A DNA stretch of 64,000 nt, from NCBI GenBank assembly GCA_900299185.1, contig OMIV01000071.1, positions 1 through 64,000 on the forward strand, in the 5' to 3' direction. This DNA is from Planctomycetaceae bacterium (GTDB lineage Bacteria > Planctomycetota > Planctomycetia > Planctomycetales > Planctomycetaceae). A model generated the notes under the pieces. That model saw nothing but the letters and a program-made list of their open reading frames with translations. It was not told where the DNA came from and searched no databases. Both the position numbers and the translations under genes were made by a program. Shown here one piece after another: positions 1 through 64,000 of the stretch. How positions within the stretch are numbered: the stretch's first letter is position 1; every line of letters begins with the position of its first letter.

Positions 1-50
1 AAAACACAGCCCGCTATCTTCCCGCCCCCGACGCCCAAGCGTCCGAGGAT

Positions 51-121
51 TGCCCCGTGGTGTAACGGTAGCACGACTGACTCTGGATCAGTTGGTTCTG
101 GTTCAAATCCAGGCGGGGCAA
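51..121 (+). tRNA. tRNA-Gln (anticodon CUG)
   Basis: A complete cloverleaf is visible. The 7-bp acceptor stem pairs 51-57 with 114-120, and an A follows as discriminator base. The anticodon stem ACTGA/TCAGT encloses the loop CTCTGGA, which puts CTG at the anticodon positions. The T arm contains GGTTCAAATCC. The U1-A72 pair at the end of the acceptor stem is typical of bacterial glutamine tRNAs. No CCA is encoded. Confidence 0.95.
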
Positions 122-125
122 GTTG

Positions 126-165
126 AAACGGCTCGAAGGAACTCGCTTCCTTCGAGCCGTTTTTG
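126..165 (+). terminator. Rho-independent terminator after tRNA-Gln
   Basis: A perfect 16-bp inverted repeat (126-141 with 147-162) with a 5-nt loop runs into a T-rich tract. It begins 5 nt after the tRNA and most likely ends its transcript. Confidence 0.85.
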
Positions 166-501
166 TTTGCATATCAAGAACTTACTGTGGTGCTTTCGGT
201 AACCAGATTACCAATTCGAGCACGCGGTATGCGGCGCCTGACTCCAGGTTTTGAATTGACCTGCTCTACGCGAACCGCCTGATCTCAGAGCATCTCGAAG
301 CCTGCTGTTTCGAGAGATAACGCCATCCGATAGCTCTTCGCTGACGACGTTAGCAAAGATTCGCAGCGGTCAGTTCTACGCAATCAAAAAGTCCGCCGCC
401 GAAGGCTGCGATTCGCGGGCCTTGCATATAGCCTTCACCGCTCGGCAGCAGTGGCACAGGGCCAGGTCCATCAGCACGCGATCACCAGACAAGTGGCGGG
501 C
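166..501. other. Intergenic region, nothing recognised
   Basis: This stretch lies between the tRNA terminator and the TIR gene. I see no convincing short gene or structured RNA. It should contain the promoter of the TIR gene, but I could not fix -35/-10 boxes. Confidence 0.4.
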
Positions 502-3500
502 ATGAGCACACTCTTCATCAGTTACAGCACCAAAGACCGTGAGGTCTCGCAGTTAGTTTTCGACGCTCTCAAAGACATGGGCTATCAGCCGCCTTTCCGC
601 GACGACCATCCCGAATCCGGCATCCCCGCTGGTTCCGATTGGGAGCAAGTGCTGTATCAAAAGCTGAAGCAGTCGAAGGCGTTGATCGTCCTGTGCTCGC
701 GGAACTGGTTGCAGTCCAAGTGGTGCTTTGCCGAGTTGGCGTTTGCCGGAGCGCATGGCAAGCCGTTCTTTCCGGTGTTGATCGACGATGACCCAACGCT
801 GCAAGCCGAGATCCCCTCGATCCTCAGCAAGCGGCAAACCATCAGGCTCTCTGATGACAAATGGAAAGAGCGCCTGCGAGACGGATTGGCCGAAGCCAAG
901 CTTGCACCGCGTGATGATTTTCCGTGGCCCATTGAGGGTAAGGACGACTGCCCCTATCCCGGCCTGGAATCTTTCGAGGCTCATCATGCGGGCGTGTACT
1001 TCGGCAGAGACACTGAGATCGGCAAGCTCCGTGAAGAGCTTACGAAGATGGCGAACGGCACGGCGCCTCGCTTCTTGTATGTGGTTGGAGCCTCAGGCAG
1101 CGGCAAGTCGTCGCTGGTGAAGGCGGGTTTGTTGCCTCGACTGGATCAGAAGGAGCAGTCCGCGTGGCTCGTCTTCCCGGCCATTCGCTGGAACTTGATG
1201 CGGACTCAGGGCCGAGACTGGGCCGAGCAATTGGCTCACCTGTTGTTCGAGAAATGGCCCGACAAGCCCGACCGTCCGCGCGTGACGGAATTGCGAAAGC
1301 GTTACCTCGTCCAACCTCTCTCTGCCGAGCAGGCCAAAGATCCGCAGTTACTTGAGGCACACCAACGACAGTTAGCGCAAGCCGCCGATCGCTTCATCGA
1401 CGACACCAAAGAACTCCGGCGTCAGTGCGGTCGCCCCGATGCCTTGCCGTTGTTGGTGATCGATCAGTTCGAAGAGTTGTTGTCTCGGTCGAATGATCCG
1501 TCGGTGCAACCGTTCTTACAGTTTCTCGGACAAGTGATGTCCTCGGTCCGCACTCCGTGGTTGGGAATCGCGACGGTGCGCACCGACTATCTCACCGCCA
1601 TTCAAACTCGGCCTGAGTTGCTGGAGTGGAAAGACGCCACCGCGCTGTACTCGTTGCCGTTGATGACCGAGCGGCGTTTCGCCGAAGTCATTCGAGGCCC
1701 TGCTGAGCGAATGGGCATTCGCTTCGAGCCCGATAGCTTGGTCGAACGCATCGTGCATGACACCGGCACGCGCGACTCGTTGCCGTTGTTGGCCTATGCG
1801 TTGCGAGTCCTCTACGAGAAGTTTGGCAGCGACCGCAAATTCACCGCCGATGAGTACGAGCACGGCTTAGGCGGTCTACAAGGTTGCCTCACGAAGGTCG
1901 CCGACGAAGCAATGGCGTCGGCCAAGGAAGTCAACGGCGTCTCGGTAGCCGAGCAAGAGCCTCAGTTCCGTTTGGCTTTCACAACGCACTTAGCGCGGCT
2001 GAGTGAGAACGACCAGTTTGTGCGTCGCTCGGCGAAGTGGCAAGACCTCCCGCCCGCCGCTCATCCGTTGTTGCAAGCCTTCGTCGATGCGCGTCTGCTG
2101 ACCTCGCGCTCGATGAATCCGGACGACCCGAATTCTGAGCGAGTGCTTGAAGTCGCTCACGAAGCCTTGCTGCGTTCATGGCCGACGCTGACCAACTGGC
2201 TTAACAAGCGCCGAGAACTCTTGCGCTGGCGAGCCGACCTCGAACACGACCAACAACGCGCCGGCGGGGATAAGAAATGGTCCGGCCTGACCGCCCGCCA
2301 ATTCGCAACCGGCTCTGAACTCTCAACGCGCTACCAAAACGAACTCACCGCCCCCGAGCAGCAAGCCCTCTATCAATACGCCACCCGAGCCCACCGCCGT
2401 CGCCTTGTGACCTACGCCATCCTCGGCCTCTTCATGCTTATCTCCGGAGTTGCGTGGCTCTTTCAAGATGATGCCGTCACCAAGAAGCAAACCGCTGACA
2501 CCGCGACTAAAGACGCCATCGCAGCGAAGAAGGATGCAACCAAAGAACAACGCAAGGCCGAGCGAAACGCGAAGCGAGCCAAAGAACAGAAGGACCTTGC
2601 CAATCAGCAGAAAAAGCTCGCTGATCGCACGCTCTACACCGCCCAAGTGCGATTCGCGGAAGATGCTTGGAAGCGAGGCGATCGAGAGAAGGCGTTGGAG
2701 TACCTCCACCAAGCCCGCTGGGACCTGCGCGGCTGGGAGCACGACTACCTCTCTTCCAAGGTGGTACCCGCCACGTTTGTCGGCCACTCGAGCGCGGTGA
2801 GTAGCGTGAGTTTCAGCCCGGACGGGAAGCGGATCGTCAGCGGCAGCGGTGATGGCACGGTGAAGGTGTGGGATGCCGCGACGGGACAGGAGACGCTCAC
2901 GCTCAGAGGTCACTCGGGCACTGTGTTCAGCGTGAGTTTCAGCCCGGACGGGCAGCGGATCGTCAGCGGCAGCGCTGACAACACGGTGAAGGTGTGGGAT
3001 GCCGCGACGGGACAGGAGACGCTCACGCTCAAAGGTCACTCGAACTGGGTGAGTAGCGTGAGTTTCAGCCCGGACGGGAAGCGGATCGTCTCTGGCAGCG
3101 GTGAGCGAGATAAGCACGGGCGACCGAGTCAGGACTTGGTCTGGGATGCCGTAACGGGATTGCCGTTGAAGCCCGAAGCAGACGATGCCGAGTTGCTCAA
3201 ACCCGATGCTCCTCAGCGGACGCGAGTGAATGATCGCAGCGTCGAAGTCGACGAGGACGACGAACGCAAGTTTAACATCCAGCGGATCAGCACGGGCGAG
3301 GTGCTCTTCACGGGCTCTGATCCCTTCGGAGTCATCAGCCCGCAGTTCAGTCCTGATGGCCGGCGAGTCCTGACGGGCAACAATCGCGGCGAGGTGAAGG
3401 TTTGGTTGCAGGCGGCTCGGTCGGCTCCGCCGTTGGCTGCGGGGGCGAGTGAGTCGGTGACTTCTGAGGCTGACTCGGAGGAGGCCGATCTCACGAGTGA

Positions 3501-3663
3501 CGAAGTCGACGAGACGTCCAATGCTCTGCCTTCCGACGAGACCGGGCAGAGCACGATGACTCTCGTCTACTCGCTGGCCGGAGCCTATGTCGTGTTCTTG
3601 GGACTGCTCGCCTACAGCGCCGTCAGAGGTCCGAGTTCCAGTCGCCAGCAGCTCGGTGTCTGA
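502..3663 (+). CDS. TIR - STAND ATPase - membrane - WD40 protein
   Basis: Predicted signalling or conflict protein of 1053 residues. Order: TIR domain (about 1-130; begins STLFISYSTKD; candidate NAD-cleaving glutamate E78 in WCFAEL); a STAND NTPase of the nSTAND1 type (from about 155; Walker A GASGSGKSS near residue 196, Walker B LLVIDQFEELL near 320); a transmembrane helix (about 634-655) after an arginine-rich flank; a lysine-rich coiled coil; three WD40 repeats from about 760 plus one divergent repeat; an acidic stretch; and a second transmembrane helix (about 1019-1043). By the positive-inside rule TIR and ATPase are cytoplasmic and the WD40 part extracytoplasmic. TIR/STAND/WD40 combinations are known in bacterial immunity-type systems; the trigger here is unknown. 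The ATG at 502 fits the TIR start better than an upstream GTG at 451. Only four WD40 blades are visible, fewer than a usual seven-blade propeller. Confidence 0.85.
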   Translation: MSTLFISYSTKDREVSQLVFDALKDMGYQPPFRDDHPESGIPAGSDWEQVLYQKLKQSKALIVLCSRNWLQSKWCFAELAFAGAHGKPFFPVLIDDDPTLQAEIPSILSKRQTIRLSDDKWKERLRDGLAEAKLAPRDDFPWPIEGKDDCPYPGLESFEAHHAGVYFGRDTEIGKLREELTKMANGTAPRFLYVVGASGSGKSSLVKAGLLPRLDQKEQSAWLVFPAIRWNLMRTQGRDWAEQLAHLLFEKWPDKPDRPRVTELRKRYLVQPLSAEQAKDPQLLEAHQRQLAQAADRFIDDTKELRRQCGRPDALPLLVIDQFEELLSRSNDPSVQPFLQFLGQVMSSVRTPWLGIATVRTDYLTAIQTRPELLEWKDATALYSLPLMTERRFAEVIRGPAERMGIRFEPDSLVERIVHDTGTRDSLPLLAYALRVLYEKFGSDRKFTADEYEHGLGGLQGCLTKVADEAMASAKEVNGVSVAEQEPQFRLAFTTHLARLSENDQFVRRSAKWQDLPPAAHPLLQAFVDARLLTSRSMNPDDPNSERVLEVAHEALLRSWPTLTNWLNKRRELLRWRADLEHDQQRAGGDKKWSGLTARQFATGSELSTRYQNELTAPEQQALYQYATRAHRRRLVTYAILGLFMLISGVAWLFQDDAVTKKQTADTATKDAIAAKKDATKEQRKAERNAKRAKEQKDLANQQKKLADRTLYTAQVRFAEDAWKRGDREKALEYLHQARWDLRGWEHDYLSSKVVPATFVGHSSAVSSVSFSPDGKRIVSGSGDGTVKVWDAATGQETLTLRGHSGTVFSVSFSPDGQRIVSGSADNTVKVWDAATGQETLTLKGHSNWVSSVSFSPDGKRIVSGSGERDKHGRPSQDLVWDAVTGLPLKPEADDAELLKPDAPQRTRVNDRSVEVDEDDERKFNIQRISTGEVLFTGSDPFGVISPQFSPDGRRVLTGNNRGEVKVWLQAARSAPPLAAGASESVTSEADSEEADLTSDEVDETSNALPSDETGQSTMTLVYSLAGAYVVFLGLLAYSAVRGPSSSRQQLGV
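2782..3120 (+). repeat. Near-identical 126-bp tandem repeats encoding WD40 blades
   Basis: Units begin at 2782, 2908 and 3034, exactly 126 bp (42 codons) apart. They are nearly identical at the nucleotide level, including silent positions. The third unit breaks off inside the blade. Such identity points to recent duplication or gene conversion within the sensor part of the TIR-STAND gene. Confidence 0.9.
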
Positions 3664-3806
3664 TGGTTTCAAACTGAGAAGCGATTGGACCAGCAACAGC
3701 TCAGCAACAGTGAGCATCACGTTTGCGAGAACTTGCGGTGTGCTTCTGCGTGCCGAGCGCGGTTGAATCGACAGCCTGTCGTCGCGGGGCGGATGGAAAC
3801 GAAACA

Positions 3807-3861
3807 GTCTCGCCAGTGGGCCTGTCGTTAATAGGGATCAACGGCAGGCTCGTGGCGAGAC
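3807..3861. repeat. Long imperfect palindrome between convergent genes
   Basis: GTCTCGCCA (3807-3815) faces TGGCGAGAC (3853-3861). The pairing continues inwards through CCTGTCGTT and AACGGCAGG, giving a stem of about 22 bp with few mismatches. It lies between the 3' ends of the TIR-STAND gene and the DNase II gene. It could be a bidirectional terminator or a dispersed palindromic element. No T-run follows on either side. Confidence 0.6.
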
Positions 3862-3875
3862 CTGTTCGGCAGCGA

Positions 3876-6479
3876 CTACTTCTTGGTCGCCGTCTTTTTC
3901 ACAGCCGACTTCTTGGTGGTGGCCTTCTTGCCGCTGGAGCCGGAGGACTCGGGCTTGGGGCTAAGGATCTTCGACAAGCTGTTCCACAACGTCGGACACT
4001 TGAAGGCCACCGTGCCGCCACCGCGTTGGTCTTGAGCGTCGGTGAAGTTGATGTCGCCCACACAGACCCAGCGCGGTGTGTTGTCGCCGTTGTCGCGGTC
4101 AGAGATCGCGAGCTTGGCGTGGTCCACTTTCTCTGACCACGAATACTGCAGCTTGTCGTCCAACAGCCCCAGATCGATCGACTGCATGTTCTCGACTTTG
4201 TGAGTCTCTCCCTTTTCGACTTCCGGCGGGATCTTGGTGCCAGCGTTCTCCCACGTTTCCACGTCGATGTCTTCGTTGAGCACCACGCTGACTAGCTCGT
4301 TGTAGAAGTCCTTGGGGTTATCTGGCGTGGCATCAGGATCCACCTTGGGATTGCCCCACGCCTTGTTCTTGGCGATCGCGATGAAGTTCTCACCGCCGCG
4401 TGACTTGAACGGCACGCGTCCCGAATACGGCTTCAGTTTGCGACCCATCGAACCGTTGAGGTTCCTCATCAGTTGCAGTCGCGGATCGGTCGGAGTCGTT
4501 GTGCCATCGCCCAGCAACTTCGGCACGTTAGTCAGAGGCAGTTGATCAGTCGGGAAGCCGTAAGGTCGCTTCGCGGTCTTCACCAACAAGTCCGAAGCCA
4601 CATTCACATTCGGCCCATGAGCGTCATACATCAGTTGGGCGATGTTCTTAGCCGTGTCGGCATCCGCCAGTTGGATGCAGAGCATGGTCTGAGCCATCTT
4701 GTGACCCGTTGCGGGGTACTCGTATTGGTTGGTCAACGGGAACAGCGGCACGGAGTGAATCAGCCAGAACGCCGTGTTGTTGACGAGGTCAAATGCCAAC
4801 GCCCCTTTGCAGTGGCCTCGATCCGATGGCCCCGATCCCTTGAGCTCACCTTTCTTGGACTTCGTTTGGTGGTCCTCGTCGTTGTATGTGTACCAACCCA
4901 GGTTCTTGTTCTGCTTGGTGGAGGCACTGAAGAGTTGGCTGAACGTGTTGAAGAGAGCTCCCTTCGTCTGGTCGATGCCGTTGGGCGACAGCACCAACTT
5001 GGCGTCGTTGTTCTTGGCCATCTCTGAGTCGAAGTAGACGTACTGCGAACCATCAATCGGCTTGCCATCGGGCGTCTTAGACTCTGCCGACAGCTTGTAG
5101 ATGAACCACCAATCGACCGGCTTCCCCGCATCGCCAATGACGGTCAGCGTCTTGAGCTTGCCACCCGGCGCAACCGGCTGAGCGGCGGGCTTCACTGCCG
5201 TCGTTGTCTTGGCTGCCGTCGTCTTAGCAGTCGCCTTCTTCGCAGGCTTGGCTGGCGGAGTTACTACACGAGCCGTGGCTGCTGGTGCTGCTGCCGCTGA
5301 GGCCACGACACCTCGCGTACCCGGAACGGACTTCGGCAAGTTCAACGGCACTGCGAAGTTGAAGGCCAGCGTCGTGGGATCGGAATAAGTCAACGAGCCT
5401 TGGTGATTCACCAACGCCTTGATCACATCGTTCTGAGCCGGATCACTCCAATAACTTTGAGCGTCCTTCAGAGCCGTCTTGGGACTTTGATTGGGGAACT
5501 CGGCCATCGACTTCAGCCACCGCGCGACGACCAAGTCCTTCTTCATCTGAGCGGTCGCAGCGCGATGATTGACGATCTTGCCCGATCCAATTTTGTCGAA
5601 CCCCTGAGCCATCCCATAGAAGACATACGGATGCGTCGAAGCCATCACGGCGGTCTTCTTGCCGGGGATGATCTCCACAACGGTGACTTGGTTGTTCTTG
5701 AGCTTGGTGCCGTACAGCTTGTTGAAGATCGCCAGCGGATGGGCTCCATAAACCACGATCGGCACGGTGTAGCCCGAATCCTTCAGCGACACGTTCAACA
5801 ACAGCTTCACTTGCGATCGTTGATAGTCGGGGAAGTCCTGAATGGGGATCAGTCCAAAGTCGGGATCGCCCGCCTTCTTGGAACCTTGATCGTCCTCGGC
5901 CCCGATCGGCGTGGCATCCATTACCGTGTTGAAGAGCGGCAAGTCGCTGTCTGAAACGCCGTTAGCAGTCAGCAACTCCTCGCAGCGCACCGGCACGGGA
6001 TCGTCGAGGTAGTCTTGATTGGTCCTGAGCAATCGGATCGGCGGGGAATGGAAGAAGAGCAACGCCTTTTGATTGAGCATCGTCATGCCCAGCGGCAAGA
6101 AGAAGCTCCACGGCTCATACGGAGGATCCTTAGGCCCTGGTACGTCTGGGCTGGGATCCCAACGGCCATCTGCTTTGATTGTCGGTATGACGTTGGTCAG
6201 CGCGTCCCAACCATTGGTCAGAAACTGAGGCAACCGAACTGCGTACTCTTGGAGCTGAGCTTGAATGGCATCCGGTCCATCGAGCTTCAAGACATAGTTG
6301 CCACGAACCACCGACACGCTCGACTTCGCACCTTGGGCCTTCAATCCGTCTCGATCAAGAGTCATGTCAAACCAGTGCTTCACGGTTTGAGCCACGGTCC
6401 AATTCAAGCTGGGTGAGTTCTTAAACGAGTACAACTGCGACACGCGGTCTTCAGATCCAAGCGAGATACTGACAGGCAT
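3876..6479 (-). CDS. Two-part protein with C-terminal DNase II domain
   Basis: 867 residues. The C-terminal part (about 440-845) resembles deoxyribonuclease II, the acid endonuclease of the phospholipase D-like fold. It starts with GKPVDWWFIYKL, has RGHCKG with candidate catalytic H556 followed by FWLIHSVPLFP, a second HxK motif DHAKLAIS (H787), and near the end WVCVGDINFTDAQDQRGGGT, all in the order of animal DNase II. The N-terminal part (1 to about 395) is unlike anything I recognise. It is joined by an Ala/Pro/Lys/Thr-rich linker (about 395-437), and the protein ends in a lysine-rich tail. I see no signal peptide. The ATG follows an AGGAG at normal spacing. The GMC oxidoreductase gene lies 63 bp upstream on the same strand, so the two may be cotranscribed. 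DNase II is well known in animals and only scattered in bacteria. Confidence 0.8.
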   Translation of the reverse strand: MPVSISLGSEDRVSQLYSFKNSPSLNWTVAQTVKHWFDMTLDRDGLKAQGAKSSVSVVRGNYVLKLDGPDAIQAQLQEYAVRLPQFLTNGWDALTNVIPTIKADGRWDPSPDVPGPKDPPYEPWSFFLPLGMTMLNQKALLFFHSPPIRLLRTNQDYLDDPVPVRCEELLTANGVSDSDLPLFNTVMDATPIGAEDDQGSKKAGDPDFGLIPIQDFPDYQRSQVKLLLNVSLKDSGYTVPIVVYGAHPLAIFNKLYGTKLKNNQVTVVEIIPGKKTAVMASTHPYVFYGMAQGFDKIGSGKIVNHRAATAQMKKDLVVARWLKSMAEFPNQSPKTALKDAQSYWSDPAQNDVIKALVNHQGSLTYSDPTTLAFNFAVPLNLPKSVPGTRGVVASAAAAPAATARVVTPPAKPAKKATAKTTAAKTTTAVKPAAQPVAPGGKLKTLTVIGDAGKPVDWWFIYKLSAESKTPDGKPIDGSQYVYFDSEMAKNNDAKLVLSPNGIDQTKGALFNTFSQLFSASTKQNKNLGWYTYNDEDHQTKSKKGELKGSGPSDRGHCKGALAFDLVNNTAFWLIHSVPLFPLTNQYEYPATGHKMAQTMLCIQLADADTAKNIAQLMYDAHGPNVNVASDLLVKTAKRPYGFPTDQLPLTNVPKLLGDGTTTPTDPRLQLMRNLNGSMGRKLKPYSGRVPFKSRGGENFIAIAKNKAWGNPKVDPDATPDNPKDFYNELVSVVLNEDIDVETWENAGTKIPPEVEKGETHKVENMQSIDLGLLDDKLQYSWSEKVDHAKLAISDRDNGDNTPRWVCVGDINFTDAQDQRGGGTVAFKCPTLWNSLSKILSPKPESSGSSGKKATTKKSAVKKTATKK

Positions 6480-6542
6480 AACGGTGCTCCTGGGTTAAGA
6501 AGATTAACCTTGCCGCGGCGCGACAAAGACAACGAAGTCGGG

Positions 6543-8063
6543 CTATCGGGATTTGATGAGATCAAACGCTTTCTCGCCGATCATGATCGACGGCGCGTTG
6601 GTGTTGCCGGATGTGACGTTCGGCATGATCGAGGCATCGGCAATGCGCAAGCCGTCGATGCCATGCACCTTCAACTCATGATCGACAACACACATCGGAG
6701 TGTGGCCCATCTTGCAGGTGCTCGTGGGATGAAAGTACGTCGAAACTGAATTGCGAATGAATTCGATCATGTCGGCTTGGCAGAGTCGGCCTGGCATGAC
6801 TTCGCGGGCACGAAATGCTCGAAACGCATCGCTCGCTCCGATCTCTCGACACAGCTCCACAGCGCACAACATCGCCTTCACGTCAGCGTCGCGCGACAAG
6901 AAGTTGACGTCGATGACAGGAGCAGTCGTGGGATTGGAACTCTTCAACTTCACCGTGCCACGAGACGTCGGTCGCACCACGCTGGGGCTGATCGTGTAGC
7001 ACTGGTTACTCGGCAGCCGCCACGCCAACTCGGGGGAAGCCAACGGGAACTCGATAAAGACTGGCTGGATGTCCGGCCCCAGCAACCTGGAATCCGACTT
7101 CCACCACAGCGTGGCCTCGGCGCCGTTGTTGCGAAGCGGTGGCAACGAGCCTTGGCACTCATAGACCAAACCTGCGAGCAGCGGATGGTCCTGCAAGTTG
7201 CGGCCCACTCCTTTGAGATTCGCTACAACGGGAATGCCGAGCTGCTGAAGGTCTTGCTCGGGACCAATGCCCGACAACAACAAGATGCGCGGCGAGCCAA
7301 TGACTCCCGCACTCAGAATGACTTCCGCCGTCGCCGTCGCTCGCTTCAGTTGGCCCTCGTGCCGAAACTCGATGCCAGTGCAACGCGAGCCTTCGAAGAC
7401 GACTCGATCGGTCTCAGCATGAGTCATCACAAACAGATTCGGTCGCGACAGCGCGGGCCGCAGATAGCCATCGACGACGCTGAAACGCTGACCGTTCTTC
7501 ACCGTGAAGTTGAAGTAACCAACGCCGAGCATGTCCGGGCCGTTGATGTCTTCCAGCACCGGCAAACCGACCGAGCGACCGCCTTCAATAAAGGCTGTCG
7601 CCAGAGGATTCGGATCAACGGGGGGACTGACATAGATCGGCCCGCCAGTGCCTCGCAGGTCGCTGGCCGGACCTTGCCAATCTTCAATCCGCTTAAACAG
7701 TGGCAGGACATCGGCCCAACTCCAACCAGGGCAACCCGCATAGGCCCAGCTATCAAAGTCCGTGCGATGTCCTCGCACCCAAGCATTGGCGTTATGGCTA
7801 TGGCAACCGCCCAGCATCTTGCCGCGCGGCACATGGTCCACTCTATTGAAACAACTTCGCAGCGGAGCCGTTTTCCAGCACCAATCAACGTCTCCATAAA
7901 AGAGCGTCGGCCACATGGTGGGATCTTTGACCGCAGGCAAATCGTCCGAGCCGCCACCTTCCAACAACAGGACGCGGCAATTGGGATCTTCCGAAAGCCG
8001 AGCCGCCAACACGCACCCCGCCGAACCGGCTCCGACAATGATGTAATCAAACGCAAACGACAT
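6543..8063 (-). CDS. GMC family FAD-dependent oxidoreductase
   Basis: 506 residues, the usual length for glucose-methanol-choline oxidoreductases, which oxidise alcohols with FAD. The N-terminus has the FAD-binding motif DYIIVGAGSAGC and the acidic end of the second strand in LLLEGGG. The C-terminal domain carries the active-site pair H445 (in YFHPTSTCKMG) and N489 (in SGNTNAPS). The substrate cannot be told from sequence; choline/alcohol dehydrogenase-like members are most similar in layout. No signal peptide is seen. The ATG at 8063 follows GAAGGAT and starts just before the FAD fold; an upstream in-frame start at 8099 is less likely. It is first of a probable two-gene unit with the DNase II gene. 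Confidence 0.9.
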   Translation of the reverse strand: MSFAFDYIIVGAGSAGCVLAARLSEDPNCRVLLLEGGGSDDLPAVKDPTMWPTLFYGDVDWCWKTAPLRSCFNRVDHVPRGKMLGGCHSHNANAWVRGHRTDFDSWAYAGCPGWSWADVLPLFKRIEDWQGPASDLRGTGGPIYVSPPVDPNPLATAFIEGGRSVGLPVLEDINGPDMLGVGYFNFTVKNGQRFSVVDGYLRPALSRPNLFVMTHAETDRVVFEGSRCTGIEFRHEGQLKRATATAEVILSAGVIGSPRILLLSGIGPEQDLQQLGIPVVANLKGVGRNLQDHPLLAGLVYECQGSLPPLRNNGAEATLWWKSDSRLLGPDIQPVFIEFPLASPELAWRLPSNQCYTISPSVVRPTSRGTVKLKSSNPTTAPVIDVNFLSRDADVKAMLCAVELCREIGASDAFRAFRAREVMPGRLCQADMIEFIRNSVSTYFHPTSTCKMGHTPMCVVDHELKVHGIDGLRIADASIMPNVTSGNTNAPSIMIGEKAFDLIKSR

Positions 8064-8250
8064 AGTTGATCCTTCGAGGTCATATTCCAGTGGCAGCACA
8101 AATTCTTACATCAGCTCGCGACGACGGTGACTCATCCAAACATCGCATCCATGAGTCTTAAGGACGAGACGGCTCCCAACATTCCGCGATGGCTGCATCA
8201 AGGTCTTCTCTCTGTTGGCGGTGATTTCGTTGTTGAAGTTTCAGGCACTC

Positions 8251-9531
8251 TCAGCCCTGTATGGATTGAGCTAAGGCCAAGGCTTCTCGCGTGTCGACGG
8301 TGTCTCGGCCTTCGGTGATTTGGTTGAGGATGGTGGTTAGTGCGGACTGCGCTTCGAGGGCTCTCGCGGCGGAGATCAGGTAACGAGCGAGGCTCACTGT
8401 TGATCGCAGTTCGTGGGACAACGAGCCTTGTTGCCGCGCGACTTCGATGGCTTTTCGGAAGTGAGACTCGGCCATGGGATCGTTCATGCGCAAAGCCACT
8501 TCGCCGCGCAGCCGATGCAAGTCGGGCAACGGAAAGCCCTCGGCAGTCGCGCGTGCAAAGTCTTCGGCTTGGATCAGTGCCGCTGCGGCGTCGGTCGGTC
8601 GATTCAGCGCCAACGCGACTTCAGCTTGCATGGCATAGAAGTACGACGACCCCAACTCTGACCCCTGAGCGCGCCACGCCACGATGCCTTGTCGAATGGC
8701 TTCGCACGCATTGGGATCTCGACCGGTGATGCCCAACGCCCAATGCTTCAGGACGTTTCCCCAGCCGATCCAGAATCGAAAGCCGTGCTCTTCCGACAAT
8801 GCGAGTGCTCGTTCCGCAGCCGCAAGCGTTGCGGGCACATCACGACGGAACTGATGCAACCACGTCGAGAAGCTCAGCGCGAGCGTGATTGTGAAGGGAT
8901 GCTGGAGTGCTTCGGCTTCCTCCAACGTCTGTCGAGATTGAGCCAACGCTTGCTCGGGAAATCCGCTTAGCAACAAGGCCCAAGACTTGTAGCTACCAGC
9001 CGCGATCCACGGATCGACGACGTCGTAACGATTGACCTTCGTCCGCAGTTCGGCGGTCGTCGGAGTCGACAGCACTTTGTCTAAGTGCGGCATCGCTGCG
9101 GAGTACTCGCCTTGATACACGAGCGGCCCAGCCACGGCTCGATGCGCGGCGACTATGAAGTCAGGCTCATGAGTTTGGTCTGCGATGCTCACCAACTGCT
9201 GACCAATCTCGCGAGCCTTCGCGTACTTGCCTTGCAGCATGTAGTACCGGAAGAGGCCGTACAGAATCGGGAACAACTCGGTCGTGAGTTTGAGTTCCTG
9301 ACACAGCGCGAACGCGCGGGCGTAGTTCTCTTCGACTTCGGGTGCGCTGTATCCCACGATCGACTGCAACGGCACACCGAGCATCACATGCAGCTCGATC
9401 TCTAACAGATGGCGTTCGCGAGATTCCGGCAGAGCCTTGATGGATTCCAGACCCGAACGAATCTGTTGAATGGCCTCGCGATAGGCGTAGCGTCGCAACG
9501 ATCGTTCGCCCGCGCGCTGCCAGTACTTCAC
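8251..9531 (-). CDS. TPR C-terminal part of a split kinase-cyclase-ATPase protein
   Basis: 426 codons of helical TPR-like repeats, beginning KYWQRAGERSLRR, which is how the TPR region of adenylate cyclase/AAA-ATPase proteins normally continues after the ATPase. The frame is the same as the gene upstream (9535-12693). Only a TGA at 9535-9537, one GCC codon and the GTG at 9531 separate them. It is therefore the tail of one ancestral gene. It may still be made by re-initiation at the GTG, since stop and start are 3 nt apart, or it may be a pseudogene fragment. No independent Shine-Dalgarno site is obvious. Confidence 0.75.
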   Translation of the reverse strand: MKYWQRAGERSLRRYAYREAIQQIRSGLESIKALPESRERHLLEIELHVMLGVPLQSIVGYSAPEVEENYARAFALCQELKLTTELFPILYGLFRYYMLQGKYAKAREIGQQLVSIADQTHEPDFIVAAHRAVAGPLVYQGEYSAAMPHLDKVLSTPTTAELRTKVNRYDVVDPWIAAGSYKSWALLLSGFPEQALAQSRQTLEEAEALQHPFTITLALSFSTWLHQFRRDVPATLAAAERALALSEEHGFRFWIGWGNVLKHWALGITGRDPNACEAIRQGIVAWRAQGSELGSSYFYAMQAEVALALNRPTDAAAALIQAEDFARATAEGFPLPDLHRLRGEVALRMNDPMAESHFRKAIEVARQQGSLSHELRSTVSLARYLISAARALEAQSALTTILNQITEGRDTVDTREALALAQSIQG

Positions 9532-9534
9532 GGC

Positions 9535-12500
9535 TCAATCAGGCAACCCTGCTTCCGAGAAATGCTGAGCCACGACTTCGGGCTCTTTCTCACAAACATC
9601 AGGGAAGTGAGCATCAAGCGCGGCCGCCGTCTGCCCGTGAAACTCTTGCCGCTTGGCTTTGACCAACGAATTGTAGGCCGCGTCCTGCAACAGCGCGTGC
9701 TTGAATTGATAACGCTGCCGCGGCGCTCGACCTTGCACAAAGAGCAGTTCGGCAGCGACGAGCTTGTCGAGTTCCTTTTGAAGTTCGTCATCCGTCGTCG
9801 CCATGCCGGTTGAGGCCAGAGGTTGGGCCGCCGCGCGAATCAGTTCGAACGGGAATGTCCGTCCGATGGTGGCCGCGAGCTGCACCACAGCCAGATCGCA
9901 GTCGATGCGATCGAGCCGCGACATCAGCATGTCTTGCAGCGAAGCCGGGATCTGCTTGATGGCATTGATGCCCGAGATCGACGAGTCGCCGTCGTTCTTC
10001 ATGACATCGGCCTCAACGACCATCTGCGTGTATTCCTCAACGAACAATGGCACGCCGTCGGTGCGTTCGATGATTTGCTCCACCAACGACATCGGCAGCC
10101 GACGGTGTGCTTTTTGTTCCATCATCTCTTGAATCTGGCGCTTCGTCAGACGATTCAACGCCAGATTGGTTTGATGAGCTTTGCTCTTCCACGGCGTTTC
10201 AAACTCAGGACGGAACGTCAACAGCGTGAGAATGCGGTCGTTCAAACCTCGATCAACCAATTGCTCGACGAACTGCAGCGTCGACGGATCGACCCAATGC
10301 AGATCCTCGATCACGAACAACAGCGGATGCCGGAGTGACAATTCTTGCAGCCAATCCAAGAGCAGGGCGTTTGTTTGTTCGTGTTGAACTTGCGGCGGCA
10401 GGTTGAGTTCCGGGTATTGCCCCTGAAGCGGGATCGATAGCAACGAAGCCAGCAATGCGATCTCGTGATCTCCGTCGAGATTCAGCCCATTCAAATGAGT
10501 GACGAGCTTCTCCAACTGAGTGGCCGCTGAGTCATCGCGATCAAAGCCCAGCAAGCGTTCGAAGCACTCGATCGCGGGATACAGACTGCTGCTTTGCCGT
10601 TGCTGCGACGATCGCCATTCGACAATCGGATCGCCGTTGCCGTCGGACTGTTCGAGAACATGACGCTTCAAGGCATGTACGAGTCGCGACTTGCCCAGTC
10701 CCGCCTCGCCGATGATCAGCACGACCTGCCCCATGCCTTCTGCGGCTTGCTCCCAACGCTCTTGCAGCAACCCGACTTCACGATCGCGACCGATCAACGG
10801 AGTCAGCGCCGCAGGTTCGGCGAGGTCTACTCGACTGGCTGCCGATCGTTCGCGCACAACGCGGTACAGTGAGACTGGCCCCGGCAGCCCTTTGATGCGT
10901 TGTTGTCCGAGCGTCTCTGTTTCAAAGAGTCCTTTGAGCAACCGATGAGTTTGCTCGGAGATCATGACGACGCCGAGTTCCGCAGCTTGCTCAAGTCGCG
11001 ATGTATAGTTCCGCACGGTCCCAACCACTGAGACGGAGGACATGGAGTCGTCGCCACTGGCTTGAGTCTCGACAACTGCAACGTCGGTGTGCATCACGAC
11101 TCGAGCCCCCAAGGGCATCTTCATTGTCCGCCACAGGTGCTTGGCATCATTCATCCGTTGGAGCAGCGCCAGTCCGAATCGCAAAGCTCGCGGCACCGAG
11201 TCTTCATAGGCCAACGGAAACCCGAAGCAGATCGCGACACCATCGTCGGTGTCATTCAGCACCGAGCCTCCGAATTCGCTCGCCAGTTCGCGGCCAAACT
11301 TTTGAAACGCCTGCAACAAGGCAGCTTGCTCATCATCGTCTTGCGACTCTTGAATCGCTTCATTCTCGAAGACGTCGCAGCCACAACTGGCGATGGTGAC
11401 CTGCCGACGTTGCGAACCCAATCGTCGACGACTGAGTGCCGCTGAATTGAACGCCGACTCCTGAGGCACCGGTGCGTCCGCGCGCGGTTGCTGAATCGTC
11501 GCCGATCGAATGTGGGCATCTGTCTTGGCCGAGTCTTCGTCAGCCTTGTCCGAAACCTCGGGACTCTTGCCGGCATACTTCACTGTGCCCGGCATCTGTG
11601 ATTGGCTGGGACTCTTGAGGTCGATGCTCACGATCGGCTCGGACGGTCCAGCCGAGGCCAGCAATGTCCGTAAGTCATGAGCCATATCATCGGCGGTCGT
11701 GTAGCGCTCTCTCAGCGACTTCGCCATCGCCTTCAGGCAGATGCGTTCCAGCTCGGCAGGCATCTGGCGATTGAGTTGCCGCGGCGGCTGCGGTTCGTCT
11801 TCTTGAACCTGTCGCAATAATTCCACCACGCTCGACGAATCAAACGGCACTCGGCCAACCAACATGCGATAGAGAATGACGCCGAGCGAATAAATGTCAG
11901 TCCGCCCGTCGATGCGATGCCCCGCTCCCGAAGCTTGTTCGGGCGACATGTACTGCGGCGTGCCAGAGATATCCCCGCGCGACGTCCCTTCGGCTCGATG
12001 CGAGTCGCTCAACGACAAACCAAAGTCCACGATCACCGGCTGGTTGTCCGCAGTCATGATGACGTTGGCCGGCTTCAGATCTCGATGGACCGTGCGGTGA
12101 GAGTGAGCATGAGCCAGCGCGTCAGCGATCGACGCGCAGATCTGAGCCGATCGCTTCCAATCAGGCTGCGTCTTCTTCAGCCACTTGGACAAGCTTGGTC
12201 CGTCCACAAAGTCCGAAATGATGTAGCACCGACCGGAATCCGACACGACATCCAACACACCCACAATGCCAGCATGCTTGAGCTGCGCGAGCTGCCGAGC
12301 TTCCGTCAGAAACTCGCGTTCAACGACCTTGTCGGACACATCCAGCCGCGGCGCTTTGATGGCCACTTTGCGACGCAACGTCTCATCAAAAGCCAACAAG
12401 ACTTTGCCGAAGGCCCCCTTACCAAGCTCACCTTGAATGACATAACGACCGATCCGAGTCAGTGGCTCGTCTGCCGGCGTTGAGGTTGTTGCCGAGGAAT

Positions 12501-12693
12501 TCTGAACTTGGGGCGAAGCCGGTCGTGCCGGTTCTGGCGTGAGATCTTGCAGCGCTGGTTGCCCGGCTTGTGCGGCTAGTGGCGATATGAACGTCTCGAC
12601 CAAGTGCGCCGAATTTGAATCGGCGATCGGTGCTTGCTCTGGCTGAGTAACCGGCAAAGAGCGGTTAAGAGGATCGTTCACAAGGTGTCCCAA
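9535..12693 (-). CDS. Ser/Thr kinase - cyclase-like - AAA ATPase protein, stopped in frame
   Basis: 1052 residues. After a low-complexity N-terminus come a Hanks-type kinase (about 84-345: GKGAFGKV, K113 in VAIK, HRDLKPANV near 200, DFG, SPE), a class III nucleotide cyclase-like domain (about 435-620) and a MalT/AAA_16-type ATPase (Walker A GEAGLGKSR near 661, Walker B VIEDLHWVD near 791). In the cyclase part the usual CDL of the first metal site reads SCGCD, so activity is doubtful, although the DDG of the second strand and an asparagine/arginine pair remain. The frame ends at a TGA where homologous proteins run on into TPR repeats; those repeats follow in the same frame (8251-9531). The TTG at 12693 is the longest start; a GTG at 12681 is an alternative. 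Confidence 0.85.
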   Translation of the reverse strand: MGHLVNDPLNRSLPVTQPEQAPIADSNSAHLVETFISPLAAQAGQPALQDLTPEPARPASPQVQNSSATTSTPADEPLTRIGRYVIQGELGKGAFGKVLLAFDETLRRKVAIKAPRLDVSDKVVEREFLTEARQLAQLKHAGIVGVLDVVSDSGRCYIISDFVDGPSLSKWLKKTQPDWKRSAQICASIADALAHAHSHRTVHRDLKPANVIMTADNQPVIVDFGLSLSDSHRAEGTSRGDISGTPQYMSPEQASGAGHRIDGRTDIYSLGVILYRMLVGRVPFDSSSVVELLRQVQEDEPQPPRQLNRQMPAELERICLKAMAKSLRERYTTADDMAHDLRTLLASAGPSEPIVSIDLKSPSQSQMPGTVKYAGKSPEVSDKADEDSAKTDAHIRSATIQQPRADAPVPQESAFNSAALSRRRLGSQRRQVTIASCGCDVFENEAIQESQDDDEQAALLQAFQKFGRELASEFGGSVLNDTDDGVAICFGFPLAYEDSVPRALRFGLALLQRMNDAKHLWRTMKMPLGARVVMHTDVAVVETQASGDDSMSSVSVVGTVRNYTSRLEQAAELGVVMISEQTHRLLKGLFETETLGQQRIKGLPGPVSLYRVVRERSAASRVDLAEPAALTPLIGRDREVGLLQERWEQAAEGMGQVVLIIGEAGLGKSRLVHALKRHVLEQSDGNGDPIVEWRSSQQRQSSSLYPAIECFERLLGFDRDDSAATQLEKLVTHLNGLNLDGDHEIALLASLLSIPLQGQYPELNLPPQVQHEQTNALLLDWLQELSLRHPLLFVIEDLHWVDPSTLQFVEQLVDRGLNDRILTLLTFRPEFETPWKSKAHQTNLALNRLTKRQIQEMMEQKAHRRLPMSLVEQIIERTDGVPLFVEEYTQMVVEADVMKNDGDSSISGINAIKQIPASLQDMLMSRLDRIDCDLAVVQLAATIGRTFPFELIRAAAQPLASTGMATTDDELQKELDKLVAAELLFVQGRAPRQRYQFKHALLQDAAYNSLVKAKRQEFHGQTAAALDAHFPDVCEKEPEVVAQHFSEAGLPD

Positions 12694-13038
12694 CTAAGTC
12701 GCGCGTGATCTCTGTGCTTAACGAGGGAAAGAACATGGAACGCGCAGGGCACACGACGGTCGCTCCGCTGTTGAACGACACCAAGTCCACCACGCCACCA
12801 ACCAACGATCTCGAATGGCACAGTCTCTATGACACCTCCGAGTAAAAAGTCCGCCACAAAATGACGGAGCGTTCCAATTTCAACGAGGTATCACGAGCGC
12901 AATCCAAACGTCCTAATCGAACAACAACATCGGAAGGCTCGTTAGGTCGGCGGGCATCCCATCGGAATCTACTGGAATGCTAACTAATCCGTCACGCGCT
13001 GCAGATGTGTGAGTCGACCTCCCGAGGCGGAGGTTCTC
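12694..13038. other. Divergent intergenic region with one possible tiny ORF
   Basis: This region separates the kinase gene (reverse) from the outer-membrane-type gene (forward) and should hold both promoters, which I could not pin down. A 36-codon ORF at 12735-12845 (+) begins MERAGHTTVAPLL and has GAGGGA upstream. It resembles nothing I know and may be chance. Confidence 0.3.
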
Positions 13039-13932
13039 ATGAAGGGACTGTTCATCGCCATTTGCCTGTGCTGGCTGGGCGCGACTGCCGCTTATGCACA
13101 GCAAGAGACCAGCCATTACCCCGCTGGCGCTGAAGGACTCAAAGCCGCATCGCTGCCGGGTCCGGGCACCTACTTGAAGTGGTACAGCATCTTTTACACA
13201 GCCGACACGTTGAAGGACTCCAGTGGCCACGACGTGCCAGCCGGTTTGGATCTGGATGTCTTCGCGACCGTGCCACGTCTGATTTGGATGACGGACCACA
13301 AGATCCTCGGCGCGGACTACGGCATGGACATCGCGGTGCCGTTTTTGAATGTCGACTTGAAGGTCGGAGCCAAAGGCATCAACGACTCCAAGTTCGGACT
13401 CGGCGACATCTTGATCGAGCCAATCGTCTTGGGCTGGCACTTCGATCGTTTGGATATCGGCGCGGCTGCGGGAGTGTGGTGCCCAACCGGTGATTACAGC
13501 TCAGCTCAACCCGTGAATGTCGGCAAGGGCTTCTGGACGGGGATGTTTACGCTCGGTGCGACCTACTACTTCGACGACGAGAAGTCGTGGCATCTGTCAG
13601 GCTTGGGTCGCTACGAGATCAACAGCAGCAAGGACGATGTTGATATTCGGCCCGGCGACGACTTCCACATTGAGTGGGGATTGGGCAAGACCTTTGCCCC
13701 TGGCTGGACAGCAGGAGTGACGGCCTACACGCATTGGCAAGTCACCAACGACAGCGGGGATGCAGTGACTTATGCCTTGGTCCGCGACCGATTCTTCTCC
13801 GTCGGTCCAGAGCTGCTCTATTTCTACGAGCCCGCGAAGATGTTCTTCTCCGCTCGCTATCAACAAGAACTCGGAGCACGCGATCGCACCCAAGGTCACA
13901 ACACCGTGATCTCGATGGTCAAAGTGTTCTAA
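13039..13932 (+). CDS. Exported MetA-pathway-type (Phenol_MetA_deg) outer-membrane protein
   Basis: 297 residues with a clear signal peptide (MKGLFIAICLCWLGATAAYA, cleavage near residue 20). The rest has alternating strand patterns rich in aromatic residues and ends in phenylalanine (SMVKVF), as outer-membrane beta-barrels do. The motifs GDILIEP and WCPTGDY match the family annotated as putative phenol-degradation MetA-pathway protein. That name is historical; such proteins are probably channels for hydrophobic substrates. The ATG at 13039 follows GGAGG at good spacing and makes a clean signal peptide, so it is preferred to the upstream in-frame ATG at 13009. No catabolic genes lie beside it. 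Confidence 0.75.
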   Translation: MKGLFIAICLCWLGATAAYAQQETSHYPAGAEGLKAASLPGPGTYLKWYSIFYTADTLKDSSGHDVPAGLDLDVFATVPRLIWMTDHKILGADYGMDIAVPFLNVDLKVGAKGINDSKFGLGDILIEPIVLGWHFDRLDIGAAAGVWCPTGDYSSAQPVNVGKGFWTGMFTLGATYYFDDEKSWHLSGLGRYEINSSKDDVDIRPGDDFHIEWGLGKTFAPGWTAGVTAYTHWQVTNDSGDAVTYALVRDRFFSVGPELLYFYEPAKMFFSARYQQELGARDRTQGHNTVISMVKVF

Positions 13933-14224
13933 GCCCAAAGGCGAGCCGCGGGTTCGAAGCTGGCGCGATGTCTCTGCGCAGCAAACGCAGTGAGTCTTGC
14001 TATGACGATGTGAGTTCAGGCTTCAAATCCATCGGCAAATTCATCAGCGGATCATTGAAACTCTGAGGACGTGAAGAACGCAGAAGAGAGACAGACGAGA
14101 AAGATCTTCAACGCTCATTTTCTCTCTGCCGCCACAGCGTTCTCTGCGTTTCGAACTCCCGTCACGATGAGTTCAAAGATCGTGAGTCCCCGCGCTCCTG
14201 AACTCCATTAGCCAGCACGCGGCG

Positions 14225-17200
14225 TTACCCCGCCAAGAGTTCGCGGTTCTCGCGTGATGGCAGCAACACGGTTCCGACTCCGCGTTGGCGGAACATTTCT
14301 GCCAAGTGGTTATGGCATGTGAAGAACAAGATCTGCTGGTCTTCACCCGCCAGTCGAAGCAGCTCATCGACAGCGGCGAGAGTTCGAGCTTGGTCGAAGT
14401 TGACCAGCACATCGTCGAGTACCACCGGCAGTTCGATGCCTTCTTTGGCAAAGTGCTCGATGAGCGCCAGTCGGATCGCCAAGAAGAGTTGCTCTTGAGC
14501 ACCACTGCTGAGGTTCGCAATGCGAATGGTCTCTTGAGCTTGGTTGTCGACGCACAAAGTCCGCTCGCCAAACGGCGACCAGATGTTTTGATAACGCTCG
14601 CCGCTTAATCGTCGGAGATACTCGTTCGCCTTCATCAAGATCGGGGTCTGATGGTGTCGTTCAAATTCCAGCCGCAGCGAATCAAGTGTCTGCAGGGACC
14701 ACTCCAACGCGAACCACTCTTCGGACAACGCCGTGATCTCGGACATGACTTGCTCGCGCTCGAACCGCATCTCGGAGAACGTGCTATCGTCTTCGATGGC
14801 TCGCAGATCACGCTTGAGCGCCTTGAGACTCTCAGACGTTTCTTCGATCTCCAGCGCGAGGTCATCCAACTCCAGGCGAATCGTTTCGATGGCTTCGTCG
14901 TTGGCTTCGCGGTCGAAGTGTTCGAGGTCTGATTCAACGATCGCAATGTTGCGTTCGGTTGAAGCGGCATCGGCAAGTTCCTCGCGAGCAATCTTCAACT
15001 CGGCTTCGACTTCGTAACGTCGTTCAATCGCCTCAGAGCGTTGCTTGAACTCTTCGAAGGTCACCGCGCCGCCGCGAACTAACAACGCGGACTGCTGGCT
15101 CTCCAACCGACGAATCTTTGGCAAGAACGCGCTGGCCTGAGTGAGTCTTGTACGGATCTCGCGACGCAATCGACGTCGCTCTTGAACCTTCTCGGACAGA
15201 GCGATCAGCTCCTTCCGCCAGTCTTCGAGAACCGGCAGCGGATTGCTGTAATCTCTCTTCCAATGCAGGACCGAGTGGCCAAGTTCCTCGATGCGAGCCC
15301 GGTATCGCTGGAACAACCGCCGTGCGAGATTCACGTCGTTCTGTAGCTCATCCAGTCGAGCCAACATCAAGGCCGCTCGCGCCGCTTGGTCTCGTTGCCC
15401 GAAGGCTTGATCGACATCCACGGTCTCCGTCAGTCCTTGCTCGCGGAGATGGTGACACCAATTCTGCCGAGCGACGCCGAAGTCTCGATTGACCTCACGC
15501 AACCGAGCACGCAGACCGATCAAGCGCTGCCGAGTTTGATTGACCCAATCTTCAAGGCGGCCCACTCGCTCCAACTGCCGAATGCGATCGACGCACTTGC
15601 GAATGAGTGCCGCTTCCGAGAACGCCAAAGTGTTCTCGACGCGCTCGGTGTTCTTCTCGTTCTTCGTCGTCAGATGCTCGCTCGCGCTTATCGACGCCGT
15701 GTCATTCTCTGACTTCGCCTCGGCAGCAACAGGCAGCGGAATCGGTCCCATGAAGTCGGGCGAGAGACCGCTCGCCACGGCCAATGCATGAGGCGCGACG
15801 TAGCTCTCGTCTCGGCCTCGCGGAGTTTCAATCAGCTCCACGATGCCAGCATGAATGCTGTTGGTGTAGCCCTCGGCGTAGCTGCCGGGGACTTCGAGGC
15901 CTCCCTCGGACTTCAGGTGTCGAACGAGGATCGGCTTCGTTTCACGCCCTGACTTTGCCACGGGCGAGATCGCCGCGACCGAAGTTTCGATCGGCTTCCA
16001 GTCGGCAACATTCGGCACGATGCGACGAATGGTTTCGCGCGTTTCTTCCAACCGCAGTTCGAGTTCCCGAAGTTCAGAACGCAGTCGTTCTTGAGCGCTC
16101 TCGACTTCACCTTCGAGATGTCGTTTCATGCCCCAGGTCAGTCCTTCGCAGAACAGACCAAGCATGAAGTAGCCCATGCCAACGATGAAGTTGGACTCGA
16201 TGCCGATCGACAGTCCCGCTAAGCCCAGCACCAAACCCGCGATCGCCAAACCGGTGAAGATGACCGAGACCCACTGCGGCAGGATCGGATCGATCTGCAA
16301 GCGATGCAGTTGATTGGCCGCGCCGACTTTGCGTTGCTGCAACTCGGCCTCACGAATGCGAAGTCGGCTCAAGTCTTCCAACTGAGCCAGCTCTTCCCGC
16401 GTCCGCGAGATGGCATCGCGAATGGACTCGCCATTGAGCTGCTCTTTGGTGTGTTCAACCAACTTGCCTCGGCGATGAGTGCGCCGCGCCAGCTTCTGAT
16501 ACGACTTCTGCATCTTGCGAGTACGACGGCCAATCGCCTGAAACTCTTGCCCGCGCTGAGTGATGCACGACGTGCCGAGATGCGCGATCGACAGCTTTCG
16601 CAACCGCTCGACACTCCAGTCCGCTCCCAGAGATTTGATCTGCTGATCAATCTGAGTTTTGAGGTCGGTGTGCTGCTTCTGTGCTTCCTGCACGAACTGA
16701 ATGAGTTCGGTAATCCACTCGCGCTGATCCACAAAGCTCTGCAACGTCGGTGCGTAACGGCGCAGATCCGAGTTGATGTCAATCTGCCGTCGCTTGGTCT
16801 TGAGATCCTTGGCTTCCGTCAGCAACGTCTTGCGACGCTGTTGCAAACCCGTCAGCTCTCGATGAATGGAAGTCAGTTCGCTGATGCCGCCGCGCGGGAA
16901 GTCCGAACCTTGTGGTAGCTTCGCCAACTCACGTTCCAACTGACGGACCTTGTTCCACGGCTCGTGAATCAGGTCCATGTATTCGTGCCCGTGAAGCTGC
17001 TCATCGAGCCCGCGTTGTCGACGCTTCATGTCGCTCAACCGAGTCTCGCTTTGCTTCACTTCATCCGACAGCTTCGAATGACGGCGCCGAGCCTCTGAAC
17101 CAGCATCAAGCCCGCGATCGATGTCATCCAATCGTTGATAGAACTCAGTTAGCCGACCGGTACCGCGTTCGACATCCAAAATGTCCGAGCGGCGCTGACG

Positions 17201-17710
17201 CACTTGATCAATCAGCTTCAACAGCCGCCGACCTTCAAGCCCCATCGATAACGAGTAGATGTGCTCGGCGACTTCGTCAGCTTCCAACGTCGCCAGCGTT
17301 TGCAGCTCCGGCAGGCCGATTGCGAAGACGTTCTCGTAGACCGTTTCCGAAACGTCGCCCACCAGATCTCGAACCAAGGCGGTGCCATCTGACACCACAC
17401 CGTCACCATTCATGCGACGAGCAGTGACTAGGCCGCGCGTGCCAACCTTGCCCATGCGCCGGACGATCCACGACTCGCCTTTGTGCCGCACCTGCAACGA
17501 GCCACCCCACGGAGCCATGTAGTCCGCGCCCTTAAGCCGTTTGGCATCGTCATCATCGAAGCCATACAGGACTCCGCGGACAAAACGCATCAGAGTGGTC
17601 TTGCCCGCTTCGTTAGGGCCAAAGAACACACTGACCGCGTCCGAGTCCACTGGCAGGTCCAAGTTCTGCCAAGCTCCGTAGCGTTCGACATGAATCCGTT
17701 CGAGTTTCAT
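14225..17710 (-). CDS. YhaN-like SbcC/SMC-type ATPase with membrane hairpin
   Basis: 1161 residues. The N-terminus has an SMC/Rad50-type ATPase half with Walker A GPNEAGKTT (31-39). The C-terminus has the signature and Walker B region (LSSGAQEQL, then VVLDDVLVNFD). Long coiled coils join them. In the middle are two closely spaced hydrophobic segments (about 478-500 and 505-525) forming a membrane hairpin, the layout of B. subtilis YhaN rather than soluble SbcC. The family is thought to act on DNA ends with an SbcD-like nuclease. The upstream gene (17850-19223) is that partner, 139 bp away on the same strand. Starting at the ATG at 17710 puts the ATPase directly at the N-terminus. Confidence 0.88.
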   Translation of the reverse strand: MKLERIHVERYGAWQNLDLPVDSDAVSVFFGPNEAGKTTLMRFVRGVLYGFDDDDAKRLKGADYMAPWGGSLQVRHKGESWIVRRMGKVGTRGLVTARRMNGDGVVSDGTALVRDLVGDVSETVYENVFAIGLPELQTLATLEADEVAEHIYSLSMGLEGRRLLKLIDQVRQRRSDILDVERGTGRLTEFYQRLDDIDRGLDAGSEARRRHSKLSDEVKQSETRLSDMKRRQRGLDEQLHGHEYMDLIHEPWNKVRQLERELAKLPQGSDFPRGGISELTSIHRELTGLQQRRKTLLTEAKDLKTKRRQIDINSDLRRYAPTLQSFVDQREWITELIQFVQEAQKQHTDLKTQIDQQIKSLGADWSVERLRKLSIAHLGTSCITQRGQEFQAIGRRTRKMQKSYQKLARRTHRRGKLVEHTKEQLNGESIRDAISRTREELAQLEDLSRLRIREAELQQRKVGAANQLHRLQIDPILPQWVSVIFTGLAIAGLVLGLAGLSIGIESNFIVGMGYFMLGLFCEGLTWGMKRHLEGEVESAQERLRSELRELELRLEETRETIRRIVPNVADWKPIETSVAAISPVAKSGRETKPILVRHLKSEGGLEVPGSYAEGYTNSIHAGIVELIETPRGRDESYVAPHALAVASGLSPDFMGPIPLPVAAEAKSENDTASISASEHLTTKNEKNTERVENTLAFSEAALIRKCVDRIRQLERVGRLEDWVNQTRQRLIGLRARLREVNRDFGVARQNWCHHLREQGLTETVDVDQAFGQRDQAARAALMLARLDELQNDVNLARRLFQRYRARIEELGHSVLHWKRDYSNPLPVLEDWRKELIALSEKVQERRRLRREIRTRLTQASAFLPKIRRLESQQSALLVRGGAVTFEEFKQRSEAIERRYEVEAELKIAREELADAASTERNIAIVESDLEHFDREANDEAIETIRLELDDLALEIEETSESLKALKRDLRAIEDDSTFSEMRFEREQVMSEITALSEEWFALEWSLQTLDSLRLEFERHHQTPILMKANEYLRRLSGERYQNIWSPFGERTLCVDNQAQETIRIANLSSGAQEQLFLAIRLALIEHFAKEGIELPVVLDDVLVNFDQARTLAAVDELLRLAGEDQQILFFTCHNHLAEMFRQRGVGTVLLPSRENRELLAG

Positions 17711-17849
17711 TTCCGCTTCCCGATACCAGACGAGGCAAAGAGCGTCGGCCTCTGCCCTTTCAATGATCCATTTCTCATTCGCTCAGTCGGCTTCAATCGA
17801 CTGAGCCAGCCCACGCGCCGGGCCAAGAGCGACTCAACTAAATCGAGCT

Positions 17850-19223
17850 TCAGCCGGACACCATGCCGTCTTCGACATCTGCCGGATCAATTCGCACGAA
17901 CCAGTCGTTGCCGAGCTTGCGAGCTCGTGCCGCGATTGCCGGTTCATCAACGCTTTGAGCTACGTTCTCCAACCGCTTCAACCACACATTCTCACTGGCG
18001 TTGGGGAGCTTCTTGCGAGTCTGCTCCAGGACGCTGCGCACCATCGAATGCTCGTCGTCCAGTCGCTGAAAGAAACCGCGTCCAAACAGCACTCGAGCAT
18101 TCGGCTGACCGGGCATTGCCGACCGTCGTTGCTCGCTATGCAGTTCGACGATCGTGTCCTCGGCATCAGAGTCGTCTTCGTCGGACCGACTGAGAACGAC
18201 ATGCAGACGATTCTGCATCAACTGATCTGCTCGCAACGGAGAGTCGACAAACAACATCTCGAACAGCTCTTGCTCGGCCGTTGGCTCGGTCAACGATTCG
18301 ACCAATGAACCTGATCCGGTCACGACCCAATCGGCCAACAACAACGAGACCGAGTCGACGTGATCCATCGACGTCAGCCATTCGCGCATCTCGGTGACAA
18401 GTCCGTCCCACGTCGCTTGCGAGTTCACCCGAATTTCAAATCGCTCGCGCCGCACCGGAGACGTTGCCACGATCTGATGAGACAACGTGCCCTTCTCGTC
18501 GACTTCCACCAACGTCGCTCCGAGCGGCCCCAGGTCATGCTTCGTGAAAGAGCACGCCGCTCCGGGGCAATGTGCGAGTCGCTCGCCGCGAGTCACCGAC
18601 AAGCGTTTGAATGCGGACGGGACCGCGAGATAGTCGACCGGGAACTCACCGAGCCAATGCTCGATCGTGCGTTTGCCCACGGCGTTCGAAGACAGCGCCG
18701 GAATCACACCCAGATGAAGCGGGCGGCGGCGATTGGATGACGGCACCGACTTGGGAGCAGCGGCGTGCTCGGCATCAAGGTCGTAAGACAAACTCTGCAC
18801 ATCGCAGGCTTCAATGGTCGCGATGACGCGATCGTTACGCAGCACGGTGATCGGCGCGTCTGACAAGGCATCGAACAAGGTAACGTTGTCGGGCAATGCT
18901 CCGAACGTCTTCCACGCGGCCAACGAATCATTGGCGCCGGGCATGATATAGACCGGAATCCCGGCTTCTTGCAGGGAATCGAGCCCATCCAAAATCGCGA
19001 CACGAGTTCGCAGACTGCGATCGCGTTCGTCGAACATCCCTCCAGAGATCAGCAGGAAGTCGACCTCATCTTCGAGGCACGCTTCGATGATGCGCTCGAA
19101 GCTCGTTACCGTCGCGGCAACGGCGATCGCTTTCGCATCTCGGCTGAGCGACGTTAAGTCGCGGAGCTGATGATCGACGAGAATGTCACAGGCATGAAGA
19201 TAGCGCAGAGGCTGCAGTGGCAC
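17850..19223 (-). CDS. YhaO/SbcD-like metallophosphatase-fold protein, metal ligands lost
   Basis: 457 residues with the fold and order of SbcD/YhaO exonucleases, but the metal-binding motifs are altered. DxH is HACDILVD (the histidine is replaced by L15). The GD motif is SGGMFD (G62 in place of D). GNHD is GAND (96-99). The late GHxH motif reads AVPSAF. The surrounding hydrophobic strands (VDFLLIS, IPVYIMPG) are well kept, so this is a preserved but probably nuclease-dead protein, not a decayed gene. It is encoded just upstream of the yhaN-like ATPase and presumably forms its partner, perhaps as a structural or DNA-binding subunit. Residues beyond about 300 correspond to the variable cap and C-terminal region. 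Confidence 0.8.
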   Translation of the reverse strand: MPLQPLRYLHACDILVDHQLRDLTSLSRDAKAIAVAATVTSFERIIEACLEDEVDFLLISGGMFDERDRSLRTRVAILDGLDSLQEAGIPVYIMPGANDSLAAWKTFGALPDNVTLFDALSDAPITVLRNDRVIATIEACDVQSLSYDLDAEHAAAPKSVPSSNRRRPLHLGVIPALSSNAVGKRTIEHWLGEFPVDYLAVPSAFKRLSVTRGERLAHCPGAACSFTKHDLGPLGATLVEVDEKGTLSHQIVATSPVRRERFEIRVNSQATWDGLVTEMREWLTSMDHVDSVSLLLADWVVTGSGSLVESLTEPTAEQELFEMLFVDSPLRADQLMQNRLHVVLSRSDEDDSDAEDTIVELHSEQRRSAMPGQPNARVLFGRGFFQRLDDEHSMVRSVLEQTRKKLPNASENVWLKRLENVAQSVDEPAIAARARKLGNDWFVRIDPADVEDGMVSG

Positions 19224-19441
19224 AGCGACCTCCCTTTCGCGTGTCCCACAAATGCTGGCGAAACGACTTCACCAGCCTCCCAATGGCCGGGCACTGTAGC
19301 CCTGACCTCAAAACGCCAGAAGACCGGTTTCAAGAGGTCTCCAAGTTGTCCCGATCATTCGGGAATGTCGCCCTGAAGGCGCGATAACTCTCAGCTCAAA
19401 AGCACCAGTGAAGTCGCGTCATTCACAAGTTCTTCCCAGGC

Positions 19442-20359
19442 TTAGACCAGCCGCGATTGTTCGACGATGCTGATCAAGTAACTGCCATAGCTGCCATTCT
19501 TCATCGGGGCCGCGAGTCGCAGAACTTGCTCAGCGTCGATGTAGCCAAGACGCCACGCGATCTCCTCGGGACATGCGATTTTGAGTCCCTGCCGAGCTTC
19601 AAGCACGCTGACGAAAGTGCTCGCTTCGACCAAGCTTTCGTGTGTGCCGGTATCGAGCCAGGCGGTACCTCGGCCCCAGACCTCGACCTGCAACTGACCG
19701 CGTTCCAAGTAAGTGCGATTAACGTCTGTAATTTCTAATTCACCGCGCGGCGAAGGCTTGAGCTGCTTCGCGATGTCGACCACTTGCTCGTCATAGAAAT
19801 AGAGCCCCGTCACCGCAAAGTTAGAGCGAGGTAGCTTTGGCTTTTCCTCGATGTGCAGCGCCTTGCCCGTCGCATCTAGTTGCACAACGCCGTAACGCTC
19901 GGGGTCGCGCACGTGATAGGCGAAGACCGTCGCTCCGGTAGATCGCTGATTGGCATCCTGCAAAGTCTTCGACAGATTGTGGCCGTAGAAGATGTTGTCA
20001 CCGAGCACCAAGCTCGACGGCCCGCCAGCAACAAACTTCTCACCAATTAAGAACGCTTGCGCCAGTCCGCCCGGATTCGGTTGCTCGGCATACTCGAACG
20101 ACATACCCCACTGCTGGCCGTCTCCTAGCAAGCGCCGATAAAGCGGCAGATCGTGCGGCGTGCTGATGATCAAGATCTCGCGAATGCCTGCCAGCATCAA
20201 CGTCGACAACGGGTAGTAAACCATCGGCTTGTCATAGACGGGCAAGAGTTGCTTACTCACAACCAGTGTTGCCGGATGCAATCGCGTACCCGAACCGCCC
20301 GCCAAAATGATGCCTTTACGACGCGATGCCGAAGTTGTCGCGGTTTGCGAGTCGTCCAT
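19442..20359 (-). CDS. rfbA: Glucose-1-phosphate thymidylyltransferase
   Basis: 305 residues. It joins glucose-1-phosphate and dTTP to form dTDP-glucose, the first step towards dTDP-rhamnose and related sugars. The nucleotide-binding motif [12 protein letters not shown] is near residue 15, followed by [18 protein letters not shown] and LGDNIFYG, all diagnostic of RfbA/RmlA. The start at 20359 (MDDSQTA) follows AAAGGG and gives the family length; the longer in-frame start at 20440 adds an unrelated 27 residues. The usual partners rfbB, rfbC and rfbD are not in the window. Confidence 0.95.
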
Positions 20360-20449
20360 GAGTTCGCCCTTTCTGCAGACGAGTCCGTTCTGATTCCGAG
20401 CAGCCGCGATCGAGTATCGCTGAGACTGAGTCAGGCTCACTTAACAACA

Positions 20450-20496
20450 TTGCCCTTCACAAGTCCGCTCGCGTCGAGCGATCTCGTGAAGGGCAA
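20450..20496 (-). terminator. Hairpin downstream of the TPR/alpha-CTD gene
   Basis: An 11-bp inverted repeat (20450-20460 with 20486-20496) encloses a second 6-bp hairpin (20466-20471 with 20475-20480). Read on the reverse strand it ends in TGTTGTT. It lies between the end of the TPR/alpha-CTD gene and the start of rfbA, so it probably separates their transcripts. Confidence 0.6.
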
Positions 20497-20589
20497 CACA
20501 GTGATGCCTGCGGCATCTGATTCGGTTTTACGAACGACCGCAAGACGGTTCGCTCAGTTTGAAGGCCGACGAATTCAGCCTGCGAAGGC

Positions 20590-21909
20590 TTAGTCGTTTC
20601 GCAACGAAACGCCCATCTCAGTCAGCCGACCGCGGATTTCATTGAGCGATGTCACGCCGAAGTTACGAATCGACAGCAACTCGTCCGGCGTCTTGTTAAG
20701 CAGCTCGCCGATCAAGTTGATGCCCAGTCGACTCAAGCACTTCCTCGATCGCACCGACAAGTTGAGTTCGGATACCGAGCTATCAAACAGCGATCGTTTC
20801 TCTTCCGGCAGGTCTTCTCGACGCACCACGTTGTTGACGGCCTTCTTGTCGACAACGTTCTCACCGATCGTCAGGCCCTTGCTCTCCAAGATCGTTTTGA
20901 CTTCCTTCAACGAAGTCTCGCCGAAGTTGCGGCTAGCCAGCAGCTCAGGCTCGGAGATTCGCGTCAGATCGCCAACTGTTTTGATTCCCAAACGTTCGAG
21001 ACAGTTTCGGCTGCGGGCCGACAACTCGAAGTCGTTGATAGGAGTATTGAGAACCTGCTCTTGCTCGCGTTCCTGCTTGACCTGCTCTTCGTCGTAGAAC
21101 ATCTGGCCGGTGGCCTCGATGTCCTTGAGATACAACTGAGCCCGAGGATGATTGGAATCAACATCCAAAACTCGTCGGAAACAAAACGCCGCGCAGTCAA
21201 AGCGTTCCATGTCCTCGTACAGCAACCCAAGATTCAACAACGCTTCGATGAAGAACGGAGGACGGGACAAGCAGCGTTCGTAAAGATGAATGGCCTCTTC
21301 ATCGTTGCCGTGTTGAGCATTAATCGCCGCCAAACGGAACAAGGCTGAGGAGTGCTTCGGATCCATGTCGACAGCACGCTCGAAGTACTCGATCGCGCCA
21401 ATGATGTCACCTCGATCGGCTAGTACACAGCCCATCTGATACGAGTACTCAGCTCGCGAAACCGCATTGCGAGAATGAGCCTTCAGCAGCTTTTCAGCTT
21501 CTTCGAGCTTGCCCGACAATCGCGTCTCGCCAGCTTGAGCCAAGACTGCGTCAATCGGGTCGTACCCGTTTTTCTCGGCGTCTTGAAAAGCTTGAAGTGC
21601 AACCGAGTGTTGTCCCAACGAGTGGTATGCGCAACCTCGGTAGAAGTCGGCCCAGCCGTTCTTCTTAACCTTACAGAGGTGCTCAACGGCATCCGTCGGT
21701 CGAGCCAAGCAATACGCAGCAATACCAGCGGCAGCGAGATCTCGCTCCGAGCCCTTGCCACCCAATTTTGCCGTCAACTGCTGATACTGCTGCCGCACTT
21801 CTCGCGGATTCGCCGCGACCGCTTTCAAAAGTTCTGCAACTTCCGCACTTCCAAATGAGCTGCTTTCGAGCAGCAGCTTCGACACGTCCACCGGGGAAGC
21901 AACCAACAT
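20590..21909 (-). CDS. TPR protein with two RNA polymerase alpha-CTD-like modules
   Basis: 439 residues. Residues about 60-270 are tetratricopeptide repeats. Two copies of the helix-hairpin-helix module of the RNA polymerase alpha subunit C-terminal domain follow (about 293-350 and 381-437). Each keeps the core ELxLSxRSRxCLxRLGI...GEL/DL...RNFGxTSLxE. The DNA-contact arginine equivalent to E. coli R265 is present in both copies, N268 in the first, and the serine matching S299 in both; the lysine matching K298 is threonine. It could bind DNA or compete with RNAP at promoters. That is inference; similar proteins appear to be typical of planctomycetes. The ATG at 21909 follows GGAG. rpsR is upstream on the same strand. 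Confidence 0.85.
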   Translation of the reverse strand: MLVASPVDVSKLLLESSSFGSAEVAELLKAVAANPREVRQQYQQLTAKLGGKGSERDLAAAGIAAYCLARPTDAVEHLCKVKKNGWADFYRGCAYHSLGQHSVALQAFQDAEKNGYDPIDAVLAQAGETRLSGKLEEAEKLLKAHSRNAVSRAEYSYQMGCVLADRGDIIGAIEYFERAVDMDPKHSSALFRLAAINAQHGNDEEAIHLYERCLSRPPFFIEALLNLGLLYEDMERFDCAAFCFRRVLDVDSNHPRAQLYLKDIEATGQMFYDEEQVKQEREQEQVLNTPINDFELSARSRNCLERLGIKTVGDLTRISEPELLASRNFGETSLKEVKTILESKGLTIGENVVDKKAVNNVVRREDLPEEKRSLFDSSVSELNLSVRSRKCLSRLGINLIGELLNKTPDELLSIRNFGVTSLNEIRGRLTEMGVSLRND

Positions 21910-22225
21910 TCAACGTTCTCCAAGTACGGAAGCGAACGAGCTATTCCAACTGTGAATGAATCGAGAGATCCGTCCTCGACATCACAGGATGCATGCGCAG
22001 AAAAGAGAGGCTGAAGCAATTCAACAAGAGCGCAAACTAACCGTCGTTTCAACGAACTTTGGCTCGCGGCGAATTGCTATAAGCCACCCAGTCATCTCGA
22101 CAACACCAGCGAATGTGAGCTGGCACAAATCTTTCATCCATCGAGACAACCGGCCCGCGACAACGAGGGCGCGGACCGATGTCTTCGATTCTTCTAAGAG
22201 CTAGCACTCACCTTTCGGCGGTGGC
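21910..22225. other. Intergenic region below rpsR, nothing recognised
   Basis: A 316-bp stretch between rpsR and the TPR/alpha-CTD gene, both on the reverse strand. I see a GC-rich imperfect hairpin around 22148-22182 but no T-tract, and no convincing ORF or RNA. Confidence 0.3.
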
Positions 22226-22510
22226 TCATTCCTCTGGCAGGTATGGCAACAGAGCAATGAATCGAGCGCGGATGACTGCAGTTCGAACGGCTCGGTGCCA
22301 CTTCGCACTCGTGCCAGTACGGCGACGAGGAAGGATGCGAGCGTTGCGATCGATCAAGCCTCGAAGAGTCTTGAGATCTTTGTAATCAACGTAAATCGGA
22401 CGCGGCGACTTCTTGACGCCCTCGGGACAGAAGCGGCAGCTGAGCTTCTTCTTCAACCGAGACTTTTTCTTGCGACGCTTACGAATTTCTGCAGTAGTGA
22501 GACGAGTCAT
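22226..22510 (-). CDS. rpsR: 30S ribosomal protein bS18
   Basis: 94 residues. A lysine-rich N-terminal extension precedes the S18 core: LSCRFC, then [19 protein letters not shown]-like [13 protein letters not shown] and [10 protein letters not shown]. bS18 binds the platform of the small subunit beside bS6. The start at 22510 ([11 protein letters not shown]) has AAGG nearby; a longer in-frame start at 22591 adds 27 unrelated residues. The usual neighbours rpsF and ssb are absent, so the gene stands alone. Confidence 0.93.
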
Positions 22511-22738
22511 TCGCTTACCTTCTGTCTGAGTGCGAGAGATCTGATGGTATTTTTCAGCCGATACGGACAGATGCGTGCGGCTGCAGATCATTCAGGGCGA
22601 ACTTCCACCCCGTTAAAGCGGCGGCATTATTGGGACGCCAATAGTCTCCTGCAACTGAGTCAAAACAGGCTCGCTATTTGACGTTAAGCCCCCAATTCAC
22701 AGCCGAATTGGCCTCAAATCTATTACCTGCATCATCGC

Positions 22739-23995
22739 CTACAAAACTTCGACCACCAAGGCTGTCGCGTTGTCTCGGCCCGACTCGCGGACGGCAGTTC
22801 GGACCAATCGCTCGGCGGGAGTAGAGTCAGTCATCGCATCGCCCGGCTCGCGAATGAGTTCGTCGATGCCTCGATCCCACAGTCCTTCGATGACTCCGTC
22901 CGAGCACAACACGATGCGATCACCGGGCTCGACTTTCAATTCGCCAACTTGAGGATTGATGAATTGATTGCCCGACCCCAGCGCTTGAGCCAAGACGTTC
23001 TTGCGAGGATGGCAGCGGGCTTCGCGTTCGTTGAGTTCGCCTTTGCGGCGCAACCATCCCACGTGCGTATGGTCTTCAGAAATTTGCTGAATCCCCCCGG
23101 CTTTCGGCAGCACATAAATCCGAGTGTCACCGATGTGCCCGAAGTAGAACGTGCCACCGACTCTCCAAACGAGACTCAGTGTGGCTCCCATGTTGTGACC
23201 GCCCGCATAACTCTGACCGAGCACGGTCAGTTGCGAGTGAATCGCCCGGAAGAGATCAACGAGGCACTCCTTAATGCCAGCCGCATAGTGCGTCGGAGAG
23301 ATGCGGAAGCGTCGAGGCAGCAGCCGAGTGATGTTGTCGATCGTGCAACGACTCGCGAACTCACCGGCCTTCTCACCGCCCATGCCGTCACTCACGGCAA
23401 ACACAAAATCGAAGTCGCCCACAGCCGACTCTCCCGCCTTGCTGAGGTACGAGAAGTCGTACATATCGAAGGCGATGGCCAAGAACACGTCTTCGTTATT
23501 GGGTCGAATGCGGCCAATGTCCGTCGTGCCCGACCATCTCAAACGCGATGGCATGGCGACGGCGGGTTGAGCTGCCGTGCTGGGCGAATCGGAAGCCAGT
23601 AAGCGTTCGATGTTGGCTTCGTCATCCAAGATCGTCGCGAACTCAAAGTCGATGATGCAAAAGCGACCGTCTTTGGCTCGATAGGTGATGTTGCGGAGAA
23701 ACGGATCGCCATGACGAACGCCGAATGTTTCGAGTTCATCGAAGAGCGACTTCATCTTTTCGTCGCCCATTTGATCGACACGAGCTCCTGCATTCGAAGT
23801 GACGATCTCCAGCAGTTCGGGGTTGTAGTCGAGCAACCGTGGCACGAAGTCGCAGCCGCGTTTTTCGAGGTAACGTAAGACTCGGACTTCGTTCGTGAAC
23901 CGTTCTTGAGCCTTGTCTCCTCGAAAGGTTTTGTGGACTCGACCGTCATATCCAATCCGCACCAGCGCTCGAGCGGTGTTCTTGGCTTCCAACAT
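22739..23995 (-). CDS. Compact protein kinase-like domain fused to PP2C phosphatase
   Basis: 418 residues. The first about 125 residues look like a minimal kinase: K22 in VHKTF (strand 3 lysine), E36 (helix C), HGDPFLRN (catalytic D97, N102) and IDFEFA (metal-binding D116), close in style to RIO/Bud32/aminoglycoside kinases. From about 150 a PP2C phosphatase follows (NNEDVF, VSDGMGGEKAGE, GDTRIYVL, LCSDGVIEGL, GRDNATALVVE), with its metal-binding aspartates in place. The protein may thus add and remove phosphate. I prefer the ATG at 23995 because AGGAG lies 6 nt before it; the ATG at 24010 overlaps the folK stop (TAATG) and places the Shine-Dalgarno inside the gene. Translational coupling to folK is likely. 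Confidence 0.85.
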   Translation of the reverse strand: MLEAKNTARALVRIGYDGRVHKTFRGDKAQERFTNEVRVLRYLEKRGCDFVPRLLDYNPELLEIVTSNAGARVDQMGDEKMKSLFDELETFGVRHGDPFLRNITYRAKDGRFCIIDFEFATILDDEANIERLLASDSPSTAAQPAVAMPSRLRWSGTTDIGRIRPNNEDVFLAIAFDMYDFSYLSKAGESAVGDFDFVFAVSDGMGGEKAGEFASRCTIDNITRLLPRRFRISPTHYAAGIKECLVDLFRAIHSQLTVLGQSYAGGHNMGATLSLVWRVGGTFYFGHIGDTRIYVLPKAGGIQQISEDHTHVGWLRRKGELNEREARCHPRKNVLAQALGSGNQFINPQVGELKVEPGDRIVLCSDGVIEGLWDRGIDELIREPGDAMTDSTPAERLVRTAVRESGRDNATALVVEVL

Positions 23996-24009
23996 TTCTC
24001 GCTCCTCCA

Positions 24010-24747
24010 TTAGCTCATCGGCTCAAGCTCATCAGTCGCTGCCGTTAAGACATCACGTAAGAATTGTTCCAACTGCGATCCATCGCGATAGGCCACTTGA
24101 AAACGACGACTCTCACTTCGTTGTTGAATCGCCGACTCTGGGTCTGCGTTCTGAAACGAAACCACTGTAATGGCAGCATGCTGAGCCTCGTCCCAAGGGA
24201 CGCATTCAACATCGCCGAACTCTTTGAGTAACCGACTAACCGAATTTCTGTTCGCATCGTTGCCATCAACAGCGATGCGCAATGGTCGCGTCAGCAGTCG
24301 TTCTCGCAACTGCTGAAAGGTCATTTGAAATTGAGGATGACGTACATCCGCCGCGATGTCGCATACGGGATCAAGCACGAAGCGACGATACCAACAATGA
24401 GGATGCGGCACGCTGAGTCTCTCTGTACTCACGACTTGATCTCCGAATGTGATGAGATCCAGATCGAGCGTCCTCGGCCCCCAATGAATCGAACGCACGC
24501 GACCGAGCCGTCGTTCAACGTCTTGCAGACGATCCAGCAACGCCTCGGGCTGTAACGTGGTTTCCAAGGACATTGCCGCATTGAAGAACCGCGCTCCGGC
24601 ATCAACGCCCATCGGGGCTGACTGATAAATTCGACTAAGTCGCAAGTCGCTTGCGGACGCTTCTGAAGACAGCATCTCGGCGGCCTGTCGAAATGTAAGT
24701 GGCACATCGTCCACATTTCCTCCCAGAGCGACCACAGCCAGAGTCAT
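24010..24747 (-). CDS. folK: HPPK (folate synthesis) with C-terminal extension
   Basis: 245 residues. 2-amino-4-hydroxy-6-hydroxymethyldihydropteridine diphosphokinase activates the pterin for folate synthesis. Diagnostic motifs: ALGGN near the N-terminus, RLGRVRSIHWGPRTLDLDL, and the PHPHCWYRRFVLDPV segment. HPPK usually has about 160 residues; here about 85 more follow, with no recognised domain. The ATG at 24747 is at the conserved N-terminus. The stop codon overlaps a possible ATG of the kinase-phosphatase gene downstream. folB and folP are not nearby. Confidence 0.92.
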   Translation of the reverse strand: MTLAVVALGGNVDDVPLTFRQAAEMLSSEASASDLRLSRIYQSAPMGVDAGARFFNAAMSLETTLQPEALLDRLQDVERRLGRVRSIHWGPRTLDLDLITFGDQVVSTERLSVPHPHCWYRRFVLDPVCDIAADVRHPQFQMTFQQLRERLLTRPLRIAVDGNDANRNSVSRLLKEFGDVECVPWDEAQHAAITVVSFQNADPESAIQQRSESRRFQVAYRDGSQLEQFLRDVLTAATDELEPMS

Positions 24748-24954
24748 GACTTCGTTCCTACTTCGAACAGGTGGGGCGAGAGCGCCGCAGTGAGCACGCC
24801 ACGCAAAGCTCATCGAACACAGCGACGACGGTATGTAATCAGTAAGCCAGCATCGTCAGTCGATCGGAGGAGCTGATGGGACTTTGATTGGCTTCATCAC
24901 TCCATTCTGATACCGCATCGGTCGCGAAGTCGAAATCACGAAGGAGTCATCACC

Positions 24955-27900
24955 ATGCTGCGAAGAATCGCCCCACTCATTTTTCTCCAGCTTTGCCTGC
25001 AATTGTCGCTCGCGCATGCCGAAGTCGGGCCGGTGCCGCAGTGGATTCAGCGCATGGATCCCAGCGAGCCGAAGTTCCCGCGCGGGTTAGAGCCTATTCA
25101 ACCACGAGTGCCGATTTCGTCACAGCTCTGGGTGCCGTATTTCGAGAAAACATTCGGCGTCGAACGCTCGCTCAAGTCGGCAACGCTCGAAGTGATGGCG
25201 GATCGAGAAGCGGTTGTTTGGATCGACGACAACGTGCCGGTGTTGAAGCTGAACTCGTTCTCCAATCACTGGGAGCGAGCTGATGTCACCACACAACTCA
25301 AGACCGGTCGACATTGTGTGCGTATCAAGTCGTCAGGGCCGGTCTGTGCGAAGCTGCGAATGGTCGATCAATACGGGCGGCAGCAAATCATCGTCACGGA
25401 TCACTCATGGTATGAAGCCCGCTCCAGTGGCTTTGGGCGCTATACCCATCCGCATCAGACGAACGCGGTGTCGACGCTCGGGCTTGTAGGAATTCTTCCC
25501 TGGGGCGATCCGCTGGGCGAAGAGGTCGACTACAACCAATGGAAGAAGTCAATCAGCACCGGCAAGGCCGAAGAGGCGGCGACGGTGCAAGTCACTCCTG
25601 GCTTTGAAGTGGAGCTCGTCAGGTCCGCTCAGCCGGGTGAGAGTTCATGGATCAGCCTAACGTTCGATCCTGAAGGCCGAGTCATCATCGGTCGCGAAGG
25701 CCGCGATAAGAGGCACGGTCTGTTGCGGCTCACTCTGCCGAAGCAACCCGGCGGCGAGGTGCAGGCCGAGTCGATCGAAGAGACGTTGCTCGAACCACGC
25801 GGACTCGCGTTCTATGGCAAAGATCTCTTCGTGAATGCGAACAACGCGCTCTCATTGGTGAGGCTCCGCGACACCGACAACGACGGTCGCTTCGATGAGC
25901 AGACCGTACTGAAGAAGACTCCCGGCGGAGTGGGGCACGGACGTAACAATCTCTGCTTTGGCCCCGACGGCAAGCTCTACAGCATTCATGGGAACGACGT
26001 GCGTTTGCCCGAGGACTTCAACGCCGCGAAAGACATGCGCGTGCCGTTCATGGCGATCGACCGACTGCGTCCTTGCGAGTGGGATGGCTTTCTGTTTGAT
26101 CGCTCGGCGAAGTTGCCCGCCGGTCATCTCGTAAGGACCGACATCATCGGCTCGCGCTGGGAAGTCGTCGCCGCAGGCTTTCGCAATCCGTATGGCATCG
26201 ACTTCAACGAGGACGGCGAAGCCTTCACGTTCGATGCCGACAACGAAGGCGATATGGGGGCTCCGTGGTATCGCCCGACGCGCATCAATCATGTCGTCGA
26301 AGGCGGCGACTACGGTTGGCGGCAAGGCACGGCGATGCGGCCTTTCTGGTATCCCGACAGCATGCCGTCGACGCTCGTCATCGGCAAAAGCTCGCCGACG
26401 GACATCAAGTTCGGAACGAAGAGCAACTTCCCATCGCGCTATCGGTATTCACTGTTCTTTCTCGATTGGTCCTATGGCCGGATTTATGCGGTGCAACTGG
26501 TGCCACAGGGCGCGAGCTATGTCGGCACGGCGGAAGTGTTCGTCGAAGGCCGACCGCTCAATGTGACCGATCTCGAGTTCGGTCCTGACGGCGCGATGTA
26601 TTTCACGACCGGCGGACGAGGCACGCAGTCGGGACTATATCGCGTGAAGTATGTCGGCCCGGAATCGCTGATCGCTTCGGTTGAAGCTTATACGGCAGAC
26701 CATGCGGAAGAGGCTGCGAAAGCGCGGCAGCGACGACGGCAGCTTGAAAGTCTGACTCCGCAAGTCGGCGATCTTCCTCTCATTGCGAAGGGACTCGACG
26801 ATCGCGACGAGTGGATTCGTCATGCCGCGATGACGGCTTTGATGCGACTCGATCCAACAGCGATCAAGAACTACTCCGACTTCGTTTCGAGCACAGTGAA
26901 GTCCACACGCGGTCGTTTCAGCGCGTTCATGTCGCTCTCTCGGATGCTTCCTCAGGGCGAGCAAGCGACGCTTGCCAAACTGATTTGTGATGAGTGGGAC
27001 AAGCAGATCAAACCGCCAGCGCAACAGTCGCAGCAACCCGCGATGCGACCTTCGTCCGAAGAGCGTCTGCTTGCGATGCGAGCCATGCAGCATTGCTTGC
27101 TGCGCGTCCGCAACGTCGGTCCTGAGTTGAAGTCGCGCGTTATTCGGGTTGCGGACTCGGCGTTAAATGGACACAGCCAAGAAGTCGATCTCTTCGCCTT
27201 TCAGATTCTCGCGCATCTCGATGCCGCTCCCGTTGAGAAAGCGATCGAGCGATTGAAAGCCGCCAATCGTCCGCAGGATCAAGAGCGAGCGCTCGCATGG
27301 CTCTTCGAGTTGCGGAACATCAAGAGCGGCTGGACGCCCGAGTCTCGCAAGGCGTACCTCGCGGCGCTGCGTCATGCGGGCGAGCACTACACCGGCGGGC
27401 GCGAGTTGCCCGTCGTGCTGTATTCGATCGGAGCCGACTTCAAAGCGTCGCTCAGCGAGCAAGAGCGCAAGCAGTTCGCGGACTTGCTCGCAGGCCCGAC
27501 CCCACATGCTCATGGGTCGCTCGTGCCGCAACGACCGCTCGTTAAGGAATGGACTGTCGATGAGCTCGTGCCGTCACTCGCGAAGTTTGAGGTAACTCGC
27601 GAGCGTGTCGAACGCGGGCAGAAAATCTACGAGCAAGCGAACTGCGTGAAGTGCCATCGCCTCGCCGGACGAGGTCAACCGGTTGGCCCTGATCTCAATG
27701 GAGTCAGCGCGCGAATGGGTCGCAAAGATCTGCTCGAGACGATCCTCGTGCCGTCCAAAGTCATTGACGACAAGTACCGCGATACGACGCTGGAATTGAA
27801 GTCCGGCAAGGTCATTACCGGTCGCTTGCTCGGCGGAGACTCGACACGAGTGTTGATCTCGCCAAACCCACTGGCACCGCTCGCCACGATTCCAGTCCTA

Positions 27901-28026
27901 CGAAGCGACGTCGAAGCTCAACAAGTCTCGCCGACATCGCCCATGCCGCTCGGTCTGCTGAACTCGTTCCATACGGAGGAGATTTTAGATCTGCTCGCGT
28001 ACCTCGCGGCGAACGGAGCGACGTAG
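24955..28026 (+). CDS. PVC-type exported dehydrogenase with HEAT-like repeats and cytochrome c
   Basis: 1023 residues with a signal peptide (about 1-22). After an N-terminal domain, residues about 210-560 form a sugar dehydrogenase/NHL-type beta-propeller (GFEVELVRSAQ, GLAFYGKDLFV, NPYGIDFNEDGE). About 590-860 are HEAT-like helices. The C-terminal domain is cytochrome c-like with CVKCH as haem site, followed by GPDLNGV and the planctomycete-typical DDKYRDTTLELKSGKVITG. The family is widespread in Planctomycetes and Verrucomicrobia and is thought to oxidise sugars or alcohols in the periplasm; the substrate is not known. AAGGAG precedes the ATG. Confidence 0.9.
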   Translation: MLRRIAPLIFLQLCLQLSLAHAEVGPVPQWIQRMDPSEPKFPRGLEPIQPRVPISSQLWVPYFEKTFGVERSLKSATLEVMADREAVVWIDDNVPVLKLNSFSNHWERADVTTQLKTGRHCVRIKSSGPVCAKLRMVDQYGRQQIIVTDHSWYEARSSGFGRYTHPHQTNAVSTLGLVGILPWGDPLGEEVDYNQWKKSISTGKAEEAATVQVTPGFEVELVRSAQPGESSWISLTFDPEGRVIIGREGRDKRHGLLRLTLPKQPGGEVQAESIEETLLEPRGLAFYGKDLFVNANNALSLVRLRDTDNDGRFDEQTVLKKTPGGVGHGRNNLCFGPDGKLYSIHGNDVRLPEDFNAAKDMRVPFMAIDRLRPCEWDGFLFDRSAKLPAGHLVRTDIIGSRWEVVAAGFRNPYGIDFNEDGEAFTFDADNEGDMGAPWYRPTRINHVVEGGDYGWRQGTAMRPFWYPDSMPSTLVIGKSSPTDIKFGTKSNFPSRYRYSLFFLDWSYGRIYAVQLVPQGASYVGTAEVFVEGRPLNVTDLEFGPDGAMYFTTGGRGTQSGLYRVKYVGPESLIASVEAYTADHAEEAAKARQRRRQLESLTPQVGDLPLIAKGLDDRDEWIRHAAMTALMRLDPTAIKNYSDFVSSTVKSTRGRFSAFMSLSRMLPQGEQATLAKLICDEWDKQIKPPAQQSQQPAMRPSSEERLLAMRAMQHCLLRVRNVGPELKSRVIRVADSALNGHSQEVDLFAFQILAHLDAAPVEKAIERLKAANRPQDQERALAWLFELRNIKSGWTPESRKAYLAALRHAGEHYTGGRELPVVLYSIGADFKASLSEQERKQFADLLAGPTPHAHGSLVPQRPLVKEWTVDELVPSLAKFEVTRERVERGQKIYEQANCVKCHRLAGRGQPVGPDLNGVSARMGRKDLLETILVPSKVIDDKYRDTTLELKSGKVITGRLLGGDSTRVLISPNPLAPLATIPVLRSDVEAQQVSPTSPMPLGLLNSFHTEEILDLLAYLAANGAT

Positions 28027-28080
28027 GACCGGTCCGAGAACCATGCTGTGATTTGAGACTTCGCTTTGCTGGTGCTTCTC

Positions 28081-28124
28081 AGTCGCGGAGCGACTGAGCT
28101 AAGTAGCCGAGTCGCTCCGCGACT
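28081..28124. repeat. REP-like palindrome, family A copy 1
   Basis: A perfect 15-bp inverted repeat, AGTCGCGGAGCGACT (28081-28095) and AGTCGCTCCGCGACT (28110-28124), with a 14-nt spacer. A second copy with a nearly identical spacer is at 33473-33516. It lies between the dehydrogenase and DAHP synthase genes. Confidence 0.8.
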
Positions 28125-28333
28125 CGGTCTTGGCTTAAGTCGGAGTTTGAACATTCACTGCGAGCGGGCGATCAATTCGTGGCGCGATGCCCTGGGCTCA
28201 TGAAGTCATTAAAACTCACGATCGTCTGCGGTTGAACTACTCGATGAGGCACCGTGGATTGCGCAGGCCGTCTCCAGAACCAGAATCCTCGCGGCGTGAT
28301 CCGCCAGAGTTATTACATCCTCGAAAGCCCATC

Positions 28334-29446
28334 ATGACTGACGTGACTGAAACTTATTCGCCCGATGTTCCCGACGATCGCACCTCTCGGATTGATGACG
28401 AACGAATTAGCTGCATCACTCCACTGCCGCCGCCGTCTCATCTGATTGAGTTCTTCCCGATTCGCGGCACTCCAGTGGAATCGCTGGTCGCTCAGACGCG
28501 AGAACGAGTGAAGGCAATCTTACAGCGCAAGTCGGACCGGGTGCTGGTCATCGTTGGTCCGTGTTCGATTCATGATCCCGAGGCGGCGTTGGCCTATGCG
28601 AGCAAGCTGGCCGATGTTCGGCAGCGTTTGTCCGCCGACCTAGAGATCGTCATGCGAGTCTATTTTGAGAAGCCGCGCACGACGGTGGGGTGGAAGGGGC
28701 TGATCAACGACCCGTATCTCGACGAGACCTTCCGCATCAACGAAGGACTGCGGATCGCTCGCGACTTGCTGATGAAAATTCATCAACGCGGTGTTCCTGC
28801 GGCCTCAGAGTTCCTCGACACCATCTCGCCCCAATACATCGCAGACCTCATCAGTTGGGGAGCCATCGGTGCTCGCACCACAGAGTCTCAAGTGCATCGC
28901 GAGCTGTCCTCCGGCTTGTCGGCTCCCATCGGTTTCAAGAATGGCACTGACGGCAACGTGAAGATCGCAGTCGATGCGATTGTGGCTGCAGCTCAGCACC
29001 ATCACTTCATGTCGATTCACAAGAACGGGCAAGTTGCCATCGTCGAAACGCGCGGCAACGAGGATTGCCATCTCATTCTGCGAGGCGGCAAATCGACCAA
29101 CTACGACGCCGCCAGCGTGCAGTCTGCCTGCGATGCACTGCGAGCCGCCGGACTGCTCGAACGAGTCATGATCGACTGCTCGCACGCCAACAGCAGCAAG
29201 CAACATGAGCGTCAGCTTTTGGTCGCAGCAGAGATCGGTCGTCAAATCGGCGAAGGTGATGGTCGCATCTGCGGCGTGATGGTCGAGTCGCACTTGGTAG
29301 CTGGTCGCCAGGATTACGCCGCGGGCAAATCGTTGATCTTCGGTCAGAGCATCACCGATGCGTGCTTAGGATGGGACGCGACCGTTCCGCTGCTCGAAGG
29401 CTTGGCCGAACAAGTTCGCCATCGCCGTGCTCGCAACAGCAAGTAG
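28334..29446 (+). CDS. 3-deoxy-7-phosphoheptulonate synthase (class I, AroG type)
   Basis: 370 residues. It condenses phosphoenolpyruvate with erythrose 4-phosphate, the entry to aromatic amino acid synthesis. Clear motifs: VIVGPCSIHDP, MRVYFEKPRTTVGWKGLINDP, GARTTESQVHRE, GFKNGTDGN, IDCSHANSSK and MVESHLVAGRQ. Length and motifs match the E. coli AroF/AroG/AroH type, whose members are usually feedback-inhibited by an aromatic amino acid; which one applies here cannot be read. The ATG at 28334 is favoured because the conserved region follows closely; a longer frame to 28187 has no family resemblance. No strong Shine-Dalgarno is seen. Confidence 0.95.
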   Translation: MTDVTETYSPDVPDDRTSRIDDERISCITPLPPPSHLIEFFPIRGTPVESLVAQTRERVKAILQRKSDRVLVIVGPCSIHDPEAALAYASKLADVRQRLSADLEIVMRVYFEKPRTTVGWKGLINDPYLDETFRINEGLRIARDLLMKIHQRGVPAASEFLDTISPQYIADLISWGAIGARTTESQVHRELSSGLSAPIGFKNGTDGNVKIAVDAIVAAAQHHHFMSIHKNGQVAIVETRGNEDCHLILRGGKSTNYDAASVQSACDALRAAGLLERVMIDCSHANSSKQHERQLLVAAEIGRQIGEGDGRICGVMVESHLVAGRQDYAAGKSLIFGQSITDACLGWDATVPLLEGLAEQVRHRRARNSK

Positions 29447-29455
29447 CTGACCGAG

Positions 29456-29480
29456 TCTCGCGAAACGCTGTGACGCGAGA
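29456..29480 (+). terminator. Possible hairpin terminator after DAHP synthase
   Basis: TCTCGCG (29456-29462) pairs with CGCGAGA (29474-29480) just after the stop codon and is followed by GTTTC. No true T-tract is present, so termination is uncertain. Confidence 0.4.
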
Positions 29481-29555
29481 GTTTCAACTTGGCACTCGTT
29501 AGATCATCGTTCGCCGCTCACTCCGCAGTCTCTCTCCACCAACCTAAGGAATCTC

Positions 29556-30143
29556 ATGAAGTCACTGCTCTGTGCATTCAGCTTGAGCGCAGCCGCGCTG
29601 CTGGCTCCCTTGGCAACATTTGCTGACGACGCGAAAGCCAAGTCCGAAACCAAGATCAAAGAGCACGTCATTCAGGACATAAAGCTGAAGCTGCCCGAGT
29701 CATGGAAGTCTCAAGCTCCGGAGAACAAGCTGCGACTCGCGCAGTTCGTCGCCACGAACGTCGACGATGAAAAGGACGAGACCACATTGGTTGTGTCGTC
29801 CTTCGCGGGTGGCAACACCCAAGCGAACATGCCTCGTTGGGTCGGCGAATTTCAAGGCGGAGTGAAGGCCGAAACGAAGTCTGGTGAATCCGCCATTGGC
29901 CCCTACGAAGTGACCGATTTAGTCGGCACTCACGTCGGCCCCAGCTTCCGCCGTCGAACGGCTCCACTGGAGAACGCGCGCGTCGTCATGTTCATCGTGA
30001 TGCCCAAAGACAAGCCCTACTACTACTTGAAACTCACCGGCCCTGCGAAGTCGACCGCAGCCGCCGCCAAGACGCTCCGAGAGGCTATTGATGCCGACGG
30101 CTCGAAAGAGAAAGTCGTCGAAATGGACAAGGCGAAGGAATAA
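29556..30143 (+). CDS. Exported protein of unknown function
   Basis: 195 residues with a signal peptide (MKSLLCAFSLSAAALLAPLA, cleavage after TFA). The mature part reads as one globular domain (KLKLPESWKSQAPE, then ARVVMFIVMPKDKPYYYLKL) with charged ends. Similar short exported proteins seem common in planctomycetes, but I know no assigned function. Own promoter and terminator are likely: 109 bp separate it from DAHP synthase and a hairpin follows. Confidence 0.75.
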   Translation: MKSLLCAFSLSAAALLAPLATFADDAKAKSETKIKEHVIQDIKLKLPESWKSQAPENKLRLAQFVATNVDDEKDETTLVVSSFAGGNTQANMPRWVGEFQGGVKAETKSGESAIGPYEVTDLVGTHVGPSFRRRTAPLENARVVMFIVMPKDKPYYYLKLTGPAKSTAAAAKTLREAIDADGSKEKVVEMDKAKE

Positions 30144-30181
30144 CGCCGCTGTTCGGGGTACATCCCGGACAACAATCTCAG

Positions 30182-30235
30182 ACGCCAGAGAGAGCTTCCC
30201 TGTTTCTAATGGGCACGCACTCGCTGGCGTTTTTT
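30182..30235 (+). terminator. Probable terminator after the exported protein
   Basis: ACGCCAG (30182-30188) pairs with CTGGCGT (30224-30230), directly followed by a run of T residues. The loop is long (35 nt), so this is probable rather than sure. Confidence 0.5.
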
Positions 30236-30322
30236 CATGGGCCACTCTCTCGATCGAGATTCCACTCGTCGCCGACAAAAACGAACGACTTACCCGCAAC
30301 GTTACCAATCGAAATGGCGTTA

Positions 30323-31189
30323 CTAAGGTGCGGGCATTGGTCCGATGGCTGGGCCAGCGACAGGTGGCAAGCGGAATGTCAGCTCGCGGCGGATGTTGCA
30401 CTCGGGCAAGGCATCTTGCAGCGACTTCAAACCTTCCAGTGAGATGCGCGTGTCCGTGATGTCGACGTGCCTCAGCTTCTTCAGCTTGGCCAACACGGCC
30501 ACCGTGTCGTCGGTAATGTCGGTGCCACGCAGACTCAGAAACATCAGGTCCGAGAACTCAGAGAGCTGCCGAGCCCCGCGATCTGTGAGCTTCGTCTCGG
30601 CCAATTGCAGAGCCTGCAACTTCTTCAGAATCACCAAGTGATCGAGACCTCGATCGGTAACCTTGGTGCCCGAGAGATACAGCATCTTCAGTTCGGGCAG
30701 ACGATTGATGTGCTGCAAACTGGCGTCGCCCACACGAGTCCAATTCAGTCGCAACAGTCGGAGGCTCACGATGCCTTCGATCTGACGAAGACCTTCATCG
30801 TTGATCGGAGTTTGTTGGGCACTCAGCAAAAGTAAGTTTCCCAGCGACTTCAGTTCGGCCAAACCAGACGGACTTATCGGGGTGCCGTCCAAGATCAGGA
30901 AGCACTTACGAAGATCGCGAATCTCACGCACGAGTTCCGCACGAATCGTCCCGGTCTCAGTCAGGTGCTCAGGGAAGATCCGCACCAAGATGCCGCGTGA
31001 GTTGATGATCTCGTCTTCGATCTCTTCGAGCTTACAGCCTTCGTTTCGCAGGAAGTCGATGGCCTTTCGTTCGAGGCGTTCGAGTTCATCCTGAGAAAGG
31101 ACAATCGCTTTCGACTGTTGATCGCAACCGGCCAGAACGATGGTGCCCAGAAGCACCAGGCAGCCAAACAGCCAACGCACTCCTCTCAT
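30323..31189 (-). CDS. Leucine-rich-repeat lipoprotein
   Basis: 288 residues. The N-terminus (WLFGCLVLLGTIVLAGC) has a signal and lipobox with the modified cysteine near residue 22, so the protein is membrane-anchored outside the cytoplasm. From about 100 onwards leucine-rich repeats of the type LxxLxLxxTxITDxGLxxLxxL are repeated five or six times (for example KMLYLSGTKVTDRGLDHL). Such repeats make a solenoid for protein binding. No enzymatic motif. It ends in a Pro/Ala-rich tail. Confidence 0.85.
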   Translation of the reverse strand: MRGVRWLFGCLVLLGTIVLAGCDQQSKAIVLSQDELERLERKAIDFLRNEGCKLEEIEDEIINSRGILVRIFPEHLTETGTIRAELVREIRDLRKCFLILDGTPISPSGLAELKSLGNLLLLSAQQTPINDEGLRQIEGIVSLRLLRLNWTRVGDASLQHINRLPELKMLYLSGTKVTDRGLDHLVILKKLQALQLAETKLTDRGARQLSEFSDLMFLSLRGTDITDDTVAVLAKLKKLRHVDITDTRISLEGLKSLQDALPECNIRRELTFRLPPVAGPAIGPMPAP

Positions 31190-31327
31190 GAGCGACTCCG
31201 TCGTCGAACTTCAAAAGTACGGGCGCGACGTTTAGGACTCATGAACTCAAAGATGATTCAGAGTCGGTTGACCAACCACACGAGCCGCGAATCCAACTCG
31301 CGAACTCAGACCATATCGAGGCAGCGA

Positions 31328-31789
31328 CTACTTCTTCTTTTTCTTCTTGGGCTGCTCTTCTTCCTCTTCGAACTCATCGTCGTCGTACTCGAAGTCTTCG
31401 TCGCCCGCTTCGAAGTCGTCGTCACCCGCAGACTCGTTGAGTTCATCCTCATCGAAGTCATCCGGGATCGCGTCATCGAAGCCGGTGTCTTTGCCCTTCT
31501 TACCTTTGGCCGGAGCAGCAGGCTTCTTGTCATTGACCTCTTCTTTGTCAGCCACAGCAGCGGCGGCTGGCTTCGCAGCGTCGGCGTTCGGCGACTTGTA
31601 CCAGAACAGCACCATCAGCGGCGTCAGGATGGTTGCAAACAGAGCGACGGCTGTCGTAGCCACGACACCAACCAGCACTGGCGGTCCCGAAAAACCACGA
31701 TCAAAGAAGTGCTGCACGATCAAATAGAAAGTACCGCCAGCGGGGACAGCACCGACAAGCGTGATAAAAAAGTAAGCCAGCTTGCTCAC
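31328..31789 (-). CDS. Small membrane protein with acidic, lysine-ended tail
   Basis: 153 residues. Two hydrophobic helices (about 2-25 and 40-62) are followed by an Ala/Lys-rich linker and a long tail made almost only of Asp and Glu with a few aromatics, ending in six lysines. The GTG at 31789 is chosen because AGAGG lies 5 nt upstream and the first helix begins there; the frame is open further upstream. No family recognised. The charged tail suggests electrostatic binding to a partner. Confidence 0.7.
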   Translation of the reverse strand: MSKLAYFFITLVGAVPAGGTFYLIVQHFFDRGFSGPPVLVGVVATTAVALFATILTPLMVLFWYKSPNADAAKPAAAAVADKEEVNDKKPAAPAKGKKGKDTGFDDAIPDDFDEDELNESAGDDDFEAGDEDFEYDDDEFEEEEEQPKKKKKK

Positions 31790-32179
31790 AACTACCTCTG
31801 CTCTGCTTAGGGGCGAATGAACCAAGATCATCCAGTGTGATGCTAGGTCCGATTTTCCATTACGGACAAGCAGCAAGTCCGCAGCGGGCAGAATCTATGC
31901 AGCTCGCGCAGTCCGCAGCGGAACAACCGGACGACACCTTGCCTCCCGACCGTGCAATTCGTCACAGCCGGTCTAACCCGCCTGCGACCAGCGACTCACG
32001 ACCCACAGGACTGACCTGACAATTCGAAGTCGCCCGGCACGAGACTGCCGTTTGTTGGATGAACGACATGCGGGCTCCGACCTCGTCTCACATTCCGTCG
32101 CAGAGTGAAAGGAGTCGTCTTCGTCGGATCGCGGTGTGACGACTCCGCGCCCCATCATCTTCGCCCACTGAGCAATCTC
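31790..32179. other. Divergent intergenic region, nothing recognised
   Basis: 390 bp between the reverse-strand membrane protein and the forward acyltransferase. It must contain both promoters. I found no structured RNA and no convincing short gene. Confidence 0.3.
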
Positions 32180-33408
32180 ATGAGCAACGCCTCAACTTCC
32201 GATGTACCAGCTCGACCAGCTGATACACGCTATTTGTCGTTCGACTTTTGGCGCGGCGTCGCCTGTCTGATGCTGCTGTGCTACCACTCGATTTTCTATG
32301 CCGACCGAGCTTGGTCGATGCATGATCGCGAGACATGGACCACCGGCAGCATCGCCATTCGAGTGATCGGCTGGCTGTGGATCGGCGTCCCGATGTTCTT
32401 CGTTGTCAGCGGTTATTGCATCGCAGGCAGCATCGACTCGTTGCGTCGCAAGCCGACCTCCATCCGCGAGTACTTCGCACGCCGCATCCGCCGCATCTAT
32501 CCGCCGCTGTGGATCATGTTGGGGATCGCCATCACGTTTACAGGTTTGATGAATCTCATTCCGGCACTAGCCACCAAGTGCGAGCAACTGCCGCGCGTCA
32601 CCGAGTTCTCCATCGGCACATGGATCGGCAACTTCACGGCATCGGAAGCGTGGCTACATCGACTGACCGGCGCGACCGAGGCGACGTAGTGATGCCCAAT
32701 AGTTGGACGCTGTGTTACGAAGAGCAGTTCTACGCGATCGCCGGACTAATTCTGGTGTGTGGAGCCAAGCGACTGTTCTCGGCAGCGGCTCTGGTCACGG
32801 TGCTGACGTTGGTGGCGCGACACGTTTGCCGATCAATGGGCATCGACACGCATGGCTTCTTTATCGACGGACATTGGCTGCTCTTTGCCGCCGGCATCCT
32901 CGTCTATCACACCGTCAATTACGGCACGACCAAACACAAAGTCGTCGCGTTGGGAGTGTTGGCCACGAGCATGGTTTACGGAGTGCTCGATCGCCGCATG
33001 CAGACCGATCACTTCCAACGGCATCTCGACGAGTACATCTTCATTTCGAGCATCTTCGCTGCCGGGTTGATCGTGTTCCGCAAGTGGGATCGCTGGCTCT
33101 CTGAACTGTGGCTCGCCAAGCCCATCGCGGCCTGCGGTAGGATGTCTTACAGCATCTATCTGACTCACTACCTGCTGGTCGTTGTGCTCTCGTGTGGCTT
33201 AGCGATGGCGGGAATCTCAACTGATGGCTGGGTCGCTCTGCTGGTCGTTCCCGTCTGCATCGTCGCAGCCATGCCACCAGCAGCACTCTTCCATAAGTAC
33301 GTCGAGAAACGCTTCATGAATGCTCCGGCGGCTAAGGCGAAAGCATCCGGCAGCACCAACTCTCAACCGCCCGTAGTGCGTGTTGCGGGAGTCGGTGCAT
33401 CCGCCTGA
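32180..33408 (+). pseudogene. Acyltransferase 3 family membrane protein, frameshifted
   Basis: The two halves of one acyltransferase-3 protein (integral membrane O-acyltransferase, often modifying exopolysaccharide or lipid sugars) lie in different frames. The first half (32180-32689) contains SFDFWRGVACLMLLCYHS, with the family histidine, and FFVVSGYCIAGS, then ends at a TAG. The second half continues from about 32689 with NSWTLCYEEQFYAIAG and six or more hydrophobic helices, up to 33408. One indel near 32660-32690 would restore a single protein of about 409 residues. The junction reads TAGTGATG, so re-initiation at GTG/ATG 32689-32694 is conceivable. A sequencing error is equally possible. 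Confidence 0.8.
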
Positions 33409-33417
33409 GACGAGTTT

Positions 33418-33430
33418 CGTGGGGCACGTT
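33418..33430 (+). repeat. 13-bp element, inverted partner beyond hypE
   Basis: CGTGGGGCACGTT at 33418-33430 occurs in exact inverted orientation (AACGTGCCCCACG) at 34678-34690, so the pair brackets hypE. Here it is a half-element without its own hairpin. Confidence 0.5.
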
Positions 33431-33472
33431 CAATGCGCTGCGTCACTGATCACACTTCGGATTGCTAATCTC

Positions 33473-33516
33473 AGTGGCGGAGCGACTGAGCTACGTAGGC
33501 GAGTCGCTCTGCGACT
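33473..33516. repeat. REP-like palindrome, family A copy 2
   Basis: AGTGGCGGAGCGACT (33473-33487) faces AGTCGCTCTGCGACT (33502-33516) across the spacer GAGCTACGTAGGCG. It differs from the copy at 28081-28124 at only a few positions and sits between the acyltransferase and hypE. Confidence 0.8.
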
Positions 33517-33549
33517 CGCTGAATCCGAAGACTCAATCTCTGGTTGGTG

Positions 33550-34602
33550 ATGATGCCACCGCTGAATTCAATGACTTGCCCCGGGATAAGAGACGGCACT
33601 GACGATCGCGTTCTGCTCGCTCACGGCGAGGGCGGCGCGGCCATGCGGCGCCTGATCGCCGACCGCATCATCCCGCGACTCATCGGACCGACGGCTGTGC
33701 TCGATGATGCTGTCGTGCTGCCCCCCATCAAGGGCCAGCCGGTGCTCACCACTGACGCGTTTGTGGTCTCGCCCTTGTTCTTCCCCGGCGGCGACATCGG
33801 TTCGTTGTGCGTCTTCGGAACCGTCAACGATCTCGCTGTACGCGGCGCCGAACCGCTGTGGCTCACGCTGACGCTCATTCTGGAAGAAGGATTACCGCTG
33901 ACGATTCTGGATCGAGTCCTCGACAGCGTCGCGGCGAGTGCGCAGCGTTGCGGAGTCTCGGTCGTCGCCGGGGACACCAAAGTTGTCCCACGAGGAGCCG
34001 CAGATGGCATCTTCATCACGACAACCGGACTCGGGCAGTTGTGCCAATTGGCACCAGCCGGTGCGAGCTTGCTACGACCGGGAGATCAGCTCGTTGTGTC
34101 GGGACCAATCGGACGACACGGCATCGCCGTTCTATCGGCACGCGAGGAACTCGGCTTCGAACCACCGCCGGTCAGCGACTGTGCTCCACTGCTCGAAGCC
34201 GTTCGCAGCCTGCGCGACCACGAGGTGCCAACCAAAGCGATGCGCGATGCGACTCGTGGCGGTGTGAGTGCTGTCTTGCATGAATGGTCGCGTGACTGTG
34301 GACTGACTTTGGCCATCGACGAATCGTGTGTCCCGCTGACGGCTGACGTGCGCGGCGCGTGTGAGTTGCTCGGACTCGATCCACTGCATGTCGCCAACGA
34401 AGGCACCATGTTGATCGCCGTCGATCCAGCTCAAGCCGACCAGACGGTTGCCGTGCTGCGTCGAGTCGCTGGTTGCGAGCAAGCAGCCATCATTGGCGAG
34501 GTCCGACCAAGAGACGTCGTGCCGGTCGTCGTGCGACGTTTGCTCGGTCGCGAGCAAACGTTGATTGAGCCCAGCGGTGCGCCGCTGCCTCGAATCTGCT
34601 GA
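33550..34602 (+). CDS. hypE: HypE-like hydrogenase maturation protein
   Basis: 350 residues. HypE dehydrates its carbamoylated C-terminal cysteine to a thiocyanate that supplies the CN ligands of NiFe hydrogenases. Seen here: LAHGEGGAAM at the N-terminus, DAFVVSPLFFPGGDIGSL, GTVNDLAVRGAEP, VVAGDTKVV, RDATRGG and the required C-terminal cysteine in PRIC. The AIR-synthase-like fold is shared with SelD, but SelD lacks this tail. No hypA-D, hypF or hydrogenase gene is in the window. The start is uncertain among ATG 33550, 33553 and 33571; none has a strong Shine-Dalgarno. Confidence 0.9.
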   Translation: MMPPLNSMTCPGIRDGTDDRVLLAHGEGGAAMRRLIADRIIPRLIGPTAVLDDAVVLPPIKGQPVLTTDAFVVSPLFFPGGDIGSLCVFGTVNDLAVRGAEPLWLTLTLILEEGLPLTILDRVLDSVAASAQRCGVSVVAGDTKVVPRGAADGIFITTTGLGQLCQLAPAGASLLRPGDQLVVSGPIGRHGIAVLSAREELGFEPPPVSDCAPLLEAVRSLRDHEVPTKAMRDATRGGVSAVLHEWSRDCGLTLAIDESCVPLTADVRGACELLGLDPLHVANEGTMLIAVDPAQADQTVAVLRRVAGCEQAAIIGEVRPRDVVPVVVRRLLGREQTLIEPSGAPLPRIC

Positions 34603-34666
34603 GTGACAGACTTGCGCGCTGTGTGCCATGCATGTCACAGCCACGCGCGCGGCGTTCCTGGAATCA

Positions 34667-34690
34667 GGCACGTTGAAAACGTGCCCCACG
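34667..34690. repeat. REP-like palindrome, family B
   Basis: GGCACGTT (34667-34674) and AACGTGCC (34678-34685) form a perfect 8-bp hairpin with a GAA loop. The right part (34678-34690) is the exact inverse of 33418-33430 on the other side of hypE. Confidence 0.6.
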
Positions 34691-34891
34691 ACATACCACA
34701 GGCTGCAACTCCGTTATTCGCAATGGTCGGCCCGTCACGATTGCTCCGCACGCTGTCAACGTTGTCCATTAGTTTGATTGGCATTCGAAGTGCGATGTGC
34801 CCGTGCCGGTAGCCCGCAGCACACATGATTGGGTGCTGTGTCGGCTGGTCCCGCAAGACGGCCAACATCTGCACGCCACGGAGACGCGTTC

Positions 34892-35092
34892 ATGTCCGAC
34901 ATCGCTCATGCACCTCAGCACCAAGCGGCTTCAACTGACGAACTCTTTACTGCCGCCCAACTGCGTGAATTCGACGCCGATGACACCGCTGCTGGCCGTA
35001 GCATCGCCAAGATTCTGACGGCGTTCTTTGTTTACACCGTGCTTGCCATGGGCGTCGCGATCGGCTGGTCAATTGTGGTGATCTCGCACTAA
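34892..35092 (+). CDS. Small single-span membrane protein
   Basis: 66 residues: a polar N-terminus (MSDIAHAPQHQAAS), an acidic helix, then one hydrophobic helix (about 40-62, ILTAFFVYTVLAMGVAIGWS). GGAGA lies before the ATG. No family recognised. It lies 289 bp after hypE. Confidence 0.55.
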   Translation: MSDIAHAPQHQAASTDELFTAAQLREFDADDTAAGRSIAKILTAFFVYTVLAMGVAIGWSIVVISH

Positions 35093-35180
35093 TTGAGCTG
35101 CGAATAGCAGGCGAACCACAAGGTGACCGCTACCAGCCGTCGATGCTTGATCGGACGCCGACGCTTCGGTTGTTGGTCTC

Positions 35181-35270
35181 ATCCGTGTGAGAAAGATCCG
35201 TGTGACGCGGCTTGAAGCAGCAACCTCAATCACCGGAGATGTCGCTCGCAGCAATCATCCTCACACGGAT
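35181..35270. promoter_or_regulatory. Three ATCCGTGTGA boxes upstream of the double ModA-like gene
   Basis: ATCCGTGTGA occurs at 35181-35190 and 35196-35205 in direct orientation and at 35261-35270 inverted. The first and third boxes extend to 12 bp (CATCCGTGTGAG) and could pair as a stem with a 68-nt loop. The cluster lies 202 bp before the start of the binding-protein gene. It may be an operator for an unidentified regulator, or a terminator stem of the small upstream gene. Confidence 0.45.
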
Positions 35271-35471
35271 GTGTCCCACACGAATTAGAGGCAGCTCGCA
35301 CTCGCCGTCTTGATTGCGCCAGCGCTGTGTCATGAATAATCCATTGGGGGTATTCACGGCCCCAGAGCGGCAGCCTTTCTTCGCGATCTCTGTCGCGATA
35401 TAGCCCGAGGCATTGATGACTCGTCCGTTGGAGTCGAGTCGTGTTGATCGCGTCTCTGATGTGTGGCTGCC

Positions 35472-36992
35472 ATGAATCGAATTTCCGTGCTGATGGTCGG
35501 CTCGATCGCCGCGCTAGTCGGGCTCGTGTTGCTGCTAAGAACGCCTCCCGAGCGAACGATCAAACGACCTACTTCGAAAGCCGAAACAGCTCCCGTTGCG
35601 GCTCCTCAAAAGCCGCTCATCGTGTTCTGTGCGGCCAGCAATCGCCCGGTACTCGAAGTCATCCGTCGAGACTACGAAGCGGAATTCGGAGTCGCGTTGC
35701 AGATCGAGTACGGCCCGTCGCAGACGTTGCTCGCGACGCATGAAGTCAGCCGCACTGGCGATCTCTTCTTGCCCGCCGACGAAAGCTACATCGAGCAAGC
35801 TCGCACCAAGCAGCTTGTGCAAGAAGTATTACCACTCGCTCAGATGCAGGCGGTGCTGGCCGTCGCCAAGGGCAACCCCAAGACCATCAAGTCTCTCGCG
35901 GATTTGCTGGCTGACGACGTGAAGTTGCTGCAAGCCAACCCCGAGGCCGCTGCAATCGGCATGCTGACGAAGGCTCAATTTACGAAGCTCGGTAAGTGGG
36001 AACCGTTAGCTGCCAAGTCGGCTTACAAGACCACCGTCAATGAAGTCGCCAACGACATCAAAGTTGGCTCGGCGGACGTAGGCATCGTCTGGGATGTGGT
36101 GCTGGTGCCGATGCCAGAACTCGAAGCGGTTCGTCTCCCAGAGTTGGAATCGTTGGTGGCCAACGTCTCGATCAGCGTTCTGAATTCGACAACTCAGCCC
36201 CAGAGAGCCCTGCACTTCGCTCGTTACATGCAAGCCGTTGATCGCGGGCAAAAGCGTTACAAAGAACTGGGCTTCAAGGTCATCGAGTCCGCCGACGAAT
36301 GGGCCGATGTCCCCGAGCTGAAGCTGTTTGCCGGTTCGATGCTGCGACCGGCGATCGAAGACACGATCACGAAGTTTGAAGCCCGCGAAGGCGTCCAAGT
36401 GTCGCGGGTCTACAACGGCTGCGGCATCTTGGTCACTCAAATGAAAGCCGGGCAGATGCCTGACGCTTACTTCGCGTGCGACAACGAATTCATGCAGCAA
36501 GTTGAAGACTTCTTTCCGCGTCCCATGAGCGTCTCGCAAAACGAACTCGTCATTTTGGTGGCCAAGGGAAACCCCAAAGGCATCAAGAATCTGAAGGATC
36601 TCGGCAAACCGGGACTGCGAGTTGGTATTGGCCACGAGAAGCAATGTGCGATGGGTTGGCTGACTCAAAAGACGCTAGAGGAAGGTCGCGTTCAAGACAT
36701 CGTGATGAAGAACGTCGCGGTGCAAACGCCGACCGGAGACATGCTCGTCAATCAGATGAAGACCGGTTCGCTCGACGCGGCAGTCGCGTATCTCAGTAAT
36801 GCCGCGGGATCAGCCGACACGCTCGACGCGATCCGCATCAAGGATCTGAAGTGCTCGGTTGCGACCCAGCCTTTCGCCGTCGCCACCAAGAGCCGCCACC
36901 CGCAGCTCGCGGCACGACTGGCCGCTGCGTTGAAGTCAGCCGAATCAAAAGAACGCTTCCTCAACGAAGGCTTCCGTTGGCAAGCCGAGTAA
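35472..36992 (+). CDS. Tandem ModA-like substrate-binding protein
   Basis: 506 residues. An N-terminal anchor or signal (about 1-22) precedes two consecutive periplasmic-binding-protein domains of the molybdate/ModA superfamily. The first (about 45-275) has VFCAASNRPVLEVI, GPSQTLLATHEVSRTGDLFLPAD and KGNPKTIKSLADL. The second (about 285-500) repeats the pattern with LKLFAGSMLRPAIEDTI, YNGCGILVTQMKAGQMPDAYFACD and KGNPKGIKNLKDL. No permease or ATPase gene follows, unlike usual modABC operons, so a transport role is unproven; molybdate, tungstate or another oxyanion may be bound. The ATG at 35472 is preferred to GTG 35463. Confidence 0.82.
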   Translation: MNRISVLMVGSIAALVGLVLLLRTPPERTIKRPTSKAETAPVAAPQKPLIVFCAASNRPVLEVIRRDYEAEFGVALQIEYGPSQTLLATHEVSRTGDLFLPADESYIEQARTKQLVQEVLPLAQMQAVLAVAKGNPKTIKSLADLLADDVKLLQANPEAAAIGMLTKAQFTKLGKWEPLAAKSAYKTTVNEVANDIKVGSADVGIVWDVVLVPMPELEAVRLPELESLVANVSISVLNSTTQPQRALHFARYMQAVDRGQKRYKELGFKVIESADEWADVPELKLFAGSMLRPAIEDTITKFEAREGVQVSRVYNGCGILVTQMKAGQMPDAYFACDNEFMQQVEDFFPRPMSVSQNELVILVAKGNPKGIKNLKDLGKPGLRVGIGHEKQCAMGWLTQKTLEEGRVQDIVMKNVAVQTPTGDMLVNQMKTGSLDAAVAYLSNAAGSADTLDAIRIKDLKCSVATQPFAVATKSRHPQLAARLAAALKSAESKERFLNEGFRWQAE

Positions 36993-37061
36993 GAATTGCG
37001 ACAGACCAGACGCCCGGAGTCTTCCTAGCTGACCTTCTTCTTGTTCCAGAAAGCCCGACTC

Positions 37062-37886
37062 ATGAAGCGATGGATGAAACTGCCCCGTAGTGTCTTCCAA
37101 GGATGTATCGCCGCACTGCTGACGTTGGCCATCGCCTCGTCCGCGTCTTCTGCCGACCCGAAGCCGGGCGCCGAAGAACGCGCAGCAAAAGTCCGACTTG
37201 AGTTGCGAAGTACCGACGTTGCTGTCCGACAAGCTGCAATCGGCTCTTTGGTCCATTCGGATCTCTCCACTCTGATGTTTGAAGACATCCGAGCCGCGCT
37301 GGCCGACAAAGACGGAGCGGTACGATCCACTGCCGGAACCGCGATCGGGAATCTCGGTAAGCAAGCCGTTCCCGCCGTGCCGCAACTTGTGGCTCAACTC
37401 AAGAACGATCCCGTGAAGGAAGCTCGCGAGACCGCAGCCCGCGCATTGGGTCGCATCGGCAAAGCAGCTCCCGAAGAACGCAGCATGGTCAGAGCCTTGC
37501 AGACCGCGACCAAAGAAGACGCCGATCCCGTCACGCGCGTCGTCGCTCTTGGAGCGTTGGCCATGCTCAATCTCGACCTGCCCGAGCAAGTCTTATCGCT
37601 GCGCAAGTTCTTACATCACGACGACGCCTTGGTTCGCATGAAGTCGGCGCATGCATTGGGCGGAATCGGCATCGCGGCGAAGGAAGCTTCAGCAGAGATC
37701 GTCGAAGTCTTGCAGCGTGAGACCGACGACCATCGTCGAGGTTATGTCGCGCGAGCTGTCGGAAATGTCGGCGATCCAGCCGCGTTACCGGCTCTCGAAG
37801 CGGCACTCGCCAAAGAAACTTACGACGGAGCCAAGGGAGAGATGCGCGGTGCGATCAGCAAGTTGAAATCGATCCGCGATCAATAG
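37062..37886 (+). CDS. Exported HEAT-repeat protein
   Basis: 274 residues. The signal peptide (about 1-31; FQGCIAALLTLAIASSASSA) is followed by five or six HEAT/PBS-lyase-type helical repeats (for example ARETAARALGRIGKAAPEE, ARAVGNVGDPAALPALEAAL). The repeats form a binding scaffold; no catalytic motif is visible. It lies 69 bp after the ModA-like gene and may share its transcript. The ATG at 37062 gives the best signal peptide. Confidence 0.8.
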   Translation: MKRWMKLPRSVFQGCIAALLTLAIASSASSADPKPGAEERAAKVRLELRSTDVAVRQAAIGSLVHSDLSTLMFEDIRAALADKDGAVRSTAGTAIGNLGKQAVPAVPQLVAQLKNDPVKEARETAARALGRIGKAAPEERSMVRALQTATKEDADPVTRVVALGALAMLNLDLPEQVLSLRKFLHHDDALVRMKSAHALGGIGIAAKEASAEIVEVLQRETDDHRRGYVARAVGNVGDPAALPALEAALAKETYDGAKGEMRGAISKLKSIRDQ

Positions 37887-37952
37887 GGAGCTGCATCGAC
37901 CAATCTCAAGCTCTTGGTATTTCAAAGTCGCATCGGAAGTAGGTTTGTAGAC

Positions 37953-40892
37953 ATGACTCTCCGCTTGGTGTCGCTCCTTGTTCTGCTAGCAGCATCAGCC
38001 TTCTTTTCTAATCAAGGTGCTTATGCTGCGAATGAGATCCATGCCTCGCCGCAGGGAGACAACCAAAACAATGGCAGTGCTGCTCGGCCAGTGGCGACGT
38101 TGGAGGCAGCTCAAGGGCTCGCGCGGAAGATGCGTGGGACGAGCGTCGTCATTCATGCCGGCACGTATCGCGGCTTGCGACTCACCGAGCTTGATGCCGG
38201 GACTGAGTATCGCGCGGCGACGGGTGAGAAGGTTGTGATCAGCAGCAACCGTAAGCTCGAATTGAAATGGAAGCCCTATCGCGATGGCATCTGGCAAGCG
38301 GAGCTCGGGCAGCAAGCATTCTTACATCCGCATCTCAGTCCTGAGGCTCCGCCGCAAAGTCGATTGCAGATCGATCGATTGTTTGTGAATGGCCAACAGC
38401 AGCGGATGGCTCGCTATCCAAACTTTGATCCAGCCATTCGACATTTGGGGGGCTTTGCGGCAGACGCGATTAGTCGCGAACGAGCAGCTCGTTGGAGCAA
38501 CCCCGCTGGCGGTTATGTGCATGCGCTGCATCCGGGCGAGTGGGGCGGAATTCACTTTGTCATCAAGGGCAAGGACAAGAACGGCGACGTGGTGCTCGAC
38601 GGTGGCCGGGCCAACAATCGCGGGTCCGGCATGCACAAGCAGCATCGCTATGTCGAGAACATCTTCGAAGAGCTCGATGCACCCGGCGAATGGTTCTACG
38701 ACAGCAAGACCGGCACGCTCTATTTCATGCCGCCGGAAGGTCTGGATCTCGCGAACGCCACGATCGAATGCCCAACCGCGAGCCGACTGATGCAGTTCGA
38801 GGGGACTCAACAGAAGCCCGTGAAGAACGTGACGCTGCGCGGCCTGACGTTTCAACATGGCATGCACACCTTCATGCAAACGAGCGAGCCGTTATTGCGC
38901 AGCGATTGGACGATCGCTCGTGACGGCGCGGTGGTGCTCGAAGGCACCGAGGATTGCCGCATCGTCGATTGCGAGTTCGATCAGATCGGCGGCAACGCGG
39001 TCTTCGTCAGCAACTACAACCGCCGCGTGCGGATCGCTGGTTGCGACATCCGCGAGACCGGAGCCAGTGGCGTGGCCTTCGTCGGACATCCGACTTCGGT
39101 CCGAAATCCGCTCTTCGAATACGGTCAACGACAAAGCCTCGACAAGATCGACAAGCAGCCGGGACCGCAGAGCGACAATTACCCGGCTGACTGCACGGTC
39201 GAGGACTGTTTGATTCGCGGCATTGGCTTGATCGAGAAGCAAGCCGCCGGAGTGCAGATCGCGATGGCATCCGGCATCACGGTGCGACATTGCTCGATCT
39301 ACGACGCGTCGCGCGCGGGCATCAATATCGGCGATGGCTGCTGGGGCGGGCATCTCATCGAACACTGTGATGTCTTCGATACCGTGCAAGAGACCGGCGA
39401 TCATGGCTCGTTCAACTCGTGGGGCCGCGATCGTTATTGGGGCTTGCAGAACGCCGTGACCGAGCTGCTGCCAGAACTCGCCAAGCTCGACGCCGTTAAG
39501 CCGACGGTCATCCATCACAATCGTTGGCGCTGCGATCATGGTTGGGACGTGGATCTCGATGATGGTTCAAGCAACTACGAGATCACCAACAACGTCTTTT
39601 TGCGCGGCGGCTTGAAGTTGCGAGAAGGCTTTCATCGAGTCGTCCGCAACAACATCGGCGTGGGCTGCGGCTTCCATCCGCACGTTTGGTATCACATCAA
39701 AGGCGACGGCATCAGCAACGACGAAGTCACTCGCAACATCTGGGCGGGAGCGCATGCGCCCGCGATCATGCCGTCGGGTAAGTGGGGGCGCGAGGTCGAC
39801 TTCAATCTCTTCACGACCTCGGACGCTGACCGTCTGAAGTTCGCGGCCAATGGTTGCGACACTCATTCTCTGACCGGCGATCCGCTCTTCATGAACCGTG
39901 AAGCTGGCGACTATCGACTGAAGGAAGACTCGCCCGCGCTGAAGCTGGGCTTCAAGAATTTTTCGATGGATGACTTCGGTGTGCAGAAGCCCGAGCTGAA
40001 GAAGGTCGCTCGCACTCCGAAACTGCCGGGGAACGAACCACTCCCACGACCGATTGCTCAACGGTCGAAACAAGCGATGGAGCACGTCTGGCGAGGAGCG
40101 ACAGTTCGCAACATCTCGGGCGATGAGTTCTCAGCCTTCGGTGTCACCAAAGAGTCGGGCGGCGTGCATCTGAAGTCTGTGCCGAGCGATTCCGAAGCGG
40201 CGGCCAACGGCTTTAAGTCCAACGACTTGATTCAGTCACTCAATAACCAACCAGTGAAGAGGATCGCTGACTTGTTGAGACTTCAAAACGCAGCGGCAGG
40301 TAAGCGGCTTGAGATTCGGATCGTGCGCGAACAGTCGCCCAATCTCATCGCGGTCGACCAGTACCTGTATGCGACGACTGAGTCCGCCAATGCCGATAGC
40401 TTCAAGTCGATTCCGCTGCTGGCCGCGAAAGACGTGCTGCCGATCAAAGCGTTGCTGACTCAGCCAGCCACCAACAACGAACCGCCGCAGACGCTGTTCG
40501 ACGGCAAGTTGGCCCGCAACTACGGCCCCGTGTTTGGCAATGATGTTGAAGGAGGACTCTACAAAGTCGACCTTGGCCAACGCCGCGACATCAAGTCGAT
40601 CAATACATGGTCGTTCCAACAAAATGGAGTTCGCGGCCCACAACACTTCAGGCTCTATGGCAGCACGAGCGAAACCGATCCCGGCTGGAACACATCCGAC
40701 CGCAAGCTCTTCAAACCGCTGCTGGAAGTGGATTCCACAACTCTCCCCGCCACTCCATTCCAAGCGACGAGCATCCGCTCATCCACAGACAAGAACTTCG
40801 GCTCTTATCGTTGGCTCGTCTGGCAGGTCCAAACCGTAACTCCGATCGGCGAGAACACTGCGTTTCAAGAACTGCAGATTGTCGGACCATGA
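37953..40892 (+). CDS. Exported parallel beta-helix protein with PDZ and discoidin-like C-terminus
   Basis: 979 residues, signal peptide to about 25 (AYAANEIHAS). The start ASPQGDNQNNGSAARPVATLEAA is the DUF1565-type entry to right-handed parallel beta-helix proteins, often polysaccharide lyases or glycosidases. Repeats typical of the helix run from about 300 to 640 (VEDCLIRGIG, VRHCSIYDAS, EHCDVFDT). A PDZ-like domain follows (about 720-800, GFKSNDLIQSLNNQPVKRI) and then a discoidin/F5-8 type C-like region (YKVDLGQRRDIKSINTWSF). Secreted polysaccharide degradation is likely, but I see no catalytic residues I can assign with confidence. The start at 37953 removes 13 non-signal residues. Confidence 0.8.
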   Translation: MTLRLVSLLVLLAASAFFSNQGAYAANEIHASPQGDNQNNGSAARPVATLEAAQGLARKMRGTSVVIHAGTYRGLRLTELDAGTEYRAATGEKVVISSNRKLELKWKPYRDGIWQAELGQQAFLHPHLSPEAPPQSRLQIDRLFVNGQQQRMARYPNFDPAIRHLGGFAADAISRERAARWSNPAGGYVHALHPGEWGGIHFVIKGKDKNGDVVLDGGRANNRGSGMHKQHRYVENIFEELDAPGEWFYDSKTGTLYFMPPEGLDLANATIECPTASRLMQFEGTQQKPVKNVTLRGLTFQHGMHTFMQTSEPLLRSDWTIARDGAVVLEGTEDCRIVDCEFDQIGGNAVFVSNYNRRVRIAGCDIRETGASGVAFVGHPTSVRNPLFEYGQRQSLDKIDKQPGPQSDNYPADCTVEDCLIRGIGLIEKQAAGVQIAMASGITVRHCSIYDASRAGINIGDGCWGGHLIEHCDVFDTVQETGDHGSFNSWGRDRYWGLQNAVTELLPELAKLDAVKPTVIHHNRWRCDHGWDVDLDDGSSNYEITNNVFLRGGLKLREGFHRVVRNNIGVGCGFHPHVWYHIKGDGISNDEVTRNIWAGAHAPAIMPSGKWGREVDFNLFTTSDADRLKFAANGCDTHSLTGDPLFMNREAGDYRLKEDSPALKLGFKNFSMDDFGVQKPELKKVARTPKLPGNEPLPRPIAQRSKQAMEHVWRGATVRNISGDEFSAFGVTKESGGVHLKSVPSDSEAAANGFKSNDLIQSLNNQPVKRIADLLRLQNAAAGKRLEIRIVREQSPNLIAVDQYLYATTESANADSFKSIPLLAAKDVLPIKALLTQPATNNEPPQTLFDGKLARNYGPVFGNDVEGGLYKVDLGQRRDIKSINTWSFQQNGVRGPQHFRLYGSTSETDPGWNTSDRKLFKPLLEVDSTTLPATPFQATSIRSSTDKNFGSYRWLVWQVQTVTPIGENTAFQELQIVGP

Positions 40893-41157
40893 GGCATCGG
40901 TCCGCAGAGTCGAGACTAAGGACGCAACCTAGCCCGAGTCTCTCGTAGAAGAATTGGGAACGTGGCCCCGACTAAGTTCTTCGACTTCTCAACTTTGCGT
41001 CCCCGGCGTCTCAGTGCGAGACCTCGATCTGATGTAACCCGCACATTTGGGGCGAACACATTGGCATTGCGTCTTATCACCTGTCGGTACAACGAGTAGT
41101 TTCCGATACTTCTTTCCAACACTCATTCGCTACGAGCTTTCCATCTGCGAGTTTCCC

Positions 41158-41571
41158 ATGCGTTCGTCGCGCCGTTTCCTCACGACCCTGATTGTCGCAA
41201 TGCTCGCCGCAGTTGTCGGCTGTGGCGGCGCAGTCTCAGACCGTTGCGCGGTCAGCGGCGTGATCCGGGGACTCGAACAAAAGAACGGACTGATTAGCTT
41301 CGTCCCAGAACCCGGCACGGATGGCCCCGCAGTCCGAGCCGCGTTTTCAAACGGTCGATATGCGTTCGATTCGAAGCTCGGCCCCAAGCCCGGTCGGTAT
41401 GTGGTACTGATATGGGTCGCGCCGGATGCTCCGACGAATTCGACTGCGCCCAAGGTGCCGCTGGATGAGTTGAAGTCTCGCATGACCGACTACGGCGAGC
41501 CTCGGTCCCTGCTGGTCAGCGTCCCCAAGCAGGCGGAGCTGAACTTAGATCTGGATCTGCCCAGCAAATAG
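41158..41571 (+). CDS. Small lipoprotein paired with a DUF1559 protein
   Basis: 137 residues with a lipoprotein signal (VAMLAAVVGC, lipid-modified cysteine at 22). The mature part (about 45-137) has the pattern of a small beta-sandwich (GLISFVPEPGTDGPAVRAAF, GRYVVLIW), as in transthyretin/carboxypeptidase-regulatory-like domains. Planctomycete genomes very often place such a lipoprotein next to a DUF1559 pilin-like protein, as here (282 bp apart). Function unknown. Confidence 0.78.
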   Translation: MRSSRRFLTTLIVAMLAAVVGCGGAVSDRCAVSGVIRGLEQKNGLISFVPEPGTDGPAVRAAFSNGRYAFDSKLGPKPGRYVVLIWVAPDAPTNSTAPKVPLDELKSRMTDYGEPRSLLVSVPKQAELNLDLDLPSK

Positions 41572-41852
41572 TCCGTCTCACGCGTAACAGTGGCCCGTCA
41601 CTAAAAAGCTCGACGTCATCGCTTCATCCCGCAAAATCGGAGCGTGAATCGGAGCTTGCGGACTCTAGACCGCGTCAGTCAGATTCATGTCGATGGACCT
41701 AACGTTTGTGGGAAAGACTAAGCGAGCAGCGAAAGCTCGCCATTTTTTTGTGCCGCCGAGCGAACTCACCGCACGGCAGCCAGACGACATACTTGCCATC
41801 AAATCCGGTCGTCCCCGCCATCTTAGCCTGCAAGTTTCTTGAGCCCTCTTCC

Positions 41853-42668
41853 ATGAACCACCGCCATCCCCGTCGCGCCGGCTTCACGCTCATTGAGCTG
41901 CTGGTCGTGATTGCGGTGATTGCGGTGCTTGTCGCCCTGTTACTCCCAGCCGTCCAACAAGCTCGCGAGTCAGCACGCCGAGTCCAATGTAAGAACAATC
42001 TCAAGCAATGGGGACTTGCTCTGCAGAACTATCACGAGTCCCGCAGCATGCTGCCGATGGGCAAGATCAACACGCTGCATTGGACGTATCGAGCGATGCT
42101 GCTGCCGGAGCTCGATCAGCAAGCCATGTTCGACAAGGTGCCGCTGGGGATGATGTGCTTCACTTACATCGCGCCCTTGCCGAGCAGCCAAAATCCCGCT
42201 GACGACTTACTGCCGATGTACTCATGCCCGAGCGATTCCAACGCAGGTCACAAGTACTCTGATCCAGTCCTCGGCGAGCACATGCCTGGGAATTATGTCG
42301 GCTGCAGTGGTTCAACGAGCGTCGCCAAAGACGGTGTCTTGTATGTCAACAGTGCCACCAGATTTCGAGACATCACCGACGGGCAGTCCAACACGATCGC
42401 CATTGGAGAACGCGGCATCCCGAACCTATTAAGCGTCGGCTGGAGCTTATGCGGTGCCAACATGGATGCCTTCATCGCTGTCGAGTTTGGCATTGGCCCG
42501 GGCGACCCATCCGGAGCACACAACGATCGCTTCTGGAGCCATCATGTCGGCGGTTGCCACTTCTCGCTGATGGATGGCAGCGTGAGATTCATCAGCAGCA
42601 ACTTGAGCCAGTCGGTCCTCAACGCACTTTCGACGAGAGCTAACGATGACATCGTTGGCGAGTTCTAG
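41853..42668 (+). CDS. DUF1559 protein with type IV pilin-like leader
   Basis: 271 residues. The N-terminus HPRRAGFTLIELLVV is a prepilin-peptidase site followed by a hydrophobic helix, and the helix continues into LLPAVQQARESARR, the mark of the DUF1559 family that is greatly expanded in Planctomycetes. The C-terminus carries the usual HVGGCHFSLMDGSVRFIS. These proteins are thought to form pilus- or pseudopilus-like structures or surface proteins; their roles are largely untested. The ATG at 41853 places the leader correctly. Confidence 0.95.
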   Translation: MNHRHPRRAGFTLIELLVVIAVIAVLVALLLPAVQQARESARRVQCKNNLKQWGLALQNYHESRSMLPMGKINTLHWTYRAMLLPELDQQAMFDKVPLGMMCFTYIAPLPSSQNPADDLLPMYSCPSDSNAGHKYSDPVLGEHMPGNYVGCSGSTSVAKDGVLYVNSATRFRDITDGQSNTIAIGERGIPNLLSVGWSLCGANMDAFIAVEFGIGPGDPSGAHNDRFWSHHVGGCHFSLMDGSVRFISSNLSQSVLNALSTRANDDIVGEF

Positions 42669-42688
42669 CACGGTATCAGGGTTAAGCT

Positions 42689-43447
42689 TTATCGATACCG
42701 CTCGTCACGTTCGCTATCGCTGCCTATCAGCTGATTCACGTACTCATTCAGCATGTAAATCTCGACGCGAGAGTTCTTTGCTTGCCGATCCGCTTCTTTC
42801 TTGGACGAGTACGGCTCGAAGCCTGCGGCTTGGCTCAATCGGATTCGACGTGATTCGACGCCAGCTTCTTCAAGGTACTGCAAGACCTTCTGACAACGCT
42901 CATAGCTCAACTGCCACGAGTCCTTGTATGGGCTGTCTTCAGGCAATCGGCGCCGAGTCGTGTGGCCTCGAATCTCGATCTTGTTCGGCTTTCCCAACAC
43001 CAAAGCCACGAACTGCCTCAACTGCTCTTTGGCCGTAGCATCGAGTTCCACTCCGGTCTCTTCAAACACGATCATCGAACCTACTGCGGACTTCTGCCCG
43101 TCGTGCAATTGAATGACATGTGGCTTCTTTCCCAGCGCCGACTTGTCATCAGGCGATGGCGGCAATTGAGCGCCTGGCAGTCCTATCTTGGGCCCGGTCG
43201 AGAGCTTCTCAGACTTGTTCTTGGTTTTCTTGGGTGACGATCCATAGCCCTCATATGGCAAATCTGAGTTGCCCGAACTGGTATCACCACCGTCTTCCGA
43301 CAGATGGAACGGATCCTTGAAGTGTTGAGCCACATGCTTCTTCACTTCTTGGCTTTGACCAACGATCCACATCACGAGGAAGAAAGCCATCATGGCCGTC
43401 ACGAAGTCGGCATAGGCCACTTTCCAGGCGCCGCCTCCACCACCCAT
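42689..43447 (-). CDS. motB: Flagellar stator protein MotB
   Basis: 252 residues. MotB anchors the stator to peptidoglycan and carries the proton-binding aspartate. The single N-terminal helix WKVAYADFVTAMMAFFLVMW contains that aspartate (in YADF), and a plug-like segment follows. The C-terminal OmpA domain (about 120-245) has IEIRGHTTRRRLPE and LSYERCQKVLQYL. The ATG at 43447 follows AAAGGA; an upstream in-frame start at 43471 is less likely. motA lies upstream on the same strand, with 160 bp between them. Confidence 0.93.
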   Translation of the reverse strand: MGGGGGAWKVAYADFVTAMMAFFLVMWIVGQSQEVKKHVAQHFKDPFHLSEDGGDTSSGNSDLPYEGYGSSPKKTKNKSEKLSTGPKIGLPGAQLPPSPDDKSALGKKPHVIQLHDGQKSAVGSMIVFEETGVELDATAKEQLRQFVALVLGKPNKIEIRGHTTRRRLPEDSPYKDSWQLSYERCQKVLQYLEEAGVESRRIRLSQAAGFEPYSSKKEADRQAKNSRVEIYMLNEYVNQLIGSDSERDERYR

Positions 43448-43608
43448 GTCAGAAATCCTTTCGTACGCCAACCATCAACAAGAATGGTTTGGGTTGAGTG
43501 ACAAGTACTTCATGCCCGCCATCAAACGGTTGCGGCTGAATGCGACAGTCGCGACTTCGAAAGCCGCCAAGCAGCCATCAGCTCAATGAGTTCGGCAACA
43601 ATTCGCGA

Positions 43609-44472
43609 TCAACCACCAGATTCAGCCTTCTTCAGCAGCTCTTCGACATATTCGCGTGTGGGACGAATTCCGCTGCCAAGCTTTCGACGCGCCATCTCAA
43701 TTGCGACCTTGGGCGAGAGATCGTTCGCAAAGCCTTGAATCATCGTGGCGACAGTCCTGAAGAACATCATTTCCTCGTGACCGTTGAACTCCATCTTCAC
43801 AGCCATCGGCGCGAGGAATCCGTACGACGCCAAGATTCCCAAGAACGTACCGACGAGAGCGGCACCAACCATGTGTCCGATTTCTTCCACGGGACCATCG
43901 ATGTGACCCATCGTGATCACAATTCCGAGCACAGCGGCCACAATTCCGAAGCCCGGCAAACCGTCAGCCGCTTTGGTCACAGTTGAGATAGGTCCGTGAT
44001 GCTCTTCCTCCATCACATGAATTTCTTCTTCCAGCATCGGCCCGATTCGATCCGGCGTCACCGATCCATCAATCAGCGGCGAGATCGCTCCGCAGATGAA
44101 CTCAATCGCGTGATGGTTGTGATGAATCAGAGGAAACTTGCTGAAGATCGGACTGGAGTGCGGGTCAGAAACGTGCGACTCCAAGACCAGCACGCCTTCC
44201 TGTCGAGCCATCTTGAACAGCAAATACATGACTTGAAAAAGCTGCTCGTAGCAGGCTTTTGAAAACGGCGCGGCCTTAAACGTACCGATCAGCCCGGTAA
44301 TCGTGTCCTTCAACACTTTGCCCGGCGACATGATGATGGCTGCACCCAACATGGCTCCGCCGATGGACACAACTTCGGATGGGTGCCACAGATTGAGCAC
44401 GTTGCCGCCAGCCCACGTAAAGCCGCCGACAACCGATCCGATCACAACGATGTACCCAACGATGACGATCAT
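43609..44472 (-). CDS. motA: Flagellar stator protein MotA
   Basis: 287 residues, the usual MotA length, with four hydrophobic helices: two at the N-terminus (IVIVGYIVVIGSVVGGF and EVVSIGGAMLGAAII) and two in the second half (GFGIVAAVLGIVITMG and GAALVGTFLGILASYG). The conserved TVTKAADGLPGFGIV region contains the proline important for proton flow. MotA and MotB make the ion-driven stator of the flagellar motor, which fits planctomycetes with motile swarmer cells. No other flagellar structural genes are in the window. Confidence 0.94.
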   Translation of the reverse strand: MIVIVGYIVVIGSVVGGFTWAGGNVLNLWHPSEVVSIGGAMLGAAIIMSPGKVLKDTITGLIGTFKAAPFSKACYEQLFQVMYLLFKMARQEGVLVLESHVSDPHSSPIFSKFPLIHHNHHAIEFICGAISPLIDGSVTPDRIGPMLEEEIHVMEEEHHGPISTVTKAADGLPGFGIVAAVLGIVITMGHIDGPVEEIGHMVGAALVGTFLGILASYGFLAPMAVKMEFNGHEEMMFFRTVATMIQGFANDLSPKVAIEMARRKLGSGIRPTREYVEELLKKAESGG

Positions 44473-44745
44473 GGCGCAATTGTTCCGATGATTGATTGGA
44501 AACAGCGAAGTGCGAGAGGCTCGTACTTCGCGCAGTATTTCCCAGCATCACTTCCAGACATCGACGTCACCGCGAACACGGTTGAGGGCTGGAATCGCCC
44601 GGCAGAGCATCACCTCCCGCAGGCGCGCTGATCGCGACTTTGAATCCGATTGTGACTGCCACAAAATCCGGCTCTCCGAACTCCGTCGGAGACAGCTTCG
44701 CAGGCCTATTCAGCAAAGCCGATGCGACAATAACTGAGATTTTTG

Positions 44746-44848
44746 GTAGCAGGCTTGCTCTCGCTCCCACCGCCTCGATAGGTCTGCTACCTTCGCCGAC
44801 CCGCCTTCGCGGGCCGGGTTTCAGCCCAGAAATGGCCGACTGAAACCC
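44746..44848. repeat. Cluster of three hairpins upstream of aspartokinase
   Basis: Three inverted repeats follow one another: GTAGCAG/CTGCTAC (44746-44752, 44784-44790), CCCGC/GCGGG (44800-44804, 44809-44813, loop CTTC) and GGGTTTCAG/CTGAAACCC (44816-44824, 44840-44848). They end 88 bp before lysC. They could be a structured leader or a decayed palindromic element. The rest of the 44473-44936 interval shows nothing I recognise. Confidence 0.5.
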
Positions 44849-44936
44849 AACTCAACGAGCAGCAAAAATCAGCGTCAGACTCGCCGAGTCCGTGCCCAAT
44901 CTGTCCTTTTCACTCCTAACAACGGTCTTTCTTATC

Positions 44937-46727
44937 GTGCCTATCGTCGTTCAAAAGTTTGGTGGGACTAGCGTCGCGGACGCGAACCGGATTCTGAATG
45001 CAGCTCGTCGAGCGATCGCCGCGAAGCACGCCGGCAATCAAGTCGTCGTGGTCGTCAGTGCTCGCGGAGACAAGACGGACGAACTCATCGACCTCGCCGC
45101 TCAGATCACCGACAACCCGCCGGCTCGCGAAATGGACATGTTGCTTTCAACCGGCGAGCAAGAGTCCGTCGCGCTGCTCGCGATGGCCGTGCAAACGCTC
45201 GGGGAGCCAGCCATCAGTCTGACCGGCTATCAGATTGGCATCCTCACCGATTCGAGCTATCGCAAAGCGCGCATCAAGAAGATCTCGACGGACCGTATGA
45301 AGAAGGCGCTCGATGCCGGGCAGATCGTCATCGCCGCCGGGTTTCAGGGAATCGACGAGGACTTCAACATTACAACGCTCGGTCGCGGCGGCAGCGATAC
45401 GACGGCGACTGCGCTCGCGGCAGTCCTCGAAGCCGACGTCTGCGAAATCTTGACCGACGTGGATGGCATCTACACGACTGACCCGCGCATGGTGAAAGAG
45501 GCCCGCAAGCTCGAACGCATCTCGTATGACGAGCTGCTGGAACTGACGAGCCTCGGCGGCGGCAAGCTGCACTCGCGGTCGGTCGAGTTCGCGAAGAAGT
45601 ACAACGTGCATCTCGCTGTTGTGTCGTCGTTCGAGCAGAAGCCCGGCACGCTCATCGCTCCTGAAGGAGAGAACGATTCGCAGGTTGTCACCGGCATCGC
45701 AGTCGTGAAGAACGAAGTGCGAGTCAGCCTCGCAGACATTCCGGATCGGCCCGGCGTCATGAGTCTCATCTTTTCGAAGATGGCTCATCGCAACATCCCG
45801 ATTGATATGGTCGTGCAAGACATCGGAGCGGGCGGACTGGCCGAAGTCAGCTTTACCGTGCCCGAGGGCGATCTTGCAGAGACTCTCACCGCTGCTGAGG
45901 AAGCGATTAAAGAGCTTGGTTCAGGGCGAATTCAACACGGTACCAACCTGTCGAAGGTGTCCGCAGTTGGTGCTGGCATGAAAGCACATACGGGCGTCGC
46001 AGCCCAGATGTTTTCTTGCCTCGCGAATGCTGGTGTGAACATCGGCATGATCACGACGAGCGAAATCAAAATCTCCGTGCAGGTCAAACGCGAGCAAGCT
46101 CAAGCCGCGTTGCAGGCCATTCACGCGAGCTTCGGTTTGGACAAGCCGTCGGGGCGCCAGCCCGAAGTCGGTGTTGCCGCGAAGGGTGCTGCAGTGGCTC
46201 GTACGTCGACCCGCGCTGAACTGGAACGAGACGTGGTTGCGCGACTCTCGAGCATGGAAGACATCGTGGTGAGCGATGTCGAACTCGATACCGCTCAAGC
46301 TCGCTTCACGATCCGACATTTGCCGGACGAAGTCGGCGTTGCGGCCAAGCTATTTTCTGCCGTTGCCGAAGGCGGAATCATGGTCGACATGATCGTGCAA
46401 AACGTCGGTAAAGATGGCCGCACAGATCTCAGTTTCACCATCCCCGCGGCTGATGTTGATCAATGCTTGTTGCTGACCCGCGAAGTCCTCGAATCATGGC
46501 CGTCGGCTCAACAAAGCTTTGACCGACACATCGCCAAACTGTCCGTTAAGGGCATCGGTCTTCGAACCCATACGGGTGTCGGACAGAAGATGTTCCAAGC
46601 TCTTGCAGCTGCTGGAGTCAACGTGCAGCTAATCAGCACCAGCGAAATTCAAATCAGCGCGGTGGTCTCGGCAGAGAACGGACAACTCGCTCATTCCGCA
46701 CTGATGAAGACCTTCGGACTGAGCTAA
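44937..46727 (+). CDS. lysC: Aspartokinase with four ACT domains
   Basis: 596 residues. It phosphorylates aspartate, the first step to lysine, methionine and threonine. The catalytic part (about 1-250) has [29 protein letters not shown] and [11 protein letters not shown]. After it come four ACT domains as two similar pairs (about 265-405 and 435-595), recognisable from [22 protein letters not shown] and [34 protein letters not shown]. Most bacterial lysine-sensitive enzymes have two; four are known in cyanobacteria. The GTG at 44937 gives [10 protein letters not shown], the family start; the frame is open further upstream. Feedback by lysine and/or threonine is expected. A strong terminator follows. 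Confidence 0.94.
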
Positions 46728-46767
46728 GCAGCCAGCGTCCGAATGTCAGATCATCCACAAACACCGA

Positions 46768-46802
46768 AGCCCCAGTTGAGCAAACTCAACTGGGGCTTTT
46801 TC
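46768..46802 (+). terminator. Rho-independent terminator after lysC
   Basis: A perfect 13-bp inverted repeat (46768-46780 with 46785-46797), loop CAAA, followed by a T run. It lies between the convergent lysC and argF genes. Confidence 0.92.
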
Positions 46803-46827
46803 AAGAGTCGCAACGCGTAGAGTTGAA

Positions 46828-47751
46828 TTACTTCAATCGTCGTCGATCTAGCCAGACCAACAAGCCTTTGGCGAGATGCATGCGGTTCTCTGCCTGCTGG
46901 AAGACGATGCTTTGTTCGCCATCAATCACACCGTCGGTCACCTCTTGGCCGCGACGCGCGGGAAGGTCATGCATGAAGCGACATGATGGCTTGCTCAAAG
47001 CCATCAGCTCTTCATTCACTTGAAAGCCATTGAAGTCTTTCTTCCGAACGTCGGCCTCGTCTTCCTGCCCCATGCTCGTCCACACGTCAGTGTAAACGAT
47101 GTCCGCATTCTTGACCGCCGAGCGATAGTTCTGTGTCTGCTTGAATTCAGCGGACGGAAATCGAGAGATCAATTCGCGAACGATGGAAGGCTTGATCTCG
47201 TAACCTGGTGGGCACACCAAAGTCATCGGCATACTGAGTTGAGCGCACAGCATGGCCAACGAAGTCGCGACGTTGTTTCCGTCGCCGACAAAGACCAAGT
47301 GCTGACCGTCGAGCTTTCCGAAGTGCTCTTGAATCGTGAAGAGGTCCGTCAACGCCTGACAGGGATGATGATCATCCGAAAGACCGTTGATGACCGGACA
47401 ACTCGACCACTTGGCGAAGTCGTTGATGGTCTCTTGCGAGTAGGTTCGTAACACGACGAAGTCCGACAAGCTGCTCGCCACTTTGGCGATGTCGTGCAAC
47501 GACTCGCGACCATGCATGCCTGCGTCTCGCGAGTTAAAGAACGAACTCTGCCCTCCCAGATGAACGGCAGCCGATTCGAAACTGAGCCGAGTGCGCAGCG
47601 AGGGCTTCTCAAAAATCTGTGTCAGTACTTTGTGCTGCAAGAGAGGTGGACGCTCTCCGGCTCGCGTCTGCGTTTTGAGTTCCGCAGCAAGCTGAAAGAT
47701 GGCAAGGACATCGTCCCTCGACACATCCATCAGTGTTGTGAGGTGTCGCAT
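46828..47751 (-). CDS. argF: Ornithine carbamoyltransferase
   Basis: 307 residues. It makes citrulline from ornithine and carbamoyl phosphate. Motifs: FEKPSLRTRLSFE (carbamoyl-phosphate loop), HHPCQALTD, and FVGDGNNVATSLA. The C-terminal active-site motif normally HCLP reads HDLPARRGQEVTD, with aspartate in place of cysteine, which is worth noting because that cysteine contacts ornithine. The ATG at 47751 has GGAG at good spacing. It is the last gene of the argB-argD-argF cluster but follows a terminator placed after argD, so it may have its own promoter. Confidence 0.92.
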   Translation of the reverse strand: MRHLTTLMDVSRDDVLAIFQLAAELKTQTRAGERPPLLQHKVLTQIFEKPSLRTRLSFESAAVHLGGQSSFFNSRDAGMHGRESLHDIAKVASSLSDFVVLRTYSQETINDFAKWSSCPVINGLSDDHHPCQALTDLFTIQEHFGKLDGQHLVFVGDGNNVATSLAMLCAQLSMPMTLVCPPGYEIKPSIVRELISRFPSAEFKQTQNYRSAVKNADIVYTDVWTSMGQEDEADVRKKDFNGFQVNEELMALSKPSCRFMHDLPARRGQEVTDGVIDGEQSIVFQQAENRMHLAKGLLVWLDRRRLK

Positions 47752-47768
47752 GCGGATTTCTCCGGTAC

Positions 47769-47807
47769 AAAAAAAGCGAACCCGGCTTCAAAAGGAAGCC
47801 GGGTTCG
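47769..47807 (-). terminator. Rho-independent terminator between argD and argF
   Basis: A 13-bp inverted repeat (47777-47789 with 47795-47807). On the reverse strand it runs into a tract of seven U residues (A run at 47769-47775). It ends the argD message just before argF, so argF is either separately transcribed or depends on read-through. Confidence 0.88.
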
Positions 47808-47833
47808 AAACTACCTGGCTCAAACTCAATACG

Positions 47834-49042
47834 TCATGCCTCCGAGGCCATTTCTCTGAGGACTTCAGCGATCACGCTGCAACCCTCGTCAACTTCGGCT
47901 TCAGTTATGTTGAGTGCCGGAAGTAACCGCAAGACAGAATCTTGCGTCGAGTTGACGAGTACGCCGCGCTCCATGCACTTACCGACCGCAGGCTTCGACG
48001 GAATGCTCAGCTCGACGCCGATCATCATGCCCTTCGTGCGGACTTCTTGAATGATCGGCAGCTCGCGTTGCAGCGACTCGAAGTGGCGCCGGAAGCGCGC
48101 CGACATCGCCTCAACGTTAGCGAGCAGGTTCTGATCCTCGATCATTTTCATCGTCGCAATACCCGCCGCCATCGCGAGCGGGTTGCCGCCGAACGTGCTG
48201 GCGTGCATGCCCGGTCGCAGAGCCGGAGCAAGCTCGGTCTTGGCGATCACAACGCCTGCTGCCACTCCGCCTGCAACGCCTTTGGCCATCGTGAGCACGT
48301 CGGGCTGCACGCCAAACTGCTGATAGCCGAACCATGTTCCCGTGCGGCCCATGCAGGTCTGCACTTCGTCGAAGATCAGCAAGCACCCGTTGTCGTCGCA
48401 CAGCTTGCGGAGTCCTTCGAGGAAACCTTGCGGCGGAATGTTGATACCACCTTCGCCTTGAATGGGTTCGAGCATGATCGCGGCGGTCTCATGATCAATG
48501 AGGTCGGCAACCGCTTCGAGATTGCCATACGGCGCGTACTTAAAGCCGGCGACGAGCGGCCCGAGTCCTTCGTGATACTTCGGCTGAGCCGTCGCAGTCA
48601 CCGTCGCGAGCGTGCGTCCGTGAAAGCCGCGTTCGAAGGTGATGATCTTGTAGCGGCCATTGGGCGAGCCATGCAGACGCGCGAGCTTGATCGCGCCTTC
48701 GTTCGCCTCGGCCCCGCTATTGCAGAAGAACGCTTTACCGAAGCTGCGCGTGCAGAGCATCTCAGCAAAGTCGCCTTGCGCCTCGGTGTACCATGTGTTG
48801 GGAATATGGATCAGCTTCTCGACCTGCTGCTGAATCGCTTTAACGATCGGCTCCGGCGAGTGCCCGAGCATGTTGCAGCCCCAACCGGGGAAGAGATCGA
48901 GATAGCGTTTGCCTTCCGCGTCCCACACATACTGCCCCTCGCCGCGCACGAGGCAGATCGGATAGCGGGTGTAGTTCGGAATAACGTACTTCTCGAACTG
49001 CTTGACGGTGTCCTGACTGGATCGAGTAGCTGCGGGATCCAA
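47834..49042 (-). CDS. argD: Acetylornithine aminotransferase
   Basis: 402 residues, class III PLP-dependent aminotransferase. It converts N-acetylglutamate semialdehyde to N-acetylornithine. Motifs: [57 protein letters not shown], and the PLP lysine in [11 protein letters not shown]. It starts at TTG 49042, with AAAGG about 10 nt upstream, where the family N-terminus begins. Genome context (argB upstream, argF downstream) supports the arginine role over other omega-aminotransferases. Confidence 0.94.
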
Positions 49043-49155
49043 AGTATGTGCCTTTCAAAAGAGGTGCGGCGAGACTCGCAAAGAGAAGCCGCTCAGACAG
49101 TGCGTTAGACGATGGGTTCGAAACTGATCCGATTCAACTAGACGAGATAAACGGC

Positions 49156-49503
49156 TCAGAGCGTCGTACCAGCAATTAATAGAACCGGGAGCTCACGATC
49201 TTCATGAGTTGCCGCGACAAAAACACCTCTCCCTTCAATGGACCACAACCCGAAGCGAAAGACTCCATTAGCCGGGATAGCATCATCGTCTTCGCCCCCT
49301 GTTCGCATCGGTTTGCCGTGGCGTTTTGAAATGATGGCAATTGCCCGATCACACCTCGACGAGTAGTCGTCATAGACCTCTTCAATGAGTTCGTCGTCAT
49401 GAGCTTCCTCGTCACCATCACAGTCGTGTTCGTAGAGTATTTTCAACGTGTCTGTTGGGTTCGCGAGCATCTTCGAAATCAGCACCAAAAGCGGTTGTGC
49501 CAT
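49156..49503 (-). CDS. Acidic protein of unknown function inside the arg cluster
   Basis: 115 residues. The middle is rich in Asp and Glu (HDCDGDEEAHDDELIEE); the C-terminal half looks beta-stranded (GVFRFGLWSIEGRGVFVAA). The start at 49503 is chosen because AGGAG lies 6 nt before it; the ATG two codons earlier directly abuts the AGGAG. It sits between argB (137 bp upstream) and argD (113 bp downstream) on the same strand. No family recognised. Its position may be accidental. Confidence 0.6.
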   Translation of the reverse strand: MAQPLLVLISKMLANPTDTLKILYEHDCDGDEEAHDDELIEEVYDDYSSRCDRAIAIISKRHGKPMRTGGEDDDAIPANGVFRFGLWSIEGRGVFVAATHEDRELPVLLIAGTTL

Positions 49504-49640
49504 TTGCATCTCCTCAATCTTACATCATTGGAAGAATGATCGAGATGTGATCTGTACGAATGACCATACTCTGACCGCACTGCAAGTTGTGTGAGAAATG
49601 AATATCGGGGAGTCCTCAGTTCCATTGGCCGTAGAGACTG

Positions 49641-50516
49641 CTACTTCACAATCTCCGTCCCGATGCCCTTGTCGGAGTAGACCTCCAACAGCACCGAGTG
49701 CGGCATGCGACCATCGACGATGTGAATCTTGTCGACTCCCGCTTCGAGGGCTTCAAGCGATGCCTCGACCTTTGGCACCATTCCCGACGCGATCGTGCCG
49801 TCAGCGATCAGCTCGCGGCAACGTTTGACGTCGACGTGTGAGAGCAGCGTGCTCGGGTCGTTCTTGTCGAGAAAGATGCCCGGCACATCGCTCACGAACA
49901 TCAGCTTCTCAGCCTTTAAGATGCGTGCGACCGCCGCTGCTGCGGTATCCGCGTTGACGTTGAGTCGATGCCCCGTGCTATCGAGTGCGATGCTCGGAAT
50001 AACCGGAATCAACCCGGCTGACGTCGCTCGTTCAATGAGCCCGACGTCGATGTCCGTCACATGCCCGACATAGCCGAGATCGAGATCCTCTCCATTCTCG
50101 CCCTTGAGCGTCAGCTTCTCGCCCTTCAAGCAGTTCGCGGTGAGGTAGCTCAAACCGAAGGCTCGACCGCCTTGCCGATTGATCTCGTCGACGAGTCCTT
50201 TACAGATCTCGCCACAGAGCACGCGGGCCGCGATGTCGAGCGTTGCTTCGTCGGTATAGCGGCGCCCGTTGACCCAACGGGGTTCGATGCCCGCCTTCCC
50301 CATCGCCTTGCTGATGTCTTTGCCGCCGCCATGAATGAGGACGGGACGCATGCCGACGGTTTCTAAGAAGAGGACATCGGTCAGAAAAGCTTTGACCGAG
50401 TCGGGGTTCTCAAGCGTGCTGCCGCCGAGCTTGATGACAACGTAGCGGTCACGAAATCGTCGAATCCAACCGAGCGCTTCAATGAGCACTCCGGCTTTCC
50501 GAATGGCTTCATCCAT
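49641..50516 (-). CDS. argB: Acetylglutamate kinase
   Basis: 291 residues. It phosphorylates N-acetylglutamate, the second step of arginine synthesis and the usual point of arginine feedback. Motifs: [56 protein letters not shown] and FVSDVPGIF. The N-terminal helix ([20 protein letters not shown]) before the kinase core is the extension found in arginine-sensitive, hexameric enzymes, so feedback inhibition is likely. The ATG at 50516 has AGGAG 8 nt upstream. First gene of the reverse-strand arg cluster. Confidence 0.95.
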
Positions 50517-50909
50517 AGCAAAAACTCCTCGTAACATCCGCGAAAAGCGGGGATTCTAGGCCCGGTCGGGAGGGTGTCAATTTGCGATGCAAGCCCCGCA
50601 ACGCCCTGAAATCGATTCACGTCGCGGTACACAGCGTGGGTCGAGTTTGACTGCTTGAAGTCAGTCACTCTCGAAGAGCAATTGCCGAAGTCTGCAACTT
50701 TCGGCCCCTTCATCATGCTCGTCTTTATCTCAACGCATGAACTTCATGCGCAACAACCAGCGGACTCCGACAAGCGGCCATTGATCCGAAGAAGTTTTGG
50801 GAAAACTCGAACCCAGTGCTTTCGTCCGTTTGCCTCGTCTGGTTAAATCGCCCCGCTCTTTAGACTGCGGGCGGAGGCCTGCCTCAATACTTCGGAAGGA
50901 CCATCTCAC
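50517..50909. other. Divergent intergenic region upstream of argB
   Basis: 393 bp between argB (reverse) and a small zinc-ribbon gene (forward). No convincing ORF, hairpin or known leader was seen. An ArgR-type operator could lie here, but I could not identify one. Confidence 0.3.
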
Positions 50910-51218
50910 ATGATGCACTACTCGTGCGACATCTGCGGGCAAAAGCTCAACGAAAAGCGCTTCGTCGCTCGTCTCGAAGTCTTTGTGCCCTTCGATCAAG
51001 AGGGTGCGTCCGCCGCAGCGAGCTTCGATGAAGATGCTGACCATCTCGAAGAAGTCGCGGGGATTCTGAATGACTTCGATCTGACCGGAGAGCTCGAACT
51101 AGATGCAAACCGCTCGCGCAGCTTCCGCTATGACCTCTGTCCTGACTGCCAAAAGCAATACGTGAAAGATCCGCTAGCTCTCCACAAACCACGCCGGATG
51201 AGAATCAGCGACAATTAA
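50910..51218 (+). CDS. Small protein with N- and C-terminal CxxC zinc-knuckle pairs
   Basis: 102 residues. CDICGQKL near the N-terminus and CPDCQKQY near residue 80 offer four cysteines for one zinc ion. Between them is an acidic segment. AAGGA lies 9 nt before the ATG. No family recognised; it may be a small regulatory or nucleic-acid-binding protein. Confidence 0.7.
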   Translation: MMHYSCDICGQKLNEKRFVARLEVFVPFDQEGASAAASFDEDADHLEEVAGILNDFDLTGELELDANRSRSFRYDLCPDCQKQYVKDPLALHKPRRMRISDN

Positions 51219-51335
51219 ACTATCCGGTCTATTTCCTGTAAGACTCCCTACACACAACCTGAGCGAGTGAAGTCTTCCGCCTGGCTTCAGGCAAACGGTG
51301 GACGCGGTATCAATCGAGCTCGCTGCTAAAGCAGG

Positions 51336-53327
51336 ATGCTCATCTTGAACGTCATTCGGCTCGCGGTCCTCGCTCTCGTCTTGAGTTTCGTCTCTGCTGC
51401 AGATTCAGTCGCAGCCGAAGGCCTCGAAAAACTGGCTTACAACCACCCAGGATTAGTCGTCGACCTTGGTGTTGGGCTCTGGGCTTGGCCAATTCCGTGC
51501 GACGCCGATGGGGATGGTGATTACGACTTGATCGTGTCCTGTCCCGATAAACCATCGAACGGTGTCTGGCTCTTCGAAAACGCGACTGGCGATACCTCAA
51601 AGAACAAGTTCCCGACATTCAAACCCGCGCGACGCCTCAGCAAGACCGTGCATTACGTCATGCCGAGCTATGTCGATGGCCAGCTCCGCGTGCTCTCACC
51701 GGGTTACGAGTATCAAAGATTCGAACAATCGGGACTTGAACAGCGCATCGCCTTATCGGTGCCAGCAAACTTCTATAGGCCCGAAGGCAAACAACCAAAG
51801 GGACCGAAAGTCCGCCACAATCAATGGCGCTACGCCGACTATGACGGTGACGGCTTGCTTGATCTTGTGACTGGCATTGAAGACTGGAGTTACTACGGCT
51901 GGGATGACGCTTGGAATGCTCGCGGAGAGTGGACCAACGGGCCACTTCACGGTTACGTGCTCATTCATCGGAATACCGGAACGAACCAAGCTCCGACGTA
52001 TGGCCCCCCGTTCAAAGTCGAAGCTGCGGGGCAACCCGTGGACACATTTGGTTGTCCGTCTCCGAACTTCGAGGACTTCGATGGCGACGGCGATCTCGAT
52101 CTGCTGTGCGGTGAGTTTCTCGATGGCTTCACCTACTTCGAAAATGTGGGATCGAGAACCGCTCCAAGCTACGCCGTCGGCCGTCGCTTGATTCAAGACA
52201 ACGGCCAACCACTGACTATGGACCTCGAGATGATTGTCCCAGTCGCCTTCGACTGGGACCGCGACGGCGACTTCGACCTGATCGTCGGCGATGAAGATGG
52301 CCGGGTAGCGTTGATCGAAAATGTCTCCGCAAAGAAGCAGAGTCCGCCACGATTCTTGGCTCCGCGTTACTTCCACCAACAGGCCGACACTCTGAAGTGC
52401 GGAGCGCTTGCGACTCCGTTTGGATTCGATTGGGACCGCGATGGCGATATCGACATCGTGTCTGGCAACACATCCGGATACATCGAGTTCTTCGAGAACC
52501 TTAGTGGTCCCAAAGTCGCAAGTCCCAAATGGGCGGCACCTCAAAAACTGCTAGTGAACGGCAAACCGTTCCGAGTCATGGCTGGTCCGAACGGGAGCAT
52601 TCAAGGTCCTGCTGAGGCCAAATGGGGATACACAACACTCAACATCGGAGATTGGGATGGAGATGGCTTACCAGACATCGTGTTCAATTCGATCTGGGGC
52701 AAAGTCGAGTGGCTCAAGAACCTTGGCCCTCACGATGAATCAAGGTCGTCTCGATTACCAAAACTAGCAACGCCTCAAACGATCGAAGTCCAATGGAATG
52801 AAACCGTCCCCAAACCAGCGTGGACTTGGTGGCAACCCGTCGGTCAACAACTCGCGACTCAATGGAGAACAACGCCCGTTTTGCACGACTTCAATGGAGA
52901 CGGCTTGATCGACCTCGCAATGCTCGACGTCGAGGGCTACTTCTCATTCTTTGAACGAGCGAAACGTGACGGTCGTCTCGTACTCTTGCCACCGCGCCGC
53001 CTCTTCACTGACGCAACGGGAAAGCCGCTGAGGTTCAATGAACGAACTGCTGGTGGAAGCGGGCGGCGCAAGCTGAGCGTCGTCGATTGGGACGGCGATG
53101 GACTGCTCGACTTACTACTCAATTCTGCGAACGCGGATCTCTACAGAGGGAGTGGACATCGCGACGGACTTTGGATGTTTCAGCATGCAGGGACGCTGGC
53201 GAAACAGAACATCGAAGGCCACGACGTAAGCCCGACCACCGTCGACTTCGATGGAAATGGCATCCCCGACTTCCTCGGAGGCGCCGAAGACGGTCGGTTC
53301 TATTACCTCAAGAACCCGCGTGATTAG
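51336..53327 (+). CDS. Exported FG-GAP/VCBS-repeat protein
   Basis: 663 residues, signal peptide about 1-27. At least seven FG-GAP/VCBS-type repeats with calcium-binding loops D-x-D-G-D-G-D are spread over the length (DADGDGDYDL, DYDGDGLLDL, DFDGDGDLDL, DRDGDFDL, DRDGDIDI, DWDGDGLPDI, DFNGDGLIDL, DWDGDGLLDL), as in integrin-like beta-propellers. Such proteins are secreted or surface proteins that bind other proteins or glycans. No catalytic domain is seen. A terminator follows. Confidence 0.88.
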   Translation: MLILNVIRLAVLALVLSFVSAADSVAAEGLEKLAYNHPGLVVDLGVGLWAWPIPCDADGDGDYDLIVSCPDKPSNGVWLFENATGDTSKNKFPTFKPARRLSKTVHYVMPSYVDGQLRVLSPGYEYQRFEQSGLEQRIALSVPANFYRPEGKQPKGPKVRHNQWRYADYDGDGLLDLVTGIEDWSYYGWDDAWNARGEWTNGPLHGYVLIHRNTGTNQAPTYGPPFKVEAAGQPVDTFGCPSPNFEDFDGDGDLDLLCGEFLDGFTYFENVGSRTAPSYAVGRRLIQDNGQPLTMDLEMIVPVAFDWDRDGDFDLIVGDEDGRVALIENVSAKKQSPPRFLAPRYFHQQADTLKCGALATPFGFDWDRDGDIDIVSGNTSGYIEFFENLSGPKVASPKWAAPQKLLVNGKPFRVMAGPNGSIQGPAEAKWGYTTLNIGDWDGDGLPDIVFNSIWGKVEWLKNLGPHDESRSSRLPKLATPQTIEVQWNETVPKPAWTWWQPVGQQLATQWRTTPVLHDFNGDGLIDLAMLDVEGYFSFFERAKRDGRLVLLPPRRLFTDATGKPLRFNERTAGGSGRRKLSVVDWDGDGLLDLLLNSANADLYRGSGHRDGLWMFQHAGTLAKQNIEGHDVSPTTVDFDGNGIPDFLGGAEDGRFYYLKNPRD

Positions 53328-53378
53328 GCGTTGCCGATCAACCGAAAGGGCAATCACGCGAGTTACCTGCCTAAAAAC

Positions 53379-53430
53379 AAAAAGATCCACAGCCTGTATC
53401 ATTTACATACCAACTGTGGATCCTTTTTTT
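53379..53430. terminator. Bidirectional terminator
   Basis: GATCCACAG (53384-53392) pairs with CTGTGGATC (53414-53422). A T run follows on the forward strand and an A-rich tract precedes it, so it can serve both convergent genes. Confidence 0.8.
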
Positions 53431-53450
53431 TCACCGATCCGAATCAACGA

Positions 53451-54203
53451 CTACAGCATCGATTCCAGCAGCAATCGTAGCTTCCGCATTTCCTGAATAC
53501 GCGAAGCAGAGCCGAACTTGTCAGGGTAGAAGTCCACTGAGAGCGCTCGTGCATACTTCTCGCGTTCGAGACAAGACATCAACTTACCGTAGTCAACCTC
53601 ACCCAAACCTACTTGAACTTGCACCTCGGTCGGTGTCGAGTCCCGCAACATCATGTGCAGCACGTGCGGGAAGACTTGATCAAAAGTCTGATTCCGATGA
53701 GGCCCACAAACATAATACGACGGATCTAGTGCGATACCTAAGCCGCGCACCGACTGGCAAAGTTCCACCGCAGTATGAGGATCCTCGGTCAGATGCCCGG
53801 TTTTGGTATGAATCCCAATCCTGACACCATGCTCATTGCCAATCCGTACAAACTCTTTTAGACGATCGATCTCGGCATTAAACGGAGTCCCCAGCTCTCC
53901 AGCCGGAATATTGATTTGCGTGACCTTCAGAATCTTGGCGGCGACGCAAACTCCACGCATGATTTCAGGCGAAACATCATGTTCCAACGTGAAAGCCACC
54001 GGGGTCAGACGACCATACTCGCGCAATCTCAAACGAAACGCATCTGGCTCATGAGCAACTTCAGAGGGCTTCAAATGCTTCGATGACTCGTTCATCCAGA
54101 TTTCAATCCGGTCGAACTCAAGATCAATGATCTGGCGACAGGCATCCTCGAAACGCAGATCAGAAAAGCAGCGAGAAGAGGCGGCTATGAACACGGGTAG
54201 CAC
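53451..54203 (-). CDS. Xylose isomerase-like TIM-barrel protein
   Basis: 250 residues, matching the sugar phosphate isomerase/epimerase (AP endonuclease 2) family. Barrel strands and metal ligands typical of the family are visible: DRIEIWMNE, VTQINIPAGE, VRIGIHTKTGH, LGIALDPSYYVC, MLRDS and GLGEVDYGKL. The substrate is unknown; planctomycetes have many such genes, often with Gfo/Idh/MocA oxidoreductases, and one of those lies 3.5 kb away. Confidence 0.85.
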   Translation of the reverse strand: MLPVFIAASSRCFSDLRFEDACRQIIDLEFDRIEIWMNESSKHLKPSEVAHEPDAFRLRLREYGRLTPVAFTLEHDVSPEIMRGVCVAAKILKVTQINIPAGELGTPFNAEIDRLKEFVRIGNEHGVRIGIHTKTGHLTEDPHTAVELCQSVRGLGIALDPSYYVCGPHRNQTFDQVFPHVLHMMLRDSTPTEVQVQVGLGEVDYGKLMSCLEREKYARALSVDFYPDKFGSASRIQEMRKLRLLLESML

Positions 54204-54558
54204 TCCATTGTGGACCTAGATCCGGAACACCAAGCAGCATTTCAGCGATGACCGCAGCTATCTTCGCGACTAGCAGGATTCTTCCTAAATGCTTATATCA
54301 TCGGACCTTAAGCTTCTATAACGGCGACTCCATCGCCGCACCGCCAACGCGGCCCGCGTTAAGTTAACGAGACTAGGCTAGAGCTGCAATATCGAGCAAC
54401 TTTGCCGGTCGTGCCGGTTATTCCCGCTGCGCCGAATCTCCGAATTCATCCGGGTTTACGGTCGATAACGATAGGGCAGTGAATTGAAAACTCGCCGAAC
54501 GCCGTCGCAATGCAGCGGTCAGCGGTGGCACAACCTTATCGAGACGAAGGGATTCCCG
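54204..54558. other. Intergenic region, nothing recognised
   Basis: 355 bp between divergent genes. A short palindrome AACGCGG-CCCGCGTT near 54347-54361 is the only structure seen. Confidence 0.3.
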
Positions 54559-54942
54559 ATGAAACGCGATCTAGTTTGGGGACTGTTAAGTGTGGCATTG
54601 GTGACCGCCGGAGTGGGATGCAGTCACTCGGGAGTCGTGAGAGGCCAGAATCCAGGCATGGCCTTCAACAGCGGCATGGAAATGAGCGGATCAATGCAGG
54701 TTCCAGCTCAAAGTGCTTCGCTCGGCCCCATGTACTACGATGGGCCGAGCACCGGATACAACGATTGTCCGATGCCATGCCCGCCGCAGATCGACGTTTG
54801 GCGTCCCACTCACCATCACACGTATGAGTATCACGCCCCCAAGAACTTGGTTTATCCACCAGCCAACCAGCAACCCGGTGTCGTCCAATATCCATACTAC
54901 ACCGTCAAGGGACCAACCGACTTCTTCTACACTGGCAACTAG
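54559..54942 (+). CDS. Small Tyr/Pro-rich lipoprotein
   Basis: 127 residues. Signal with lipobox (LVTAGVGC; cysteine near 21). The mature protein is rich in Pro, Tyr, Gly, Ser and His, with WRPTHHHTYEYHAP and the C-terminus KGPTDFFYTGN. It resembles short planctomycete lipoproteins of unknown role. GAAGGG lies before the ATG at 54559; the longer frame to 54484 would spoil the signal. A hairpin follows. Confidence 0.75.
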   Translation: MKRDLVWGLLSVALVTAGVGCSHSGVVRGQNPGMAFNSGMEMSGSMQVPAQSASLGPMYYDGPSTGYNDCPMPCPPQIDVWRPTHHHTYEYHAPKNLVYPPANQQPGVVQYPYYTVKGPTDFFYTGN

Positions 54943-54992
54943 TTGACACGAGCAGAAAACTCGTTGCCGCGAAGCACTCCAGGTGTAACACC

Positions 54993-55028
54993 AGCAGCCA
55001 AGTCCATCGATGAGTGGACTTGGCTGCT
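54993..55028 (+). terminator. Hairpin after the small lipoprotein
   Basis: A 14-bp perfect stem (54993-55006 with 55015-55028) with an 8-nt loop. No T-tract follows, so it may act as a mRNA-stabilising end or a weak terminator. Confidence 0.55.
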
Positions 55029-55173
55029 TGAGTGATTGGTCAGAACTTCAGAACGCTCGGCAACCGAGCCATTTCGCCACCGCACTTGTGGATATCCTTT
55101 GCCACCACAACTAACTTGAAGAACAATCTCAAGTATCCGGACAGATTACACATCCTTTTCGAAGGCAGTTTCA

Positions 55174-56106
55174 ATGCAAACTCGACGACTCGGTCGGACG
55201 AATCTTGAACTTCCCATCTTGTCGTTTGGAGCGTCTTCACTCGGTCAGGAGTTCCGTAGCGTCTCTCTGGACGAAGCCTTACGAAGCGTCCGGGTCGCGC
55301 TCGAATTTGGCTTGAACTTCATCGACACATCTCCGTTCTACGGGCGCGGCATGAGTGAAGTATTACTTGGTATCGCATTGAGAGATGTGCCGCGTGATAG
55401 CTACACGCTTTGTACAAAACTCGGACGCTACGACCTCGGGCACTTTGATTTTTCGGCGAAAAGAGTTGCCGAAAGTATCGATGTATCATTGCATCGATTG
55501 GGTACCGATCACATCGACATCATCCTGTGCCACGACATTGAATTCGTCCCCATGCAACAGATTGTCGACGAAACACTGCCGGCAATTCGTAAGATCCAAC
55601 AACAAGGCAAAGTACGTTATGTAGGCTTTAGTGGCTATCCTCAGAAGATCTTTCATTTCATCTGCGACCAGGCCGATGTCGACTGCGTATTAAGCTACAA
55701 CCAATACACCCTTCAAAACACACGATTTCTGAATGAGTCCGTACCTTATCTAAAAAGCAAAGGTGTCGGCGTCATGAATGCCGGGCCATTCAGCGCGAGA
55801 TTGCTGACGAACGCTCCACTACCAAAGTGGCTAAAAGAACCAGAAAACGTGAAGGCTGCCGCGCGAAAAGCAGCAACTCACTGCGAAAGCAAGGGCGTCG
55901 ATATTGCAAAACTCGCGGTACAATTCTCAATCGCTCATCCCGACATAACGACAACCGTCGCCGGATCTGCGAACCCTGAAAATGTCCGCAAATGGGCACA
56001 ATGGGCATCCGAGCCATTAGATCAAGAGTTGCTCAAAGAAGTGCATTCAATCTTCGCACCCGTCATGAATCTGGGGCACGTCGAGGGATTGCCTGAAAAC
56101 AACTGA
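55174..56106 (+). CDS. Aldo/keto reductase
   Basis: 310 residues. NAD(P)H-dependent oxidoreductase of the AKR fold, closest in style to L-fucose/L-galactose dehydrogenase-like members. Catalytic tetrad visible: D and Y in FIDTSPFYG, K in LCTKLGRYD, H in ILCHDIEF. The C-terminal cofactor loop TTTVAGSANPENV is present. The neighbouring TIM-barrel isomerase and Gfo/Idh oxidoreductase suggest sugar metabolism, but the substrate is not known. Confidence 0.9.
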   Translation: MQTRRLGRTNLELPILSFGASSLGQEFRSVSLDEALRSVRVALEFGLNFIDTSPFYGRGMSEVLLGIALRDVPRDSYTLCTKLGRYDLGHFDFSAKRVAESIDVSLHRLGTDHIDIILCHDIEFVPMQQIVDETLPAIRKIQQQGKVRYVGFSGYPQKIFHFICDQADVDCVLSYNQYTLQNTRFLNESVPYLKSKGVGVMNAGPFSARLLTNAPLPKWLKEPENVKAAARKAATHCESKGVDIAKLAVQFSIAHPDITTTVAGSANPENVRKWAQWASEPLDQELLKEVHSIFAPVMNLGHVEGLPENN

Positions 56107-56181
56107 CTTAGACTGCGACGTTTAAAAATCGCCGACGCACTGCTGATGATGAATCTGCGGTGCCTTCGAGATTCGGCCTAC

Positions 56182-57021
56182 CTACAGCCAGAGAAGCACG
56201 CGATCGCGCAGTGACGGCGGAAACTTATCCGCTATCAAGTTGCGGAATTGAGACTCTTGGTACCTCGTGCTGAAGTGCCCCAGAATAATCAGTTCGTTCT
56301 TGAACTTTTCTGACCGAAAGATGATGTCATAAAGGTGCGTGTGACCGAATTTATGCACCTTCGTCGGCTGGTGTTCTGGACGGAAAAATGTCATTTCCGT
56401 GATCAGTATCTTAGCTTGATACACGGGCTCATAGGCATCAAGTCCTTCTGGTGTCGTATCTCCCGCGTAACACAGCAGCGGGACTTTGACTTCCTGATCA
56501 ACTTCGATGCCGGACAGCTTGAGATCCCGAATCTCGTCCTGGCTCCGTCCGATGAGTTCCGCCTTTAGCTTTTTCTTGCGTTCCCAAATCACATACCCGA
56601 CAGACGGGATGCTGTGAGTAGTTTTAAAGACAGTCACGGTGTGTTCGCGAGATAGCTCGTATTCATCGCCCGGGTTTACTCCAACGATCGTGCATACCAT
56701 TTTGCCGCGATCAAGTCTCTGCCATGTTTGCAGAAGTCGTTGAGACAACTCGACTTCTTCCGCGGGCATATAAATTGTCGGCGGAGGCATCTTCATCATT
56801 CGTCGCCGAGCAACGATCGTTGGCAATGCCGCAAGATGATCAAGGTGAGCGTGAGACACGAAGAATGTCGGCGTTCCAGTGAATGACCACGGGCATCCGC
56901 CAAGATCAAACGCGACGCGCAATTCGGGGCATCGCCAATAGCTCTGAACAGCTCCCCGCGAGTAGCCCTCGATCGTAAGGCCTTTGTGAACGTGCGAGCG
57001 AACCGGCAAGTTGTCGACCAT
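56182..57021 (-). CDS. RNase Z-like metallo-beta-lactamase-fold hydrolase
   Basis: 279 residues. The zinc-binding [11 protein letters not shown] motif is near residue 56, followed by [32 protein letters not shown] and ILGHFSTRY. Order and spacing match the RNase Z/ElaC group of the metallo-beta-lactamase fold (tRNA 3'-end processing), but a different phosphodiesterase or hydrolase role is possible. It starts 3 bp after the stop of the Gfo/Idh gene, so the two are almost surely cotranscribed. Confidence 0.8.
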
Positions 57022-57024
57022 GAG

Positions 57025-58125
57025 TTACGAAACCTTGACGAGCTTGCCGAACGAAATGCTCTTCGCTTCTGCGTAGCACAGCCGCAGGGCATCGCGCGCC
57101 ATCGTACCCGACAGCATGGGCGGAATCTGGCCCGACGCCAGACCATCTGCGGCGGCTTGCAGTTCGGCAGTAAATGCCGAACACCATTCGGTTCCGCCCT
57201 TCAGTTTGGGTGCCGTCACTTTCTTTCCGCTATTGGTAATCAGCGTCAGAGATCGATCCATAATCCACTGACCATCATAAGTACCACCGCCATAAACGAT
57301 GGTGGCATTGTCGAGATAGATCTCGAATCCATGCGCAAAGTTCAGCCCCTTCGCTGCGATGCCACCGCTCACGCAAGTCACTGCCACGTTCGGATCGTCG
57401 TAGACGTAAGAGGTATGAACATGATTCACGAGCCCATCCACGAGGGCACCACGAGAGAAGACTTCCTTGGGAACACCACAAACCGAACTAATGAAATGGT
57501 TGTCGTGAATGTGGAGATCAACGCCCCAGCCTCCTAGCTTCTTAAAGTCTGACATGCCGGCAGACCAATCAGGCTGACAGATTACTCGGCGAAAATGAGC
57601 TGCTCGAAGTTTGCCATACTTCTGAGACTGAATCAGATCCGCCACGTAGGCGAACTCCGGAAAGAATGGCAGCACATGAGCAACCATCAGTTTCACGCCT
57701 GCCTTGTCTGCGGCCTTCACCATGCGGTCAGCAGCAGCCAACTCCACTGCGATGGGTTTCTCAACAAGTACGTTCTTGCCTGCTGCAATCGCTTCGAGAA
57801 CAACTTGCTCGTGCTGATCTGTCGGTAAGCAGACATCGACAAGATCGATTTCGGGATCTTTCAAGAGGTCGTGGTAGTCCGCATACCCCTTAATCCCGCC
57901 TAACTCATTGACTCCGCCACGTGGGCCAAAGTTACCCTGAATCGATCGCCAATCGCCCGCAAGCTTCTTCGCGTCCCGCGTCGCGATGGCAGTAACCTTC
58001 GCGTTCTTCAACTTGGATCCAACGAGCTTACGACGTCCTTTTGACTCATCCTCTTTGAATTTCATAGCACCTTCAAAGTGGGTCATCCCCATAAAGCCAA
58101 TGCCGACGATTCCGATTCGCACCAT
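57025..58125 (-). CDS. Gfo/Idh/MocA family oxidoreductase
   Basis: 366 residues. NAD(P)-dependent sugar or inositol dehydrogenase type. The N-terminal Rossmann fold has VRIGIVGIGFMGMTHFEG. The signature LVEKPIAVELAAADRMVKA follows at about 145, and the C-terminal substrate domain includes GGWGVDLHIHDNHFISSV. AAGGAG precedes the ATG at 58125; the frame open to 58221 is upstream noise. The substrate is unknown. Planctomycetes carry many paralogues. Confidence 0.9.
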   Translation of the reverse strand: MVRIGIVGIGFMGMTHFEGAMKFKEDESKGRRKLVGSKLKNAKVTAIATRDAKKLAGDWRSIQGNFGPRGGVNELGGIKGYADYHDLLKDPEIDLVDVCLPTDQHEQVVLEAIAAGKNVLVEKPIAVELAAADRMVKAADKAGVKLMVAHVLPFFPEFAYVADLIQSQKYGKLRAAHFRRVICQPDWSAGMSDFKKLGGWGVDLHIHDNHFISSVCGVPKEVFSRGALVDGLVNHVHTSYVYDDPNVAVTCVSGGIAAKGLNFAHGFEIYLDNATIVYGGGTYDGQWIMDRSLTLITNSGKKVTAPKLKGGTEWCSAFTAELQAAADGLASGQIPPMLSGTMARDALRLCYAEAKSISFGKLVKVS

Positions 58126-58601
58126 AAGCGGACGCTCCTTGAGATGCTGTGCTCGACGAGTAGGGAGATGACTGAGTTGCTGCCCCAATCGCAAATTGAC
58201 CTGCGAAACGCTGTAACTCACAGGACAGATTGCTTTGACGACAACACTGCGTTTTCAATACCGGGGAATCATCCAGGTTCAATCATCATCCGCAAGCCAG
58301 GCCGCATTGAGATTCAGTCGCCCCGAACCATTAAGCGATGACAATGCGAGCACTGATCAGGATCCTCGAAAAAATTCAAGCGTCTCCACCCTAAAAAAAC
58401 TCGTTTGGTTGGAATTCATGCGGTTGACCGTTATGGTTCTGCTCGTGCTCGCCCTGAGGAGGTGCCTGAGTATCGGTTACAGCCATGCTGATCGTGGTGG
58501 GTTGGCAGACGTTGGACCGAGTTGGGTGGTGCATTACGTATTGAAAGGCACTCCGTCAGAGAGCAGGGACGCAAGGTGGAACTCCAATTAAGGAGCGCGA
58601 C
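58126..58601. other. Divergent intergenic region upstream of csrA
   Basis: 476 bp. An open frame (58235-58591) exists but has no good ribosome site or family resemblance. A hydrophobic run encoded from 58418 (MRLTVMVLLVLALRR) could be a tiny membrane peptide, which I cannot support. The csrA promoter should lie here. Confidence 0.3.
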
Positions 58602-58829
58602 ATGCTGGTGCTATCAAGGAAGCCAGGCGAAAAGATTCTGATAGGTGAAAAGGTTCAAATCACGATCGTACGGATTGGGCCCAACACAGTTCGACTCGGT
58701 ATCGATGCTCCGCGAGACATGAACATTGTCCGCGAAGAATTGTGTGCCGGTGAGAGCACTCATTCGGAAATCGAGATCGAAATCGACGAAGAATGCGTGG
58801 GAGCGATTCGTCCGTCATTGCCTCGCTGA
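58602..58829 (+). CDS. csrA: Carbon storage regulator CsrA
   Basis: 75 residues. Homodimeric RNA-binding regulator that binds GGA sites in mRNA leaders. Diagnostic N-terminus MLVLSRKPGEKILIG, then IRIG-like VRIGPNTVRLGIDAPRDMNIVREEL with the RNA-contact arginine. AAGGAG lies 6 nt before the ATG. A perfect terminator follows. The usual antagonist fliW and flagellin genes are not adjacent. In other bacteria CsrA controls flagellar genes; motA-motB are in the same window but 14 kb away. Confidence 0.95.
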   Translation: MLVLSRKPGEKILIGEKVQITIVRIGPNTVRLGIDAPRDMNIVREELCAGESTHSEIEIEIDEECVGAIRPSLPR

Positions 58830-58860
58830 ATTCGTCGGTTACGACGATTGCCAATAGAAA

Positions 58861-58893
58861 ACGCCGACCGGTCACACCGGTCGGCGTTTTTTG
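58861..58893 (+). terminator. Rho-independent terminator after csrA
   Basis: A perfect 12-bp stem (58861-58872 with 58876-58887), 3-nt loop, followed by six T. Confidence 0.93.
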
Positions 58894-58904
58894 TTTGGCT
58901 GGAG

Positions 58905-58970
58905 CAAAAAATGCACTCAGCTTAATTCCCATCGAGCCTGATTGCTCGACGACAGAATGAAGCTGAGTGC
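58905..58970 (-). terminator. Terminator of the squalene-cyclase-like gene
   Basis: GCACTCAGCTT (58913-58923) pairs with AAGCTGAGTGC (58960-58970), with a smaller inner hairpin. Read on the reverse strand it is followed by ATTTTTTGC, so it ends the reverse-strand gene 59027-60169. Confidence 0.75.
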
Positions 58971-59026
58971 GTCAGTAGCGATCCAAACTTTGTTCGATTC
59001 AATCACCGATAACTTCGACCGGCAAA

Positions 59027-60169
59027 CTACTTCTTTGCTGGCTGGCAGTACTCCAGCGTGAGGAGCACATAAGCCGTCACGATGTTTGGATCACCCTCGT
59101 ACCATCGATCTGCTTGATTAAGCCAACTGCCATTCGGCTTCTGATTCTTCTTCAGAACAGTCACAAGCTCAGCCCGCCAATCATGCTTGCCGCCATTGGC
59201 ATCATCGAACTGATCGACTCCCATCGTCGACAAAGACTTCGCGAAGGTGTGGTAGTAGTAGTAAAGCCCCTGAGGTCCGAGTCCGGGATTTTCGTCAAGC
59301 GAGTAGAACTTTCTCACCCAAGCAGTCGCGGCTTTGACTCGCTGATCGTCCTTCGAAACTCCGGCGTAGAGCATGCTCTTTAGTCCGGCGTAGGTCATGC
59401 TGGCATAGGATCGCAAGCCACCATTGGCCGTGTTTCCAGCCTGTGAATTCCCGCCAGCGGCTGGTGTGTAATAGAAACCACCATCGTTGACCTTGGCGGG
59501 GAACGGCGTGTTGTTGTGCTCGGTTTCCAAGTTCTGGCAACGCGATACGAACTTCAGCGCCTTCTGAATGGCCGGATAGTCCGCCTTTGCTCCAGCGGCC
59601 TTCAATGCGTCCAGAAAGAAGGATGTATTGGAAAGATCTGGCCGCTGACTCTTGCCATATCCAGCGCCTCCGTAAGCCGCGTCTTCGGGTTTGAGATCTT
59701 CGGACTCATCCCACTGGAGACCTCGCAGAAATGCGTCAGCCTTCTTAATGGTCGCGGTGTATCGACCGTCTTTATTGGCCGCAGCGAAGGCCATGATCGA
59801 GATGCTGGTCTCGTAGTTCTTGTGCAAGCTCTGAGGTGTGTAGATGCCGCCATCTTCGCGAATTAGTCCTTCTAGAAACTTCAAGGACTTAGCAACAGTC
59901 GCATCGGACGCTGGCACATCGCTATGGAGCAAGGCAGTCACACACAGCCCAGTAATGCCCGGCACGGCGGGGTTGGTCCAAGTTCCATCGGCAGCTTGAG
60001 TCTGCTTGAGATACGCCACGCCGCTCTCTCGCAGTTGCTGCACGACTTTCGGATCCGGACCGTTGGCCTTGGCTTCGTCCGCAGCGAAAGAGGACGACGC
60101 AACCGACATTGCAAACGCGGCGGTTGTCGCCATAAAGACACGGCGGTTAGTTCGCGAAAAGAGATTCAT
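59027..60169 (-). CDS. Exported prenyltransferase/squalene-cyclase-repeat protein
   Basis: 380 residues. The N-terminus ([20 protein letters not shown]) is a signal peptide with twin arginines, possibly Tat-dependent. The rest has alpha-toroid repeats as in squalene oxidase/prenyltransferase families ([58 protein letters not shown]). The catalytic DxDD of true cyclases is not seen, so it is more likely a binding or scaffold protein of the type widespread in planctomycetes. The ATG at 60169 follows GAGG; an upstream TTG adds five residues. Confidence 0.82.
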
Positions 60170-60411
60170 CAGACGCCTCGACAAGTGAGTTGGGGAAATG
60201 AAACAAGCAGCCTGCGAGCTGCAAACTTACGGACAAGTGTGTCGCGAGAGTTCAACGAGCATACCGTTCCCACTGACGAAAATCGTGCCGCAGCCGATCA
60301 AACTCTGGCCGCCAGGATCGACAACACGCCGCCAACTCCGAAGATGCCGAACCGAGTTCGTCATTCTCAATTCATGAGTTTGCCCCGCCCTTCAATTGCA
60401 TAGGTCCGTCG

Positions 60412-62730
60412 TTGAGTTCGCCTTCTCAAAAGAGTTTGTTCGATGAGGAACTCGATCGGCCCGAGTGGGAAATCGCGGCCGAGCAAGATCGTGTCGTCGC
60501 GCAAGTCGCGCTCAATTTGCCGCTCGATCAAGCGTTCGATTACCTCGTTCCCGAACCCTTGCGAGACAGGCTGAATCCCGGCCAGCGCGTTGAAGTTCCA
60601 TTTGGAGCGGGCAACCGAACTGAAGTCGGCTTTTGCGTGGGAATCAGCAAGCTCGATCATCCCAATCGCAAGCTCAAGGAGATTCGAGCCGTCATTGATC
60701 GTGCCCCCATCGTTTCAGCGCACTTACTCGAACTCTCCAAATGGATCGCCGAGCAATACCTCTGTGGTTGGGGGCAAGTCCTAGAGACCATCGTTCCTGC
60801 GGGTGTGAAGAAGCAGTCGGGTACGCGCGAAATCATCTACCTCGCGTTGCCAGCCAACATCGACTCGTTACTCGCGAATCAAAAGCTGCCCGCCAAACAA
60901 AGAGCCGTCGTCGAGTACGTCAAGTCAGCCGGTCGTCCCATGCGCGGCGATCAGATTGCAGAGGAAGTTGGATGCAGCACCGTGCCGATTCATGGCCTGC
61001 GTGAGAAAGGCATGCTCGTAGCCGTTCGCGAACGCAGCGAAGTCACGGATGCGTCGTTCGACGAGATCACCAAGCAAGTGGATCTCGAACTCAACTCGGA
61101 CCAGAAGCGTGCCCTGAGTTTGATCCTGATGCAGCTTCGGATGGGTAAGCATCGCACGATGGTCCTGCATGGAGTCACCGGCAGCGGCAAGACTGAGGTC
61201 TACATTCAAGCGTTGCGTGAAGTCGTCAGCTATGGACGACAAGCCATCGTGCTCGTCCCAGAGATCAGCCTGACGCCGCAAACGATCCGACGCTTCCGCA
61301 GTCGCTTTGATTCCGTCGCGGTCTTGCACAGTCATCTCACCGATGCCGAACGACATTGGCATTGGCAGCAGATTGCCGAAGGTCGCGTGCAAGTGGTTGT
61401 CGGAGCGCGAAGCGCGGTGTTCGCTCCGACTCCGCAATTGGGCATGATCATCATCGACGAAGAGCACGAGACGTCGTTCAAACAAGACCAAGCACCGCGC
61501 TATCACGCGCGAGATGTTGCTCGCGAACGAGCCCGCTTGTGTGGCATCCCTCTGTTGCTCGGTTCGGCGACTCCCACTTTGGAAACGTGGTTGCGAGTGC
61601 AAGCCGAGGACGATCAAGGCAACAAATTGCCGCGCGAAGACGTGCTGCTCTCGCTTCCTCGTCGAGCAACCGGCGTTGAGATGCCTCCGGCTTCCATCGT
61701 CGATATCCGCAATGATCCGCTGTGCCAAAAGGGACAAGCGATCGGACGAGCCTTGAGATCGGTGATGCAAGAGCAGCTCGATCAAGGAGGCCAGACCATT
61801 CTGTTCTTGAATCTGCGCGGCTTCTCGCCCACGGTCTGGTGCCGAAGTTGTGGTGGCGGAGTGAAGTGTCCGAATTGCGACATCACGCTGACGTTCCACA
61901 AAGACAAACAAGAGGTTCTGTGCCACACCTGCAATTACTCGTCGCCGCCGCCGCTAACGTGTCCGCAATGTTCGATGCCCGGCATCCGCTACTTTGGCAC
62001 CGGCACGCAACGGCTGGAAGAAGAAGTACGCGCCAAGTTTCCTGGCTATCGAGTCATCCGCATGGACAGCGACACGATGAAGGCTCGCGGCAGCCATGAC
62101 GAAGCCTTGGAAACATTTCGGCGTGGTGAAGCTCAGATCCTGCTCGGCACGCAAATGATCGCGAAGGGACTCGACTTCCCCAACGTGACGCTCGTTGGAG
62201 TCGTCGACGCCGACACCATCTTGCATCAAGCCGACCTTCGCGCGTCGGAGCGGACCTTCCAGCTCATCGCTCAAGTTGCCGGACGAGCCGGACGCAGCGA
62301 ACGCGGCGGTCGAGTGCTCGTACAAACCAGTTCGCCAACCGACTTCGCGATTCAGCGAGCCATCAATCACGACTTCCTCGGGTTCGCGCACCAAGAGTTG
62401 ATCAACCGTCACGAGATGCTGGCGCCGCCATTTACTCGTTGGGTGAGAGTCATCCTGCGCGGCCCCATCGAAGAGCGAACCCGCATGGTGGCGCTCGCCA
62501 TGGCCGACGTGCTTCGAGAGGTCGTCGAACAACGATCGCTCGATGTCCGCGTGCTCGGCCCTGCCCCCTGCCCCGTTACCAAGCTGCAAAGTTTCTATCG
62601 CTTCCACTACCTGCTCGCGGCCCCCACGTTGGAGCCGATCCAGTCCCTGTGGCGAGAACTCCGCAACAAATTGCCGACCGACAAAGACGTCGAATTCGTT
62701 ATCGATGTCGACCCGATGAATCTCAGATAA
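60412..62730 (+). CDS. priA: Primosomal helicase PriA
   Basis: 772 residues. A 3'-5' helicase that restarts stalled replication forks. The N-terminal DNA-binding domain (LPLDQAFDYLVP, GQRVEVPFGAGNRTEVGF) is followed by Walker A HGVTGSGKTEVY, the DEEH motif, ARSAVFAP and LLLGSATPT. Eight cysteines for two zinc ions lie in WCRSCGGGVKCPNC, CHTCNY and CPQC, and the helicase C motifs in GTQMIAKGLDFPNV and QVAGRAGRSERGG. It starts at TTG 60412; the nearby ATG at 60374 is in another frame. Confidence 0.95.
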   Translation: MSSPSQKSLFDEELDRPEWEIAAEQDRVVAQVALNLPLDQAFDYLVPEPLRDRLNPGQRVEVPFGAGNRTEVGFCVGISKLDHPNRKLKEIRAVIDRAPIVSAHLLELSKWIAEQYLCGWGQVLETIVPAGVKKQSGTREIIYLALPANIDSLLANQKLPAKQRAVVEYVKSAGRPMRGDQIAEEVGCSTVPIHGLREKGMLVAVRERSEVTDASFDEITKQVDLELNSDQKRALSLILMQLRMGKHRTMVLHGVTGSGKTEVYIQALREVVSYGRQAIVLVPEISLTPQTIRRFRSRFDSVAVLHSHLTDAERHWHWQQIAEGRVQVVVGARSAVFAPTPQLGMIIIDEEHETSFKQDQAPRYHARDVARERARLCGIPLLLGSATPTLETWLRVQAEDDQGNKLPREDVLLSLPRRATGVEMPPASIVDIRNDPLCQKGQAIGRALRSVMQEQLDQGGQTILFLNLRGFSPTVWCRSCGGGVKCPNCDITLTFHKDKQEVLCHTCNYSSPPPLTCPQCSMPGIRYFGTGTQRLEEEVRAKFPGYRVIRMDSDTMKARGSHDEALETFRRGEAQILLGTQMIAKGLDFPNVTLVGVVDADTILHQADLRASERTFQLIAQVAGRAGRSERGGRVLVQTSSPTDFAIQRAINHDFLGFAHQELINRHEMLAPPFTRWVRVILRGPIEERTRMVALAMADVLREVVEQRSLDVRVLGPAPCPVTKLQSFYRFHYLLAAPTLEPIQSLWRELRNKLPTDKDVEFVIDVDPMNLR

Positions 62731-62855
62731 GGCGAACAACTATTCCGACTCAAAGCCTTATTTCCGAAAAGCAATTGCAGCTTGTTTGACCGCGAAAGTC
62801 ACACTTACGCTACGGGTCGCCGACCAAGTCGACTCATTACAACGGGGGCAATTAG

Positions 62856-63086
62856 ATGATCGAAGTGGAAATGACCGTCGAAGAGATTGAGTCAGAATTT
62901 GACGACGAATGGGTCTTACTTACTGACCCCGAGACGGATGATGGCCTACATGTCATTAAGGGGAACGTCGTCTGTCATAGCAAAGACCGAGATGAGGTCT
63001 ATCGTTATCTTCTCGCCACTCGACCGGTGCGATACGCGATGCTGTTCACAGGCGAGATTCCGGATAACACAGCGGTGGTATTGTGA
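62856..63086 (+). CDS. Small acidic protein upstream of a retropepsin-like protease
   Basis: 76 residues, acidic (VEMTVEEIESEFDDEWVLL). No domain recognised. Its TGA overlaps the GTG start of the following protease gene by 4 nt (GTGA), so the two are translationally coupled and probably act together, for example as substrate, chaperone or regulator of the protease (inference). Confidence 0.72.
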   Translation: MIEVEMTVEEIESEFDDEWVLLTDPETDDGLHVIKGNVVCHSKDRDEVYRYLLATRPVRYAMLFTGEIPDNTAVVL

Positions 63087-63466
63087 GCGAATCGTTCCGT
63101 GCGAGTCACGGACTGATTTTGGTGAATGCCGAACTCTTCGGTCCGTCAGGAAGCGCGGTGCTCCGCTTGGCGCTGGATACTGGTGCGACGAAGACAATGA
63201 TCAACACCGAGCACTTGCAAGCGATTGGCTATGATCCATCTTCAGAATCTGACCGAGTTCGCGTGACAACGGGTAGTGGGATCGAACTTGCACCGGTCAT
63301 CAGCCTGCAGCGAATCAAGGCCGTGCGACAAGAACGAATAGAACTGCCGGTGCTGGCTCATACGCTCCCTCCCACTGCTGGCATAGATGGCTTGTTGGGA
63401 CTCGACTTCTTACGTGATCGACGACTTGTCATCGACTTCAAGCTCGGAAAGCTGTCACTCGAATAG
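63083..63466 (+). CDS. Retropepsin-like (clan AA) aspartic protease
   Basis: 127 residues, about the length of one retropepsin monomer. The catalytic motif is LALDTGATKTMI near residue 32, followed by the second hydrophobic-glycine turn GLLGLDFL near 105 and IDFKLGKLSLE. Active enzymes of this type work as dimers. It starts with GTG overlapping the upstream stop. The reverse-strand neighbour ends 4 bp after it. Confidence 0.85.
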   Translation: MSESFRASHGLILVNAELFGPSGSAVLRLALDTGATKTMINTEHLQAIGYDPSSESDRVRVTTGSGIELAPVISLQRIKAVRQERIELPVLAHTLPPTAGIDGLLGLDFLRDRRLVIDFKLGKLSLE

Positions 63467-63470
63467 CCAT

Positions 63471-64000
63471 CTACTTTAGAAGCGACTGAACTTTCGCCAG
63501 TCGCAGTTCATACGAGAACGCACCGAGCAGTTCGCCACGTTCGACAGAGTGGCATTTCAAGCACGTCTTGTTGGCTCTTAGCGACCCCAGCATGAGTATG
63601 CTGCCCGCCGACTCTTGAAGGACCACATCCTCGTCTCGATAGAGCTTTGGCAAGTTCGACTCTTCAAACTCATTCAGCTGTCGAGTTGGAACAGCTTTGA
63701 GATGCTCCAAGTTCGGGAGTCGCTGAGTGACGTAGACACGCGGCGTTTCGAATCTCAGCAAGCTAACAAGTTCAAGACGCCGAATGCTCCACTGCACGTC
63801 AGGATCTTCCGTCGTTACGGACGGCTTTGGCTGATGAAATGCATGCGATCGAAATCCCGCTGCCTGACGCTTGGCGGCCACATACCCGAAGTCACCCGGT
63901 CGCAAGAAGTCTCCCGCTTCGTTCGTATGCAGTCCAAGTAATCGATCGATCGTCGGGATTGAGACACTGGCCACAGAGCTATCATCGGCCCGGCGAATGG
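63471..64000 (-). CDS. Haem-binding protein, N-terminus outside the window
   Basis: The reverse-strand frame stays open to the window edge, so the 5' end is missing and at least 176 residues are seen. A c-type haem motif occurs near the C-terminus (KTCLKCHSVERGELLGAFSYEL is the surrounding region; CLKCH is the site). The visible part before it has no recognised domain. It may belong to the periplasmic cytochrome or DUF3365-like proteins. The GTG at 63974 is unlikely to be the real start. Confidence 0.6.
   Translation of the reverse strand, partial: IRRADDSSVASVSIPTIDRLLGLHTNEAGDFLRPGDFGYVAAKRQAAGFRSHAFHQPKPSVTTEDPDVQWSIRRLELVSLLRFETPRVYVTQRLPNLEHLKAVPTRQLNEFEESNLPKLYRDEDVVLQESAGSILMLGSLRANKTCLKCHSVERGELLGAFSYELRLAKVQSLLK

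Follow-up and report, generated by a model that had tools for sequence, protein, structure and literature searches.

A planctomycete gene joins, in one chain of 867 residues, a domain predicted to have the fold of the UDG superfamily to a nuclease domain of the DNase II family. The gene (3876..6479, minus strand) lies near one end of the window, by which we mean the whole stretch of 64,000 nucleotides of Planctomycetaceae bacterium DNA that was analysed. The two domains are also encoded near each other in four bacterial groups, in clusters that carry a signalling protein, and these clusters suggest an undescribed DNA-processing module. With a confidence somewhat short of even, we read the protein as a nuclease coupled to a domain that reads or excises bases, and controlled by signalling, a reading for which we infer DNA binding, the base step, the coupling and the control. 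No paper on this fusion was found in a literature that leaves out most subscription journals.

The fusion gene and its DNase II domain

The fusion gene is a single uninterrupted open reading frame, with GGAG standing 7 nt 5' of its ATG. On the minus strand it encodes an N-terminal domain (residues 1-385; 5325..6479), an Ala/Pro/Lys-rich linker (residues 386-440; 5160..5324), where the pLDDT of the model falls below 50 from residue 388, a DNase II domain (residues 449-839; 3963..5135) and a Ser/Lys-rich C-terminal tail (3879..3962). The original prediction of a fusion with an Ala/Pro/Lys linker stands, with a Lys-rich tail in addition, and the fusion recurs at three other loci (L010, L011 and L052).

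The C-terminal half had been proposed to be a DNase II, and a profile search agrees. Residues 449-839 match DNase_II (PF03265) with an E value of 8.1e-65 and 219.6 bits against a cut-off of 23, along positions 4-320 of the 326 in the profile (221 bits in the genome search), and phmmer matched the solved DNase II 5i3e/5unb at 1.6e-42. The PDB entry itself names that molecule putative deoxyribonuclease-2; it comes from Burkholderia thailandensis. All five motifs quoted in the original prediction occur in the order given, with VDWWFIYK at 455, RGHCKG at 554, HSVPLFP at 575, DHAK at 786 and RGGGT at 819, the histidines H556 and H787 among them. The first HxK motif, H556-C-K558 (4806..4814, minus strand), pairs with HTK of 5i3e and the second, H787-A-K789 (4113..4121, minus strand), with HAK, and all four residues (H556/K558 and H787/K789) are invariant in the 47 bacterial DNase IIs aligned (47/47). 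Judged by profile and residues, the C-terminal half is a member of the DNase II family with its predicted catalytic residues kept.

As had been noticed, no signal peptide is visible on the fusion, nor is one on nearly all bacterial DNase IIs. In these proteins the DWWF motif begins a median of 12 residues from the start, so that bacterial DNase IIs normally have no signal peptide. On this point the original prediction needs correcting: many bacteria have DNase IIs of this signal-less kind, and the structure of one is solved (5i3e/5unb). The Burkholderia enzyme shares with the window protein the whole PF03265 domain, both HxK motifs and the lack of a signal peptide, but it is a stand-alone protein of ~360 aa without a UDG-fold partner, whereas the window protein has insertions, the linker and the Lys-rich tail.

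An N-terminal domain of predicted UDG-superfamily fold

The N-terminal half had been described as an unrecognised new domain. It has no significant match in Pfam, NCBIfam, PADLOC, PHROGs or PDB sequences, and two N-domain profiles matched nothing among the PDB sequences; in this sense the description was right, but the predicted fold is that of the UDG superfamily. The structure prediction suggested for this half, made with AlphaFold2 from a 15-sequence alignment, gave a model (pLDDT 85.5, pTM 0.87) in which the UDG-superfamily fold takes up residues ~78-332 behind an N-terminal extension of ~75 residues. UdgX was the best Foldseek match (E 2.4e-3, prob 1.00), and VIA-align superposed the model on family-4 UDG (4zbx/4zby) with a Z score of 12.6 over 185-187 residues at 3.2 A. 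Nearly all of the best 50 VIA rows are UDG-superfamily entries (family 4, UdgX, TDG and others), one exception being an entry for a phage DNA polymerase (9qhs, Z 8.8). When a diverged relative of 341 residues (L081, 27% identity) was modelled as well, the pTM was 0.87, the Z score to family-4 UDG 14.5 and the best Foldseek E value 5.8e-4; some sequences occur in the alignments behind both models, which are therefore not wholly independent of each other. In the N-domain model, strands and helices follow one another as in UDGs. The possibility that the N domain is a degenerate DNase II half was rejected, as the fold search returns UDG.

Sequence comparison places the domain at a distance from known UDGs. 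The UDG profile PF03167 does not match it, an hhalign comparison with eleven planctomycete family-4 UDGs yielded a weak collinear profile alignment (P 0.0011, prob 20%), and profile-profile comparison with UNG and UDGb was not informative. The conserved residues of the N domain fall at UDG pocket positions, namely HxPP, DxxPIxA and HP. Where UDGs have motif A (G-x-x-P-[GAY], including a catalytic D, E or N), at the end of strand 140-143, alignments and model DSSP put H144-x-P146-P147 (6039..6050, minus strand), a register that is itself deduced; HxPP stands there instead of the motif, with the second Pro kept and without acid or Asn, except for a D at the first position in L133. Asp188 (5916..5918, minus strand), invariant in 14 of 14 aligned sequences and located by model DSSP at the C-terminal end of the second strand (185-188), probably sits where UDGs have their base-reading Asn, in a register derived from strand ends; the weak alignment of profiles with family-4 UDGs places it 3 residues away. 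His283-Pro284 (5628..5633, minus strand) occupies the place of motif B (HPS); hhalign pairs it with the family-4 HPS, and its His is present in 14/14.

Compared with the UDG superfamily (family 4 UDG, UdgX, TDG, UNG and SMUG1), the N domain is alike in its fold over ~185 residues, in strand/helix order and in the motif-B-like HP. It differs in having HxPP for GEAPG/GQDPY, Asp probably for Asn, N- and C-terminal extensions and no PF03167 match. On the two predicted structures, the N domain is a diverged branch of the UDG fold and not a new fold. Because the motif-A acid is missing, we call it UDG-folded rather than a UDG and do not claim UDG membership. A divergent UDG-family protein without the usual GxxPG motif was also seen in a relative genome (L147 258-950, minus strand).

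The same differences raise another explanation, in which the UDG-fold domain no longer acts chemically on DNA and instead serves as a scaffold or binds some other partner, leaving the DNase II half as the sole enzyme. It would account for the missing motif-A acid and the lack of a PF03167 match, and for exported relatives whose genomes have no DNase II. The pocket positions, however, are where conservation lies, and their residues persist in the exported members save for the D that replaces the first H in L133; we regard a pure scaffold as unlikely.

Relatives and gene neighbourhood

Relatives were found by scanning genome contigs with the whole fusion protein. Fused forms occur in the window, in a member of Verrucomicrobiales (L010) and, with broken reading frames, in two of Planctomycetaceae (L011 and L052). 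Among fused planctomycete copies with broken frames, those at L134 (9712-11401) and L090 (56-1491) reflect decay or assembly error, and the former is without the first half of the DNase II. An unfused N-domain gene directly adjoins the DNase II gene in a gammaproteobacterial MAG (L053), lies ~2 kb from it in Phycisphaera (L025), and is found near it as a separate gene in five Bacteroidota loci (Gillisia/Algoriphagus). In the N-domain tree, the fused forms make up one clade (100/100) nested in a clade (100/99) with the unfused L053 and L025, so that a single fusion of a neighbouring pair is the simplest reading.

In the Planctomycetota samples, the N domain was detected in 2/392 genomes and DNase II in 2/294, and the two pairs coincide, the genome of the window belonging to them; overall co-occurrence is biased, since most N-domain genomes were reached via the fusion query. 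Two gammaproteobacterial genomes found by the N-domain profile alone are without DNase II. Three gammaproteobacterial UDG-fold relatives, L132 (8064-9473, minus strand), L085 (9190-10524, minus strand) and L133 (8784-10142, plus strand), carry a lipobox or Sec signal, two of their genomes being without DNase II, and these exported proteins argue against a simple intracellular role. The L132 lipoprotein adjoins gshB and yqgE-yqgF-pyrR-pyrB-pyrC genes, as named by eye. No N domain was found on phages, viral contigs or plasmids, and one Burkholderia plasmid carries a lone DNase II.

Upstream of the fusion, at 63 bp and on the same strand, lies a GMC oxidoreductase gene (6543..8099, minus strand), the oxidoreductase neighbour already noted in the original prediction. 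Its product is 62% identical to the GMC protein of the L010 cluster; a GMC gene is also present in L025, and a distant one in L053. Beyond it, a regulator with Ser/Thr kinase, nucleotide cyclase, AAA_16 and TPR parts (8251..12693, minus strand) is encoded in two ORFs (9535-12693 and 8251-9531) and is 36% identical to the cyclase/AAA protein of L010 over 1,058 aligned columns. Both the GMC gene and the kinase/cyclase/AAA regulator recur at relatives, and the fusion is part of a recurrent gene cluster. An in-frame TGA (9535-9537, minus strand) divides the kinase/cyclase/AAA part of the regulator (1052 aa) from the TPR part (426 aa). In L010 the relative is encoded by an uninterrupted frame, and the TGA of the window may mark a broken gene, an assembly error or a real feature.

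The window order of kinase/cyclase/AAA, GMC and fusion has counterparts in other lineages. L010 has ALDH, cyclase/AAA, an N-domain paralogue, GMC, an alpha/beta hydrolase and the fusion; L025 has cyclase/AAA, GMC, DNase II, a phosphoesterase and the N domain; and in Bacteroidota the genes run GGACT, a protein of 238 aa, a kinase/AAA/GAF/cyclase protein of 1,800 aa, GshB, DNase II, a GshA-like protein, HAD and the N domain, two Algoriphagus having in addition a PF04185 phosphoesterase and another, smaller N-domain gene upstream. The recurrent neighbours are kinase/AAA/nucleotide-cyclase regulators, GMC oxidoreductases, aldehyde dehydrogenases, glutathione enzymes and PF04185 phosphoesterases, and each of the two deep branches of the N-domain tree includes loci with kinase or cyclase/AAA proteins. 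A minus-strand ORF in L025 (1907-3508) was set aside as the shadow of the GMC gene.

Opposite the fusion, and convergent with it, the window encodes a TIR - nSTAND1 - WD40 protein of 1070 aa (451-3663, plus strand). It had been offered as context for the fusion; the gene is indeed present and opposite, but it was not found at the relatives' loci examined, and we rejected it as a partner. Also set aside were the repeat-rich f7 and the PNP_UDP_1-like f19, which lie near some DNase II genes and neither of which is shared with the N-domain clusters. The f7 protein is a 585-aa Gly/Asn-rich, repeat-like protein without a Pfam match near gammaproteobacterial DNase II (L030 5913-7670, with relatives in 9 loci). 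In Saprospiraceae, the gene directly after DNase II encodes a protein of 949 aa that weakly matches nucleoside phosphorylase (L012 9075-11924, with relatives in L013, L026 and L041). Six gammaproteobacterial DNase II loci (L020, L022, L032, L043, L047 and L048) have GGACT, a 238-aa protein without a Pfam match, a kinase/AAA/cyclase protein and a PF04185 phosphoesterase; the N domain was searched for in these six genomes and not found.

A possible mechanism and the roles it could serve

In the coupled reading, the N domain would probably flip out and read, or excise, a particular base, and Asp188, if it stands in place of the uracil-reading Asn of UDGs, would favour a cytosine-type base. Human UNG with N204D reportedly gains cytosine-excising activity. 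Joined in a single chain, the two domains would share their DNA, whose backbone the DNase II domain with both HxK motifs would then cut, while the Lys-rich linker and tail would keep the protein attached to it. The presence of a kinase/AAA/nucleotide-cyclase protein in the same string of genes suggests a switch, to which the expression or activity of the fusion is probably linked. The coupled reading draws support from the profile match and catalytic residues of the DNase II half, the UDG-type fold in both models, recurrent linkage and a single fusion origin. It is weakened by the absent motif-A acid, the PF03167 and PDB sequence searches without a match, the exported relatives, and several partners (GSH synthesis, GMC, ALDH) whose chemistry is not directed at DNA. 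The classical acid activity of DNase II family enzymes also fits the cytoplasm poorly.

Three further explanations are roles that such a coupled protein could serve, and so overlap with it. The first is stress-linked DNA repair or clean-up, in which the GMC, aldehyde dehydrogenase and glutathione enzymes would handle oxidants or aldehydes and the UDG-fold/DNase II pair would remove damaged bases and DNA. GshA, GshB and HAD in the five Bacteroidota loci, GGACT in 11/51 DNase II loci, ALDH in L010 and L053, GMC in the window and three relatives, and the L132 relative beside gshB all fit this role. The oxidoreductase and GSH sets, however, were never seen in one locus, some relatives are exported, and DNase II is a degradative nuclease rather than an AP-site enzyme, so we give this role only a small chance.

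The second role is phage defence against modified, cytosine-type bases, for which glycosylase precedents exist. Brig1, a UDG-superfamily glycosylase, excises alpha-glucosyl-hmC from T4 DNA with Glu147 in place of the usual Asn, showing that this superfamily can defend against phages with modified cytosine (PMC11078745). By analogy, the UDG-fold domain would excise the base, DNase II would cut, and the kinase/cyclase/AAA protein would gate the response. The N domain resembles Brig1, as that protein is described, in its superfamily fold and in an invariant Asp that may sit where the base-reading Asn is usual; unlike the fusion, Brig1 is a stand-alone gene, often in defence islands, without a nuclease domain (PMC11078745). 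Another diverged glycosylase of the UDG superfamily, Brig3/BapA, works together with an enzyme encoded in its own operon, although that partner is a glucosyl hydrolase, not a nuclease (preprint PMC13160076). A patchy distribution across phyla, and cyclase, kinase and STAND proteins of kinds common in defence, favour this role. Against it, PADLOC gave no specific match in the window, only generic kinase, cyclase and TIR ones, and the rest of the window looks by eye like ordinary chromosome with no defence island; the convergent TIR-STAND gene is the one defence-like neighbour. The exported relatives, the GSH and oxidoreductase partners, and the lack of any N-domain match in phages, with only a lone DNase II on one plasmid, make defence a doubtful, rather improbable role.

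A more specific version, a single-chain base-directed restriction enzyme in which a new branch of UDG-fold glycosylases reads modified cytosine, DNase II destroys DNA so marked and a kinase/AAA/nucleotide-cyclase receptor acts as the switch, with the same module present as separate genes in Bacteroidota and Gammaproteobacteria, would be quite improbable in our estimate. The third role is a degradative set for DNA outside the cell or freed on lysis, in which DNase II, PF04185 phosphoesterase, HAD phosphatase and the UDG-fold protein would yield phosphate or nutrients. The phosphoesterase is present in 13/51 DNase II loci and adjoins the N domain in L025, L086, L133 and Bacteroidota loci. This role would suit the exported relatives but appears equally improbable, given that the fusion, nearly all bacterial DNase IIs and the phosphoesterases examined have no signal peptide and that Lys-rich tails suit DNA binding inside the cell.

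A family without any annotation receives a predicted fold, UDG-like with an unusual pocket, and bacterial DNase II receives a recurrent genomic context across several phyla. A small gene set is also named that lends itself to direct tests of its substrate. Should the N domain prove to excise a base that is modified or damaged, the protein would be a glycosylase joined to its own nuclease.
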